Source of the DNA: Burkholderiales bacterium | Lineage (GTDB): Bacteria; Pseudomonadota; Gammaproteobacteria; Burkholderiales; Eutrophovitaceae | Direction of reading: 5' to 3' | Assembly: GCA_035560005.1 (NCBI GenBank) | Contig: DATMAN010000020.1 | Span: 1-64,000, forward strand | Length of the DNA stretch: 64,000 nucleotides | In this document: positions 1 to 64,000 of the stretch, one piece after another | How positions within the stretch are numbered: position 1 is the stretch's first letter | How the letters are laid out: each line of letters opens with the position of its first letter | Translations under genes and position numbers: made by a program | Notes under the pieces: generated by a model | Told to the model about the DNA's origin: nothing | Seen by the model: the letters and a program-made list of their open reading frames with translations, nothing else | Database searches by the model: none

Positions 1-2792
<2,792 letters not shown>

Positions 2793-2805
2793 CCAACCGA
2801 CTCTC

Positions 2806-2989
2806 ACAACCGAGACACAGAGGCACAGAGTGGATCGAAAAGCGAAGGACAAAGGCACAAGGAAAAAACACCCCGTCGCGACCAGGAATCCGCACAGGCG
2901 CTACCTGCCTGCGACGGACCGGGCGCTCCTTGCATGCGGCGGTTCACTTTTCCGAGCTTCTCCATGTCTCTTGCATGTGTGGTTCTCGC
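2806..2989. repeat. Dispersed CACAGAGGCACAG-type inverted repeat, copy 1
   Basis: The carA-carB gap contains a left arm at 2809-2830 (ACCGAGACACAGAGGCACAG core) and a decayed right arm at 2959-2988 (CATGTCTCTTGCATGTGTGG). Together they form an imperfect palindrome about 180 bp long that runs into the carA stop codon. The left arm closely matches the arm at 47841-47859 and resembles the one at 22621-22637. There is no open reading frame of interest here. It is probably a non-autonomous palindromic element transcribed as part of the car operon. Confidence 0.6.
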
Positions 2990-4135
<1,146 letters not shown>

Positions 4136-4174
4136 GAAAACTCCCGGCGTGCGATTGGACGACCAGATACGGAA

Positions 4175-4200
4175 AGCGGGAGGGGCGCACCCCTCCCGCT
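4175..4200 (-). terminator. Perfect 11-bp hairpin between dapB and carA
   Basis: AGCGGGAGGGG (4175-4185) and CCCCTCCCGCT (4190-4200) form a perfect 11-bp stem with a CGCA loop. Read on the minus strand it is followed only by TTTCC, a weak U-tract, so it could be a poor intrinsic terminator for dapB or a pause or processing hairpin in the carA leader. The rest of the 4136-4332 gap shows no gene. Confidence 0.5.
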
Positions 4201-4332
4201 CGGCAAACTATGAAATTATAGCCGCCGCCCGCGCGCGCTTCAACGCCGGGGCTTCTGGCTCGCGCTGCTGCAGGGCGCGAACATCCGCGTGTCCCGCGGC
4301 CGCAGTCTTTTCCTGCTCAATGCACCAACGGG

Positions 4333-5145
<813 letters not shown>

Positions 5146-5490
5146 CTAGGGCTTCGCCGCTTCGGTGGGCGCGCGGGACAGCGCGCTTGGCACGGCGTCG
5201 CCTTCGATGCGAACCAGCCGGTCCTCCTCGAATACCACCGTGATGCGCCGTTCGCGCCTGACGTCACCGGCGCGCCCGGTCAGATAGACGTAATCCCAGC
5301 GCTGCGGATGAAACGGATCGGCAATGAGCGGCGTGCCCAGGATGAAGCGCACCTGGGACCTGCTCATCTCTGGCTTGAGTCGTTCGATCATCTTCTGGTC
5401 GACGTAGTTGCCCTGTTGCATTTCGATCTTGTGCGGTACGAGGAAGCAACCGCCGAGTAGGAGCAAGACGACGACGGCGAATCGGTGCAT
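5146..5490 (-). CDS. bamE: Outer membrane assembly lipoprotein BamE (SmpA/OmlA family)
   Basis: Lipoprotein of the beta-barrel assembly machine. I start it at the ATG at 5490 (114 residues), although the frame is open further upstream. This start gives a signal peptide with the lipobox LLGGC, so the mature lipoprotein begins at Cys20 or nearby. The SmpA/OmlA core follows: QGNYVDQKMIERLKPEMSRS, then QVRFILGTPLIADPFHPQRW and a terminal strand with FEEDRLVRIEG. It is divergent from fur, the usual betaproteobacterial arrangement, and the two promoters overlap. Confidence 0.95.
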   Translation of the reverse strand: MHRFAVVVLLLLGGCFLVPHKIEMQQGNYVDQKMIERLKPEMSRSQVRFILGTPLIADPFHPQRWDYVYLTGRAGDVRRERRITVVFEEDRLVRIEGDAVPSALSRAPTEAAKP

Positions 5491-5529
5491 GGCTAGCGAG
5501 TCCGGTCGATATCCGCGCGCCTCGCGCGG

Positions 5530-5558
5530 TTTCCAAGGAAAATCAAAGCCGATATGAT
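5530..5558 (+). promoter_or_regulatory. Predicted sigma70 promoter of fur
   Basis: TTTCCA (5530-5535), a 17-bp spacer and TATGAT (5553-5558) match the sigma70 consensus at 4/6 and 5/6 positions. Transcription would begin about 5565, 26 bp before the fur ATG. The GATATGATAG stretch around the -10 looks like part of a Fur box, which would fit autoregulation, but the match is partial. Confidence 0.6.
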
Positions 5559-5582
5559 AGTTGACCTCGCCACTGATGTCAG
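5554..5582 (-). promoter_or_regulatory. Predicted sigma70 promoter of bamE, overlapping the fur -10
   Basis: Read on the minus strand, CTGACA (5582-5577), a 17-bp spacer and TATCAT (5559-5554) each match consensus at 5/6 positions. Its -10 occupies the same bases, shifted by one, as the -10 of the opposing fur promoter, so the two should compete for polymerase. Confidence 0.6.
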
Positions 5583-5590
5583 TCCTGGCC

Positions 5591-6022
5591 ATGAGCACTC
5601 CGCAAGATCTGAAGAGCATCGGACTGAAAGCCACGCTGCCGCGACTGAAGATCCTGAACCTGTTCGAGACGAGCAAGGAGCGGCACCTGACCGCCGAGGA
5701 CGTCTACAAGGTGCTGCTCGGCGAAGGCATGGAAATCGGTCTCGCGACCATCTATCGCGTGCTCACGCAGTTCGAGCAAGCGGGATTGCTCACGCGTCAT
5801 CACTTCGAAAGCGGCAAGGCGGTCTTCGAGCTCAATCAAGGCGGCCATCACGATCATCTGGTGTGCGTGCTCTGCGGCCACGTCGAGGAGTTCTTCGACG
5901 CCGAAATCGAGCGCCGGCAGATCAAGATCGCCAAGGAGCGGGGCTTCAACATCCAGGAGCACTCGCTGCAGATCTACGCCGAGTGCATCCGACCCAACTG
6001 CCCCAACAAGCCGAAGGCGTGA
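5591..6022 (+). CDS. fur: Ferric uptake regulator Fur
   Basis: Iron-responsive winged-helix repressor, 143 residues from the ATG at 5591 ([20 protein letters not shown]). An in-frame ATG further upstream (5561) would lie at or before the predicted transcription start, so I did not use it. The DNA-binding half contains [20 protein letters not shown], then [15 protein letters not shown]. The dimerisation and metal half has the typical [20 protein letters not shown], supplying the His and Cys ligands, and a second pair of cysteines near the C-terminus ([11 protein letters not shown]). It is divergent from bamE and convergent with recN. Confidence 0.97.
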
Positions 6023-6043
6023 GGCATCGGGCCCAAGCGGCGT

Positions 6044-6084
6044 GAGGGGCGAAGATCGACAGGCCGAAGGCCTCTCGTCCCCTC
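6044..6084. terminator. Hairpin between convergent fur and recN
   Basis: GAGGGG(C)GA near 6044-6051 pairs with TCG(T)CCCCTC near 6075-6084, with an inner AGGCC/GGCCT stem. It lies between two converging genes and could act in both directions. There is no convincing U-tract on either side, so the call is tentative. Confidence 0.35.
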
Positions 6085-6087
6085 CGT

Positions 6088-7746
6088 TTACGCCTTCATT
6101 CCCAGCATCTCCTCGGCGTGCCTGCGCGTAGTCTCGGTGATCTTGACCCCGCCCAGCATGCGGGCGATCTCTTCCACGCGGGCGGGCGCGTCCAGCACCG
6201 TGACGCTGCTCGCCACGCCCCCGGGTACCGCGCGCTTTGCAACCCGCCACTGATGATCGGCCGCGGCGGCCACTTGCGGCAGGTGCGTGACGCACATGAC
6301 CTGATGGCTGCGTCCGAGCGCCTTGAGCATGCGCCCCACGATCTCCGCCACCCCTCCGCCGATGCCGACGTCGACTTCGTCGAAGACCAGCGTGGGAACC
6401 CGTGCAACCTGGCTGGTCACGGTCTGGATCGCCAGCGAGATCCGCGACAGCTCGCCGCCTGAAGCGACCTTGGCAAGCGGGCGCGGCGCAACGCCGGGGT
6501 GCGCAGCGACCAGGAATTCAACCTCTTCGGTCCCGTAGGCCGCGCCCTCCTCCAGCGGCGTCAGGGCGATCTCGAACCTGCCCCCCTTCATCGCCAGTCG
6601 CTGCATCGCTTCGCTGACCTTGTCCGACAGCTCGTCCGCGGCACGGGCCCGCACCGCACCGAGCCGCCCGGCGGCCGCGAGATAGGTGCTCTTCAGCTGC
6701 GCTTCGCGCCGTGCGGCCGCGTCCGGGTTCAGACGCGTGTCGAGTTCGCGCAGGCGGTCGGAGGCTCGCTGCAGCATTTGCGGAAGGTCTTGAGGCGCCG
6801 TGCGGTACTTGCGCGCCGCCGCGTGAATCGCCTCGATCCGGGATTCGACTTCGCGCAGGCGCCGCGGGTCGAGTTCCAGCCGCTGCTGATAGCGGCGCAG
6901 CGCGTAGACCGCCTCCTGGAGCTGGATCTGCGCGCCGGCCACGCCCTCCAGCACCTCCTTCAATGTCTGATCGTATTGCAGCAGCGCCTTCAGCCGGCTC
7001 TGCGCGCCCGCGATGGACGCCAGCGCCGACACCTCATCCTCGGACAATGCCTGCAACGCGGATTCCGCGCCCTCGATCAGGCTGGCGGCGTGCGCGAGCC
7101 GGCGGTGCTCCTGATTCAGCTCGTCCCATTCCTCGGGCCGGAAATTGAGCGCGGAGAGCTCCCCGACCTGCCACTCGAGCTGTTCGCGCTCGCGCGCTGC
7201 GCCCGCGGCGTCGCTCTCCGCCGACTGGCGCGCCTGTTTCGCCGACTGCCAGGCACGCCAGGCATCGGCCACTTCCACGGCGAGCGCCGTCGCACCCGCG
7301 TACCGATCGAGCAGCTCGCGCTGCTGCACGGGCCGCAACAGCGACTGGTGGGCGTGCTGACCGTGGATGTCGACCAGGTATTCGCCGATATCCTTCAGTT
7401 GCTGGACAGTGGCGGGGCGGCCGTTCACATACGCACGCGAGCGTCCGCCGCTGTCGATCACCCTGCGCAGCAGGCACAGCCCATCCTGCGCCAAATCGTT
7501 TTCCTCCAGGTAGCCGCGCAGGGCAGCGTTGCGTTCGATCGTGAACTCGGCGGCCACTTCGGCCTTTTCGCACCCCTCGCGCACCAGGCCGCTTTCGGCG
7601 CGCTCGCCGAGCACGGCTGCCAGCGCCTCGATCAGGATCGACTTGCCGGCGCCAGTCTCGCCAGTGAGCACGGTGAACCCCCTGCCGAACTCCAGGTCCA
7701 GCCGTTCGACGATGACGAAGTCGCGGATGGTGAGGCTGCGCAGCAT
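6088..7746 (-). CDS. recN: DNA repair protein RecN
   Basis: SMC-like ATPase acting in double-strand break repair and sister-chromatid cohesion. It has 552 residues, typical of RecN. The N-terminal Walker A motif GETGAGKSILIEAL is at residues 29-42. The middle is a long coiled-coil-prone segment rich in Arg, Glu and Ala. The C-terminal half carries the ABC signature region KVASGGELSRISLAIQ and Walker B VFDEVDVGIGG. nadK ends 29 bp upstream on the same strand, a common pairing, so the two probably form an operon. Confidence 0.97.
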   Translation of the reverse strand: MLRSLTIRDFVIVERLDLEFGRGFTVLTGETGAGKSILIEALAAVLGERAESGLVREGCEKAEVAAEFTIERNAALRGYLEENDLAQDGLCLLRRVIDSGGRSRAYVNGRPATVQQLKDIGEYLVDIHGQHAHQSLLRPVQQRELLDRYAGATALAVEVADAWRAWQSAKQARQSAESDAAGAAREREQLEWQVGELSALNFRPEEWDELNQEHRRLAHAASLIEGAESALQALSEDEVSALASIAGAQSRLKALLQYDQTLKEVLEGVAGAQIQLQEAVYALRRYQQRLELDPRRLREVESRIEAIHAAARKYRTAPQDLPQMLQRASDRLRELDTRLNPDAAARREAQLKSTYLAAAGRLGAVRARAADELSDKVSEAMQRLAMKGGRFEIALTPLEEGAAYGTEEVEFLVAAHPGVAPRPLAKVASGGELSRISLAIQTVTSQVARVPTLVFDEVDVGIGGGVAEIVGRMLKALGRSHQVMCVTHLPQVAAAADHQWRVAKRAVPGGVASSVTVLDAPARVEEIARMLGGVKITETTRRHAEEMLGMKA

Positions 7747-7775
7747 GCGATGGCGTTATCCTGCGGTGCCGACCC

Positions 7776-8645
7776 TCACAGGGTCTCGGACCAGTGCAGT
7801 TTCTCGCGCAGCATGTGGTAGTAGTCATGGTCCGGCGGGTGCAGCAGCCGGATCGGATGCGGACAGCGGCGCACGATGACCTTGTCGCGCTCCTTCAGTT
7901 CGAAGTGGGAATGACTGTCGAAATGCACGCGGGCATCCGCCCCCTTGTGCACGGTGATTTCGACCGCGGCATCCGGGCCGACGACGATCGGCCGGTTGGA
8001 CAGCGTGTGGGGAGAGACGGGCACCAGCGCGATCAGGTTCAGGCTCGGGTGCAGGATGGGGCCGCCGGAGGACAGCGCGTAGGCGGTCGAGCCGGTCGGA
8101 CTGGCCACGATCAGGCCGTCGGACCTCAGGTTGTAGACGAAGCAGCCGTCGATGCGAACCTCGATTTCGATCAGACTGCCTTCCGCGCCCTTGTTCACCG
8201 CGACGTCGTTGAACGCAAGCACCCGCTGGGTCGTCTGCGACCCGCTCACCACTTCCGACTGGAGCAGCATGCGCCGCTCGGTGATGAACTTGCCCGCGAG
8301 CATCGAGCCGAGGCTTTCGAACATGGTCTCGATCGACAAGTCGGTCAGGAATCCCAGCCTGCCCTGGTTCACCCCCACCAGCGCCACGTCGTAGGGCGCG
8401 AGCGTGCGCGCGATGTTGAGCATGGTGCCGTCGCCGCCGATGACGATCGCCAGTTCGGCGCGCTGCCCGATCTGCTCGAGGGGGAGCACTTCGTATCGGT
8501 TTCTGCCGATATGCGCGGCGGTGAGCGGGTCCAGCATCACGTGCACGCCCCGCTGCTCGAGAAAGGCGGCGAGCTTGAGCAGCGGCTCGGCGATCTCCGG
8601 GCTCTTGTACTTGCCAATCAGGGCGACCTGCTGAAACTGGCTCAT
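7776..8645 (-). CDS. nadK: NAD kinase
   Basis: ATP-dependent kinase that converts NAD to NADP. The ATG at 8645 (MSQFQQVALIGKYKSPEIAE) gives 289 residues, the normal size. The frame is open about 90 bp further up but without family similarity. The diagnostic GGDGTMLNIAR motif follows IVI, and a second conserved block LIVASPTGSTAYALSSGGPI is present. It is divergent from hrcA across a 110-bp gap and upstream of recN. Confidence 0.97.
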   Translation of the reverse strand: MSQFQQVALIGKYKSPEIAEPLLKLAAFLEQRGVHVMLDPLTAAHIGRNRYEVLPLEQIGQRAELAIVIGGDGTMLNIARTLAPYDVALVGVNQGRLGFLTDLSIETMFESLGSMLAGKFITERRMLLQSEVVSGSQTTQRVLAFNDVAVNKGAEGSLIEIEVRIDGCFVYNLRSDGLIVASPTGSTAYALSSGGPILHPSLNLIALVPVSPHTLSNRPIVVGPDAAVEITVHKGADARVHFDSHSHFELKERDKVIVRRCPHPIRLLHPPDHDYYHMLREKLHWSETL

Positions 8646-8743
8646 CGCACGGGAATTAAAGCACATTTCCCTGGGCGCCAGCCGCGCCCGGGAACGCTTG
8701 GCCGCGCCTCGTGTCCGACCGCCTCGGAGCCCCAAAAGGTTTG

Positions 8744-8749
8744 TAGAAT
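8744..8749 (+). promoter_or_regulatory. TAGAAT -10-like hexamer directly before hrcA
   Basis: TAGAAT ends six bases before the hrcA ATG, which would place the transcription start at or next to the A of the start codon. I see no convincing -35 at normal spacing, so this is only a possible promoter for a leaderless mRNA. Confidence 0.3.
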
Positions 8750-8755
8750 TGAAGC

Positions 8756-9775
8756 ATGTTGAGCGAACGCGCCAGAATCCTGCTCAAGACCCTGGTCGAG
8801 CGTTACATCGCCGAGGGCCAGCCCGTCGGATCGCGGGCCCTGGCCAGGTTCTCGGGACTGGACCTGAGCCCGGCCACTATCCGCAACATCATGGCCGACC
8901 TGGAAGACATGGGCTTCATCGCCAGCCCGCACACTTCCGCCGGTCGGGTGCCGACCCCGCGTGGCTATCGCTACTTCATCGACACGCTGCTCACGGTCAA
9001 GCCCCTCGATCAGGTGGAGATCCACCAGCTGGAAGAACAGCTCCAGGCCGACAACACGCAGCGCCTGGTGGTCTCCGCCTCCCATCTGCTGTCGGATTTG
9101 ACCAAGTTTGCCGGCGTGGTGATGACGCCGCGCAGGCGCTCCGCGGCCTTCCGCCACATCGAGTTCCTGAATCTGTCCGACCGCCGCATCCTGCTGATCA
9201 TCGTGACTCCGGAAGGCGACGTGCAGAATCGCATCATCGCCACCGATCGGGCTTACTCTTCGTCGGAACTGACCGAGGCGGCAAACCTCCTCAACCAGAA
9301 CTACGCCGGCTTGACCTTCGAGGAGATCAGGCCGCGCCTGCAGCAGGAGCTCAAGGAGCTGCGCGAGAACATGGTGCAGCTGATGACGCGCGCGCTGGAA
9401 ATCGGCACCGAGGCGGCCAGCCGCTCGGACGACGCCTATGTGCTGTCCGGCGAGGGCAACCTGCTGCAGGTGCAGGATCTGTCGTCGAACATGCAGAGCC
9501 TGCGCAAGCTCTTCGAGTTGTTCGAACAGAAGACCAGTCTGCTGCAACTGCTCGATCTGAGCACCCGCGCCCAGGGCGTGCAGATCTTCATCGGTGGCGA
9601 ATCCGGCCTAGTGCCGCTGGACGACTGCAGCATCGTGACCGCACCCTACGAAGCCGACGGGCAGGTCGTCGGCACCCTCGGGGTGATCGGCCCCACGCGC
9701 ATGGCCTATGAGCGTGTGATCCCGATCGTCGACATCACTGCGCGGCTCCTGTCCAGCGCGCTGTCACAGCATTGA
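8756..9775 (+). CDS. hrcA: Heat-inducible transcription repressor HrcA
   Basis: Repressor of class I heat-shock genes that binds CIRCE operators and senses GroEL. It has 339 residues, full length. The N-terminal winged helix is recognisable in [40 protein letters not shown] and [20 protein letters not shown], followed by a GAF-like inducer domain ending near [13 protein letters not shown] found no CIRCE inverted repeat (TTAGCACTC-N9-GAGTGCTAA) upstream of hrcA or of grpE in this window, so its target is presumably groESL elsewhere. Confidence 0.97.
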
Positions 9776-9818
9776 AGCGCCGCCCATCGCCGGCTCCACG
9801 CGCCGCCCCCTGCGGGCC

Positions 9819-10937
9819 TTGCGCCTGATGTTTTCGCAGTTTCACCCGGAACCGAAGCACCAGCACGGCGCGCTGCCCAAGGCCGGCATCCTGCTCGTCA
9901 ACCTCGGCACGCCGCAGGCACCCACGCCCGCCGCGTTGAAGCGCTACCTGAAGGAGTTCCTGTGGGACCCGCGCGTGGTGGAAATTCCGCGCGTGTTCTG
10001 GTGGCCGATCCTGCATGGATTGGTCTTGCGCAGGCGCCCGCGAGAGTCGGCCCGCAAGTACGCGAAGATCTGGACTTCCGAAGGCTCGCCGCTGAAGGTC
10101 CACACGGAAAAGCAGGCGACGCTCCTGCGCGGCTACCTCGGGGAACGGATCAAGACGCCGCACGCGGTCCAGTGGGCGATGCGCTACGGGGAACCCTCGA
10201 TCCCGGCCGTCCTGAAGAGCCTGCGTGAACTAGGCTGTGACCGCATCCTGGTGGTGCCGCTCTATCCTCAATATTCCGCCAGCACCACGGGCAGCGTATT
10301 CGTCGCCGTGGCACAGTTTCTGGCCGCCACGCGGAACATGCCGGCATTGCGCTTCGTCAAGCACTTTCACGATCACCCGGCCTACATTGCAGCGCTCGCC
10401 AGGCAGGTGAACGACTACTGGGTAACGCACGGCCGTCCGGACAAGCTGGTTCTGTCCTTTCACGGCGTGCCGCGTTTCACGCTGGATCGAGGTGATCCGT
10501 ATCACTGCGAGTGCCAGAAGACCGCCCGCCTGCTGGCCGAAGAGCTGGGGCTGAAGCCGGATGCGTGGGTGCTGAGCTTCCAGTCGCGCTTCGGACGGGC
10601 GCGCTGGCTGGAGCCCTATACGATCGATGTGGTGCGAGAACTCGGGAGGCGCAAGACCGGGCGCGTCGACGTCTTCTGCCCAGGCTTCGTGTCTGATTGC
10701 CTCGAGACCCTGGAAGAAATCGGCATCGAGAACAAGACCGCCTTCCTCAGCGCGGGCGGCGCGCAGTTCCACCTCATCCCCTGTCTGAACGAGCGTCATG
10801 AGTGGATCCAGGCACTGGCCCGCATCGTGGCGGAGAATCTGTCCGGCTGGGCATCGACCGAGTTTGACTCCGCTGCAGCAAAGCGCGCAGCCGAACTGGC
10901 GCGCAGCCGAGCACTGTCGCTTGGCGCCAAGAGCTGA
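9819..10937 (+). CDS. hemH: Ferrochelatase
   Basis: Final enzyme of haem synthesis, inserting Fe(II) into protoporphyrin IX. It has 372 residues from the ATG at 9819; the ATG at 9828 is an alternative. It opens the core with [20 protein letters not shown]. The catalytic His lies in [20 protein letters not shown], and the conserved [16 protein letters not shown] and [20 protein letters not shown] blocks are intact. It follows hrcA by 43 bp on the same strand, a common betaproteobacterial neighbour, and converges on the DUF922 gene. Confidence 0.97.
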
Positions 10938-10990
10938 CCGACCCGATAGTCCGAACCGTCCGACCCCTGCGCCGCCGAGCCGGCAAGATC

Positions 10991-11563
10991 CTAGATCAGA
11001 GTAGCGCCCTGCTTGCGGCCGTATTCGGTCTTGCGGTCGTACGCTTCGGTCACTTTCAGGTACTTGTTCAGGAGCGCCTCGCCGATCCGATTGGCTTCCT
11101 CGGTCAGCGCTTCGCAGGTCTTGGCTGGCGCTGCGCCTCGCAAGACCGTCTCGATCTCGCGACCGGCCCGAAGGGCCTGTTCCTTGTGGAAATCGTGGTA
11201 ACGCTCGACCGCATCCACGAACCGCCTCCAGCGTTCGCGCAACTGGCGGGCAGCGCGTATTTCCCCTCGCCAGCGCGGACGCACGCTGCTCACCGTGACC
11301 GCCACAGCAACCTCCTCCAGCCTGCACACGCCATCCTGCATCTTGTGGCGGAATTTCCATTGCACCTCCCAGCGGGTGCGGCTCGGGTGGCGTTTGCCAT
11401 CCTGACCGAGCGGTCCTTTCTGGTTGATCTGCTCGCTCAGGACCACGGCGGAGCTTCCGTCGATGTAGTAATAGCCGGCCTGCTCGCGCAGCAGCGGCTC
11501 GCTTTGCGCGGTCAGCGGTTGCAAGAGCACTGCCAGAATGGCGGTGATCAGTCGGGTCTGCAT
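10991..11563 (-). CDS. Exported DUF922 family protein
   Basis: 190 residues with an N-terminal signal peptide (about residues 1-20, hydrophobic core [10 protein letters not shown], cleavage likely near TAQSEP). The mature part matches the DUF922 family, described as a predicted secreted Zn-dependent protease: a Tyr/Trp-rich strand region ([14 protein letters not shown]) then a helix with the histidine cluster [18 protein letters not shown]. The classical HEXXH motif is absent, so protease activity is not supported by the sequence. It is divergent from the grpE promoter and convergent with hemH. Its substrate or role is unknown. Confidence 0.7.
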
Positions 11564-11656
11564 GCGGAAACGTCGAGACGACGGGGAAGGGTTCGAAGTG
11601 CCTTAGTATACGGCCCGCGTCGTGCCCCCTTTTCGCTCGGATTCGGTGGTCCGGGG

Positions 11657-11685
11657 GTTGAAACCCGGCCCCTTGTCCCCATAAA
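11657..11685 (+). promoter_or_regulatory. Sigma32 (RpoH) heat-shock promoter of grpE-dnaK-dnaJ
   Basis: GTTGAAA (11657-11663), a 13-bp spacer and CCCCATAAA (11677-11685) fit the RpoH consensus CTTGAAA-N11-16-CCCCATNT closely. The expected start is about 11692, 25 bp before the grpE ATG. This puts the chaperone operon under sigma32 control rather than HrcA/CIRCE. Confidence 0.85.
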
Positions 11686-11716
11686 CAATGAGCACGTGTT
11701 CGTTCTGGAGGAGTAC

Positions 11717-12277
11717 ATGCAGGACCAGGAACAACAAGCGGTGATCCAGCCGGCCGCACCCGCCGCTCCGGAGCCGCGCGAAGCCGCCAGTGAGGCGCAA
11801 GTCGCGGAGGCGATGCCGAGCCTGGAACAGCTGCTCAAGCAGGCCGAGCTCGCGGCCCAGGAACACCACGACGCCTGGCTGCGCGCCAAGGCGGAAGCCG
11901 ACAACATCCGCAAACGGGCGCAGACCGAAGTGGCCAACGCCCAGAAGTACGCGATCGAGGCATTCGCGGCGCAACTGCTCGCGGTGCGCGACAGCCTGGA
12001 AGCGGCACTTGCGGTCCAGAATGCCACGATCGAGTCACTGAAAGCCGGCGTGGAGTTGACGCTGAAACAGCTCAACTCGGCATTCGAGCGTTTCAATCTC
12101 AAGGAAATCAACCCCTTGGGCGAGAAGCTGGACCCTCACAAGCACCAGGCGATGAACGTCATCGAGGCGGATGCGCCAGCCAATACGGTCGTGGCCGTGC
12201 TCCAGAAGGGCTATCAACTCCATGATCGCGTGATCCGCCCGGCCTTGGTGACCGTGGCCAAAGGCAAGGACGCTTGA
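11717..12277 (+). CDS. grpE: Nucleotide exchange factor GrpE
   Basis: Releases ADP from DnaK. I chose the ATG at 11717 because GGAGGAG at 11707-11713 is an excellent ribosome binding site just upstream and the sigma32 promoter lies directly before it. This gives 186 residues. The N-terminal tail is acidic and Ala/Gln-rich. The long helix ([20 protein letters not shown]) leads into [20 protein letters not shown], and the C-terminal beta domain ends with [20 protein letters not shown], the family signature. It is first in the grpE-dnaK-dnaJ operon. Confidence 0.97.
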
Positions 12278-12343
12278 AACCCGGAGCAGGCGCCCTAACC
12301 TAGCGCTGCAACGGAAAAATTCCACCGAGAAAGAGGCATTCTC

Positions 12344-14278
12344 ATGGCAAGGATCATCGGCATCGACCTGGGCACGACCAATTCCTGTGTGGCCGTGATG
12401 GAAAACGGCCAGCCGAAGGTGATCGAGAACTCCGAAGGCGCCCGCACCACGCCGTCGATCGTCGCCTACATGGAGGACGGCGAAGTACTGGTCGGTGCGC
12501 CGGCGAAGCGGCAAGCGGTCACCAACGCGAAGAACACGCTCTACGCCGTGAAGCGACTGATCGGCCGCCGCTTCAACGACAAGGAAGTCCAGAAGGCGAT
12601 CAAGCACGTCCCTTACAAGATCGTCGAGGCCCCGAACGGGGACGCGTGGATCGAGGTACGCGGCAAGAAGATGGCTCCGCCGGAAGTGTCCGCGCAAGTG
12701 CTCATCAAGATGAAGAAGACCGCCGAAGACTACCTCGGCGAGCCTGTCACCGAGGCGGTGATCACTGTGCCCGCCTATTTCAACGATTCGCAGCGCCAGG
12801 CGACCAAGGACGCCGGCCGCATTGCAGGTCTGGAGGTCAAGCGCATCATCAACGAGCCGACCGCCGCGGCGCTTGCCTTCGGCATGGACAAGAAAAAGGG
12901 CAACCGCAAGATCGCGGTCTACGACCTGGGCGGGGGTACATTCGACATCTCCATCATCGAGATCGCGGAGGTGGAAGGCGAGCACCAGTTCGAGGTGCTG
13001 TCCACCAACGGCGACACCTTCCTGGGCGGCGAGGATTTCGACCAGCGCCTGATCGACTATCTGGCCGATGAGTTCAAGAAGGAGCAGGGAATCGATCTGC
13101 GCAACGACGTGCTGGCGCTGCAGCGCCTGAAGGAGGCGGCCGAGAAGGCCAAGATCGAGTTGTCTTCGAGCCAGCAGACCGAGGTCAACCTGCCCTACAT
13201 CACGGCGGACGCAAGCGGACCGAAGCACTTGGCGGTGAAGATCACGCGCGCGAAGTTCGAAAGCCTGGTCGAGGACCTGATTCAGAAGACCATCGAACCG
13301 TGCCGCGTCGCGATCAAGGACGCCGGGGTGAAGACCTCGGACATCGACGACGTGATTCTGGTCGGCGGTCAGACGCGCATGCCGAAAGTGCAGGAGGTCG
13401 TGCGCGAGTTCTTCGGCAAGGAACCGCGCAAGGACGTCAACCCGGACGAGGCGGTTGCCATCGGCGCCGCGATCCAGGCCGGCGTGCTCAAGGGCGAGGT
13501 GAAGGACGTGCTGCTGCTCGACGTGACACCGTTGTCGCTCGGCATCGAGACGTTGGGCGGGGTGATGACCAAGCTCATCCCAAAGAACACCACGATCCCG
13601 ACCAAGGCTACGCAGGTGTTCTCGACCGCCGAGGACAACCAGACCGCGGTGACGATCCATGTGCTGCAGGGCGAGCGCGAAATGGCGCGCGACAACAAGT
13701 CGCTCGGCCAGTTCAACCTGACCGACATTCCGCCGGCGCCGCGCGGCATGCCGCAGATCGAAGTGACGTTCGACATCGACGCGAACGGCATCCTGCACGT
13801 CTCGGCCAAGGACAAGGCCACCGGCAAGGAGAACAAGATCAAGATCCAGGCGAGTTCCGGGCTCACTGAGGAAGAGATCCAGCGTATGATCAAGGACGCG
13901 GAAGCCCACGCCGAGGAAGACCGGCGCGCACGGGAACTGGTCGAAGCGCGCAATCAGTGCGACGCGCTGATCCACACCGCGAAGAAGTCGCTCGTCGAGC
14001 ACGGCGACAAGGTCGGTGCGGAAGAAAAGTCGAAGATCGAAGCGGCGATCAAGGCGGCGGAGGCTGCGCTGAAGAGCGACGACAAGGCCGAGATCGAGGC
14101 CAAGACCCGGGCGCTGGCCGAAGCTTCGCACAAGCTGGCCGAGAAGATGTACGCGCAGGGCGCGTCGGCGTCCGGCGCATCCGGGCCGAAGCGCGAGCCG
14201 GAAGGCAAGCCGGCCGAGGAGGGCAACGTCGTGGACGCGGAGTTCGAGGAAGTCAAGGACAAGAAGAAGTCCGCCTGA
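12344..14278 (+). CDS. dnaK: Molecular chaperone DnaK (Hsp70)
   Basis: ATP-driven foldase. It has 644 residues, standard. The nucleotide-binding domain starts with [20 protein letters not shown] and carries [17 protein letters not shown] and the adenosine motif [16 protein letters not shown]. The interdomain linker is [14 protein letters not shown]. The substrate-binding domain is followed by a helical lid and the C-terminal tail [10 protein letters not shown]. It lies 66 bp after grpE and shares its heat-shock promoter. Confidence 0.99.
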
Positions 14279-14310
14279 AGCCAAAGGTCCGGCGGTCTGG
14301 AAAGAAGTCG

Positions 14311-14343
14311 AGGGGTGAAGCGGGACCGCTCCCGCTCACCCCT
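14311..14343. repeat. Stable hairpin in the dnaK-dnaJ gap
   Basis: AGGGGTGAAGCGGG (14311-14324) pairs with CCCGCTCACCCCT (14331-14343), a 13-bp stem with one bulged A and a short loop. There is no U-tract after it, so it is not a classical terminator. It may tune dnaJ relative to dnaK or stabilise the transcript. Its GGGGTGA/TCACCCC flanks loosely resemble the palindromic element inside metG. Confidence 0.5.
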
Positions 14344-14390
14344 TGCCGCGTTTAGGGAGCACCGTGCCGATAAGCTGAGTCAAGGCAGAC

Positions 14391-15512
14391 ATGGCGAAGC
14401 GCGACTATTACGAAGTACTCGGCGTCACTCGCGACGCTTCCGAAGAGGACATCAAGAAGGCCTACCGGAAGCTGGCGATGAAGTATCACCCGGACCGCAA
14501 TCCGAACAACCCGAAGGCCGAAGAACAGTTCAAGGAAGCGAAGGAAGCGTACGAAGTCCTCTCGGACGCGAGCAGGCGGGCGCTGTACGACCAGTACGGT
14601 CACGCGGGAGTGGATCCTTCGGCAGGCATGGGCGCGGGAGCGGCCGGCGCCGGTTTCGGTTCGTTCGCCGACGCCTTCGGAGACATCTTCAGCGATATCT
14701 TCGGCGGCCGCACGCGCTCCAATGTCTATCGGGGCGCGGATCTTCGCTACAACCTCGAGATCACGCTGGAGGAGGCGGCGCGCGGCACCGAAACGCGCAT
14801 CCGCGTACCCTCCATGGAAGAGTGCGCGACTTGCGGGGGATCCGGCGCGAAACCCGGCACCCATCCGGTCACCTGCCCCACCTGCGGCGGTCACGGACAG
14901 GTGCGCATGACCCAGGGCTTCTTCTCGATTGCGCAAACCTGCCCGAAGTGCCACGGCGCAGGCAAGGTCATCCAGCAGCCGTGTCCGACTTGTGCGGGCG
15001 CCGGACGGGTCAAGCATCACAAGACGCTGTCGGTGAAGATCCCGGCCGGGGTGGATGAAGGGGACCGCATCCGTCTGAGCGGCGAGGGCGAAGCCGGCAT
15101 CAATGGCGGACCCAGCGGCGACCTCTATGTCGTGATCCACATCAAGCCGCACGAAGTCTTCACGCGCGAGGGCAACGACTTGCACTGCGAGATGCCGATC
15201 AGCTTTGCAAAGGCGGCGCTGGGCGGCGAGATCGAAATTCCGACGCTGGACGGTTCGGCCAAGATCCGGATTCCGCCGGAGACCCAGACCGGCAAGGTGT
15301 TTCGCCTGCGCGGCAAAGGCATCAAGGGCGTGCGCAACCAGACCCACGGCGACCTGCTGGTGCACGTGGTGGTGGAGACGCCCGTCAATCTTACGGCGCG
15401 TCAGAAGGAGCTGCTGCTCGAACTGGAGGAAATCAGCCAGCGCGACACCTCCCGTCACAATCCGCGCGCGAAGTCGTGGATGGATAAGGTGCGGCAGTTC
15501 TTCGAGTCGTAG
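14391..15512 (+). CDS. dnaJ: Co-chaperone DnaJ (Hsp40)
   Basis: Stimulates DnaK ATPase and delivers substrates. It has 373 residues with the full type I layout: J domain (residues 1-70) with the HPD motif in [10 protein letters not shown]; a Gly/Phe-rich linker ([20 protein letters not shown]); four CXXCXGXG zinc repeats ([32 protein letters not shown]) at about residues 144-206; and C-terminal beta domains. It is the last gene of the heat-shock operon and convergent with cysS. Confidence 0.98.
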
Positions 15513-15535
15513 CAACTCGATCTTTCCCTTGCAAC

Positions 15536-15564
15536 GCTGCGCGGGATCGCTCGAATCGCGCAGC
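15536..15564. terminator. Hairpin between convergent dnaJ and cysS
   Basis: GCTGCGCG (15536-15543) and CGCGCAGC (15557-15564) form an 8-bp stem with a 13-nt loop in the 61-bp gap between two converging genes. Neither strand shows a U-tract, so termination activity is doubtful. Confidence 0.35.
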
Positions 15565-15573
15565 CGCCCGGGC

Positions 15574-16938
<1,365 letters not shown>

Positions 16939-17022
16939 GTACGCGTTCAGATGGTGTGCCCGACAAAGCCTTCGCACCCGGCACTCGGCAAAGTTCGGCA
17001 GGGCAGCAGGACGGAACTGATC

Positions 17023-17073
17023 GGCGATTGTGGGCGGGAGCGGCTTGTTGGTAGAATTTAAATTATTAACAAG
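17023..17073 (+). promoter_or_regulatory. AT-rich nested palindrome and possible promoter before the TPR gene
   Basis: CTTGTT (17044-17049) and AACAAG (17068-17073) flank a perfect AATTTAAATT palindrome (17055-17064) in otherwise GC-rich DNA between cysS and the TPR gene. A weak TTGTGG-N18-TAGAAT promoter can be drawn toward the plus strand. The symmetry suggests a regulator site shared by both directions, but I cannot name the regulator. Confidence 0.35.
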
Positions 17074-17108
17074 TACCTATCGCCTTTATTTCACGCGAAG
17101 TATAGCAG

Positions 17109-18083
17109 ATGAACTTCTTGCGCATTTCGGTGCAATGCCTGCTTGCATTGGCCCTCACTTTGCCCGCGGTACTGCGGGCCGACGATTATCAAGAGGCTGC
17201 GCGGCTCTTCAAGCAGGGCAGGCACGCTGCGGCGCTGGAGAAGGTGGACGCGGTGCTGAGCGCCAATCCCAAGGACGCGCGCGCGCGCTTCTTGAAGGGA
17301 TTGATCTACACCGAGCAGGACAAGCCACAGGAGGCGATCAGGATCTTTTCAGCGCTCACCGAGGATTATCCCGAGCTGCCGGAGCCCTACAACAATCTCG
17401 CGGTGCTCTACGCGGCGCAGGGACAGTACGAGCAGGCGCGCAAGGCACTGGAAATGGCGATCCGCACCCACCCGAGCTATGCGATCGCACACGAGAATCT
17501 GGGCGACGTCTACGCCAAGATGGCAAGCGAGGCCTATGACAAGGCGCTGCAGCTGGATCGGGGCAACAAGACCGCCCAGAGCAAACTCTCCCTGATCCGC
17601 GAGCTCTTCTCGAGCTCTGCACCCGCGCGGCCTTCCTCGGCGGTCCCGTCGGCGGAAACCGTCGCCGTCAAGCCAAGCGCACCGGCGGCCAGCCCCCTGC
17701 CGGCTGCAGCGGCGCCCCAGTCCTCGAAGACTCGACCCGATCCGGCGCAAGAGGTGCTGGAAGCCGTTCACGGCTGGGCGAGAGCGTGGGAAAGCAAGGA
17801 TGTCGAGCGCTACCTCGGACACTATTCGCCCGACTTCGCGACCCCCGGCGGACAGCCGTGGGGGGCCTGGGCCGCCGCGCGGCGCGAGCGGCTGAAGAAA
17901 CCGAAAGCGATCCAGGTGGTGGTCGGAGCGCCCAAGGTCTCCTTTGAAAACGAAGCCCGCGCCGTGGTCAGGTTCAAACAGACCTACAAGTCCGACATGC
18001 TGCACAGCACCGGCGAGAAGAAGCTGACTCTGGTCAAGTCTTCCGATCGCTGGCTGATCGTACAGGAGCAGATCGACCGGTGA
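17109..18083 (+). CDS. Periplasmic TPR protein with NTF2/SnoaL-like C-terminal domain
   Basis: 324 residues. A signal peptide (residues 1-25, core QCLLALALTLPAVL, cleavage likely after LRA) is followed by three to four TPR repeats at about residues 27-165, for example AIRIFSALTEDYPELPEPYN. A Pro/Ala/Ser-rich linker spans about 165-210. The C-terminal domain of about 110 residues starts AVHGWARAWESKDVERYLGH. That domain is also present at the end of the next protein, and together with a YkuD domain it points to a cell-wall-linked role. The stop codon overlaps the GTG start of the L,D-transpeptidase by 4 bp, so translation is coupled. Specific function unknown. Confidence 0.75.
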   Translation: MNFLRISVQCLLALALTLPAVLRADDYQEAARLFKQGRHAAALEKVDAVLSANPKDARARFLKGLIYTEQDKPQEAIRIFSALTEDYPELPEPYNNLAVLYAAQGQYEQARKALEMAIRTHPSYAIAHENLGDVYAKMASEAYDKALQLDRGNKTAQSKLSLIRELFSSSAPARPSSAVPSAETVAVKPSAPAASPLPAAAAPQSSKTRPDPAQEVLEAVHGWARAWESKDVERYLGHYSPDFATPGGQPWGAWAAARRERLKKPKAIQVVVGAPKVSFENEARAVVRFKQTYKSDMLHSTGEKKLTLVKSSDRWLIVQEQIDR

Positions 18084-19324
18084 GCCAGGCGCCGCTGCGC
18101 TGCTGGAAGCGTAATCAGGGCGGCTCGCATCAGCCGCTGTTGCAGGCGCTGCTCGTGGTCTTGCTGTCCGGGACCGCCCATGCCTGGTCGCTAAGTTTTC
18201 TGCCGGCGCGCGATACACTGCCGCGCCAACTGGCGCTGCCAGAGCAGATGCTGGTGCAGGCGCTGATGGAGATTGCCGACAACCGCACCCAAGCCGCGCT
18301 GGAGAGAATCGAAAAGCTGCTGGCGGTCAGCCCCAATTTCCGCCTCGCGCAGCTGATCCGGGGCGATCTTCTGCTGGCGCGAGGCCGTCCGATCGACAGC
18401 CTCGGCGCGGGCGCGCCGCCCGAACGGGTGGATGAACTGCGCGCGGAGGCGCGGACCCGTCTGGCGCGCTACGCCTTTCAACCGCCGACCCATCTGGTGC
18501 CGAAGAACCTCCTTGCGCTCGCTCCACACCAGAAGCACGCGCTGGTAATCGACACCTCGCGGTCGACATTGTTCGTTTTCGCCAACACCGACGGCGGCCC
18601 GAAGTACCTGGCCGACTTCTATGTGACGTTGGGCAAGAACGGCATCGAGAAAGTCCGCGAGGGAGACAAGAAGACCCCGCTCGGAGTCTACCGAGTAATC
18701 GACAGGCTGCCGAAGGACCGGCTCAGCGACTTCTATGGAGCCGGGGCCTTCCCGATCGACTATCCGAACGAGTGGGACCGGGCGCGCGGACGCAGCGGGT
18801 ACGGCATCTGGCTGCATGGCACGCCGCTCGACACCTACAGCCGTCCGCCGCGCGCGAGCGACGGTTGCGTGGTGCTGGCCAACGAAGACCTGGAGGCGCT
18901 GGCCGACTACCTGGAGCCGGGAAGCACGCCGGTGGTCATTGCCAGGGATGTCGAATGGATTGCACCCGAGGTGGCCGCGGCGTTGCGTGCGCAGTTGCTG
19001 GAGCGGATCGAGCGCTGGCGCAAGGACTGGGAGAGCCGCGACACCGAACAGTACCTGAGCCACTACTCGCGCCGTTTCTCGGGCAACGGGGCCGATCTCG
19101 CGAAATGGGCGGCACAAAAGCGCCAGGTCAACGCGGCCAAGACATGGATCAGGGTCCGGATTTCCGATGTTTCCATGTTCCTTTATCCCGGCGAAGGCAC
19201 GATGGCCGAAGTAACCTTCGAGCAGGACTATGCCAGCAGCAACCTCAGCAACCGCATGAAGAAGCGCCAGTACTGGATGCAGGAAGGCGAGGGCTGGAAG
19301 ATCGTCTACGAAGGCGCCGCCTGA
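18080..19324 (+). CDS. L,D-transpeptidase (YkuD) with NTF2/SnoaL-like C-terminal domain
   Basis: Periplasmic peptidoglycan-modifying enzyme of the YkuD/ErfK family, which makes 3-3 cross-links or attaches proteins. It has 414 residues from a GTG overlapping the previous stop. The signal sequence includes QALLVVLLSGTAHA. A short repeat region follows, then the YkuD domain at about 150-295 with YGIWLHGTPLDTYSRPPRAS and the catalytic Cys in SDGCVVLANEDLEAL. The C-terminal domain (IERWRKDWESRDTEQYLSHY onward) parallels the C-terminus of the upstream TPR protein. The downstream cyclophilin ATG overlaps the TGA, continuing the tight operon. Confidence 0.88.
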   Translation: MSQAPLRCWKRNQGGSHQPLLQALLVVLLSGTAHAWSLSFLPARDTLPRQLALPEQMLVQALMEIADNRTQAALERIEKLLAVSPNFRLAQLIRGDLLLARGRPIDSLGAGAPPERVDELRAEARTRLARYAFQPPTHLVPKNLLALAPHQKHALVIDTSRSTLFVFANTDGGPKYLADFYVTLGKNGIEKVREGDKKTPLGVYRVIDRLPKDRLSDFYGAGAFPIDYPNEWDRARGRSGYGIWLHGTPLDTYSRPPRASDGCVVLANEDLEALADYLEPGSTPVVIARDVEWIAPEVAAALRAQLLERIERWRKDWESRDTEQYLSHYSRRFSGNGADLAKWAAQKRQVNAAKTWIRVRISDVSMFLYPGEGTMAEVTFEQDYASSNLSNRMKKRQYWMQEGEGWKIVYEGAA

Positions 19325-19932
19325 TGGTGCGAGGCTCGACCAAGACTTGGAGGACCCGAAGAGTGGGCAATCTGCTGCCGGCGGTGCTGTTCGCACTCGC
19401 GCTTGCCGCACAAGCGGCCAACCCGCAGGTGGAAGTCACGACCAATCTGGGCAGCTTCACGATCGAGTTGTATCCGGACAGGGCACCCAAGACCGTCGAT
19501 AATTTTCTGCGCTACGTGAAGGACGGTTTTTATGATGGCACGATCTTTCACCGCGTGATCGATGGCTTCATGATTCAGGGCGGCGGCTATACGGCCGATT
19601 TTGCACAGAGGAAAACGCGCGAACCGATCGAGAACGAAGCGGCCACGGGGCTCAAGAACCGCCGCGGAACGGTCGCGATGGCGCGGACCCGGCAGCCGCA
19701 TTCGGCGACATCCCAGTTCTTTGTCAACGTGGCGGACAACGACTTTCTCGACCATCAGTCGCCGACCGTGCAGGGATTCGGTTATTGTGCGTTCGGGCGC
19801 GTCACGAAGGGGATGGACGTGGTCTACCGGATCGCCGGATCGCGTACCGGCCCCGGCGGGCCGTTCGGCCGGGACGTGCCGCAGGAAACAGTGCGCATCG
19901 AAAGCGCCAGAATGGTCGGAGAAACGCAGTGA
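19324..19932 (+). CDS. ppiA: Periplasmic peptidyl-prolyl cis-trans isomerase (cyclophilin A type)
   Basis: 202 residues from the ATG overlapping the preceding TGA. An N-terminal signal peptide (core [17 protein letters not shown]) marks it as exported. The cyclophilin fold is complete, with the catalytic block [16 protein letters not shown], the [14 protein letters not shown] strand and [15 protein letters not shown]. Directly downstream lies a second, cytoplasmic cyclophilin that overlaps it by 4 bp and shares the [14 protein letters not shown] block, consistent with tandem duplication. Confidence 0.92.
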
Positions 19933-20429
19933 ACCCGCAAGTCAGGCTCTCCACTTCGCTCGGCGACATCACCCTCGAGCTCGACGAGCAGGCCGCGCCC
20001 AAGACCGTACGCAATTTCCTGGCCTACGTCGACGAAGGCTTCTACGACGGAACCATCTTTCATCGCGTCATCGACGGGTTCATGATCCAGGGCGGAGGCT
20101 TCGAACCGGGTCTGAGGCAGAAGCCAACGCGAGCGCCGATCGAGAACGAGGCGGCGAACGCGCTGAAGAACGACGCTTACACGATCGCGATGGCGCGCAC
20201 CTCGGAGCCGCATTCGGCCAGCGCGCAGTTCTTCATCAACGTCAAGGACAACCCTTTTCTGAACTACAGCGCCTCCACGCCGCAGGGCTGGGGTTACTGC
20301 GCCTTCGGGCGCGTGGTCGAAGGCGAGGAAGTGGTCGACCGGATCAAGGGCGTGAGCACCGGCTCGCGCGGCTTTCATCGCGATGTGCCGCTGGAAGACG
20401 TCGTGATCACCAAGGCGCGGAGAATTTGA
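19929..20429 (+). CDS. ppiB: Cytoplasmic peptidyl-prolyl cis-trans isomerase (cyclophilin B type)
   Basis: 166 residues from a GTG that overlaps the ppiA stop (GTGA). It lacks a signal peptide and begins directly with the cyclophilin strand [20 protein letters not shown]. The active-site block [16 protein letters not shown] and [16 protein letters not shown] are present. It is followed after 7 bp by lpxH, as in several gammaproteobacteria where ppiB and lpxH are neighbours. Confidence 0.93.
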
Positions 20430-20436
20430 GGGCCGG

Positions 20437-21159
20437 GTGCATTCGCTCTTCATATCCGATCTGCACCTGGCGCCGCAAAGGCCGGCACCCGCCGAGGCAT
20501 TGCTTCGTTTTCTGGCGCAAGTCGCGCCTTCCGCCGAGCGGCTCTTCGTGCTGGGCGATCTGTTCGAATACTGGATCGGCGACGACAGTCTGGCGCAACC
20601 TTTCAACCGCCAGGTGGCCGAAGCATTCCAGGGCTTGGCCCGGCGGGGTACGCGGCTCTACTTCATGCACGGCAACCGCGACTTCCTGATTGGCGAAGCA
20701 TTCGGCCGCGCGGCGGGCATGATCCTGCTCGAGGATGGCACCGAGATCGACCTCTACGGCACCCGCGCGCTGCTCATGCACGGCGACGCGCTGTGCACCG
20801 ACGACGTCGAGTATCAGAAGTTGCGCGCCATGGTGCGCAATCCCGCCTGGCAGCGCACGTTCCTGGCCAAACCGATCGAAGAGCGGATCCGCATGGCCCA
20901 GGCGTTGCGCGGCGAAAGCGAGCAGGCCAAGCAGACCAAGGACGCGGCGATCATGGACGTGTCCGTCTCGACGGTGGAATCCGTCCTGCGCGCGCGCGGC
21001 TATCCGCGTCTGATCCACGGGCATACCCACCGGCCGGCGCGCCACGAACACCTCGTCGATGGGCGGCTGTGCGAGCGCTTCGTGCTGGCCGACTGGTACG
21101 AGCAAGGCAGCTATCTCGTCTGCGACGCCGGCGGCTGCCGCGCCGTCCCGATCACCTGA
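20437..21159 (+). CDS. lpxH: UDP-2,3-diacylglucosamine diphosphatase
   Basis: Calcineurin-like metallophosphoesterase of lipid A synthesis, cleaving UDP-2,3-diacylglucosamine to lipid X and UMP. It has 240 residues from a GTG at 20437. The metal ligands are visible in order: FISDLHLAPQ, LGDLFEYWIGDD, MHGNRDFLIG, LMHGDALCTDD and LIHGHTHRPARHE. It is the last gene of the plus-strand operon and convergent with metZ, with no obvious terminator in the 39-bp gap. Confidence 0.95.
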   Translation: MHSLFISDLHLAPQRPAPAEALLRFLAQVAPSAERLFVLGDLFEYWIGDDSLAQPFNRQVAEAFQGLARRGTRLYFMHGNRDFLIGEAFGRAAGMILLEDGTEIDLYGTRALLMHGDALCTDDVEYQKLRAMVRNPAWQRTFLAKPIEERIRMAQALRGESEQAKQTKDAAIMDVSVSTVESVLRARGYPRLIHGHTHRPARHEHLVDGRLCERFVLADWYEQGSYLVCDAGGCRAVPIT

Positions 21160-21198
21160 TCCGCGCCAGCCGGAGTGCATTCCTGGCTCTGCGCTCGA

Positions 21199-22380
21199 TC
21201 AGATCTTGGCGAGCCCGCGAGCTAGGTCGGCGCGCAGGTCGCAAACCGCTTCGAGCCCGACCGCGACTCGCAGCAGTCCTTCGGTGACGCCAGCCTGCGC
21301 TCTCGCTTCCGGCGACAGCCGGCCGTGCGTCGTGCTCGCCGGATGGGTGATCGTGGTCTTGGCATCGCCGAGATTCGCCGTGATGGAAATCAACTGAGTG
21401 TTGTCGATCACCTTCCACGCCGCCGCTCGCCCGCCCTCGACCTCGAAGGACACGATTCCACCACCAGACTTCTGCTGGCGCATGGCCAATTCGTGCTGGG
21501 GATGCGAAGGCAGCCCAGGGTAGAACACCCGTCGAACTCTTGGATGCGCCTCCAGCCACTGTGCCAGCTCGAGCGCACCGCGTGAATGTGCCTGCATGCG
21601 CAGGCCGAGGGTCTCCAGGCCCTTCAGAATCACCCAGGCGTTGAAGGGCGAAAGCGCCGGGCCGGCGTTGCGCAGGAACACGGTCATCGGCTCGGCGATC
21701 AGCTCGCGGCGGCCGAGAATGGCGCCGCCGAGTACCCTGCCCTGGCCGTCCAGATACTTCGTCGCCGAGTGCATGACAATGTCCGCTCCCAGTGCCAGCG
21801 GCCGCTGAAGCGCCGGCGTGCAGAAGCAGTTGTCCACCACCAGCAGCGCGTTCTTCTCCTTCGCCAGTTGCGCCAACGCCGCAATGTCGGAGATCTCGGT
21901 CAAGGGATTGGACGGCGTCTCGAGGAAGAACATCCTCGTCTGCGGCGTCACCGCCGCCCGCCACTCGTCGACATCGGTGGCCGACACGAAAGTCGTCGCG
22001 ATGCCGAACTTCTTCAGCAGGCCGTTGAACAGGTTTACGGTGGCGCCGAACAGGTTGCGCGAGGCGATCACGTGGTCGCCCGCTTTGAGCAGCCCCATGA
22101 CGCAGCCCAGGATGGCCGACATCCCGGACGCCGTCGCCACGCAGCACTGCGCGCCCTCGAGCGCGGCGAGACGTTCCTCGAGCGCCTGCACCGTGGGGTT
22201 GGTATAGCGCGAATACACCATGCCCGGTTCTTCGCCCTGAAAACGGCGCGCCGCTTCGGACGCGTCGCGAAACACGAAGCTGGAGGTCAGATACAGGGCC
22301 TCGGCGTGCTCGTTGAACTGGCTGCGATGGATGCCCGCGCGCACGGCGAGCGTGTCGAACTCAAGCTCGTCCCACCTCAT
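21199..22380 (-). CDS. metZ: O-succinylhomoserine sulfhydrylase
   Basis: PLP-dependent Cys/Met-metabolism enzyme making homocysteine directly from O-succinylhomoserine and sulfide. It has 393 residues, the length of the family. The PLP lysine lies in MHSATKYLDGQGRVLGG; other family blocks are EGAQCCVATASGMSAILGCV and FFLETPSNPLTEI. MetZ rather than MetB is favoured by overall similarity and by the methionine-type riboswitch in its leader, though substrate cannot be proven from sequence. It has its own promoter, riboswitch and terminator at 22452-22589. Confidence 0.92.
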   Translation of the reverse strand: MRWDELEFDTLAVRAGIHRSQFNEHAEALYLTSSFVFRDASEAARRFQGEEPGMVYSRYTNPTVQALEERLAALEGAQCCVATASGMSAILGCVMGLLKAGDHVIASRNLFGATVNLFNGLLKKFGIATTFVSATDVDEWRAAVTPQTRMFFLETPSNPLTEISDIAALAQLAKEKNALLVVDNCFCTPALQRPLALGADIVMHSATKYLDGQGRVLGGAILGRRELIAEPMTVFLRNAGPALSPFNAWVILKGLETLGLRMQAHSRGALELAQWLEAHPRVRRVFYPGLPSHPQHELAMRQQKSGGGIVSFEVEGGRAAAWKVIDNTQLISITANLGDAKTTITHPASTTHGRLSPEARAQAGVTEGLLRVAVGLEAVCDLRADLARGLAKI

Positions 22381-22451
22381 TGTCGGTCCTTCGATCGGGT
22401 CTCAAGGACAGCGGCGTGACGAACCGCGGCTCCCGCCAAACGCGCGGCCGC

Positions 22452-22489
22452 GCAAAAACAAAAAACCCGCTAGCTTTCGCTAAGCGGGT
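22452..22489 (-). terminator. Riboswitch-controlled intrinsic terminator in the metZ leader
   Basis: On the minus strand ACCCGCTTAGC-GAAA-GCTAGCGGGT forms a strong stem with one bulged T, followed immediately by TTTTTTGTTTTT. Its 5' arm (CGCTTAGC, 22486-22479) can instead pair with GCTAAAGCG (22510-22502) at the 3' end of the SAM-II aptamer, giving an obvious antiterminator. It lies 71 bp before the metZ ATG. Confidence 0.93.
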
Positions 22490-22501
22490 ACCTGTTCGAC
22501 A

Positions 22502-22554
22502 CGCTTTAGCTGGATTTTTAGCGCGCCCGCAAGCTGCTCATCAAATCGGCGCGA
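22502..22554 (-). ncRNA. SAM-II (SAM-alpha) riboswitch upstream of metZ
   Basis: The minus-strand sequence starts TCGCGCCGATTTGA, continues CTTGCGGGCGCGCTAAAA and ends CCAGCTAAAGCG. CGCGCC and GGCGCG form the P1 helix. The conserved GATTTG, CTTGC, the A-rich joining strand and GCTAAAG correspond block for block to the SAM-II pseudoknot consensus. The predicted transcription start falls on the first aptamer base. SAM binding should trap the GCTAAAG strand in the pseudoknot and free the terminator, switching metZ off when SAM is abundant. Confidence 0.9.
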
Positions 22555-22560
22555 GCCCCA

Positions 22561-22589
22561 ACCCTACCGGCGGCCCGCCTGCTTGTCAA
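22561..22589 (-). promoter_or_regulatory. Sigma70 promoter of metZ
   Basis: TTGACA (22589-22584), a perfect -35, is followed after 17 bp by TAGGGT (22566-22561). The predicted start, about 22554, coincides with the 5' end of the riboswitch. Confidence 0.75.
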
Positions 22590-22604
22590 CCCTGCCGGGA
22601 CCCG

Positions 22605-22717
22605 CGAACCAAGATCCCAATGCAGAGGCACAGAAGACGCGGGGGGACGAGCTTCGACCCGATTCCATTCGTGTTTTGTTCCTCTGCCTTCTCTGCGCCT
22701 GTGTATTGGGTTCTTCG
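22605..22717. repeat. Dispersed CAGAGGCACAG-type inverted repeat, copy 2
   Basis: The left arm (AACC..CCCAATGCAGAGGCACAGAAG, 22608-22636) pairs with the right arm (CTTCTCTGCGCCTGTGTATTGGGTT, about 22688-22712) as an imperfect inverted repeat with a 50-bp centre. It fills the space between the metZ promoter and the purF stop codon and shares its arm sequence with copies near 2810 and 47841. Confidence 0.65.
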
Positions 22718-22727
22718 ATGTGCCGCC

Positions 22728-24251
<1,524 letters not shown>

Positions 24252-24303
24252 TTGCTATGTCCTCGCCGCGGGTTGCCCCTGCAACCGGGAGCAGAGTATA
24301 CCC

Positions 24304-24795
24304 TCAGTCATAGCGGATCCGGGACCGGATTTCCGACGGCAACCACGGTTGAACCGCCTTGGCCGCCGTCTCCAGCGGAGCGCTGAGCATCGCTTCCTGC
24401 CAGTAACGCGCTTTGGGCAGTGGGGTCATCCCCGCCAGCAGCACCGCCGTCAATGCGATCACGATTCCGCGCGCAAGGCCAAACAGCGCTCCCAGCGCCC
24501 GGTCGGTACCCTGCAGGCCGGTAATCTTGACCACCTTCGCAATCTGCATCGACACCAGGCTGAAGAGCAGGACCGCGGCCACCATGACCAGGACGAAGCC
24601 CATCGCGAGGCGCGCGCCGGGATGCGAGACCCAGCCCGGCAGCCAGCTCGCGACGACCACCGCGCCGTACTTGGCGACGAAGAAGGCCCCGATCCAGGAA
24701 GCGAGCGAAAGCACTTCCCGCACCAGTCCCCGAACTACGCTGATCACCATCGACAGTGCCACCACCAGCAGCAGGACGAAGTCGAAAGCGGTCAT
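24304..24795 (-). CDS. cvpA: CvpA family inner membrane protein
   Basis: 163 residues with about four hydrophobic segments (starting FDFVLLLVVALSMVISVVRG, then a stretch around MGFVLVMVAAVLLFSLVSM and another around LARGIVIALTAVLLAG). It matches the CvpA/colicin V production family, a small membrane protein of unresolved biochemical role encoded upstream of purF. It lies 28 bp after the SPOR gene and 52 bp before purF. Confidence 0.92.
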   Translation of the reverse strand: MTAFDFVLLLVVALSMVISVVRGLVREVLSLASWIGAFFVAKYGAVVVASWLPGWVSHPGARLAMGFVLVMVAAVLLFSLVSMQIAKVVKITGLQGTDRALGALFGLARGIVIALTAVLLAGMTPLPKARYWQEAMLSAPLETAAKAVQPWLPSEIRSRIRYD

Positions 24796-24823
24796 GCCGC
24801 GGGCGGAAGTCCTCGCGCGTCCA

Positions 24824-25396
24824 TCAGCTGTCGTCGCGTACGACGCTGGCTTCGCCGATCACCAGCTTGCGCGCCTTCAACCGGTCGCGCGCCTTCTCGG
24901 CCGCTTCCTTGGTCGGATAGGCCCCCACCCGCACACGCGTCAATTCGCCTCCGGCCGTCTTGATGGTTTGCGTATAGGCCTGGAAACGGCTTTCCTTGAG
25001 CTTGGTCACGAGCTGCCGCGCCTTCGCCGGGTCGGAGAAGGCGCCCAGTTGAACGACATAACCCGGCTCCGCCGTGCGTTCCGCCGAGGGCCTGGTGTTA
25101 GCGGGCGCGACCCCGGCAGTGGGCGGCAATGGGGCGGATGAACCGGCTGCCGGCGGCTGGGAAGGCAGCGTCGGCGCAGCCGTATCGCCGGGCGGGGTGG
25201 GCATAGCCCCCGGATTCGCCGGCGGGATCGGGGGAATGTTGATGGCCACGTCCTGGCTCAGCGGCTTGGGCTCGCTGTCAAGAAACATCGGCAGAAACAC
25301 CACGACGATCAACACCAGCGCGATGGCGCCGACCAGACGCCGGCGCGCGCGCTTCTTGAGCTGCAGTTCCTCGTCGCTGATCGTTGCTCTTGCCAT
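24824..25396 (-). CDS. SPOR domain membrane protein (DedD-like)
   Basis: 190 residues. A short basic cytoplasmic tail (KKRARRR) precedes one transmembrane helix (LVGAIALVLIVVVFLPMFLD, about residues 20-39), then a long Pro/Ala-rich periplasmic linker, then a C-terminal SPOR domain (about 110-185, starting YVVQLGAFSDPAKARQLVTK) that binds denuded septal peptidoglycan. The position between folC and cvpA matches dedD of E. coli, so a role in cell division is likely. Confidence 0.88.
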   Translation of the reverse strand: MARATISDEELQLKKRARRRLVGAIALVLIVVVFLPMFLDSEPKPLSQDVAINIPPIPPANPGAMPTPPGDTAAPTLPSQPPAAGSSAPLPPTAGVAPANTRPSAERTAEPGYVVQLGAFSDPAKARQLVTKLKESRFQAYTQTIKTAGGELTRVRVGAYPTKEAAEKARDRLKARKLVIGEASVVRDDS

Positions 25397-25411
25397 GTTC
25401 CCGTGAACGAT

Positions 25412-26674
25412 TCAACCGGAACCGGTCGCCTGCATGACTGCGCCCACCGTGTAGAAAGACCCGAACACGACGATTCTATCATCGTCGCCTGCGAGTTCCC
25501 GCGCACGGAAGTACGCGCTCGCGGGATCGGGCGACAGCTCTACGGTCGCGTCCGCGCGCGCCTGCCGGACGGCAACGGCGAGTCGCTCGGCCGGGCAGCC
25601 GCGCGGGCCGGACAACGCACAAACCACCCAGCGGTCCACGACGTCTGCTGTGGCCCGGACGACGCCGGCCAGGTCCTTGTCCGCGAGCATTCCGAGAACG
25701 GCGATGGTGCTCCCCGCCTTCGGCATGGATCGCACGGCCGCCGCGAGCGCGCGGGCAGCCTGCGGGTTGTGTCCCACGTCCAAGATCACCTGCGGGCGCC
25801 CGGGGAGGACCTGGAGGCGGCCGGGAAGCGATACCTCGACCAGCGCCCGCCGGATCGCACCCATCTCGACGGGAAGCCGCTCGCGCATCGCTTCCAGAGC
25901 CGCGATGGCTCCTGCGGCATTGGCCAGCTGGTAGGCTCCGCGCAACGCCGGATGGGGCAGGCCGCTCTTCTTGCCGTGCGCGCTCCAGTATTGCCACTCG
26001 TGAGGACCTGCCCGGTAGCCGAAGTCGCGCGAGATCAGTTGCAGCCGGGCGCCGATCTCGCGCGCATGCGCGATCAGCGAAGCCGGCGGATCCTGGTCGC
26101 AGCACAGCGCCGGGCGCCCCGGGCGAAAGATGCCCGCCTTCTCCCATCCGATCTGTTCACGGGTCGTGCCGAGGTAATCCATGTGATCGAGATCGACGGT
26201 GGTGATGACTGCGCAATCGGGGTCGAAGGCATTCACCGCGTCAAGCCGGCCTCCGAGACCGACCTCCAGCACCGCCACTTCCACCCCCTGGCGCATGAAG
26301 AGGTCCACGGCGGCCAGGGTACCGAACTCGAAATAGGTCAACGGCACCTCCGCGCGCGCAGCTTCGATGCGCTCGAAAGCTTCGATCAGCATCGAGTCGG
26401 AGGCTTCGCGCATGCCGATACGCACGCGCTCGTTGTAGCGGATCAGGTGCGGCGAGGTGTAGAGGCCGATTCGATATCCGGCGAAGGCGAGCATCGCTTC
26501 CAGCATCGCGCAAGTCGAACCCTTGCCGTTGGTGCCGCCGACGGTGAGGATCGGAAACGAAGGGGTGAGCGCGGCCGCGCGCCGCACCTGGGCCACGCGC
26601 TCCAGCCCGAGGTCGATGGTGCGCGGATGCCGCCGCTCCAGCAGGGCAAGCCAGGCGCCGAGCGATCTGTCCAC
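25412..26674 (-). CDS. folC: Bifunctional folylpolyglutamate / dihydrofolate synthase
   Basis: Mur-ligase-family enzyme adding glutamate to dihydropteroate and folates. It has 420 residues. The P-loop is VGGTNGKGSTCAMLEAML near residue 45, with the conserved TTVDLDHMDYLGTTREQIGW and DVGHNPQAARALAAAV blocks. It is 15 bp upstream of the SPOR gene and 25 bp downstream of accD, all co-oriented. Confidence 0.96.
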   Translation of the reverse strand: MDRSLGAWLALLERRHPRTIDLGLERVAQVRRAAALTPSFPILTVGGTNGKGSTCAMLEAMLAFAGYRIGLYTSPHLIRYNERVRIGMREASDSMLIEAFERIEAARAEVPLTYFEFGTLAAVDLFMRQGVEVAVLEVGLGGRLDAVNAFDPDCAVITTVDLDHMDYLGTTREQIGWEKAGIFRPGRPALCCDQDPPASLIAHAREIGARLQLISRDFGYRAGPHEWQYWSAHGKKSGLPHPALRGAYQLANAAGAIAALEAMRERLPVEMGAIRRALVEVSLPGRLQVLPGRPQVILDVGHNPQAARALAAAVRSMPKAGSTIAVLGMLADKDLAGVVRATADVVDRWVVCALSGPRGCPAERLAVAVRQARADATVELSPDPASAYFRARELAGDDDRIVVFGSFYTVGAVMQATGSG

Positions 26675-26699
26675 CGGGCAGAGAATCGCAGCCGGCTCC

Positions 26700-27563
26700 T
26701 CAAGGAGCGGGCAGCCGCATGAGCAGCGTGAGAAGGTTGGCGAGCTTGTCGCGCATCTGGCGACGATCGACGATCATGTCGATCGCGCCGTGCTCGAGCA
26801 GAAATTCGGCGCGCTGGAAGCCTTCGGGCAGGGTCTGGCGTACGGTCTGCTCGATCACGCGCGGGCCGGCGAAGCCGATGAGGGCGTTGGGCTCGGCGAT
26901 GACCACGTCCCCGATCATCGCGAAACTGGCCGACACGCCGCCCATCGTCGGGTCCGTGAGCACCGAGACGAACGGCAAGCGCGCCGCCGACAGCTGGGTG
27001 AGCGCGGCGGTGGTCTTGGCCATCTGCATGAGCGAAGTCAGTCCCTCCTGCATGCGGGCGCCGCCACTAGCGGAAAAGCACACGAAAGGCAGACGCTGCT
27101 CGCAACACGCCTGCACGCCGCGCACGAAGCGCTCTCCGACCACCGAACCCATCGATCCGCCGAGAAAGCGGAACTCGAACGCGGCGCACACCAGCGGCAC
27201 GGTCTTCACGCTGCCCTGCATGACGACCAGCGCGTCGTCCTCGCCGGTATCCGTCTTGGCCTGCTCCAGCCGCTCGGTATAACGCTTGCTGTCGACGAAC
27301 TTCAGAAAGTCGATCGGCTCGACTTCGGCGCCGATTTCATAGCGCCCTTCGGGATCGAGCGTGATATCGAGCCGCTCGCGCGCCGTCAGGCGATTGTGAT
27401 GGCTGCACTTGGGACAGACATTGAGATTCTTTTCGAGGTCCGCGCGGTAGAGCACGGTCTCGCAGACCTCGCACTTGCTCCATAGCCCTTCGGGAACCGC
27501 CTTCCTGGCCGTGCCCGCGCTGCGCTTGATCTTCGGGGGCAGGAGCTTGTGCAGCCAGCTCAT
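26700..27563 (-). CDS. accD: Acetyl-CoA carboxylase carboxyltransferase subunit beta
   Basis: Carboxyltransferase beta subunit for malonyl-CoA formation. It has 287 residues. The N-terminal zinc ribbon has four cysteines (CEVCETVLY and CPKCSHHNR, about residues 32-57), and the crotonase-fold domain includes the conserved [20 protein letters not shown]. It sits between trpA and folC, a conserved arrangement. Confidence 0.97.
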
Positions 27564-27584
27564 CGTCGTTCCCGCGGTGCGGTC

Positions 27585-28385
27585 TCACGCGCCGTCGATG
27601 GCGCGGCGCATTGCGCTGACCAGCGAAGACAGATTGGTCAGCAATTCGCCGCGCGCAGACTTTTCGATCTCCTGCACGAGGCGGCTGCCTACGATCACCG
27701 CATCCGATACCGCTGCGACCGCTTGCGCGGTGGCCGGGTCGCGGATGCCAAATCCCACGCCCACCGGCAGCTTCACGTGGCTGCGTATGCACGGCACCTT
27801 CTCCGCGACTTCCCGCAGGTCAAGGTGCGAAGCACCGGTCACGCCCTTGAGCGAGACGTAGTAGACGTAGCCGCTTGCCACGCGCGCCACTTCGTCGATG
27901 CGTGCGTCCACCGAAGTGGGCGCGAGCAGGAATATCGAGTCGATTCCACGGGAGCGCAGGAGCGCGGTGAGTTCTCGGCTTTCCTCCGGAGGGTAGTCGA
28001 CCACCAGCACGCCGTCGACCCCGGCCGCCCGGGCCGCGTCGGCAAATCTCTCGTAGCCCATCGCCTCGACGGGATTGGCGTATCCCATCAGGACCACCGG
28101 GCTCGTCGGGTCCTTGCGACGAAATTCCGTGACCATCCGCAGCACGTCGCCAAGTCCTACGCCGTGCTTGAGCGCCCGTTCGCTGGAACGCTGAATGGTC
28201 GGGCCATCCGCCATCGGGTCCGAGAAAGGCACGCCCAGCTCCAGGATGTCGGCTCCGGCGGCGACCAACGCGTGCATGATGGGCACCGTCATTTCCGGCG
28301 CCGGATCGCCGGCGGTCACGAACGGGATCAGCGCCTTGCGCCCCTGGCGGCGCAGCTTCTCGAACGTGGACGCGATGCGAGACAT
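27585..28385 (-). CDS. trpA: Tryptophan synthase alpha chain
   Basis: Cleaves indole-3-glycerol phosphate to indole and glyceraldehyde 3-phosphate. The ATG at 28385 ([20 protein letters not shown]) gives 266 residues; upstream codons in frame show no similarity. The catalytic acids lie in [19 protein letters not shown]. trpB ends 214 bp upstream on the same strand. That gap, 28386-28599, holds only a 7-bp CGCAACG/CGTTGCG hairpin and nothing else I can identify. Confidence 0.97.
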
Positions 28386-28599
28386 GTCACAAGGCGAGGA
28401 TGCTGATGCAACGAGGAAGCCCCAAGAAGAGCATTCCAGTGACCTCCCTTTTCTTTCGAGATCGAGCAGGCCCGGGTGACGGGAGGGGAACGAGGCTGCG
28501 AGAACGCAACGCAACGAAAGGCGCCGTTGCGCGTGCCGGCGGCATCATCCTCCGATCCTTCTCCCTCGGTCTCGCATTCGTCATCCTCACGTCCCCGCC

Positions 28600-29817
28600 C
28601 TACAGCTCGATGCCGGAGGCCTTCGCCACCGTGTGCATGTCCTTGTCGCCGCGACCGGAAAGGTTCACCAGCAACACTTCCCCGCTCCTCATCCGCGGCG
28701 CCATCTTCATCGCCTGCGCGACGGCGTGCGCCGACTCGAGCGCAGGCATGATGCCTTCCAGGCGGGTCAGAGTGTGGAAAGCGTTCAAGGCTTCCTCATC
28801 CGTGACCGCGACGTACTCGGCGCGGCCGCTGTCCTTGAGCCAGGCGTGCTCGGGGCCCACGCCGGGATAATCCAGGCCGGCGGAAATCGAGTGCGTCTCC
28901 ACGATCTGCCCGTTCCCGTCCTGGATCAGATAGGTCCGATTGCCGTGCAGGATGCCGGGCTTGCCGGCGCAGAGCGTGGCGGCGTGCTTGCCACTCGCGA
29001 GGCCGTGGCCCGCCGCCTCCACGCCGATGAGCCGCACCGAACGGTCTTCGATGTAGTGATAGAACACGCCCATGGCATTCGAGCCGCCACCCACGCAGGC
29101 CACGATCGCATCGGGCTGACGCCCGATCTCCGCGGGCATCTGGACGCGCAGCTCGCGGCTCACCACGGAATTGAAGTCCCGCACCATCATCGGATAGGGG
29201 TGCGGGCCGGCCACGGTGCCGATGATGTAGAAGGTGGTTTCGACGTTGGTCACCCAGTCGCGCATCGCCTCATTGAGCGCGTCCTTGAGCGTGCGCGAGC
29301 CGCTTTCCACCGGCACCACCTTCGCGCCGAGCAGCTTCATGCGATAGACGTTCATCGCCTGGCGCTCCACGTCCTCCGACCCCATGTAGACCACGCATTC
29401 CATGCCGTAGCGCGCAGCAACCGTGGCGGTGGCCACGCCGTGCTGTCCCGCGCCGGTCTCCGCGATCACGCGCTGCTTGCCCATGCGCCTGGCGAGCAGC
29501 GCCTGGCCCACGGTGTTGTTGATCTTGTGCGCGCCAGTGTGGTTCAAGTCTTCGCGCTTGAGCCAGATCTGTGCCCCGCCAAGGTGCTGAGACAGCCGCC
29601 GGGCGTGATAGACCGGACTCGGCCGGCCTACGTAGTGCTTGAGCTCGTACTCGAACTCGGCCAGGAACTGCGGATCGGTCTTCACGCTCTCGTAGCGCGT
29701 GCGCAGTTCTTCGAGCGCGTGCATCAGGGTTTCGGCAACGAAAATGCCGCCGTAGGGGCCGAAATGTCCGCGCCGGTCTGGAAGGTCGTAGCCCTTGAGG
29801 GCCTCATACATCTGCAT
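28600..29817 (-). CDS. trpB: Tryptophan synthase beta chain
   Basis: PLP enzyme joining indole and serine. I start it at the ATG at 29817 ([20 protein letters not shown]) because GGAG ends six bases upstream; the ATG at 29811 is also possible. This gives 405 residues. The PLP lysine is in [16 protein letters not shown], and the phosphate-binding loop is [14 protein letters not shown]. The start overlaps the end of trpF by 14 bp, so translation is coupled. Confidence 0.97.
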
Positions 29818-30424
29818 TTCTCGCTCCACGGATGAAGGCGGCCACTTTGTCCGGGTCCTTGATCCCCTGCTTGGCTTCCACGCCGCTCGCCACGTCCACT
29901 GCCCACGGGCGAACGCGACGGATCGCCTCGGCGACGTTTTCGGGTGTCAGTCCTCCGGCAAGAATCACCGGCAGCGGAAGATTCCTCGGTATCAGCCCCC
30001 AATCGAAGGACACTCCCGTGCCTCCGGGGTTGCCTTCGACGAAAGCGTCGAGAAGCAGGCCTTTCGCGCCTGCGTAAAGGCGCGCGTATTGTAGCAAATC
30101 GACCCCTCGTCGAACCCTGACGGCCTTGATATAAGGCACGCCGAACTGCGCGCAGAACTCCGGCGCCTCGGCGCCGTGAAACTGCAGCATCGCCGGTTGC
30201 ACTTCCTCCAGCACGCGTTCGACCTCGGCAGCTGTGGGATCCACGAGCAGGCATACCGTGGTGACGAAAGGCGGCGCGGCTCGCACGATCTGCGCCGCGC
30301 GCACCGTGTCCACCGCGCGCGGGCTGCGTGCGTAGAGCACGGTACCGATCGCGTGAGCTCCCGCGCGCGCGGCGAGCAGCGCGTCCTCCACGCGGGTGAT
30401 TCCGCAGATCTTTACGAGTGTCAT
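29804..30424 (-). CDS. trpF: Phosphoribosylanthranilate isomerase
   Basis: TIM-barrel isomerase of tryptophan synthesis, 206 residues. It begins [20 protein letters not shown], with the catalytic Cys in KICGITR and the general acid Asp in [15 protein letters not shown]. It overlaps trpB and follows truA by 15 bp, the truA-trpF-trpB-trpA order of betaproteobacteria. Confidence 0.96.
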
Positions 30425-30439
30425 GAGGCAGAAGGATCC

Positions 30440-31243
30440 TCAACCGGTCGCGGTCAGGATCGATTCGAGCGCGTCGATCGGCGGCGCCGCCGGCAGCGAC
30501 CAGTGCGCCGGGTATTCTACTTGTGAGAGATAGAGCCCGAGCGCGGGAAAGGTCGGCGCTGCGAGGCGCCGGTCCCGGCTCTCCAGCAGCTCCAGCACCC
30601 ATCGCGCGGGCTTACGCCCGCTGCCGACGTAAACCAGCGAGCCGACGACGTTGCGCACCATGTGGTGCAGAAAGGCGTTGGCGCACAGATCGAAGCGTAC
30701 CAGCGGACCGCGGCGCTCGATGTCGAGCCGGATAAGCGTGCGAACCGGATTCCGGGCCTGGCATTCAGCGGAACGAAACGCGCTGAAATCATGCTCACCG
30801 CAAAGATGACGCGCTGCCTCCCGCATCAACTCCACGTCAAGAGGCCGATGGAACCAGCCGACGCGCGTAGCGAACAGCGCCGGCCGCTCGGGGCGATTGA
30901 GCAAATAGTACGTGTAGCCGCGGCTGGTCGCGCAATAACGGGCGTGAAACGCCTCGTTCACTTCCCGTGCCCACAGCACGCAAACGCCACCGGGGAGCAA
31001 GGAGTTGACTCCTCGTACCCATGCGCTGTGTGGGCGCCGCGCATCGGTGTCGAAGTGCACCACCTGATGCAGCGCATGCACGCCTGCATCGGTACGTCCG
31101 GCGCATACGGCTTCGACGCGATGGCCGGCAATCGCGCTCAGCGCGCGCTCCAGTGCGTCCTGAACGCTGCATCCACCGGGTTGTGTCTGCCACCCGCAGA
31201 AGGGAGCGCCGTCGTACTCCAGACCCAGGGCGATTCTCGGCAT
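30440..31243 (-). CDS. truA: tRNA pseudouridine(38-40) synthase
   Basis: Modifies the anticodon arm of many tRNAs. It has 267 residues. The catalytic Asp lies in [20 protein letters not shown], and the start [20 protein letters not shown] is typical. A strong terminator-like hairpin ends only 13 bp before its start codon, so it depends on read-through or on a promoter inside the 3' end of fimV. Confidence 0.96.
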
Positions 31244-31256
31244 CCGCGTTGACTCG

Positions 31257-31290
31257 CAAAAACAAACGCCGCGGGCGCAGGCCGCGGCGT
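31257..31290 (-). terminator. Intrinsic terminator of fimV, directly in front of truA
   Basis: Minus strand: ACGCCGCGG (31290-31282), a 7-nt loop, CCGCGGCGT (31274-31266), then TTTGTTTTT. A textbook 9-bp GC stem with a U-tract. It sits between the fimV stop (31319) and the truA ATG (31243). Confidence 0.85.
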
Positions 31291-31318
31291 GTCGATGGGC
31301 GCGATGGAAGCCTTGTGC

Positions 31319-34060
31319 TTACTCGAGCGCTGTCAGTACGGCCTCGGCGGCCGCTTTCTGCTCGGCGTCGCCCTCGGCGATGACCTCCTTCAGGATTTCC
31401 CGCGCGCCGTCCTTGTCCCCCATCTCCTGATAGGCCTTGGCGAGGTCGAATTTGGTCTGCACTTCGTACCACTTTTCGTCTCGCCCGACACTCGCTGCGC
31501 TCGGAGAGGTGGTGATGCCTCCAAGATCCAGGCTGATCGAAGACAGATCGATCGCGGGCGCGGATGCGTCGGACGTGGATTTGGGCTCGGCGGGCTCCAG
31601 CGACAGCGCCCCGATGTCGAAATCGAGTCCGCTGTCGCCGGTTGCGGCAGCGGGCGCGGAGGGCTCGGGCGGCGTGAACTTGGATATGTCGAAATCGAAA
31701 TCAATGGCGCTGGCGCTCGGCACCGTAGGCTCCGCTCCGCCTCCGGGCTCCGTGGCCGGCAGGTCGATGTTCAGATCGACTTTCGTCGGGGGTGGTTCGC
31801 GACCCTCTCCCAGGCCCAGCTCCTCCGCCGACAGAACCTGCGTACGCTCCAGTTGTTGTGTCGTGTCTCCCACGTCGATATCGGTCGTGGTGGCGATTTC
31901 GTCGCCCTTGCCGACATCGAAATCCAGGCGCTCTGCCGCTGGCGCGGCGGCCACCGCCGCGCCAGCCGCTTGCTCCGCGCCTTTGCCGGCGGCGTAAAGC
32001 GAATTCTGAGGATCGATCTGATAGCCCAGCTTGACGGCCCTGTCCCAGAGTTCGCCGCGCCCGCCGGTGCCCTGCTGTAACTCGCGCGCGATCCGTTCGA
32101 AGGTCTTTACGTCCTTGCGTTTTGCGTAGATCTCGAGCAGCTTGGCGTGCACTTCGTAGCGGCGCGGATGAGCCGCCAGGGCTTCCTTGAGCAGTTCTTC
32201 GGCCTGGGCATCCCGGCCATAGGCGAGGAAGATCTCCGCCTCCTCGAGCGGATCGACTTCCTCGGTGATGTCGCGGCTGCGTGCACTCAGCCCGTCGGTG
32301 TCCCCGGGAGCGAACGCTGCGACCCCCGCCGCCGCCGCACCGCTCGGCGCTAGGCGCGCAGGCGCAACCTCTTCCGACGGCGCCTTGGCCTCACGACGCC
32401 GGCGAATGGTACGAACCGCGAGCAGGCCGAGCACGAGAACGAAGAGTCCACCTGCGGCCAGATACAGCGGCTCGTCGAGAACCTGGTCGAGCAGACTGGG
32501 CGGCGGGGGCGGAGGGGGTGGTGCTGGTCGGGGGCGCGCCTGTTGCGCCGGGGGCGTGGAAGGCGGTGCCGCGGCTTGCGGTGCTTCGCTCGCGGGCGGG
32601 GGTGCGGGTTGCGCGGGCTGAGCACCCGGTGTCGGCTGTGCGGACGAAGCGGCCCCAGCCGGAGCTGCCGGCTGAGCGGGCGCCGTGGGGACGGGCGACG
32701 CGGCAGGAGGCACCGCGGGCTGTGCGGGCTGAGCCGGGGCGGTGGTCGCGGGTGCCTGCGGCCGCGGTGCAGTCGAGCCTGCCTGGCGCTGCAGCTCCGC
32801 CATCTGCTGGTTCTTCAGCTCGACCAGCGCCTGCAGATCCTTGATATTCTTCTCGAGCTTCGCCACTCGCTCGTTCGCTTCCCGCAGCGCCTTGTCGCGC
32901 GCCACCACCTCTTCCTCTGCAGCCTTGCCTGCGGCAGCAGCGCCTGCGGCTGCGGCCTCTTCACCCTTCGAAAGCTTGACCACCTCCTTGGGCTCGACGA
33001 CAGGCGCAGCCTTGTCTTCCACCTTCGGTGCAATCTGACCGGCGGCCGCCTGCTGCGCAGGCTCTTCGGCGGGTGCGGGCGCGGCTGCGGCGAGCCGTTC
33101 ACGATACGCCTTCCAGTCCGCGGCCTGCACGCGCACCTCCCTGCGCGCCTCGGCGATGCCGATGCGACCGTATTCCGCGGGGTCCGGCAATCGGATGATC
33201 TTCCCGGTCCTGAGCCGGTTCATGTTCCGACCCGAAAAAGCGTCGGGATTGTTGCGGAACAGAAGGACGAGCATCTGCTCGAGCGTGACGTCGGCCGGCT
33301 TCGCACGCAGCGCGATCGTGGACAGCGTGTCGCCGCGCTTGGTCGGACCGTAACTCTCCGTCACCCCTACGCCCGGCACAGCGGCGACTTCGACGTCGAA
33401 CAGAGTCGGCGCGGTTCCGCCAATGGTTTCGACCGGGCCGGAGGGTTGCGACGCAGTTGCAGGCGGTTGCGCGGCCGCGGGAACGGAGGCTGCTTCGACG
33501 GTATCGGTGGGCGTTGTGGGAATCGGCGCGCCCGCTTCCTTCGGGGCCGGTTCGGCCGGCAGTGGCTGCGGCTTGGGCGCGGCCTGCGGAGGCGCCGCTG
33601 CGGTCGTCGGAGCGGCTGCGGCCGCTGCCGCGCGCTGCTTCTCGCGCTCGGCGATCAAATAGGGCGGATCCACGAACGCCGTGTATTCCCGTGTGACACG
33701 GCCCGCAGCCCACGACAACTCGATCAGCAAATCGACGACCGGCTCGTTCAGGGGTTGCGCCGTCGTCACGCTGATGTAGGGATCGCCGTTGGGACGCTTC
33801 TCCAACGTCACGCGCATTCCGGCGACGGTGCTGTTGTAGATCAGGCCCGCACTCTGAAAGGCGGTCGGCGAGGCCAGCTTTGCCGACAGCGAAGCACGCT
33901 CGTTCTTGTCTGCGATGACCGCGATTTCCGCCCGGAACGGGGCGCCGAGCGCGGAGAGCACTTCCAGTCGACCCAGTCCGGCCGCCAGTCCCTGTCCGCT
34001 CGCGCAGAGCAACGCTGCGAGAAACAGTGCGCGAACCGAGACGAGTTTCAAGGTGCCCAC
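31319..34060 (-). CDS. fimV: FimV/HubP-type polar hub protein
   Basis: Large inner-membrane peptidoglycan-binding protein that organises the cell pole, type IV pili and chemotaxis proteins in relatives. It has 913 residues. Signal peptide about 1-27; FimV N-terminal domain (GRLEVLSALGAPFRAEIAVI); LysM domain about 236-293 (KRGDTLSTIALRAKPADVTL); coiled coil about 375-425; a long Pro/Ala/Gln-rich linker; one transmembrane helix about 533-552 (LYLAAGGLFVLVLGLLAVRT); TPR-like cytoplasmic part about 600-665; an acidic disordered stretch; and the conserved C-terminal FimV motif (KFDLAKAYQEMGDKDGAREI). It lies between asd and truA, the conserved location. Confidence 0.93.
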   Translation of the reverse strand: MGTLKLVSVRALFLAALLCASGQGLAAGLGRLEVLSALGAPFRAEIAVIADKNERASLSAKLASPTAFQSAGLIYNSTVAGMRVTLEKRPNGDPYISVTTAQPLNEPVVDLLIELSWAAGRVTREYTAFVDPPYLIAEREKQRAAAAAAAPTTAAAPPQAAPKPQPLPAEPAPKEAGAPIPTTPTDTVEAASVPAAAQPPATASQPSGPVETIGGTAPTLFDVEVAAVPGVGVTESYGPTKRGDTLSTIALRAKPADVTLEQMLVLLFRNNPDAFSGRNMNRLRTGKIIRLPDPAEYGRIGIAEARREVRVQAADWKAYRERLAAAAPAPAEEPAQQAAAGQIAPKVEDKAAPVVEPKEVVKLSKGEEAAAAGAAAAGKAAEEEVVARDKALREANERVAKLEKNIKDLQALVELKNQQMAELQRQAGSTAPRPQAPATTAPAQPAQPAVPPAASPVPTAPAQPAAPAGAASSAQPTPGAQPAQPAPPPASEAPQAAAPPSTPPAQQARPRPAPPPPPPPPSLLDQVLDEPLYLAAGGLFVLVLGLLAVRTIRRRREAKAPSEEVAPARLAPSGAAAAGVAAFAPGDTDGLSARSRDITEEVDPLEEAEIFLAYGRDAQAEELLKEALAAHPRRYEVHAKLLEIYAKRKDVKTFERIARELQQGTGGRGELWDRAVKLGYQIDPQNSLYAAGKGAEQAAGAAVAAAPAAERLDFDVGKGDEIATTTDIDVGDTTQQLERTQVLSAEELGLGEGREPPPTKVDLNIDLPATEPGGGAEPTVPSASAIDFDFDISKFTPPEPSAPAAATGDSGLDFDIGALSLEPAEPKSTSDASAPAIDLSSISLDLGGITTSPSAASVGRDEKWYEVQTKFDLAKAYQEMGDKDGAREILKEVIAEGDAEQKAAAEAVLTALE

Positions 34061-34073
34061 CCTGCCCTTGTCG

Positions 34074-34150
34074 TTATGAGAAAGGGCATTTAAAGTAACA
34101 TCATGGGGTTAGATATGCAAGCTCAGGTGAGCTGTTACTTTCTCTCATAA
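34074..34150. promoter_or_regulatory. 77-bp imperfect inverted repeat upstream of fimV
   Basis: TTATGAGAAAGG..AAAGTAACA (34074-34100) is mirrored by TGTTACTTTCTCTCATAA (34133-34150), with a perfect AGCTCA-GG-TGAGCT palindrome (34120-34133) inside. The region is AT-rich between the asd stop and the fimV start and probably holds the fimV promoter and an operator. I could not identify a strong -35/-10 pair. Confidence 0.5.
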
Positions 34151-34183
34151 ATCCACCTTTTGACGATCAAAATCGGCAGGCTT

Positions 34184-35296
34184 TCAGCGCTGCCCGAGCA
34201 GGATCCGCAGCATGCGGCGCAGGGGTTCCGCAGCGCCCCACAACAGTTGATCGCCGACGGTAAACGCAGCGACGTATTCTCCACCCATCGCAAGCTTGCG
34301 CAGCCGCCCGATCGGTACGGACAAATCGCCGGTCACCGCCGCGGGCGTCAACGCGCGCATGGTCGCCGCGCGCTCATTGGGCACGACCCTCACCCAGTCA
34401 TTGGCGGTGGCGAGCAGACTTTCGATATCCTCCAGCGGCAGGTCGCGCTTGAGCTTGAAGGTCAGCGCCTGACTGTGGCAACGCATCGCACCCACGCGCA
34501 CGCAGATTCCGTCGATCGGGACGGGATTTCGATCGCGGCCGAGGATCTTGTTACCCTCGGCCCCCGCTTTCCATTCTTCGCGGCTTTGCCCGTTGCCGAG
34601 GTCCTTGTCGATCCACGGGATGAGGCTTCCGGCCAAGGGGACGCCGAAATGCCCGGTGGGTAGTTCGCTGCTGCGCAGGGCCTCGGCGACCGCGCGGTCG
34701 ATTTCCAGGATGGAGGAAGCCGGATCATCGAGCAGCGACTTGGCGGCTCGGTGTGCAAATCCCATCTGCGCCACCAGTTCGCGCATGTGCTGCGCCCCGG
34801 CGCCTGAAGCGGCCTGGTAGGTCATGGCGGTCAGCCACTCGACCAGATCGGCCTTGAACAACCCGTGCATCGCCATCAGCATCAGGCTCACCGTGCAGTT
34901 GCCGCCGATGAAGTTCTTGATGCCCTTGCCGAGCGCGGAACGGATCACGTCCATGTTGACCGGATCGAGGATGATGACTGCGTCGGGCTGCATGCGCAGC
35001 GCCGAAGCCGCGTCGATCCAGTAGCCGTTCCAGCCCGCTTCGCGCAGCTTCGGGTACACCGCGTTGGTGTAGTCGCCGCCCTGGCAGGAGACGATCGCGT
35101 CCATCGCCTTGAGCTCGCCGAGGTCGTTGGCGTCTTTCACTGCCGGGGCGCGCTTGCCCACCTCCGGCGCCGGAATGCCCGCCCTGGAAGTGCTGAAGAA
35201 CACCGGCTCGATCAGCTCGAAATCGCGCTCCTGTTGCATGCGCTGCATCAGCACCGAGCCGACCATGCCTCGCCAACCCACCAGGCCCACTCTCAT
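34184..35296 (-). CDS. asd: Aspartate-semialdehyde dehydrogenase
   Basis: NADPH enzyme making aspartate semialdehyde for lysine, threonine and methionine. I start it at the ATG at 35296 ([20 protein letters not shown]) because AGGGGA lies at normal spacing before it; an in-frame ATG at 35311 is less well supported. This gives 370 residues, like the E. coli enzyme. The catalytic Cys is in [17 protein letters not shown]. It lies between leuB and fimV, the usual betaproteobacterial order. Confidence 0.96.
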
Positions 35297-35371
35297 CGCT
35301 TTCCCCTGCATCGTGAAGCGCTCGTCAGAACCGCCATGAGCGAGCTCCCTGACCTGCCGGCGCGCCCCCGT

Positions 35372-36436
35372 TCACAGCGCCGCCACCACCGCCGCGCCCA
35401 TCTGCGCTGTGCCCACGCGCGTGGTGCCCGGCTGGAAAATGTCCGCGGTACGCAGACCCTTCTGCAGCACTTTGCGCACGGCGCCTTCCACGCGTGCCGC
35501 TGCGGACTCCTGCCCGAAGGTATGGCGCAGCATCATCGCCACCGAAAGTATGGTGGCCAGCGGATTGGCCGCGTTTGTGCCGGCGATGTCCGGTGCCGAT
35601 CCGTGGATCGGCTCGTATAAACCCTTGCCCTCGGCGTCGAGCGACGCCGAAGGCAGCATTCCGATCGAACCGGTCAGCATCGATGCTTCGTCCGACAGGA
35701 TGTCACCGAACATGTTCCCGGTGAGCAGCACGTCGAACTGCCCGGGCGCGCGCACCAGTTGCATCGCCGCGTTGTCCACGTACATGTGCGAGATCTCCAC
35801 GTCCGGGTAGTCGCGCGCCACCTCGCCCACGATCTCGCGCCAAAGGATGCTGGTATCGAGCACGTTGGCCTTGTCCACCGAGCACAGTTTCCGGCGTCGC
35901 TTGCGAGCGATAGCGAAGGCGACATGGGCGATGCGCCGGATCTCGGATTCGTTGTACCTCATCGTGTCGAAGCCCTCGCGCTCGCCGTTTTCGTTGTGGC
36001 GGATGCCGCGCGGCTGACCGAAGTAGATGTCTCCGGTCAGCTCGCGCACGATCATGAGGTCGAGCCCGGCCACGAGTTCCGGGCGCAGCGAGGACGCCCC
36101 CGCCAGCACGTCGTACACAATGGCCGGCCTCAGATTGGCGAACAAGCCCAGCTCCTTGCGGATACGCAGCAAGCCTTGTTCGGGACGCAGCGCGCGCGGC
36201 AACTGGTCATAGCGCGGACCGCCCACCGCGCCGAGCAGCACTGCATCGGCGGCCTTGGCGAGTGCAAGCGTCGCCTCGGGCAACGGATCCTTGGCGGCAT
36301 CGTAACCGGCGCCACCGATGGGCGCCTGCTCAATCTCGATTTTCAGGCCGTCCGCGCGCAGCGCCTCGAGGACCCTGACTGCCTGCGCCATGATTTCCGG
36401 TCCGATGCCGTCACCGGGCAATACCGCGATCTTCAT
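35372..36436 (-). CDS. leuB: 3-isopropylmalate dehydrogenase
   Basis: NAD-dependent oxidative decarboxylase of leucine synthesis. The ATG at 36436 ([20 protein letters not shown]) gives 354 residues. Conserved blocks include [14 protein letters not shown] and [20 protein letters not shown]. leuD ends 156 bp upstream, with a dispersed repeat in the gap. Confidence 0.97.
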
Positions 36437-36480
36437 TTCTTCTTCACATCCTTCGCACGCAAGAACCGGGGAACGACTCG

Positions 36481-36565
36481 GCGAACTGCCAAGACGCCAA
36501 GACACCAAGGGTCATACGAGTCATGAGTTCTGCCCTGCGTGGTGTCCGGTGCCTTCGCGGCGGAG
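36481..36565. repeat. Dispersed inverted repeat, CCAAGACGCCAAGA type, copy 3
   Basis: GCGAACTGCCAAGACGCCAA (36481-36500) continues GACACCAAGG, with a period of about 8. It is mirrored loosely by CTGCGTGGTGTCCGGTGCCT about 36535-36554. It sits between leuD and leuB. The 8-bp tandem architecture matches the ACGAAGAC-type copies at 51354 and 62477 although the unit differs. Confidence 0.5.
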
Positions 36566-36592
36566 CTTGTCTGTCTCTCCGGCTGAAAGGGG

Positions 36593-37231
36593 TCAGGAAA
36601 ACAGCCAGGGCTGGGCCGCGCGATGCCTGGCCTCGAACGCCCTGATTTCTTCCGCGTGCTGCAGCGTCAGGCCGATCTCGTCCAGACCGTGCAGCAGGCA
36701 GTGCTTGCGGAACGGATCGACGTCGAAACCGAACGACTGCCCGGACGGGGTCGTGACCGTCTGTTGCTCCAGGTCGATGACCAGCCGGTAGCCAGGGCTC
36801 GCCGCGACTTCCGCGAACAGCCGATCAACCACCTCGGCGGGCAACACCACGGGCAGCAAGCCGTTCTTGAAACTGTTGTTGAAGAAGATGTCCGCGTAGC
36901 TCGGAGCGACAATGGCGCGGAAGCCGTAGTCCATCAGCGCCCACGGGGCGTGCTCGCGCGAGGACCCGCAGCCGAAGTTCTCCCTCGCCAGCAGAATCTG
37001 CGCGCCCTTGTAGCGCGGCTGGTTCAGTACAAAGTCCGGATTCAACGGCCGCTTTGAATTGTCCCTGCCTGGTTCCCCGGGGTCGAGATAGCGCCAGGCG
37101 TCGAACAGGTTGGGGCCGAAGCCGCTGCGCTTGATCGACTTCAGAAACTGCTTCGGGATGATGGCGTCGGTGTCGACGTTGGCGCGGTCGAGCGGTGCGA
37201 CGAGCCCCTCGAGACGGGTGAACTTCTCCAT
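36593..37231 (-). CDS. leuD: 3-isopropylmalate dehydratase small subunit
   Basis: Swivelling domain partner of LeuC in isopropylmalate isomerisation. It has 212 residues, full length. Conserved blocks are [20 protein letters not shown] and [20 protein letters not shown]. An entericidin-like ORF separates it from leuC by less than 140 bp. Confidence 0.97.
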
Positions 37232-37233
37232 GA

Positions 37234-37371
37234 CTATTTCTTTTCCTTGGCCTTGCCCTCTATCTTGTCACCGAGGATCTGCAAATCCTTTCCCAGTCCC
37301 TCCGCCGTGTTGCAGCCGGCCAGCGCAAGCGCAGCAAACGCGGCGAGCGCGACCAAGATCCGGTTCAGCAT
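37234..37371 (-). CDS. Entericidin A/B family small lipoprotein
   Basis: 45 residues, [20 protein letters not shown] then a short mature part rich in Lys and Gly (residues 21-45, ending GKAKEKK). The lipobox is LAGC, with Cys20 as the lipidated residue. It matches the entericidin family in length and layout. It begins 2 bp after the leuC stop and ends 2 bp before leuD, so it is co-translated within the leu operon. Its function there is unknown; entericidins proper are toxin/antidote-type lipoproteins. Confidence 0.85.
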
Positions 37372-37373
37372 GT

Positions 37374-38783
37374 CTAGAAGTCCTCGCGTACGTCGACGAA
37401 ATGTCCGGCGACCGCGGCGCCTGCCGCCATGGCCGGACTGACCAGATGCGTGCGTCCGCCGGCGCCCTGCCGCCCCTCGAAATTGCGGTTGGAGGTCGAC
37501 GCGCAGCGCTCGCCCGGCTCGAGCCGGTCCTCGTTCATGGCGAGGCACATCGAGCATCCCGGCTCGCGCCACTCGAACCCGGCGTCGCGGAATATCCGGT
37601 CCAGCCCTTCCTGTTCAGCCTGCGTCTTCACGAGGCCCGAGCCCGGCACCACCATCGCCAGCTTCACGTTGGGTGCCACACGCCGGCCCCGGACTACCGC
37701 CGCCGCGGCCCGCAGATCTTCGATGCGCGAGTTGGTACAGGAGCCGATGAACACCTTGTCGACACGGATCTGCTTGATCGGCGTGTCAGGTTCCAGTCCC
37801 ATGTAGCGCAGCGCGCGTTCCACCGAGCCACGCTTCACGGGATCGGCGATCCTGGCGGGATCGGGAACCCGGCCGTCGATCGTGTCCACCATTTCCGGCG
37901 AAGTACCCCAGGTCACCTGCGGCTTGATCACGGCGCCGTCGAGTTCCACCACCCGGTCGAAGCATGCGCCGGGATCGCTCTTCAGCGTGCGCCAGTACGC
38001 CACCGCGCGATCCCACAATTCGCCCTTGGGAGCGAAGGGACGCCCGCGCAGATATTCGATGGTGGTTTCGTCCACCGCCACCATGCCGGCGCGCGCGCCG
38101 GCCTCGATCGCCATGTTGCAGATCGTCATGCGGCCTTCCATCGACAGCGCGCGGATCACTTCGCCCGCGAACTCGATCGCGTAGCCTGTGCCGCCGGCAG
38201 TGCCGATCTTGCCGATGATGGCGAGGATCACGTCCTTGGCCGTGACGCCGCGCCCCAAGCGACCGTCGACCCGTACCAGCATCGACTTGGCCTTCTTCTG
38301 CACCAGGCATTGCGTGGCCAGCACGTGTTCCACCTCGGAGGTGCCGATACCCATGGCCAGACAGGCGAATGCGCCGTGCGTGGAGGTGTGCGAATCTCCG
38401 CACACCACGGTCATTCCGGGCAGCGTCGCGCCGTTTTCCGGGCCGATGACGTGCACGATGCCTTGGCGCCGGTCGCGGAACGGAAAATAGGCCCTGGCGC
38501 CGAACTCCCGGATGTTGGCGTCGAGCGTCTGGACCTGCAGCCGCGAGATCGGATCCTGGATGCCTTTGTCCCAGTCGCGCGTCGGGGTATTGTGGTCGGC
38601 GGTGGCCACCACCGATTCGACGCGCCACGGTTTGCGGCCGGCGAGCTTGAGCCCTTCGTAGGCCTGCGGACTGGTGACCTCGTGCACCAGATGCCGGTCG
38701 ATGTAGAGCAGCGCGGTGCCATCCGGCTCCTGGCGGACGATGTGGCTCGACCAGAGTTTGTCGTAGAGGGTTTGCGGCGTCAT
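37374..38783 (-). CDS. leuC: 3-isopropylmalate dehydratase large subunit
   Basis: [4Fe-4S] enzyme of leucine synthesis, 469 residues. Cluster ligands appear in [18 protein letters not shown] and in [20 protein letters not shown]. The N-terminus [19 protein letters not shown] is typical. It is first of the leuC-entericidin-leuD-leuB-asd series and lies 57 bp downstream of the MFS transporter gene. Confidence 0.98.
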
Positions 38784-38840
38784 GCGCGTCTCGCGAAAGC
38801 GAAATTATTACACGCGAGCGGCGTCCGACGGCAGTTTGCC

Positions 38841-40001
38841 TCAGCGCTGATTTGCCAGCCGGGCAGGTACCCGCGCGAGCAGTAACCACGCGCAGCCCGC
38901 GGTGAGCGCCGCCGCGCTAAAGGTGACCGCCCCACCCCCGTATTCCCATTCCCACAGCGCGCCTGCGGCCAGCGTGCCGAGCGTGCCTCCGGCGCCATAA
39001 CCGAAGCTGGTATACAGCGCCTGCCCGCGCGCCTGACTCGGCCCGCGGAAGATGCGGTGCATGGCGGCCACTCCAGCGGCGTGGAAAGCGCCAAAGGTGG
39101 CCGCGTGCAGCAGTTGCGCGACGGCGAGCACCGCGATCGAGCCTACGCCCCAGGCGATCATCAGAAAGCGCAGCGTGGCGCAGGCGAAGCTCGCCAGCAG
39201 GATCCGTTCGATGGTCCAGCGCTTCATGATCCGCGGCAACGTCATGAACAGCACGATCTCGGCGAGCACGCCCGCCGCCCAGAGCGAGCCTACCACCGCT
39301 TCCGAGTATCCGCTCTCGACCAGATAGATCGAATAAAAGGTGTTGTAGGGACCGTGCGCAACCTGCATCAGGAAAAACCCCGTGAGCAGCGCGATCACGC
39401 CCGGGCGGGATAACGCGTCGGCGAGCGACACCTTCTGCGCGCGCGGGGAGACGCTGCGCTCGCGTGGCATCGCGAAGGTCATGGCCGCAGTCAGCACCAG
39501 CAGCACGAGGACGAGCGGTTCGAGCGTCCGGATGCCGAGCCGCTCGAGGAGATGGCCGCCGGCAATCACCACCGCCACAAAGCCTACCGAGCCCCACAGT
39601 CGAATGCGCCCGTAGGTGCCCACCCGGCTGCCCAGCAACCCCAGCGTGCTTGCTTCGGCGATCGGCAGGATCCCCGACCAGAACAGATTGAGCACCGCGA
39701 GCAGCACGAACATCGCCCAGAAGCCCGGATGCAGGAGCACCGCCGCGAAGATCAGCGCGGTTGCGACCGCACACGCACGCAGGACGGCGCCGCGCGCCCG
39801 ATAGTGATCCGCCAGCCAGCCCCACAGGTTCGGCCCGTAGATGCGCGAGACCGGGTTGATCGCCATCAAGGCGGCGATCTGCAGCGGCGAGTAGCCGAGA
39901 GATTGCAGGTAAAGCGCAAAATACGGCGCGAAGGCGCCGATGAAAGCGAAGTACCAGAAGTAGAAGCTCGATAGCTGGAAATACAGCGAGGGGCGAAACA
40001 T
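38841..40001 (-). CDS. MFS transporter (MFS_1-like/HcaT-like)
   Basis: 386 residues with about 12 hydrophobic segments. It opens FRPSLYFQLSSFYFWYFAFI and has the intracellular loop NLWGWLADHYRARGAVLRAC, like the GxLaDrxGrr motif of the superfamily. It is closest in layout to the MFS_1-like/PucC-related group annotated as phenylpropionate or nucleoside permeases. Substrate cannot be told. It lies between the remnant HEAGH gene and leuC. Confidence 0.85.
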   Translation of the reverse strand: MFRPSLYFQLSSFYFWYFAFIGAFAPYFALYLQSLGYSPLQIAALMAINPVSRIYGPNLWGWLADHYRARGAVLRACAVATALIFAAVLLHPGFWAMFVLLAVLNLFWSGILPIAEASTLGLLGSRVGTYGRIRLWGSVGFVAVVIAGGHLLERLGIRTLEPLVLVLLVLTAAMTFAMPRERSVSPRAQKVSLADALSRPGVIALLTGFFLMQVAHGPYNTFYSIYLVESGYSEAVVGSLWAAGVLAEIVLFMTLPRIMKRWTIERILLASFACATLRFLMIAWGVGSIAVLAVAQLLHAATFGAFHAAGVAAMHRIFRGPSQARGQALYTSFGYGAGGTLGTLAAGALWEWEYGGGAVTFSAAALTAGCAWLLLARVPARLANQR

Positions 40002-40008
40002 CCGGGGT

Positions 40009-40317
40009 TCAGGCGTGGCTGGCTCTCGGGGGCAGGCAGCACCGTATCGGGCGATTTCTCGCCAGGGTCTGCGCGAGCCAGCCGAGTCCCGAGGCTCTTC
40101 GCCAGAAGGTGGCCGTCACCGCCGGCGGAAAGGCCGGGAAATGACCGGCCTCGTGGAAAACGAGATTCGCGCAATCGAGCAGCGGCACGCGGCGGCTGCC
40201 CAATGGGCGAACCAGGCGACCGGGGTCAACACGAGGATGAGTGCGACCGCCCCGGCAAAGCTCATCGACCGCCACTTTTGCTCCGCCGCCTGCCGGAGGC
40301 GCTCGAGCCAGGACACG
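40009..40317 (-). pseudogene. Frameshifted, truncated remnant of an HEAGH-motif membrane protein
   Basis: Directly after aroC the minus strand reads VSWLERLRQAAEQKWRSMSF then AGAVALILVLTPVAWFAHW (a transmembrane segment) in one frame, and then PLLDCANLVFHEAGHFPAFP in another frame. The shift is near 40188. DxANLxFHEAGH is the start of a membrane protein family with an HExxH zinc-type motif that I recall beside biosynthetic genes in betaproteobacteria. Downstream of HEAGH no frame continues the family, so the gene looks frameshifted and truncated. A sequencing error could explain the shift but not the missing C-terminus. Confidence 0.5.
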
Positions 40318-40320
40318 CGC

Positions 40321-41484
40321 TCAGGCCTCGTCCGGTTCCGGATTGTCTGCCTGCTGCGCGGTGCGCAGCTTCTCGACGATCTCCCGCGGGGCCTGGGCCG
40401 CGATCTTCGGCGTGGCCACCGACACGTCGGCGTTCTGCGCGCGATGGCGCAGCGCGTGGTCCGTGAGCACGATCGCCAGCATGGCCTCCGCGATCGGCGT
40501 GGCCCGAATCCCGACACAGGGATCGTGGCGTCCATGCGTGTTGATGACGACCGGTTCGCCGGTCTTGTTGATGGTGCGCCGGTCCAGGCGGATGCTCGAG
40601 GTGGGCTTCACCGCGATGTTGACGACGATGTCCTGGCCGGTGGAGATACCGCCGAGGATGCCCCCCGCGTTGTTGGTGACAAATCCTTCCGGAGTCATCT
40701 CGTCGCTGTGCTCGGTGCCCTTCTGGGCCACGGAGGCGAAACCGGCGCCGATCTCCACGCCCTTCACGGCGTTGATGCTCATCATCGCGCAGGCGATGTC
40801 GGCGTCGAGCTTGTCGTAGACCGGCTCGCCCCACCCGACCGGCACGCCCTGGGCGATGGTCGTGATCTTCGCCCCGCAGGAGTCGCCGGACTTGCGCAAC
40901 CGATCCATGAACGCCTCCAGCTCGGGGACGATGTCCGGATCGGCGCAGAAGAACGGGTTGCGGTCGACCGCCTCCCAGCTCTTGAAGGCGAGCGGAATCG
41001 GCCCGAGCTGCGACATGTAGCCACGGATCGTGACGCCATAACGCACTTTCAACCACTTCTTCGCGATCGCGCCGGCCGCGACCCGGACCGCCGTCTCGCG
41101 CGCCGACTGGCGTCCTCCGCCGCGGTAGTCGCGAATGCCGTACTTCTGCCAGTAGGTGTAGTCCGCATGGCCCGGCCGGAACGCATCCATGATGTTGCCG
41201 TAGTCCTTCGAGCGCTGATCGACGTTGCGGATCAGCAGCGCGATCGGCGTGCCCGTGGTGCGTCCTTCGAACACGCCCGAGAGGATCTCGACGGTATCGG
41301 GCTCGCGACGCTGCGTGACGTGGCGCGAAGTCCCCGGGCGGCGGCGGTCGAGTTCCTTCTGGATGTCGGCTTCGCTCAACTGGAGGCCGGGCGGGCAGCC
41401 ATCGACCACGCAGCCGATCGCGGGCCCGTGACTTTCGCCGAAAGAGGTTACACAGAACAGCCTGCCGAGGGTGTTGCCGGACAT
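40321..41484 (-). CDS. aroC: Chorismate synthase
   Basis: Final shikimate-pathway enzyme, which needs reduced FMN. The ATG at 41484 ([20 protein letters not shown]) gives 387 residues. The family signatures [18 protein letters not shown] and [20 protein letters not shown] are intact. It is divergent from thyA across 116 bp and followed by the decayed HEAGH gene. Confidence 0.97.
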
Positions 41485-41600
41485 GAAGGAAACCTTTGAA
41501 TTGGCGAAAGAAGTGTAGCACCCCCCGGCGGTGGACGCCGAGGCTCGAAACGGGCGTCGCGGTGCTTTACACTTCGGCCAGCACAGCACGGAGCCACGGG

Positions 41601-42395
41601 ATGCGCAACTACCTCGATCTCATGCGTCACATTCTGGAGCACGGCACGCGCAAGACCGATCGCACCGGAACGGGAACGCTGAGCCTGTTCGGTGCGCAGT
41701 TGCGCTTCGACCTGCAGCAGGGTTTTCCGCTGCTCACCACGAAGAAGATCCACCTGAAGTCGATCATCCACGAATTGCTGTGGTTCCTGAGCGGAGACAC
41801 CAACGTCCGCTATCTCAGGGAACACGGCGTGACCATCTGGGACGAATGGGCGGACGCGGAGGGCGACCTGGGGCCGGTGTACGGATATCAATGGCGGTCG
41901 TGGCCGGCAGCGGACGGGCGCCACATCGACCAGATCTCACGCGTTCTGGAGGAGATCAAGCGCCACCCCGATTCGCGACGGCTGATCGTGTCGGCGTGGA
42001 ACGTGGGCGACCTGGACAAGATGGCGCTCGCGCCGTGCCACGCGTTGTTTCAGTTCTACGTGGCCGACGGACGGCTGTCCTGCCAGCTCTACCAGCGCAG
42101 CGCCGATTTTTTCCTCGGCGTGCCGTTCAACATCGCCTCCTATTCGCTGCTCACGATGATGGTCGCCCAGGTCAGCGGGCTCAAGCCCGGCGACTTCGTG
42201 CACACCTTCGGAGACTGCCATCTCTATCTCAACCATCTCGAGCAGGCCCGCGAGCAGTTGTCCCGCGAGCCGCGCGCGCTGCCGCGCATGATCCTCAACC
42301 CACAGGTCAGGAGCCTCTTCGACTTCAAGTACGAAGACTTCACGCTGGTGGGCTACGACCCGCACCCCGCCATCAAGGCCCCGGTGGCGGTGTGA
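41601..42395 (+). CDS. thyA: Thymidylate synthase
   Basis: Makes dTMP from dUMP using methylene-tetrahydrofolate. It has 264 residues, the same as E. coli, from the ATG at 41601 ([20 protein letters not shown]). The catalytic Cys is in [12 protein letters not shown], with [20 protein letters not shown] following. The stop overlaps the GTG start of the dihydrofolate reductase gene, so the two folate-cycle enzymes are coupled. A TTACACTTCGGC motif sits 22 bp upstream. Confidence 0.98.
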
Positions 42396-42919
42396 ACAGC
42401 GAGCCAGGGGCTCCGAACCGCCAGAAAGCCCGCCCGCGCATCTCCCTCATCGTCGCCTACGCGGCCAACCGCGTGATTGGCCGTGACGGTGCGATCCCCT
42501 GGCATCTGTCCGAGGATCTGCAACGCTTCAAGCGGCTCACGATGGGCCACCACATCATCATGGGCCGCAAGACCTGGGAATCCATCGGGCGTTTGCTGCC
42601 CGGGCGCTCCCACATCATCGTCAGCCGCAGGGCCGACTATCGCGTGCCGGGCGCGCAAGTGGTCGATTCGATCGAGGCGGCGATCGCGGCGGCCGCGGAC
42701 GACTCCGAGATCTTCGTGATCGGCGGTGAGCAAATCTACCGCCTCGCGCTGCCGCTTGCCCAGCGCATTCTCGCCACCGAGATCGAGCGCGAGTTCGCGG
42801 GCGACGCCCGCTTTCCGGAACTGGATGCGCGGCACTGGCGCGAGACCGCGCGGGAGGATCGCAGCGACGCGGCCAGCGGCCTGCGTTATCGCTACGTCAC
42901 TTTCGAGCGCCGCGGCTGA
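42392..42919 (+). CDS. folA: Dihydrofolate reductase
   Basis: Regenerates tetrahydrofolate after ThyA. It has 175 residues from a GTG overlapping the thyA stop (GTGA). After a 16-residue hydrophilic lead the fold begins [20 protein letters not shown], with [11 protein letters not shown] supplying the active-site acid, then [20 protein letters not shown] and [19 protein letters not shown]. It is convergent with the FecR-domain gene. Confidence 0.96.
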
Positions 42920-42971
42920 GCTACGGTCGTGGCCGGCGCTGAGTAGGCTCCGCGGTGACTCGATTCAGCGC

Positions 42972-44279
42972 TCACTGCTTCGCAAACGCCGCCGCACCGA
43001 CGAAGCTCCCGGCGATGTCATAGACCATTCCCGCCCGCGGCGCATTGAGGCCGAAGAACGCGAGATCCGCGTTGACGATGCAGTTGGCTCCGCAGACTCC
43101 CGACATGCTCAATGCGTTCGACCCGGAGCCCGATAGCGTGGCGCTGAGCGGCACGCCGTTGATGGTCCAGAACATTTCGGCGGTGGCCGCGTTCAAACCG
43201 GCAGACAAGCCGTTGAAATCCACGCTCAGCTTCGCGGCGTCGAGGGTTCCAACCGCCTGATTCAGGGCGTCGGTGACGGGCGTCGATCCGATCAGGGTGT
43301 AGATGCCCGTCGTCGTGCCGATGCTTGCGAGATCGGCCGGTCGGCCCGCCACGAAGTGGGCGAGCGTTCCATTCGCCACCACCAGCGCCTGCTGAAGCGC
43401 CTGCGTCTCGTCATCACCGGAAGACGACTCGACAAAGGTGCCCCAGGACATGATCCCGTCGTTCCCACCCATGGTCACCGACTCCACCGGCTGGCCATCG
43501 ATGCTGAGCAACGTGCCATTCGCGTCGAACTCCATCGTGGCGCTTTGCAGGCTGCGACTGGTACTCTTCAACAGATCGAGGGTCTGGGTACCCACCAGCG
43601 CGAAGAGCGCGGGAAACCCGCTCGCGTCCACGGTCTCGCCTTGCTTGAGATCGGCAGGGGGGCTACCCGGCTGGGCCGGCGGCAGATCGGTTTTCTTGTC
43701 GGTCAACACCGGCTTCGTGTCCTGGTTCTGGACGTAATACGACTCGCCGTTCGCCACGTTGATGCAGCCAGCACCGTTGCAGACTTCGATCTCCCCTTCG
43801 CCAACCGTCCCCCTGATCGACTGGCCGTACTGGATCGTGTATTCCGTGCCGCGGATGCCGATGGTCGCAACGGTGGTACTGACCTGGTAGTTCTTCTTGT
43901 TGGAGCGGCCCACGAACCCGGTGATCGTGCGCAGCCCGCCCTTGAGCAGGCTGAAGAACGCCTTCTCGGAGCCGTCCTGCTTGCCAGCGTAGCGGTATTG
44001 ATCGATCCGGAATTCCGACTGTGGCTGCAGCGAGACGTAGGCCCCGTCGGTAAAGCGCAGCTGTGCACGCCCGTCGTTGGTAAGAATCGTTTCGCCCTCC
44101 TCGACCCGCAAGCCCTTGGTCAGCGCCCGCGACCGGCCGGCCTTGTCGACGGCCGCGACGTTGCCGATGGCAAAGTCGACCCGTGCCGCCGTCGCCCCGT
44201 GCGCCGCGGCGGGCAACGCGGCCGCAAGCGAAGCCAAGAGCAGCGCCCGGCTTGTGAGCTTGAATGTCTCGAGTTGCAT
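42972..44279 (-). CDS. Exported FecR-domain protein with TbpB-like C-terminal domain (putative Slam substrate)
   Basis: 435 residues from the ATG at 44279, preceded by GGGAGG at 5-nt spacing. The Sec signal peptide (SRALLLASLAAALPAAAHGA) lacks a lipobox, so it is probably not a lipoprotein. The FecR domain covers about residues 34-170 (GLRVEEGETILTNDGRAQLR, VATIGIRGTEYTIQYGQ). The last about 80 residues resemble the TbpB-type small beta barrel: ADLAFFGLNAPRAGMVYDIA then GSFVGAAAFAKQ, close to the GGFFGPxAxExGGxF..GAFxAK signature of Slam-exported proteins. It lies 51 bp downstream of the Slam-like gene. Ligand and function unknown. Confidence 0.7.
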   Translation of the reverse strand: MQLETFKLTSRALLLASLAAALPAAAHGATAARVDFAIGNVAAVDKAGRSRALTKGLRVEEGETILTNDGRAQLRFTDGAYVSLQPQSEFRIDQYRYAGKQDGSEKAFFSLLKGGLRTITGFVGRSNKKNYQVSTTVATIGIRGTEYTIQYGQSIRGTVGEGEIEVCNGAGCINVANGESYYVQNQDTKPVLTDKKTDLPPAQPGSPPADLKQGETVDASGFPALFALVGTQTLDLLKSTSRSLQSATMEFDANGTLLSIDGQPVESVTMGGNDGIMSWGTFVESSSGDDETQALQQALVVANGTLAHFVAGRPADLASIGTTTGIYTLIGSTPVTDALNQAVGTLDAAKLSVDFNGLSAGLNAATAEMFWTINGVPLSATLSGSGSNALSMSGVCGANCIVNADLAFFGLNAPRAGMVYDIAGSFVGAAAFAKQ

Positions 44280-44330
44280 GGGCACCTCCCTCGCACTGGC
44301 GTTCCGATGCTTCCCAGCACCGGTGAGAAC

Positions 44331-45671
44331 TCAGAAATCGTGCCGAAACATCAGCGAGACCAGCCAGCGATCGAACTCGTTGATGTCGAGGTTGGACCGG
44401 TTGTCGGTCCAGTGAGCCTGCAGGGTCAACCGCAGGTTTCGCCGCGGAGCGAAATGAACGCCCCCCGCGGCCGCGTACTGCTCGTCCTCCCGCTCGACCA
44501 GGAACAGCGGATCCGGACCGCCATATTGCCGCTTTTCGGCGCTGGCATTGACGAAGACGGAGAACTTCTCGCTCAGGGACCACTGGGTGCCGATCCGGGC
44601 ACCGTACAGATCGTGCCCGAACTGAGGAAACGCCTCGTCCTTCTCGCGTTCCTGCCCGCCGTAGACGCCTAGGTACACGACCAAGCCGCCCTGCTCGCCG
44701 AGTGCGCTGGCATAGCCCGCGCCGCCGACGAAACGGTCGGCATCGCGCGGTCGCTGCTCCGGGTATGTCAGTTGGGTGTATTGCGCGTACGCGCTGGCCT
44801 GATTCCTGGCGTTGAAGTCGTGTTGCCACTGCAGCGTGCCGCCAACGGCTTCCCGATACGCGTTGCGGTAGCGCTGGGGGTCGTCGACGAAGAAAGCGCT
44901 CAACTGCGCGGCGAGCGTCACCGTGTCGCGGTCACGTTTGTAGCTCAGACCCGTGTGGGCGTCCCACGAATAGGTCGAGAAATCGTCTTCATTGATGTTG
45001 GTCTTGTTCGTGTACGACACCCCGCCCAACGCCGACAGGGTCCGCGAGACCGGCGCTCGGATTGCCACGCCGCCGCCGAAGGCCAGATACCCATCCTCTT
45101 GCTCCTGGCTCGACGCCGTCAGCGTGAAGATCGCACCGCCGAACGCGGGAACCGCGACCTGATTCTCGGCCGTGGCGCTGTTGACGTTGGAGTCGTAGCC
45201 CCCGCCGACCTCGACGTACCCGCGGATCGTCACGCGCTGCGCTTCCTCCACGCGCCGGATCGCATCCAGGAAGCGGTCGATCGTCACCCGCGCCTGTTCC
45301 GGAATCTCCTGCTTCTTGACGTTCTCGAACTCGCGCTTGGCCGTCTCGGTTTCCTTCAGGTTGAAGTACGCTCGTGCGATCAGCGCCCGCGCGGGCGCGG
45401 AATCGGGGCGCACCGCCAGCACGCGTTCCAGCGCGAACACCGCCTCGGTGTTCTTGCCGAGCTGCAACGCGGCCGAACCGAGCAGGAAGTCGTAGTCGGG
45501 GTCGCCGGCGCGCTCGCTCTGCAGCGCAACGAGCAGGTTGTAGGCTGCCTGCGGCTTGCCGCTGTCGAGGTGACGTTTGGCCTCTAGCAGCACATCGTCG
45601 GCGGCCGAAGCCGCCAACGGTGAAGCCAGCACCAGGCCGGCGACGAGCGCCAAAGATCGAAGCAGATGCAT
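44331..45671 (-). CDS. Slam-like outer membrane translocator (TPR plus DUF560 barrel)
   Basis: 446 residues. Signal peptide 1-23 (VLASPLAASAADD); TPR region about 25-130 (AVFALERVLAVRPDSAPARA); then a beta barrel with alternating aromatic strands starting near RVTIRGYVEVGGGYDSNVNS and closing WLVSLMFRHDF with a terminal Phe. This is the layout of surface lipoprotein assembly modulators. GGAGGGAG lies six bases before the ATG at 45671. It is upstream of and co-transcribed with the FecR/TbpB-like gene, supporting a secretion pair. Another TPR-plus-porin outer membrane protein is the alternative. Confidence 0.72.
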   Translation of the reverse strand: MHLLRSLALVAGLVLASPLAASAADDVLLEAKRHLDSGKPQAAYNLLVALQSERAGDPDYDFLLGSAALQLGKNTEAVFALERVLAVRPDSAPARALIARAYFNLKETETAKREFENVKKQEIPEQARVTIDRFLDAIRRVEEAQRVTIRGYVEVGGGYDSNVNSATAENQVAVPAFGGAIFTLTASSQEQEDGYLAFGGGVAIRAPVSRTLSALGGVSYTNKTNINEDDFSTYSWDAHTGLSYKRDRDTVTLAAQLSAFFVDDPQRYRNAYREAVGGTLQWQHDFNARNQASAYAQYTQLTYPEQRPRDADRFVGGAGYASALGEQGGLVVYLGVYGGQEREKDEAFPQFGHDLYGARIGTQWSLSEKFSVFVNASAEKRQYGGPDPLFLVEREDEQYAAAGGVHFAPRRNLRLTLQAHWTDNRSNLDINEFDRWLVSLMFRHDF

Positions 45672-45753
45672 CAGCAGCTCCCTCCGCGTACGGCTCCTCT
45701 CGTGGGCGCCCTCGAAATCCGAAGGCTCGGTTTTAAATGCGTTTTTCGCTCGG

Positions 45754-45783
45754 AACGTATCAGAACCCGCCGCGCCACGTCAA
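45754..45783 (-). promoter_or_regulatory. Promoter of the Slam-like operon
   Basis: Minus strand TTGACG (45783-45778), an 18-bp spacer and TACGTT (45759-45754). A 13-bp perfect palindrome ATGCAA-A-TTGCAT on that strand (45794-45806) lies about 10 bp upstream of the -35, a good place for an activator. Confidence 0.5.
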
Positions 45784-45838
45784 AGCATTTTCCATGCAAT
45801 TTGCATCTGACTGGCAGCGCAAGCGCTTCGCGTCCGAC

Positions 45839-45864
45839 AAAAAAAGCGGCGGAGAATCCGCCGC
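45839..45864 (-). terminator. Intrinsic terminator after the PLP decarboxylase gene
   Basis: Minus strand: GCGGCGGA-TTC-TCCGCCGC followed by TTTTTTT, an 8-bp GC stem with a strong U-tract 30 bp after the decarboxylase stop codon. Confidence 0.93.
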
Positions 45865-45893
45865 CCCTTCTGGGCCCGAGGGATGCGGGCAGG

Positions 45894-47066
45894 TCAGACG
45901 AGCCGCACGTCGGGCAGCGGAAACCCGTTGAACTGGCTGGCGTAGGCGGTGGTGTACGCGCCGGCGTTGGGGATGTAGATGAAATCGCCGTCCTGCAGGT
46001 CTTCGGGGAGCATCTGGTCCTGCATCAGTACATCGACCGAATCGCAGGTCGGTCCCGCCACATGCCACGGCACCCGCTTGCCGTTGCGGTCGGTCCGCAG
46101 GTCGTATTGAAGACCCTGCGTGCTCTCCAGCAAACCGCCGAACATGCCGGTATCCAAATACAGCCAGCGTCTCCCGGCCCGCCAAGCCGTTCCGATCACG
46201 CGGCAAACGAAATACGCGGAATCCGACACCAGGTAACGGCCCGGCTCCGCCATGAGGCGGATGTCCCCCGGCAGATCGGCAACCGCGCGATTGACGACCT
46301 CGGCGATGGTCTCGATCGACGGGATCGGTTTGGTCAGGCGAACCGGAAAGCCACCGCCGATGTTGAGCAGCGAGGGCGTCAAGCCCTTCAGGCGCATCTT
46401 GCGGAAGATGCGCTTGGCGTTGTCGATGGCGACGTGCCAATTCTGAGCGTTGCGGCACTGCGACCCCACGTGGAAGGTCACGCCGCACAGGTCGGCCCCG
46501 CGCTGCGCCGCGGCGTCGAGGATCTGATCGATTTCCGGGCCCTGCGCACCGAACTTGCCCGACAGTGGCCAGTCGCTGCCCACGTTCGGGGTATCGATGC
46601 GCAGGTACAACTTGGCCTGCGGCGCGACGCTGTGGATCTTCACCAGCTCTTCGGCACTGTCCAGCGAGAACCACTGCACGCCTTTGCGCGCCGCGTATTC
46701 GATGTACTGCCGCGCCTTCACCGGGTTGCTGTAGTGCACTTCGGCCGCCGGCACGCCCAGCGAGAGCAAGAGATCCAGCTCGGCGGTAGACGCGATCTCG
46801 AAGCCCGCGCCTTCCTCGGCCAGAACCCCGACTACCCGAGGATCGGGGTTGGCCTTCACCGCGTAGTGCGCGCGCACGCGCGGCATGGCGGCGTGGAAGC
46901 GCCGGTACTTGGTGCGGATGATCTCGGGATCGATCAGGAGAAAGGGTCTCGCGTAGCCTGCCTTGAGGGCTTCGCGCACGTGCCGGAAGTCGAGACTGAC
47001 TTCCGGATGGGTATCGAGCGGGACTTCGTGGGCGGTATTGCGGTCGAGCGCGGTGCGCAGGGTCAT
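45894..47066 (-). CDS. Ornithine/lysine decarboxylase, alanine-racemase-fold (type III PLP)
   Basis: 390 residues from the ATG at 47066. The PLP lysine is in AHYAVKANPDPRVVGVLAEE; other blocks are VTFHVGSQCRNAQNWHVAID, LLNIGGGFPVRL, RLMAEPGRYLVSDSAY and the active-site Cys in GPTCDSVDVLM. The CDSVD motif and length indicate an eukaryote-like ornithine (or ornithine/lysine) decarboxylase making putrescine or cadaverine rather than a diaminopimelate decarboxylase, but substrate preference is inferred. Its ATG overlaps the stop of a 29-residue leader ORF. It has its own promoter and terminator. Confidence 0.88.
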   Translation of the reverse strand: MTLRTALDRNTAHEVPLDTHPEVSLDFRHVREALKAGYARPFLLIDPEIIRTKYRRFHAAMPRVRAHYAVKANPDPRVVGVLAEEGAGFEIASTAELDLLLSLGVPAAEVHYSNPVKARQYIEYAARKGVQWFSLDSAEELVKIHSVAPQAKLYLRIDTPNVGSDWPLSGKFGAQGPEIDQILDAAAQRGADLCGVTFHVGSQCRNAQNWHVAIDNAKRIFRKMRLKGLTPSLLNIGGGFPVRLTKPIPSIETIAEVVNRAVADLPGDIRLMAEPGRYLVSDSAYFVCRVIGTAWRAGRRWLYLDTGMFGGLLESTQGLQYDLRTDRNGKRVPWHVAGPTCDSVDVLMQDQMLPEDLQDGDFIYIPNAGAYTTAYASQFNGFPLPDVRLV

Positions 47067-47152
47067 GCCGGGGCTCCTCGGGGCGAACGGGTGACGGACA
47101 GGTGCCAAAGTACGAGTTGTGCCACCTCGAGGCGGTTCCTCTTGCCTGTCAT
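47063..47152 (-). CDS. 29-residue leader ORF coupled to the decarboxylase
   Basis: ATG at 47152 follows a near-perfect ribosome binding site (AAGGAGGT, 5 nt from GGAGG to the ATG) and encodes MTGKRNRLEVAQLVLWHLSV then TRSPRGAPA. The TGA overlaps the decarboxylase ATG (ATGA). The decarboxylase itself has only GAGGAG inside this ORF. The arrangement looks like a translated leader controlling or coupling decarboxylase synthesis. I recognise no family. Confidence 0.6.
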   Translation of the reverse strand: MTGKRNRLEVAQLVLWHLSVTRSPRGAPA

Positions 47153-47193
47153 GATGACCTCCTTCCGGGCCGATACCGCAAAAAATGACGCGA

Positions 47194-47221
47194 ATTATAG
47201 GCGCCGCTGCCCGCGGCGCAA
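47194..47221 (-). promoter_or_regulatory. Promoter of the leader/decarboxylase operon with symmetric spacer
   Basis: Perfect TATAAT -10 (47199-47194) with TTGCGC (47221-47216) 16 bp upstream. The -35 and spacer contain GCGCCGC-GGGCA-GCGGCGC, a perfect 7-bp inverted repeat, which could be an operator or part of the dcd 3' end hairpin. Confidence 0.65.
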
Positions 47222-47251
47222 GATAATTTCAGGCGCGACTGCGCGCAGCGT

Positions 47252-47824
47252 CTACATCTTTGGGGGTGTGACGCCGCGCTGGCCCTGGTACTTGCCGCCG
47301 CGGTCACGGTACGAAGTCTCGCAGACGTCATCGGGCGCGGACTCGAAGAAGATCACCTGCGCCACGCCTTCGTTGGCGTAGATCTTTGCGGGCAGCGGCG
47401 TGGTGTTGGAGAACTCCAGCGTCACATAACCTTCCCACTCGGGCTCGAAGGGCGTGACGTTGACGATGATCCCGCAGCGGGCGTAGGTCGACTTGCCCAG
47501 ACAGATGGTGAGCACGTTGCGCGGAATGCGGAAATACTCCACCGTCCGCGCGAGGGCAAAGGAGTTCGGCGGGATGATGCAAACCTCCCCCCTGAAATCG
47601 ACGAAAGAGCGCTCGTCGAACTGCTTGGGGTCGACGATGGTCGAGTTGATGTTGGTGAAGATCTTGAATTCATTGGAGCAGCGGATGTCGTAGCCGTAGC
47701 TCGAGGTCCCGTACGAGACGATCTTGTGCCCGTTGACTTCCTTGATCTGCTGCGGCTCGAAAGGCTCGATCATGCCGTGCTGCTGCGCCATGCGGCGGAT
47801 CCACTTGTCGGACTTTATGGTCAT
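47252..47824 (-). CDS. dcd: dCTP deaminase
   Basis: Trimeric deaminase converting dCTP to dUTP for thymidylate supply. The ATG at 47824 ([20 protein letters not shown]) gives 190 residues, the normal size. The conserved [20 protein letters not shown] and [20 protein letters not shown], whose Ser, Arg and Glu are active-site residues, are present. Upstream codons in the same frame are translation of a dispersed repeat and not part of the protein. Confidence 0.97.
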
Positions 47825-47835
47825 TGCCGATCCTT

Positions 47836-47966
47836 GTAAGTAACCACAGAGGCACAGAGTCCCGGAACAAGGTCGAATCGCGCGCAACCGGTCGGTACGA
47901 GGCGCCCGCCTGGCGGGCGGCCCGCCGGTTCTCGCCTTTGTTCTTCTCTGTGGTTCTGTGGCAGGC
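47836..47966. repeat. Dispersed CACAGAGGCACAG-type inverted repeat, copy 4
   Basis: AACCACAGAGGCACAGAG (47842-47859) is mirrored by TTCTCTGTGGTTCTGTGG (about 47944-47961), with an 85-bp centre holding a CGCCCGCC-type GC hairpin. It fills the whole space between apbC and dcd. It is the best preserved of the paired copies in this window. Confidence 0.75.
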
Positions 47967-49055
47967 CTACGTATTCTGAATCACGATCTTGGGGAAGGCC
48001 GCGCTGTAGTCGCGGGCCAGCGCCGAGATCTTCGCCGCCACCTTGCGCGCGATTTCGCGGTATACCTGGGCCGAGCGGCTGTCGGGATCGGACACGACGG
48101 TGGGGCGCCCGGAATCGGCCTGTTCGCGGATCTTGATGTCGAGCGGGATCTGCCCGAGCAGGTCCACTCCGTAGTCCCGGCACATCTGCTCCGCGCCGCC
48201 CGCGCCGAAGATGTGCTCTTCGTGCCCGCACTTCGAGCACACGTGCGTGCTCATGTTCTCCACCACGCCGAGGATCGGAACGCCGACCTTCTCGAACATC
48301 TTGAGCCCCTTGCGGGCATCGATGAGCGCGATGTCCTGAGGCGTGGTGACGATCACCGCGCCGGTCACCGGCACCTTCTGCGCAAGCGTGAGCTGGATGT
48401 CGCCGGTACCGGGCGGCAGATCCACGACGAGGTAGTCCAGCTCCTTCCATTGCGTGTCGCGCAGCAGTTGCTCCAGCGCCTGGGTCACCATCGGTCCGCG
48501 CCAGACCATCGGCGTATCCACGTCGATGAGCAAGCCGATCGACATGGCCTGCACGCCGTAGTTGATCATCGGCTCGATGGTCTTGCCGTCGCTGGACTGC
48601 GGGCGGCCCGAAAGTCCCATCATCATCTGCTGCGACGGGCCGTAGATGTCGGCGTCGAGAATGCCGGCCCTGGCGCCTTCCGCGGCCAGCGCCAGGGCGA
48701 GGTTCACCGCCGTGGTGGACTTGCCCACGCCGCCCTTTCCCGATGCCACCGCGATGATGTTCTTGACCCCGCTCAGCAGCTTCAATCCGCGCTGCGCCGC
48801 GTGCGCCACGATTCTCACCGACACGTCCACGCAGACCGCTCCTGCGCCGGGCAGGGCCTTGAGCCGGTCGGCGATCGACTGCCTTATACCCTCGATCACG
48901 CTCTTCGCCGGATAGCCGAGCACGATCTCGACCGTGACGTCGTTGCCCGCGACCTTGACAGCCTTGACCTCCCCGCCGGTGACGTAATCCTTGCCGGTGA
49001 CGGGGTCGATCAACTGGGCTAGCGCCGCCTTGACCTGCTCTTCGCTGATTGCCAC
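47967..49055 (-). CDS. apbC: Iron-sulfur cluster carrier protein ApbC/Mrp
   Basis: P-loop ATPase that transfers Fe-S clusters. It has 362 residues from a GTG at 49055, with GAGG seven bases upstream. An N-terminal DUF59 domain ([20 protein letters not shown]) precedes the deviant Walker [21 protein letters not shown] near residue 102, and the cluster-binding CxxC lies in [19 protein letters not shown]. It is divergent from metG. Confidence 0.95.
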
Positions 49056-49161
49056 GGGAGAACCTCGGGAACGAGGCCGCAATTGTAGCGAAACGCCCTG
49101 TGCGCGAATACGTTAGCACGGTAGGGTTTGTTACACTTCGGCTCTTTCATTGGGCGACTCG

Positions 49162-51327
49162 ATGTCTCGCAGGATTCTTGTCACCTCCGCGCTGCCCTAC
49201 GCCAACGGCGCCATTCACCTCGGCCATCTCGTCGAATACATTCAGACGGATATCTGGGTGCGCTTCCAGAAGATGCAGGGCCACGAGGTGCACTACGTCT
49301 GCGCCGACGACACCCACGGCACGGCGATCATGCTGCGCGCGGAAAAGGAAGGCATCACGCCCGAGCAGTTGATCGCGCGGGTGCTCGAGGAACACAAGCG
49401 CGACTTTGCCGGCTTTCACGTCGGGTTCGACCACTACGGCTCGACCAACGACGAGGCGACCCGCGCGGTTTCCTACGACATCTACCGCAAGCTGCGCGAC
49501 CGGGCCAAGCTCATCACCACCCGCTCGGTCGAGCAGTTCTACGACCCGGTGAAGGAGCTGTTCTTGCCCGACCGCTTCATCAAGGGCGAATGCCCGAAGT
49601 GCGGCGCCAGGGATCAGTACGGCGACTCCTGCGAAGTGTGCGGCTCGACCTACAGCCCCACCGACCTGAAGAACCCCTACTCCGTCGTCTCGGGCGCCAA
49701 GCCGGTGCGCAGAAGCTCGGAGCATTACTTTTTCAGGCTCTCGCATCCGGACTGCAAGGCTTTCCTGGAGCAGTGGACGCAGGAGAACGACCACCTGCAG
49801 CCCGAGGCGAAGAACAAGATCCGCGAGTGGTTCGACCAGGGACTGAACGACTGGGACATTTCGCGCGACGCGCCCTACTTCGGTTTCGAGATCCCAGAGG
49901 CGCCGGGCAAGTATTTCTACGTCTGGCTCGACGCCCCGATCGGCTATCTGGGCAGCTTCCGCAATCTGTGCGAGCGTCGGGGCGTGGATTTCGCCGCCTT
50001 CACCGACGCGCGGCAGGCAGCCGCCGAGAACACCGAGATGGTGCACTTCATCGGCAAGGACATCCTTTATTTCCACGCCCTGTTCTGGCCGGCCACGCTG
50101 CACTTCGCCGGCTACCGCACGCCCAGCCGCGTGTTCGCTCACGGCTTCCTGACCGTGAACGGCGAAAAGATGTCCAAGTCGCGCGGCACCTTCATTACCG
50201 CCGAGAGCTATCTCGCGCAGGGCCTCAACCCGGAGTGGCTGCGCTACTACTATGCCGCCAAGCTCAACGCGACGATGGAGGATATCGATCTCAACCTCGA
50301 CGACTTCGTGGCGCGGGTCAACAGCGATCTGGTGGGGAAGTACGTCAACATTGCGAGTCGCGCGGCAGGTTTCGTTGTCAAGGTATTTGACGGAAAGCTG
50401 GCGTGCGTGCCGGCCGCGGAGCCGAAGGAGCTCCAAGCACCGGCTGATCGGCTTGCGGTGGAGTTGGACCCACGCAGACTGATCGCTCGCTTTCATGTCT
50501 CTTCACGCACCATTGCAGACTTCTACGACAGACGTGAGTACGGGAAGGCTGTGCGAGAGATCATGGAACTGGCAGACATGGCCAACCAGTATGTCGACGA
50601 ACAAAAACCTTGGGAGCTGGCGAAGAACGAAAGCGAAGCTTCTCGGAGCAGACTGCATTCGGTCTGCAGCGCGATCCTGGAGTTTTATCGACTTCTAACC
50701 ATCTATCTGAAGCCCATTCTTCCCGGAGTGGCGGCGGCGTCAGAACGGTTTCTCAATGTCCAAGCCCTGCAATGGTCGGACGGACTCAGGCCCCTTGCTT
50801 CGGGGCACAGGATCAACAGGTTCGCCCATCTCTTGACCCGCGTCGAACGCAGCCAGATCGACGCGCTGATCGAGGCCAACAAGGAATCGCTGCAGCCGGT
50901 CCCGCAATCGCATTCGCCCCAGCGCCACGCTCTGCATCAGGAGAAGGCCGTGGAAAAGAGCACAACCACCTCACCCCAGACCCCTCTCCCCGAGGGAGAG
51001 GGGCTCATCACTATCGACGATTTCAACAAGGTCGACCTGCGCGTGGCGCGCATCGTCGATGCCGAGCACGTCGAAGGCGCAGACAAGCTGCTCAAGCTCA
51101 CGCTCGACATCGGTACCGAGACCCGGCAGGTGTTTGCCGGGATCAAATCCGCCTACGATCCGGAGCAGCTCAAGGGCCGGCTCACGGTAATGGTGGCCAA
51201 CCTGCAGCCGCGCAAGATGCGCTTCGGCGAATCGCAGGGCATGGTGCTCGCCGCAAGCGGCGCGGGCCCCGGTATCTTCCTGCTCGCGCCCGATGAAGGC
51301 GCGCAGCCGGGCATGAAAGTGAAGTGA
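49162..51327 (+). CDS. metG: Methionyl-tRNA synthetase
   Basis: Class I synthetase, 721 residues from the ATG at 49162. HIGH-type motif in [16 protein letters not shown]; zinc knuckle with four Cys ([18 protein letters not shown]); KMSKS in [15 protein letters not shown]; and a C-terminal EMAP/Trbp111-type tRNA-binding domain ([17 protein letters not shown], last about 110 residues). Two oddities: bases about 50461-50760 in the anticodon-binding domain drop to roughly 54% G+C with different codon use, and the linker before the tRNA-binding domain contains an in-frame palindromic element (50969-51006). The enzyme should still be functional. Confidence 0.97.
50969..51006. repeat. Palindromic element inserted in frame in metG
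   Basis: CCTCACCCCAGACCCCTCTC starts a block whose core CCCCTCTCCC (50981-50990), CGA, GGGAGAGGGG (50994-51003) is a perfect 10-bp hairpin. It translates as [13 protein letters not shown] in the flexible linker between the MetRS body and the C-terminal tRNA-binding domain. The CCTCACCCC-N-CCCCTCTCCC...GGGAGAGGGG pattern is that of a dispersed intergenic palindrome common in environmental proteobacteria. Confidence 0.7.
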
Positions 51328-51349
51328 CGCCGGCCGGCAGCCGGAGGCG

Positions 51350-51369
51350 AGTCACGAAGACACGAAGAC
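51350..51369. repeat. Dispersed ACGAAGAC-type repeat, half copy 5
   Basis: Two tandem ACGAAGAC units (51354-51361, 51362-51369) between metG and acyP. The second unit touches the acyP GTG start, so the ribosome binding region of acyP is made of repeat sequence. I see no matching right arm. Confidence 0.55.
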
Positions 51370-51654
51370 GTGGCGCCTTCCCAGGTGACCAAACATCTCA
51401 TCATCCACGGCCGGGTGCACGGCGTGGGCTACCGCGACTCCATGCGTATCCGCGCGCAGGAGCTGGGAGTGACCGGGTGGGTGCGCAACCGCCGCGACGG
51501 CACCGTGGAAGCGATGGTTCAGGGTCCCCAGGAAGCGGTGGATTCGATCATCGCCTGGGCCAAATGGGGTCCGCCCGCCGCTCGCGTCACGCGCGTCGAT
51601 ATCGACGACGGCATCGGCGACTTTCACTCCTTCACGATCTACCCCACTGCCTAG
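51370..51654 (+). CDS. acyP: Acylphosphatase
   Basis: Small ferredoxin-fold enzyme hydrolysing acyl phosphates. It has 94 residues from a GTG at 51370. The catalytic Arg is in IIHGRVHGVGYRDSMRIRAQ and the catalytic Asn in GWVRNRRDGTVEAMVQG, both intact. It follows metG by 42 bp and is convergent with lhr. The 112-bp gap after it shows no clear terminator. Confidence 0.95.
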   Translation: MAPSQVTKHLIIHGRVHGVGYRDSMRIRAQELGVTGWVRNRRDGTVEAMVQGPQEAVDSIIAWAKWGPPAARVTRVDIDDGIGDFHSFTIYPTA

Positions 51655-51766
51655 ACACGAACTCTCACCGCGCCGATGCTCTGAAGGTCTCGCCAAGTCG
51701 AACTTCCTGAGGCGGGCAATCCATCGGCGCCCTCCGCAGTGAGCGCTCGATGGCGCCCCTGGCGCC

Positions 51767-54700
51767 TTACATCAAGGCGGCAAGGCCGGCGGGGGCCGGA
51801 GTGCGAAGCAGGACATTGCGCAGTTCCCACGCCTTGTCGGGATCGAGCTTCTCGAAGTACTGCGCCTCTCCGGACACGAGCGCCGCCACCGCGACCCCGT
51901 CCCGATAGAGCACGCGGTTGCCGTAGAGCGCCGGCACGCGTGTGCCGGGCAGGACAATGCCCGCCAGATTGAGCGGATCGGCGCCGCTCACCGCCACCAG
52001 CCTGCCGGTCTTCTCCGCGCCTCGCACGCTGCGCAGCACGCCCACCGCTTCGGGGAGTGCGAACTGCTCGCCGGAGAATCCGGAGACGAACCGTCCGCCG
52101 CGTATCTCCCCGCGCGTCTCCAGGCGGCGCAACGCCATCAGCAGGTCGCGCCACGGCGGCAGCCAGTCCGCCTCGCGCGCGAGCAGCCGCCAGAACACCA
52201 CGCCGTAGCGCTTGAGCAGCGTGCGCGCGATCTGCTCGGCCACCTCGCGACCGACGCCGAACGCATCCTGCGCACCGGGGGGTTTGCGGCGAATCAAGGC
52301 CCAGCGCCCGGCATCCTCCACCCCGAAGGCCGCGACGCGCCGCCGGCGGCCCCCGGACACGGGCTTGCGTCGCTGTGCCGGCAGCAGCAGGGCGCGCAGG
52401 CCGCTGAACCCGTCCGAGTTGACCAGCCCCGCCGCGGTCAGCTCGCGCAGCGCGTCCTCGACGAAGGTCCGCGGCAGATCGAGGCCCTCGGCGATGTCAT
52501 CGAAGAACGAAGCGCCGTGCTCCGCGAGGTAATCGGCCACCGCCTGCGCACGGGTGCTCAGCCGCGGCACATGCCCGCTGGCGCTCTTGGCGAGCGAGGT
52601 CCAGACCGCGAGATTGCGCCGCGTGAGCAGCGTGATTGGCGTGGCGCGCACCGGGCTCGGCCCGTGGCTGCGCTGCGCATCGAAGCGCGGCGCATCGAGC
52701 CGCGTCCACACCACGCGCCCCGCGCGGCACAGATCGTCGAGCCACTCCGGCTCGTAACCGGACACGCGCGCCGGCAGCAGCTCGGTTTCCCAGGCCGCAG
52801 CGGCCGCCTCGAAACCTTCGAGCTGGGACACCACCGCCGCCACCGCGTCGGGCCCTTCCATGCGCGCGTCGGGCGCGACGCGCTGCCAGTCGAGCAAGAA
52901 GCGCATGAGATCCGCGGCCGGCACCGGTTCGATCTCCTGCCGCAGGCGTTTGACGGTGTAGCGCGTGATGCGCGCGAGCAGCCGGCGTTCGCACCATTGG
53001 GTCGCGGGGGTCTCGTTGCTGAACCGGCCACGCATCACGAAGCCTTCCGCCTCCAGCGAAATCAGCGCCTGTTCTACCTCGCCCAGCGGCACGGCGATGG
53101 CGTCGGCCAGCGCCTGCGCGCTGGTCGGCCCCAGGCCTTCCAACCGGCCGCGCACGATTTCCACCAGCGCCGCTTCGCGCGCCCACGCCTTCACGTACTC
53201 TGCCGGCGCGGCGACGCCCGGCGAAATCGCGGCATCCGGATGTACGGCATCGAACTCGGGCAGCCGTTCGGCCGCCACGTAGAAGCCCGCTTCGCGGCCG
53301 GCCGGCACGCAGCGCGCGGCGCGCTTCTCCTCCATGAGCCGCCGCAGCAGCGGCCCCCAGGACGGTTGCAGGGCGGCCTCTGCTTCGGTCAGCAGGCCCA
53401 GCCAGTCCAGGACATCGTGCAGCTCGTCGGCGCTCTGCGCCTGCGGCCAGGCTTCTTCCCTGACGCGGGCGATCGCTTCGGGATCCAGGCGCCCGATGTC
53501 GGCCGCGCTTTCCGGATCGAGCCAGCGGCGGCTGACCACGGCCTGCGTGCGCCGTTCCTCCAGGGGTGCGTCGTCCAGGTAAGCGTAGGGACGGGCCGAA
53601 AGGACCTCCAGCGCAAGCGGCGAGGGCTCCACCAGCTCGCGCGCGACGATGTCGATCTCTCCGCCCTCCAGCGCGCGCAACAGCCCCTCGAGGCCGGCGA
53701 TGTCCATCGCTTCGTGCAGGCAATCGTCGATCGTCTGCGTCACGAGCGGATGGTCCGGAATCTCGCGATCTCCGACGATGTTCTCCTGGCAGGCGAGCTG
53801 GTCGGGAAACAGCGCCGCGATCAGGTCCTCGGCCTGCATGCGCTGCAGTTGCGCCGGCACCTTCGCTCCGCCGCGGTAGCGTGCCAGCGCCAAGGCGATG
53901 CTCGCGTCCCAGCGCCAGCGCGTCATGAACATCGGCGCATCGAGCAGCGCCTGCACCAGCAGCTGGCGCACGCTGTTCGAGTGCAGATAGCGCGCCACTT
54001 CCTCCAGGGCAAAGCTGTGCGCCGAGGTGAGCGAGAGCACGATCGCATCCTCGGTCGCCGCCGCCTGCAGCTCGAAATTGAACTTGCGGCAGAAGCGCTT
54101 GCGAAGCGCCAGGCCCCACGCGCGGTTGATGCGGCTGCCGTAAGGCGAATGGATGACGAGCTGGGTACCGCCGGTCTCGTCGAAGAAGCGTTCCATGACC
54201 AGGCGCTTCCGGGTGGGCAGCAGACCCAGCACCGCCTTGGCCGCGGCCAAGTAGTCGACGATTTGCTGTGCGGCTTCCGGCGCCACGCCCACCTCTTCGG
54301 TCAGATAGCGCAACGCCGCCCCAGGCTCGTCGAGCCGGCTCTCCAGGTCGGCGCGCAGGCGCGACACCGCGGCCGAAACCTCGTCGCTGCGCGCCGGTGC
54401 TTCGCCGAGCCAGAACGGAATGGACGGCGGAATACCTTGCGCATCCTCCACCCGGACGCGGCCGGCCTCCACGCGCAGGATCCGGTACGAGGCGTTGCCA
54501 AGCTGGAACACATCGCCGGCCAGGCTCTCCACCGCGAAGTCCTCGTTCACCGTGCCGATCACGATGTCCTGCGGCGCGAGCACCACCGCGTAGTCGGCGG
54601 TGTCGGGAATGGTTCCGCCGTTGGTGACCGCGGTCAGCCGCAGGCCCGCGCGCGGCCGCAGCCTGCGATGCACCGCGTCGCGGTGAACGAGCGCCTGGTT

Positions 54701-56122
54701 GCGCCCGCGGCGCGTGGAGAAACCCTCCGCCAGCATCTGCACCACGTCGGCGTATTCCTTGCGCGTCAGACCGCGGTACGGCCATGCGCGGCGCACCAGG
54801 TCGTACAGCGCGTCCTCGTCCCACTGCTCCTCGCAGGCCACCTCGGCCGCGATCTGCTGCGCGAGCACGTCGAGCGGTTTGTCCGGAATGCGCACGCGGT
54901 CCAGCTCCTCGCGCCGCACGGCATCGAGCAGCGCCGCGCATTCCACCAGGTCGTCGCGCGACACCGGGAACAATCGTCCCTTGGGCAGCCCGCTCACCGC
55001 ATGGCCCGAGCGCCCCACACGCTGCAGCAGCGCGGAGATCGCGCGCGGCGTGGAGATCTGGCACACGAGATCGACGTGACCGACGTCGATGCCCAGCTCA
55101 AGCGACGAGGTCGCGATCAGCGCCTTGAGTTCCCCGCGCTTGAGCCGCTGCTCGGCCCTCAGCCGTTGCTCCTTCGCCAGGCTGCCGTGGTGCGACGTGA
55201 CCCGCTCCTCGCCCAGCCGCTCGGAGAGCGCGCGCGCCGCGCGCTCCGCGAGCCGGCGGGTGTTCACGAACACCAGCGTCGAGCGATGTTCCTGAATCAG
55301 CTCCGCCAGCCGGTCGTAGACTTGCGTCCACACCTCCGCCGACATCACGGCTTCCAGCGGTGCATCGGGAACTTCGATCGCCAGGTCGCGGCGGCGCACG
55401 TGACCGGTGTCCACGATCATGCACTCGCCCCGCTCGAACAGCCCGTCCGAGCTGCCGTTTCCGACCAGGAAGCGCGCGATCTCCTCGATCGGCTTCTGCG
55501 TGGCCGACAAACCGACCCGAGTGAGCCGGCCGCCGGTCAGGCGCCGCAGCCGTTCCAGGGAAAGCGACAGGTGCACACCGCGCTTGTTCGGCGCCAAGGC
55601 ATGGATCTCGTCCACGATCACCGTGCGCGCGTTGCGCAGCATCCTGCGGCCCGAGTCGCTGGTGAGCAGGATGTAGAGCGACTCCGGCGTAGTGACCAGA
55701 ACGTGCGGCGGCTTGCGCCGCATGCGCTCGCGTTCCGACTGCGACGTATCGCCGGTGCGCACAACCGTACGGATGTCCACCTCCGGCAATCCCGCGGCGG
55801 CCAGCTCCTGGCGGATGCCGGCGAGCGGCTCTTCCAGGTTCTTCTGGATGTCGTTGGACAGCGCCTTCAGCGGCGACACATAGACCACGTGGGTCTCGTC
55901 GCGCAGCTCGCCGCGCACGCCCAGCCGCACCAGGGCATCGATGGTGGAAAGAAAGGCAGCCAGCGTCTTGCCGGAGCCGGTGGGTGCCGCGATCAGCACG
56001 TGCTTGCCCGAGCGGATCGCCGGCCAGGCCTGCACCTGCGGCTCGGTCGGCGTGGCGTAGGTGCGGCGGAACCAGTTGGCGACCGCCGGATGAAACGCGT
56101 CAAGAACGTTCACGGTCTTCAC
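51767..56122 (-). CDS. lhr: Lhr-family ATP-dependent helicase (full length)
   Basis: Superfamily 2 DNA helicase, 1451 residues from the GTG at 56122; a GTG at 56113 is an alternative. The N-terminal helicase core has [12 protein letters not shown] (P-loop, residues 45-53), DEIH at 171-174 in [28 protein letters not shown] and the motif [20 protein letters not shown]. The winged-helix and Lhr-specific domain follow, and then the about 600-residue C-terminal extension, making it the long Lhr rather than Lhr-Core. Known members act in DNA repair. It lies 32 bp from dnaE on the same strand. Confidence 0.95.
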
Positions 56123-56154
56123 CCTTCACGCCTTGGCTCGTCACCGGCCGCTTG

Positions 56155-59100
56155 TCACTGATAGACGATTTCGACATTCTGCGGTTCGAGCCATTTCCCG
56201 AGGCTGGTCACGAGATCGTCTTCGAGCTTCACCTTCCATCCTTCGCCCAGCTCGATCTCGGCCTGCGCGCAGCCGTTGGTGTAGACCACCGACACCGGAA
56301 CGGTGCCGTTGCGATACGGCGCCAGCAGCTCCTTGAGCTTGTGCCCGCTCGATTGGCCGTTGCAGTGGATCTTCACGCGCCGCGCAAAATGGTTGCGCGC
56401 CGCGCTCAGGTCGTAGACCCGGTCCGCGGTGAGGCGCAGGGCCTGCGAGAAGTTGTCGAACGTCGCCCTGCCTTCGACGACCAGGAGCTGGTCTTCCTTC
56501 AGCCACGCGCGGTGCTGCTCGAACAGCTCGTTGAACACCGGAATCTCCACGCGCGCCGTGCCATCGTCCAGCACGACGACCGCCATGCGCCCGCGCCTTG
56601 TCTGTTGCGTGCGGATCGCGTAGATGATCCCCGCCACGGTGACCATCTGGCCCTGCGCCTGGATATCGGCCAGCCGCGTGCGCACGAAGGCGGCCACTTC
56701 CTGCCTGTACGCCTCGAATGGATGGCCGCTGTAATAGAAACCGAGCGCGAGCTTCTCGTGCATGAGCCGCTCGCGCACGTCCCAGCGCGGCGCTTCGATC
56801 AGCTTCGGCCCCTCGGTCGCCGGCCCGGCTTCGTCGAACAGGCTGACCTGCGCCGCCGCCCGGCTCGCCTGCTCGGCCGCTTCCATCGCCACACCGACCG
56901 AGGCGAACAGCCGCGCGCGATGCTCGTCCAGCGCATCGAACGCACCGGCGCGCACCAGCGACTCGATCACCCGGCGGTTCACCAGCCGCCGGTCCACGCG
57001 GCGGCAAAAATCGAACAGATCCTTGAACGGCCCGCCTTGATCGCGCGCTTCGATGATGTTCTGGATCGCCGCCTCGCCCGTGCCCTTGATCGCGCCCAGG
57101 CCGTAGCGGATCCTGCGATCGTCCACCGGCACGAACCGGTATTCGCTGGCGTGGATGTCTGGCGGCAGCACTTCCAGCTTGTTGGCGACCGCGTCCTCGT
57201 AGAACTGCTGCACCTTGTCGGTGTCGTCCATGACCAGAGACAGGTTGGCCGCCAGGAACGGCGCCGGATAATGCGCCTTCATGTACGCCGTCTGGTAGGC
57301 CACCAGCGCGTAGGCCGCGGCGTGCGACTTGTTGAAGCCGTAGCCCGCGAACTTCTCCATCAGGTCGAACAGCTCCTCCGCCTTGCGCTCCGAAACCCCG
57401 TTCTTCACCGCCCCGGCCTTGAAGATGTCGCGCTGCTGCGCCATCTCCTCCGGCTTCTTCTTGCCCATCGCGCGCCGCAGCAGGTCGGCCGCGCCCAGCG
57501 AGTAGCCGCCGATCACCTGCGCGATCTGCATCACCTGCTCCTGGTAGACCATGATCCCGTAGGTCGGCGACAGGATCGGCTCCAGCCGCGGATCGAGGTA
57601 GTGCACCCGCTCCTCGCCATGCTTGCGCTTGATGAAGTCAGGGATCAGCTCCATCGGCCCGGGACGGTACAGCGCCACCAGTGCGATCAGATCCTCGAAG
57701 CGGTCGGGACGCGCGCGCACCAGCAGGTCGCGCATGCCGCGCGATTCAAACTGGAAGATCGCGGTGGCGTTGGCCGTCTGGAAGATCCGGTAGGTGGCCG
57801 GGTCGTCGAGCGGCAGCGATTCCAGCTTCACGTCCACCTCGGGGTGCAGCCGCTTGATGTAGCGCAAGGTCCAGTCGAGGATGGTGAGTGTGGTCAGTCC
57901 CAGGAAGTCGAACTTCACCAGGCCGATCAGTTCGACGTCGTCCTTGTCCAGTTGCGACACCGCGCTGTCCGAACCCGAGGCCGCGTACAGCGGGCAGAAG
58001 TCGCTCAGCTTGCCCGGCGCAATCAGCACGCCGCCGGCGTGCATGCCCACGTTGCGGGTCAGGCCCTCGAGCTGCTCCGCGAGCGCCAGCAGCTCGCGCG
58101 TCTCCTCGTCGGTGTCCTCGCGCTCCTTGAGTCGCGGCTCCATTTCGCGCGCTTCCTTCAGCGTGATCAGCTTTCCCGGCTGGAAGGGAATGAGCTTCGC
58201 CAGCTCGTCGGTACGGTTGTAGTTCCACTCCATCACCCGCCCCACGTCGCGCACCACCGCCTTCGCCGCCATCGTGCCGAAGGTGGCGATCTGCGACACC
58301 GATTCGGCTCCGTACTTGCGCCGCACGTAGTCGATCACCCGGTCGCGGCCGTCCTGGCAGAAGTCGATGTCGAAGTCGGGCATCGACACCCGCTCCGGAT
58401 TGAGAAAGCGCTCGAACAACAGGTCGTAGCGCAGCGGATCGAGGTCGGTGATGCCGAGCGAATAGGCCACCAGCGAACCGGCGCCCGAGCCGCGCCCCGG
58501 CCCCACCGGCACGCCGCTGGACTTCGCCCAGTTGATGAAGTCGGCGACGATCAGGAAGTAGCCGGGGAAGCCCATCTGCACGATGGTCCGGATCTCGAAT
58601 TCCAGCCGCTCGCGGTAACGCGGCCTTTGACGCTCGCGCTCGGTGCTGTCGGGATAGAGCTGGCGCAGGCGCGCCTCCAGCCCCTCTTCGGCGCGCAGCC
58701 GCAGATAGGCATCGAGCGGCAAGCCGTCGGGCGTCGGGAAGACCGGCAGGCGCGGCTTGCCCAGTTCCAGGGAGAAATTGCAGCGCCGGGCGATCTCGAC
58801 CGCGTTTTCAAGCGCCTGCGGCAGATCGGCGAAGAGCCGCGCCATCTCCTCCTGCGTCTTGAAGTACTGCTCCTCGGTGAAGAGGCGCGGCCGGCGCCGG
58901 TCGGAGAGCACGTAGCCTTCCGCGATGCACACCCGCGCTTCGTGCGCCAGGAACTCTTCTTTCTTCAGGAACTGCACCGGGTGGGTGGCGACCACCGGCA
59001 GCCGGAGCTCGGCGCCGAGCTGAACCGTGTGCTGGACCAGTTCCTCGGCGTGCGGATGTCCGGCGCGCTGAATCTCGAGGTAGAAGCGGTTCTGGAACAA

Positions 59101-59577
59101 CGCCGCCCACTGCCCGGCCAGACGTTGCGCGGCGGGAACATTGTCGGCGAGCAGCGCGGCGCCGACGTCGCCGTGTTGCGCGCCCGACAGCGCGATCAGC
59201 CCGCCGGTGCCCGTCTCCTGCAGCCACGCTTTCCTGATCTCGGCGCGCCCGCGGTGCTGATTGGTCAGATACGCGCGGCTCAGCCAGTCGCACAGGTGCA
59301 GATACCCTTCGCGATTCTGCGCCAGCAGCAGCAGGCGGGCCGGCTTGTCGCGGTCCGCCTCGTTGCTGATCCAGGCCTCGCAGCCGACGACCGGCTTCAC
59401 GCCCTTCGCGCGCGCCGCCTGATAGAACTTGACCATGCCGAACAGGTTGGCGAGGTCGGTGAGCGCCAGCGCCGGCATGGCGTCGGCCGCGGCCAGCGCA
59501 CAAGCTTCGTCCAGCCGCACGATTCCGTCCGAGATCGAGTACTCGCTGTGCATCCGGAGGTGAACGAAGCGCGGCAT
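56155..59577 (-). CDS. dnaE: DNA polymerase III subunit alpha
   Basis: Replicative polymerase catalytic subunit, 1140 residues. N-terminal PHP domain (FVHLRMHSEYSISDGIV). The catalytic aspartates lie in MPDFDIDFCQDGRDRVIDYV at about residues 396-415, matching E. coli D401/D403. The palm and fingers are rich in conserved blocks such as VGPGRGSGAGSLVAYSLGIT. A helix-hairpin-helix region, an OB fold (GQMVTVAGIIYAIRTQQTRR) and a tail complete the protein. It is 32 bp upstream of lhr. Confidence 0.98.
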   Translation of the reverse strand: MPRFVHLRMHSEYSISDGIVRLDEACALAAADAMPALALTDLANLFGMVKFYQAARAKGVKPVVGCEAWISNEADRDKPARLLLLAQNREGYLHLCDWLSRAYLTNQHRGRAEIRKAWLQETGTGGLIALSGAQHGDVGAALLADNVPAAQRLAGQWAALFQNRFYLEIQRAGHPHAEELVQHTVQLGAELRLPVVATHPVQFLKKEEFLAHEARVCIAEGYVLSDRRRPRLFTEEQYFKTQEEMARLFADLPQALENAVEIARRCNFSLELGKPRLPVFPTPDGLPLDAYLRLRAEEGLEARLRQLYPDSTERERQRPRYRERLEFEIRTIVQMGFPGYFLIVADFINWAKSSGVPVGPGRGSGAGSLVAYSLGITDLDPLRYDLLFERFLNPERVSMPDFDIDFCQDGRDRVIDYVRRKYGAESVSQIATFGTMAAKAVVRDVGRVMEWNYNRTDELAKLIPFQPGKLITLKEAREMEPRLKEREDTDEETRELLALAEQLEGLTRNVGMHAGGVLIAPGKLSDFCPLYAASGSDSAVSQLDKDDVELIGLVKFDFLGLTTLTILDWTLRYIKRLHPEVDVKLESLPLDDPATYRIFQTANATAIFQFESRGMRDLLVRARPDRFEDLIALVALYRPGPMELIPDFIKRKHGEERVHYLDPRLEPILSPTYGIMVYQEQVMQIAQVIGGYSLGAADLLRRAMGKKKPEEMAQQRDIFKAGAVKNGVSERKAEELFDLMEKFAGYGFNKSHAAAYALVAYQTAYMKAHYPAPFLAANLSLVMDDTDKVQQFYEDAVANKLEVLPPDIHASEYRFVPVDDRRIRYGLGAIKGTGEAAIQNIIEARDQGGPFKDLFDFCRRVDRRLVNRRVIESLVRAGAFDALDEHRARLFASVGVAMEAAEQASRAAAQVSLFDEAGPATEGPKLIEAPRWDVRERLMHEKLALGFYYSGHPFEAYRQEVAAFVRTRLADIQAQGQMVTVAGIIYAIRTQQTRRGRMAVVVLDDGTARVEIPVFNELFEQHRAWLKEDQLLVVEGRATFDNFSQALRLTADRVYDLSAARNHFARRVKIHCNGQSSGHKLKELLAPYRNGTVPVSVVYTNGCAQAEIELGEGWKVKLEDDLVTSLGKWLEPQNVEIVYQ

Positions 59578-59892
59578 GCCCGCATTTTACGATGGCCTGC
59601 CTCGCGTCCGGTTGTTCCCTGCGTGCCCTCTTTTTCGGCCGCTGATGAGCAACGACATGCAGCCGCAGGCACGCGACCTGACAGCGCTTCCCCCACCCGG
59701 TGCGCAGCGCCTTCCTCTGCCGAGGCAGAGGCCGATATCGTTCCAGCGTGAGTAAATCGCGCCGAGCACGTAGAATCGCGTCGGATTGGCGCGGGCACAC
59801 GGCGGCGCGTCGCGCCGACCGTTCCGACTTGCCGATCTTTCAACCGGATGCGAGCGCTTGCGCGGTCGATGCGCAGCCCGATCTCAACGTCG
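59578..59892. other. Gap between divergent dnaE and the EamA gene
   Basis: 315 bp without a supported gene. It holds a perfect hairpin CCTCTGCC-GA-GGCAGAGG at 59714-59731 and a TAGAAT -10-like hexamer near 59771 pointing to the EamA gene, without a clear -35. I see nothing else in it. Confidence 0.5.
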
Positions 59893-60801
59893 ATGAAAGA
59901 AAAAGAAACGCGCAAAGCCGTCGTCGTGATGGTTTTCCTGGTGATCATGTGGGGTTACTCCTGGATCACCTCCAAGATCGGGCTGAACTACGCGAGCCCG
60001 CTCGACTTCGCGGCGGTGCGGGTGCTGCTGGGCATCGGCGCCCTGTTTGTCTTCCTGCTCTGGTCCAGGGCACGGCTGCGCCCGCAGCACTTCAAATGGA
60101 TCGTGTTCATCGGCGTGGTCCAGACCTCGGCCTTCATCATCCTCAACACCTGGGCCCTGTCTGAAGGCGGGCCGGGCAAGACTTCGGTGCTGGTCTTCAC
60201 CATGCCGCTCTGGGTGCTGGTGTTCGCCTGGCCGGTGCTCGGGGAGCGCATCCACGGCTGGCAGTGGCTGGCGATTGCGCTGGCCGTGGCCGGCCTGCTG
60301 CTCGTCATGCAGCCCTGGGACCTGCGCACCCCGCTGCTGTCCAAGACGCTGGCTGTGCTGGCCGGCATCTGCTGGGCGATCAGCGTCGTGGCGGCCAAGC
60401 GCCTGCACGTCAAAGAGAAGGTCGACGAGGCCGCGTTCACCTTCTGGCAAATGGCGATCGGCGTGATTCCGATCCTCGCCCTCGACGCGATTCTCGATAC
60501 CCGGCCCATCGACTGGACGCCGGCCTTCGCGGCCGCCGCCATATTCAATGGTGTGTTTGCCACCGCGCTGGGCTGGGCCATGTGGCTCTACGTGCTGCAC
60601 CGCTTGCCGGCCGGAACCACCAGCCTGTCCTCGCTCGGCATCCCGGTGATCGCCGCGGTCGCCTCCTGGCTGCAGCTCGGCGAAAAGCCCACCCGGGTGG
60701 AACTGATCGGCATGCTGCTGATCGGCGCCGCGCTGGCGGTAATCTCGTGGCTTACCATTCGCCGACACGAGGAACCCGAACCCCTCACGGGGCAGGAGTG
60801 A
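59893..60801 (+). CDS. EamA/DMT-family transporter
   Basis: 302 residues with about ten hydrophobic helices in two EamA repeats (first from VVVMVFLVIMWGYSWITSKI, second from VLAGICWAISVVAAKRLHVK). Members of this family export metabolites or take up solutes; the substrate cannot be told. The ATG at 59893 is chosen because the helix begins soon after a short charged start (MKEKETRK); an ATG at 59848 is also in frame. It is 2 bp from the isomerase gene, so the two are co-transcribed. Confidence 0.85.
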   Translation: MKEKETRKAVVVMVFLVIMWGYSWITSKIGLNYASPLDFAAVRVLLGIGALFVFLLWSRARLRPQHFKWIVFIGVVQTSAFIILNTWALSEGGPGKTSVLVFTMPLWVLVFAWPVLGERIHGWQWLAIALAVAGLLLVMQPWDLRTPLLSKTLAVLAGICWAISVVAAKRLHVKEKVDEAAFTFWQMAIGVIPILALDAILDTRPIDWTPAFAAAAIFNGVFATALGWAMWLYVLHRLPAGTTSLSSLGIPVIAAVASWLQLGEKPTRVELIGMLLIGAALAVISWLTIRRHEEPEPLTGQE

Positions 60802-60803
60802 CG

Positions 60804-61451
60804 ATGAAGAACGCCCACTGGTTTTTCGACTACGTCTCCCCGTTCTCTTATCTGCAATCGACCCGGCTGGAGGAGCTGTCGCGCCATGCCATGCTCACGC
60901 TGCGCCCCGTGCTGTTCGCCGCGCTGCTCGATGCGCACGGCCAACTCGGCCCGGCCGAGATTCCCTCCAAGCGCACCTTTACCTTCCGTCACGTGCTGTG
61001 GGTCGCGCGCCGCCATGCCATCCCGATGAAACTGCCGCCGGTGCATCCGTTCAATCCGCTGCCCGCACTGCGGCTCACGCTCGCGCTGGGCGCGACGAAC
61101 GAAGTCGTGCGCACGATCTTCGACTTCATCTGGCGCGAGGGACACGACATCGGCGATCCCAACGAATGGGAAGACCTCGCACAGCGGATCGGAGTGCGCG
61201 ATGCCGACGCGCTGATCGCCGACCCCGGAGTCAAGGACGCGCTGCGCCGCAACGGCGAGGAAGCGATCTCCCGCGGCGTGTTCGGCGTGCCGACCCTGGT
61301 GGTCGACGACGAGCTGTTCTGGGGCTTCGACGCCACCGAGTCCTTCATCGACTACCTTCAGGACCCGGAGGCCACGCGCGCCAGGCTCTTCGAGCCGGTC
61401 AGCGGGCTGGCGCAGGGCGCGGTGCGCCGGCGCAGAATCGCTCCGAGCTGA
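60804..61451 (+). CDS. 2-hydroxychromene-2-carboxylate isomerase-like (DsbA-fold) protein
   Basis: 215 residues. Thioredoxin-fold kappa-class GST relative: begins WFFDYVSPFSYLQSTRLEEL, with the Ser-Pro-Phe in place of a CxxC, and has the cis-Pro block RGVFGVPTLVVDDELFWGFD. Family members isomerise hydroxychromene carboxylates in naphthalene breakdown, glutathione-dependently. No other aromatic degradation genes are nearby, so the true substrate is open. Confidence 0.82.
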   Translation: MKNAHWFFDYVSPFSYLQSTRLEELSRHAMLTLRPVLFAALLDAHGQLGPAEIPSKRTFTFRHVLWVARRHAIPMKLPPVHPFNPLPALRLTLALGATNEVVRTIFDFIWREGHDIGDPNEWEDLAQRIGVRDADALIADPGVKDALRRNGEEAISRGVFGVPTLVVDDELFWGFDATESFIDYLQDPEATRARLFEPVSGLAQGAVRRRRIAPS

Positions 61452-61477
61452 ACGGCTTTCGCAGCCTCGGGCCCATC

Positions 61478-62368
61478 GTGAAGCCGAGCCGTTCGACCTA
61501 CCTCTCAGTGCGCGGACTGCGCTACCACGTGCGCGAGTGGGGCGAGCCTTCCGCGCCCAAGCTGGCGCTGCTGCACGGCTGGATGGACGTATCCGCCTCG
61601 TTCCAGTTCGCGGTCGACGAGCTGCAAGCCGACTGGCACGTCATTGCGCCCGACTGGCGCGGTTTCGGCCTCAGCCAGTGGGCCCGGGGCGGGTACTGGT
61701 TTCCCGACTACCTCGCCGACCTCGACGCGATCCTCGAGCACTACTGCCCGCGGGCGCCGGTCAATCTGGTCGGCCACAGCATGGGCGGCAATGTCGCCAA
61801 TCTCTACGCCGGCGTTCGCCCCGAGCGCGTGGCGAAACTCGTGCTGGCCGAAGGTTTCGGCCTTCCGCCCACCGTCCCGGACCAGGCCCCGGCGCGCCTG
61901 GCGAAGTGGCTCGCAGAATGGCGCGATCCGCCCGGCTTGCGGGCCTACGCTTCGTTCGACGAAGTGGCCGCGCGGCTGCGACAGAACAACCCCAGGCTCA
62001 CCGAGCAACGCGCGCGCTGGCTCGCGCGCGAATGGGCCGAGGAGAAGGCCCCCGGCCGCGTCGAGCTGCGCGCCGATCCGCTGCACAAGATGGTGAACCC
62101 GATCCTCTACCGCCACGAAGAGGCGATGGCCTGCTGGAAGCGCATCGCCGCGCCCACGCTGTGGATACTGAGCGGCGGCGACTGGGTCAAGCAGTTCCTG
62201 AAGGACGAAGCCGTGCTCGAGACCTATCGCGCGGCGTACGCCAATCGCTCGGAGTGTAGAATCGAAAACGCCGGGCACATGATGCATCACGACCAGCCGC
62301 GGGCCTTCGCTCGCGCCATCGAAACTTTTCTTCTTTCGGAAACGACCGAAAACGCAGCCACCAAGTAG
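61478..62368 (+). CDS. Alpha/beta-fold hydrolase
   Basis: 296 residues from a GTG at 61478. The oxyanion block LLHGWMDVSASFQF, nucleophile elbow NLVGHSMGGNVANLYAG (catalytic Ser) and C-terminal catalytic His in IENAGHMMHHDQPRAF are intact, so it is an active serine hydrolase. The substrate is unknown. It lies 26 bp after the isomerase gene and 12 bp before the ABC binding protein. Confidence 0.85.
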   Translation: MKPSRSTYLSVRGLRYHVREWGEPSAPKLALLHGWMDVSASFQFAVDELQADWHVIAPDWRGFGLSQWARGGYWFPDYLADLDAILEHYCPRAPVNLVGHSMGGNVANLYAGVRPERVAKLVLAEGFGLPPTVPDQAPARLAKWLAEWRDPPGLRAYASFDEVAARLRQNNPRLTEQRARWLAREWAEEKAPGRVELRADPLHKMVNPILYRHEEAMACWKRIAAPTLWILSGGDWVKQFLKDEAVLETYRAAYANRSECRIENAGHMMHHDQPRAFARAIETFLLSETTENAATK

Positions 62369-62380
62369 AGAGAAAGACAG

Positions 62381-63295
62381 GTGAAAGACGCAACGCGGCT
62401 CGGGACATTGGCCAACACCAGGCGCATGTCCTCGTTTGTCGGTGTCTTGAAGCAAGAAAGACTCTCGTCTTGTTTTCTTCGTGCCTTCGTGCCTTCGTGT
62501 TTTGCTCTTCTTTCCTTGGTGCCCGCGGACAGCGTGGCGCAGGCGGACCTGCTGCAGGATGTCAAGGCGCGCGGCACGCTGGTGGCGGGCGTGAAGGACT
62601 CCATCCCGCCGTTCGGCTTCGTCGATCCCTCGACCCGCACCATCGTCGGCTACGACATCGACTTCGCCGCGGCGATCGCCAGAGCGCTGGGCGTGAAGCT
62701 CAGGACGATCCCGGTCACTTCCGCCACCCGCATTCCCGAGCTGGTGCAGGGCAAGATCGACCTGATCGCCGCCACCATGACCCACACGCCCGAGCGCGCG
62801 CAGCAGATCGACTTCAGCCTGACCTATTTCGTGACCGGCCAGAAGGTGCTGGTGCGCAAGGACGCGGGCATCGCGAAGATCGCCGATCTGAAGGCCAAGC
62901 GCGTGTCCTCGGTGCGCGGGTCGACCTCCGAGCAGAACATCCGCCGCGCGGTGCCCGGTGTGCAGGTCATTTCCTTCAACGATTACCCCAACGCGTTCCT
63001 CGCGCTCGCGCAGCGCAAGGTGGTCGCGATGACCACCGACGAGATCATCCTCATGGACCTGCAGCGCCGCTCGCCCAGACCGGACGACTACGCCCTGCTC
63101 GAGGCGTACATCAGCACCGAACCCTACGGGTTGGGAATCCGCAAGGGCGAGCCGGCTTTCCTGAAAGAGGTCAACCGCGTGCTGCTCGAGATGGAAAAGT
63201 CCGGCGAAGCGGCCAGGATCTTCGACAAGTGGTTCGGCCCCGGGTCCGACACACCGCTCAAGCGCAACTTCCGGATCGGCGAAACCAAACCCTGA
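62381..63295 (+). CDS. ABC transporter substrate-binding protein, polar amino acid type (SBP_bac_3)
   Basis: 304 residues from a GTG at 62381; the ATG at 62426 (MSSFVGVLKQERLSSCFLRA) may be the true start. The signal peptide seems to end near DSVAQA. The mature part is a family 3 binding protein: RGTLVAGVKDSIPPFGFVDP, TIVGYDIDFAAAIARALGVK, then YISTEPYGLGIRKGEPAF. It is closest to the glutamate/aspartate (GltI) group. The signal peptide hydrophobic stretch is encoded by three CTTCGTGC-type repeat units (62477-62500). It is followed by its permease after 226 bp. Confidence 0.88.
   Translation: MKDATRLGTLANTRRMSSFVGVLKQERLSSCFLRAFVPSCFALLSLVPADSVAQADLLQDVKARGTLVAGVKDSIPPFGFVDPSTRTIVGYDIDFAAAIARALGVKLRTIPVTSATRIPELVQGKIDLIAATMTHTPERAQQIDFSLTYFVTGQKVLVRKDAGIAKIADLKAKRVSSVRGSTSEQNIRRAVPGVQVISFNDYPNAFLALAQRKVVAMTTDEIILMDLQRRSPRPDDYALLEAYISTEPYGLGIRKGEPAFLKEVNRVLLEMEKSGEAARIFDKWFGPGSDTPLKRNFRIGETKP
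62477..62500. repeat. Tandem CTTCGTG repeat inside the signal-peptide codons, copy 6
   Basis: CTTCGTGC, CTTCGTGC, CTTCGTGT in direct tandem. The reverse complement is the ACACGAAG/GCACGAAG unit seen at 51354 and 63330. Read in frame it gives LRAFVPSC within the ABC binding-protein signal peptide. Confidence 0.65.
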
Positions 63296-63521
63296 GGCGA
63301 ACACCCAAGACGCCCGGGAGAGGAGCGGAACACGAAGCACGAAGAGACATTCTTCCTTCAAGCTTCGAGCACGCCGGTTCGCGCAATCGGCATCGACGCG
63401 CGTGCATCGAGGCCTTCCGGGCTCCTTCCGAGCCCGACCACCCGGACCACTGGAAACCGTCGACACGCAGCTACGCTTGCTCCCTCGGCGGCCAGGCGCA
63501 GAGGCAGCGGGGCGGGGTGAT
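63296..63521. repeat. Dispersed repeat, copy 7, between binding protein and permease
   Basis: The 226-bp gap starts with CACCCAAGACGCCC (63302-63315) and ACACGAAGCACGAAGAG (63330-63346), the same units as copies 3, 5 and 6 but inverted relative to copy 6. A GCGCAGAGGCAG stretch near 63497-63508 may be a remnant of the other arm. I see no gene in it. Confidence 0.45.
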
Positions 63522-64000
63522 TTGGACTACGCGTTCGATTTTTCGGTTGTCCTGACAGGCGAGTACCGCCAGGCGCTGATCGACGGCACGCTGCTCACGC
63601 TGCAGCTCTCGGGCTTGTCGCTCGTGCTGTCTCTCATGATCGGCGTAGTCGTGGCGCTGTGCCGGCTGGCGCCCCTCAAGCCGCTCAACTGGCTGGCGGC
63701 GATCTACGTCGAGTTCGTGCGCAACACGCCGCTGCTGGTGCAGATGCTGTTCTGGTATTTCGGCGCCACGCAGGTACTGCCGCGCGCGGTGAACGACTGG
63801 CTCTACGCCGGAGACTTCGAGTTCGCCGCCGCGGCCATCGCGCTCACCCTGTACACGGCGGCCTTCATCTCCGAGGACGTGCGCAGCGGCATCCGCTCCA
63901 TTCCGCGCGAGCAGACGGAAGCGGCGCGCGCCTCCGGGATGACGTTTCTGCAGGCCATGCGCTACGTGATCCTGCCGCAGGCGCTGCGCATCACCGTGCC
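63522..64000 (+). CDS. ABC transporter permease, polar amino acid type (3' end outside window)
   Basis: Starts at a TTG at 63522, with GGGGTGA a few bases upstream (LDYAFDFSVVLTGEYRQALI in the literal code, Met first in the protein). 159 complete codons are visible. Transmembrane segments include GLSLVLSLMIGVVVALCRLA, and the EAA loop contacting the ATPase is visible at EQTEAARASGMTFLQAMRYV. It matches GltJ/HisM-type permeases and is cut by the window end. It probably pairs with the upstream binding protein and an ATPase beyond the window. Confidence 0.88.
   Translation, partial: MDYAFDFSVVLTGEYRQALIDGTLLTLQLSGLSLVLSLMIGVVVALCRLAPLKPLNWLAAIYVEFVRNTPLLVQMLFWYFGATQVLPRAVNDWLYAGDFEFAAAAIALTLYTAAFISEDVRSGIRSIPREQTEAARASGMTFLQAMRYVILPQALRITV

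What the first reader, a model, noticed from the sequence alone, without database searches (positions are those of the whole stretch)
42972..45671. Putative Slam (type XI) secretion pair exporting a FecR-domain protein
Seen: a signal-peptide/TPR/beta-barrel gene ending in Phe is followed 51 bp later by a protein with a Sec signal, a FecR domain and a C-terminus carrying FFGLNAPRAG and GAAAFAKQ, close to the TbpB-like small-barrel signature. Known: Slam proteins have an N-terminal TPR domain and a DUF560 barrel and export substrates that end in TbpB-like barrels. Inference: this is a Slam pair with an unusual substrate, because the cargo is a FecR domain instead of a host-protein or haem-binding lobe and it lacks a lipobox, so it would be released or held non-covalently. 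Such a pair in an apparently environmental betaproteobacterium is little described.
Basis: partly seen in the sequence, partly recalled or inferred. Interest (0 to 1): 0.72.

Follow-up and report, generated by a model that had tools for sequence, protein, structure and literature searches.

The report
Slam-type exporter paired with FecR cargo
Two adjacent genes most likely encode an outer-membrane export channel of the Slam/type 11 secretion family and the non-lipidated FecR-domain protein it sends to the cell surface; the same pair recurs in dozens of bacterial families and gives a predicted cargo to a large branch of this secretion system that had none in the papers I could search.

Summary
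In detail: both genes lie on the minus strand, barrel 45671-44331 then FecR protein 44279-42972, 51 bp apart. The barrel protein is a divergent DUF560/Slam member: PF04575 over cut-off, TPR domain, and a model with 14 strands. The FecR protein carries a C-terminal domain homologous to TbpB-type cargo barrels. Pfam misses it in this protein, but a family profile finds TbpB/LbpB as its best PDB matches, NCBIfam 'Slam-dependent surface lipoprotein' matches 6 of 21 relatives, and one relative passes the TbpB_B_D cut-off. The pairing is not peculiar to this genome. Of 82 PF04575 places in 250 genomes of the order, 48 have a FecR gene within 2.5 kb, 45 immediately downstream. A search with the C-terminal domain alone across the class found FecR plus a Slam-like barrel in 30 of 36 loci. 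FecR-linked barrels form a clade separate from classical Slams. In many relatives, not here, a family-41 glycosyltransferase and an adenylate-forming enzyme are neighbours. I found no paper linking FecR to type 11 secretion. Secretion itself, and what FecR does, are inferred. New variant of a known kind.

The parts
44331..45671 (-). Slam-like (DUF560/T11SS) outer-membrane protein: signal peptide (about aa 1-24), TPR domain (aa 25-144), 14-stranded barrel (aa 148-446)
   Evidence: PF04575 49.5 bits vs cut-off 22; model pLDDT 73.8 with 14 barrel strands; CymA Z 23.8 and OmpG Z 21.5
45240..45599 (-). TPR domain of the barrel protein (aa 25-144)
   Evidence: TPR_19, TPR_16, TPR_8 matches; helices 25-144 in model
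44331..45230 (-). DUF560 beta-barrel (aa 148-446 and stop)
   Evidence: PF04575 155-446; 14 strands
44280..44330 (-). 51-bp intergenic gap with Shine-Dalgarno GGGAGG at 44290-44285
   Evidence: read
42972..44279 (-). Predicted T11SS cargo: Sec signal, FecR domain, TbpB-like C-terminal domain; 435 aa, no lipobox
   Evidence: PF04773 E 9e-12
44193..44279 (-). Sec-type signal peptide of the FecR protein (about aa 1-29)
   Evidence: by inspection; no Cys near the cleavage site
43788..44087 (-). FecR domain (aa 65-164); most conserved part across relatives
   Evidence: PF04773; median pairwise identity 45% vs 30% barrel and 26% C-terminal domain
42972..43511 (-). C-terminal TbpB-like cargo domain (aa 257-435) and stop
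   Evidence: profile A1; TbpB/LbpB best PDB matches; slam_lipo NF041636 in 6/21 members; only copy in the genome
45848..45865 (-). terminator-like hairpin + T-run between the upstream decarboxylase gene and the barrel gene
   Evidence: 2 found, 2.0 expected, so weak

Best explanation
The two genes are a cognate type 11 secretion (Slam) pair. The FecR protein crosses the inner membrane by Sec (inferred), is kept unfolded in the periplasm, its TbpB-like C-terminal domain is recognised by the TPR/barrel protein, and it is passed through the 14-stranded barrel to the cell surface. Having no lipid anchor, it is released or held by its FecR part. The FecR domain is the conserved effector or anchoring module and the C-terminal domain is the address label. 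Shown here: gene anatomy, family membership of the barrel, homology of the C-terminal domain to known cargo domains, and conserved pairing. Inferred: translocation, surface location, function of FecR.
For: SlipAM over cut-off in the window protein and PF04575 matched in 21 of 22 relatives. AlphaFold2 model: TPR plus exactly 14 barrel strands; best barrel matches are the 14-stranded CymA and OmpG. C-terminal domain profile: top five PDB matches are TbpB/LbpB (E 0.003-0.85); NF041636 slam_lipo in 6/21 (best 5.5e-8); a relative in the same arrangement has TbpB_B_D over the cut-off (L134, 29.0 vs 26 bits); the profile hits both barrels of a PF01298 protein encoded next to a classical Slam (L166) and an HphA-like cargo (L169), with no reversed-sequence hits. 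Pairing: 48 of 82 PF04575 places in 250 genomes have FecR within 2.5 kb, 45 directly downstream on the same strand. Class-wide search by the C-terminal domain alone gives FecR plus Slam-like barrel in 30 of 36 loci; three of the six others are cut by contig ends. Tree: 13 classical-type Slams separate (100/99) from a 67-row clade, 63 with FecR.
Against: No experiment. The window cargo alone gives no PF01298 match, and a comparison of the profile with the single L166 sequence is insignificant, although with two cargo sequences it is 90.6%. The cargo model is unusable (pLDDT 35.6). The Slam-specific TPR profile PF24575 is below cut-off. Foldseek ranks BcsC, a TPR-barrel polysaccharide exporter, first. 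Some FecR partners carry LysM, which would fit a periplasmic rather than surface N-terminus.
Confidence: 0.8

Rival explanations
1. Partial export with an anchored N-terminus: the Slam-like barrel exports only the C-terminal part, while the FecR (in some relatives LysM-FecR) domain stays in the periplasm as a plug or peptidoglycan anchor, like the retention module of LapA-type adhesins.
For: N-terminal FecR part matches the LapA retention-module family NF033682 sub-threshold in 16 of 18 relatives (best 8.5e-9); LysM domains precede FecR in some relatives; FecR is more conserved than the barrel in 98% of pairwise comparisons; FecR-like N-termini occur in 2,000-5,800 aa open frames elsewhere in the phylum; no lipid anchor.
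Against: Characterised T11SS cargo is exported whole; the retention match is below its curated cut-off (29 vs 50 bits in the window protein); LysM could also act outside the cell.
Confidence: 0.25
2. The barrel is a TPR-barrel porin or polysaccharide exporter (EpsL/BcsC/PelB-like) and the FecR protein is a periplasmic accessory.
For: Foldseek top hit BcsC; weak EpsL TIGR03014 and BBP2_2 matches.
Against: EpsL and BBP2_2 are below cut-off while SlipAM is above; the barrel models as 14 strands, as in the OmpG/CymA barrels; the partner has a Slam-cargo domain; no polysaccharide synthase is adjacent in the window.
Confidence: 0.07
3. FecR-type sigma-factor regulator next to an unrelated outer-membrane protein.
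For: PF04773 domain.
Against: Begins with a cleavable-type signal instead of a cytoplasmic anti-sigma domain and transmembrane helix; no FecI or TonB receptor gene among the immediate neighbours (ORFs; neighbours named); C-terminal domain is of the Slam-cargo type.
Confidence: 0.02

Closest known systems
Slam / type 11 secretion outer-membrane proteins (DUF560, PF04575; Slam1, NilB, HrpB)
   Same: N-terminal TPR, 14-stranded barrel, adjacent cargo gene
   Different: Only 49.5 bits to PF04575, whereas classical Slams of the order score up to ~308; separate clade; partner is a FecR protein
Soluble T11SS haemophores HphA / HrpC / haemophilin
   Same: Non-lipidated, Sec signal, variable N-terminal effector, C-terminal barrel-type domain
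   Different: N-terminal domain is FecR, not haem-binding; C-terminal domain is below Pfam thresholds in the window protein
TbpB / LbpB surface lipoproteins (PF01298)
   Same: Homologous C-terminal barrel domain by profile
   Different: No lipobox, one such domain, FecR instead of the ligand-binding lobes
LapA retention module / Leptospira LipL45 and Lsa33
   Same: N-terminal FecR-like segment matches these models in 16-18 of 18 relatives
   Different: Window matches are all below curated cut-offs; different exporters
HMW1C/GT41-modified two-partner secretion adhesins (PMC3983070)
   Same: Family-41 glycosyltransferase gene beside a secreted protein and its outer-membrane exporter in many relatives
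   Different: Exporter is Slam-like, transferase is TPR/SPINDLY-like, and the window genome lacks it

Membership tests
T11SS/Slam outer-membrane protein | DUF560/SlipAM barrel domain above curated cut-off | tested here: met
   49.5 bits vs 22
T11SS/Slam outer-membrane protein | N-terminal periplasmic TPR domain | tested here: met
   generic TPR models over cut-off, helices in model
T11SS/Slam outer-membrane protein | Slam-specific TPR profile PF24575 | tested here: inconclusive
   15.0 vs 35.2 bits; matched at E<=0.01 in 9/22 relatives
T11SS/Slam outer-membrane protein | 14-stranded barrel | tested here: met
   14 strands, moderate confidence, pTM 0.59
T11SS/Slam outer-membrane protein | moves cargo across the outer membrane | not testable with these tools
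   needs secretion assay
T11SS cargo | TbpB-type C-terminal domain (sequence homology) | tested here: met
   window protein itself below Pfam cut-off
T11SS cargo | 8-stranded barrel fold of the C-terminus | tested here: inconclusive
   cargo model pLDDT 35.6
T11SS cargo | gene next to a T11SS OMP gene | tested here: met
T11SS cargo | Sec signal peptide | tested here: inconclusive
   read by eye from the sequence; no signal-peptide predictor available
Slam-dependent surface lipoprotein (SLP) | lipobox cysteine | tested here: not met
   none in the window protein; 3 of 51 relatives flagged by pattern; hence the soluble cargo subclass
FecR sigma regulator | cytoplasmic anti-sigma domain and transmembrane helix with adjacent FecI | tested here: not met
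   N-terminus is signal-like; no such domain in Pfam scan

The most novel reading that the evidence does not exclude
A surface-display system in which a Slam-type barrel exports a protein whose FecR domain acts as a non-lipid retention plug in or below the barrel, and which in many betaproteobacterial relatives is glycosylated in the cytoplasm by a neighbouring GT41 enzyme before export.
Probability: 0.15. Interest if true: 0.82.

Novelty: new variant of a known kind. Interest (0 to 1): 0.62.

Why it matters
Published work says most T11SS outer-membrane proteins have no known or predicted cargo and that nine of ten sequence clusters contain no characterised protein (PMC12282271, PMC8406197). 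This work assigns a predicted cargo type, FecR plus TbpB-like C-terminal domain, to a large environmental branch across many families, and makes its export directly testable in a laboratory strain. The recurring GT41 neighbour bears on the suggestion in PMC12282271 that T11SS cargo may be glycosylated.

Tried and rejected
Viral-contig search found no relatives, and the C-terminal profile was too variable for that tool. Single-sequence PDB searches were uninformative; the A2 profile search gave almost only TPR hits. No Slam structure appeared among the listed fold matches. S/T content or N-glycosylation sequons do not differ between cargo with and without a GT41 neighbour, so glycosylation rests on gene neighbourhood alone. 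I expected CHASE2/cyclase neighbours; Pfam showed GT41 instead. Own-genome GT41: absent. Plasmid search: one weak FecR-only hit. The phylum-wide search with the full cargo profile mostly recovered the FecR domain alone, so it does not measure the spread of the pair.

Full report
Observation. Both genes are on the minus strand: barrel gene 45671-44331, then 51 bp, then the FecR gene 44279-42972. Signal-like N-termini, terminal Phe of the barrel, FecR domain and the C-terminal motifs are as described. PF04575 SlipAM matches residues 155-446 of the barrel protein with 49.5 bits (cut-off 22), and PF04773 matches the FecR protein with 45.7 bits (cut-off 24). The genome has one PF04575 gene, five FecR matches and one copy of the C-terminal domain; the three coincide only here.

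Barrel. The model from two sequences (mean pLDDT 73.8, pTM 0.59) shows helices over 25-144 and 14 long strands from 148 to 445. Structural alignment gives the 14-stranded CymA (Z 23.8) and OmpG (Z 21.5) over the barrel and TPR proteins over the N-terminus. Foldseek's first hits are BcsC, another TPR-barrel exporter, so the fold alone does not prove Slam; the sequence profile and the partner do the discriminating.

C-terminal domain. In relatives the last ~170 residues share W-G-(R)-W ... H-Y-V-x-G-x-P-T ... A-T-Y ... F ... G-F-F-A-G-x-N-A-x-R-A-G-x-x-Y ... G-A-A-A-F. Pfam does not name it in the window protein. Four lines connect it to T11SS cargo: the profile's best five PDB matches are TbpB and LbpB; NCBIfam slam_lipo matches 6 of 21 members, best 5.5e-8; a FecR protein in the same gene arrangement in L134 has TbpB_B_D over its cut-off; and the profile finds both barrels of a PF01298 protein beside a classical Slam (L166) and an HphA-like protein (L169), with no hit in reversed sequences. 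A profile-profile comparison with two classical cargo C-termini gave 90.6%, E 1.3e-6, but with the single L166 sequence nothing significant. The direct structure model failed.

Pairing. From the barrel side: 250 genomes of the order hold 82 PF04575 places, 48 with a FecR match within 2.5 kb and 45 of these immediately downstream on the same strand. At about four scored FecR matches per ~4 Mb genome, chance would give well under one such case. The count is a lower bound: the FecR list was truncated, and fetching 20 of the 34 remaining places showed several more FecR neighbours (L172, L173, L176, L178, L183); most of the rest are classical Slams with high PF04575 scores. From the cargo side: a class-wide search with the C-terminal domain only found 33 of 369 genomes; of the 36 loci fetched, 30 have a FecR protein and a Slam-like barrel. 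Three of the other six are cut by contig ends, L121 has the barrel and a cargo with the C-terminal domain but no detected FecR, and L103/L104 hold FecR-less cargo-domain proteins. In the tree of 83 barrels, 13 classical-type Slams separate with 100/99 support from a clade of 67 rows, 63 of them FecR-linked. The tree rows were drawn largely from loci found by FecR or cargo-domain searches, so the 63/67 describes the clade as sampled; the barrel-first survey is the less biased figure. One genome, G131, has both kinds, each with its own cargo (L042, L168).

What the FecR part does. It is the most conserved piece of the system: median pairwise identity 45% against 30% for the barrel and 26% for the C-terminal domain. 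It matches, weakly, the LapA retention module and the Leptospira proteins Lsa33 and LipL45 in 16-18 of 18 relatives; some relatives have LysM before it. The protein lacks a lipobox. This leaves two readings: a released or loosely held surface effector, or an anchor that stays behind. I favour export of the whole chain by analogy with characterised cargo.

Neighbours. In 17 of 27 order-level pair loci a TPR-type GT41 glycosyltransferase is close by, and in 9 a ~455-aa adenylate-forming enzyme of the PaaK/CapK kind (my naming from sequence; Pfam gives only AMP-binding); class-wide only 1 and 2 of 23. GT41 is not rare in these genomes: about 130 match rows in 25 genomes, roughly two rows a gene, so about 1% of loci would have one within 8 kb by chance. 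The window genome has none, so this is context, not part of the window's system. Cargo Ser/Thr content and sequons do not differ with GT41.

Literature. Papers on T11SS (PMC8406197, PMC12282271) define cargo by an N-terminal effector and C-terminal eight-stranded barrel, report ten clusters of which nine lack characterised members, and say most T11SS proteins have no known cargo. No held paper contains both FecR and DUF560, and none of the hits for Slam with FecR is relevant by title and abstract. PMC12282271 reports thymidylate synthase and dihydrofolate reductase near cluster 3 T11SS; the window pair is likewise next to thyA and folA.

Verdict. A Slam-type pair with a soluble FecR cargo, representative of a broad branch that I could not find described; new variant of a known kind. 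Export and the role of FecR remain to be tested.

Noticed in passing
window 41592-49082; L039, L041, L046: Conserved synteny: dcd and a decarboxylase lie upstream of the barrel gene in the window and relatives, but the decarboxylase is fold III (Orn_Arg_deC) in the window and the unrelated fold I OKR_DC_1 in L039 and L041: apparent non-orthologous replacement at one site.
   Followed up: partly
window 41592-42919: thyA and folA are convergent neighbours of the pair, matching the reported co-occurrence of some T11SS genes with thymidylate and folate genes (PMC12282271).
   Followed up: partly
L039 4056-6245, L042 4301-6484, L055 8423-10558, L061 8183-10279 and others: TPR-GT41 (SPINDLY/OGT-like) genes next to the FecR cargo in 17 of 27 loci of the order.
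   Followed up: partly
L041 5249-6619, L048 8991-10355, L056 2452-5198, L058 2445-6594: A family of ~455-aa PaaK/CapK-like adenylate-forming enzymes, sometimes two or three in a row, beside the cargo gene; function unknown.
   Followed up: partly
L103 5988-7331, L104 6038-7537: Proteins with the cargo C-terminal domain but no FecR domain, beside the adenylate-forming enzyme and without a Slam-like gene in the stretch.
   Followed up: no
G793:C30, G928:C80, G829:C37 and others: FecR-like segments lie in open frames of 2,000-5,800 aa, reminiscent of giant adhesins with a retention module.
   Followed up: no
L067 7869-8987 (own genome C101): Second FecR protein of the same genome, 49% identical to the window's over residues 12-318, with a Gly/Ala-rich tail and neither cargo domain nor Slam gene.
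   Followed up: no
L134 4597-11871: One Slam-like gene followed by two FecR proteins of 1,334 and 1,040 aa, the second with a Pfam-level TbpB_B_D barrel.
   Followed up: partly
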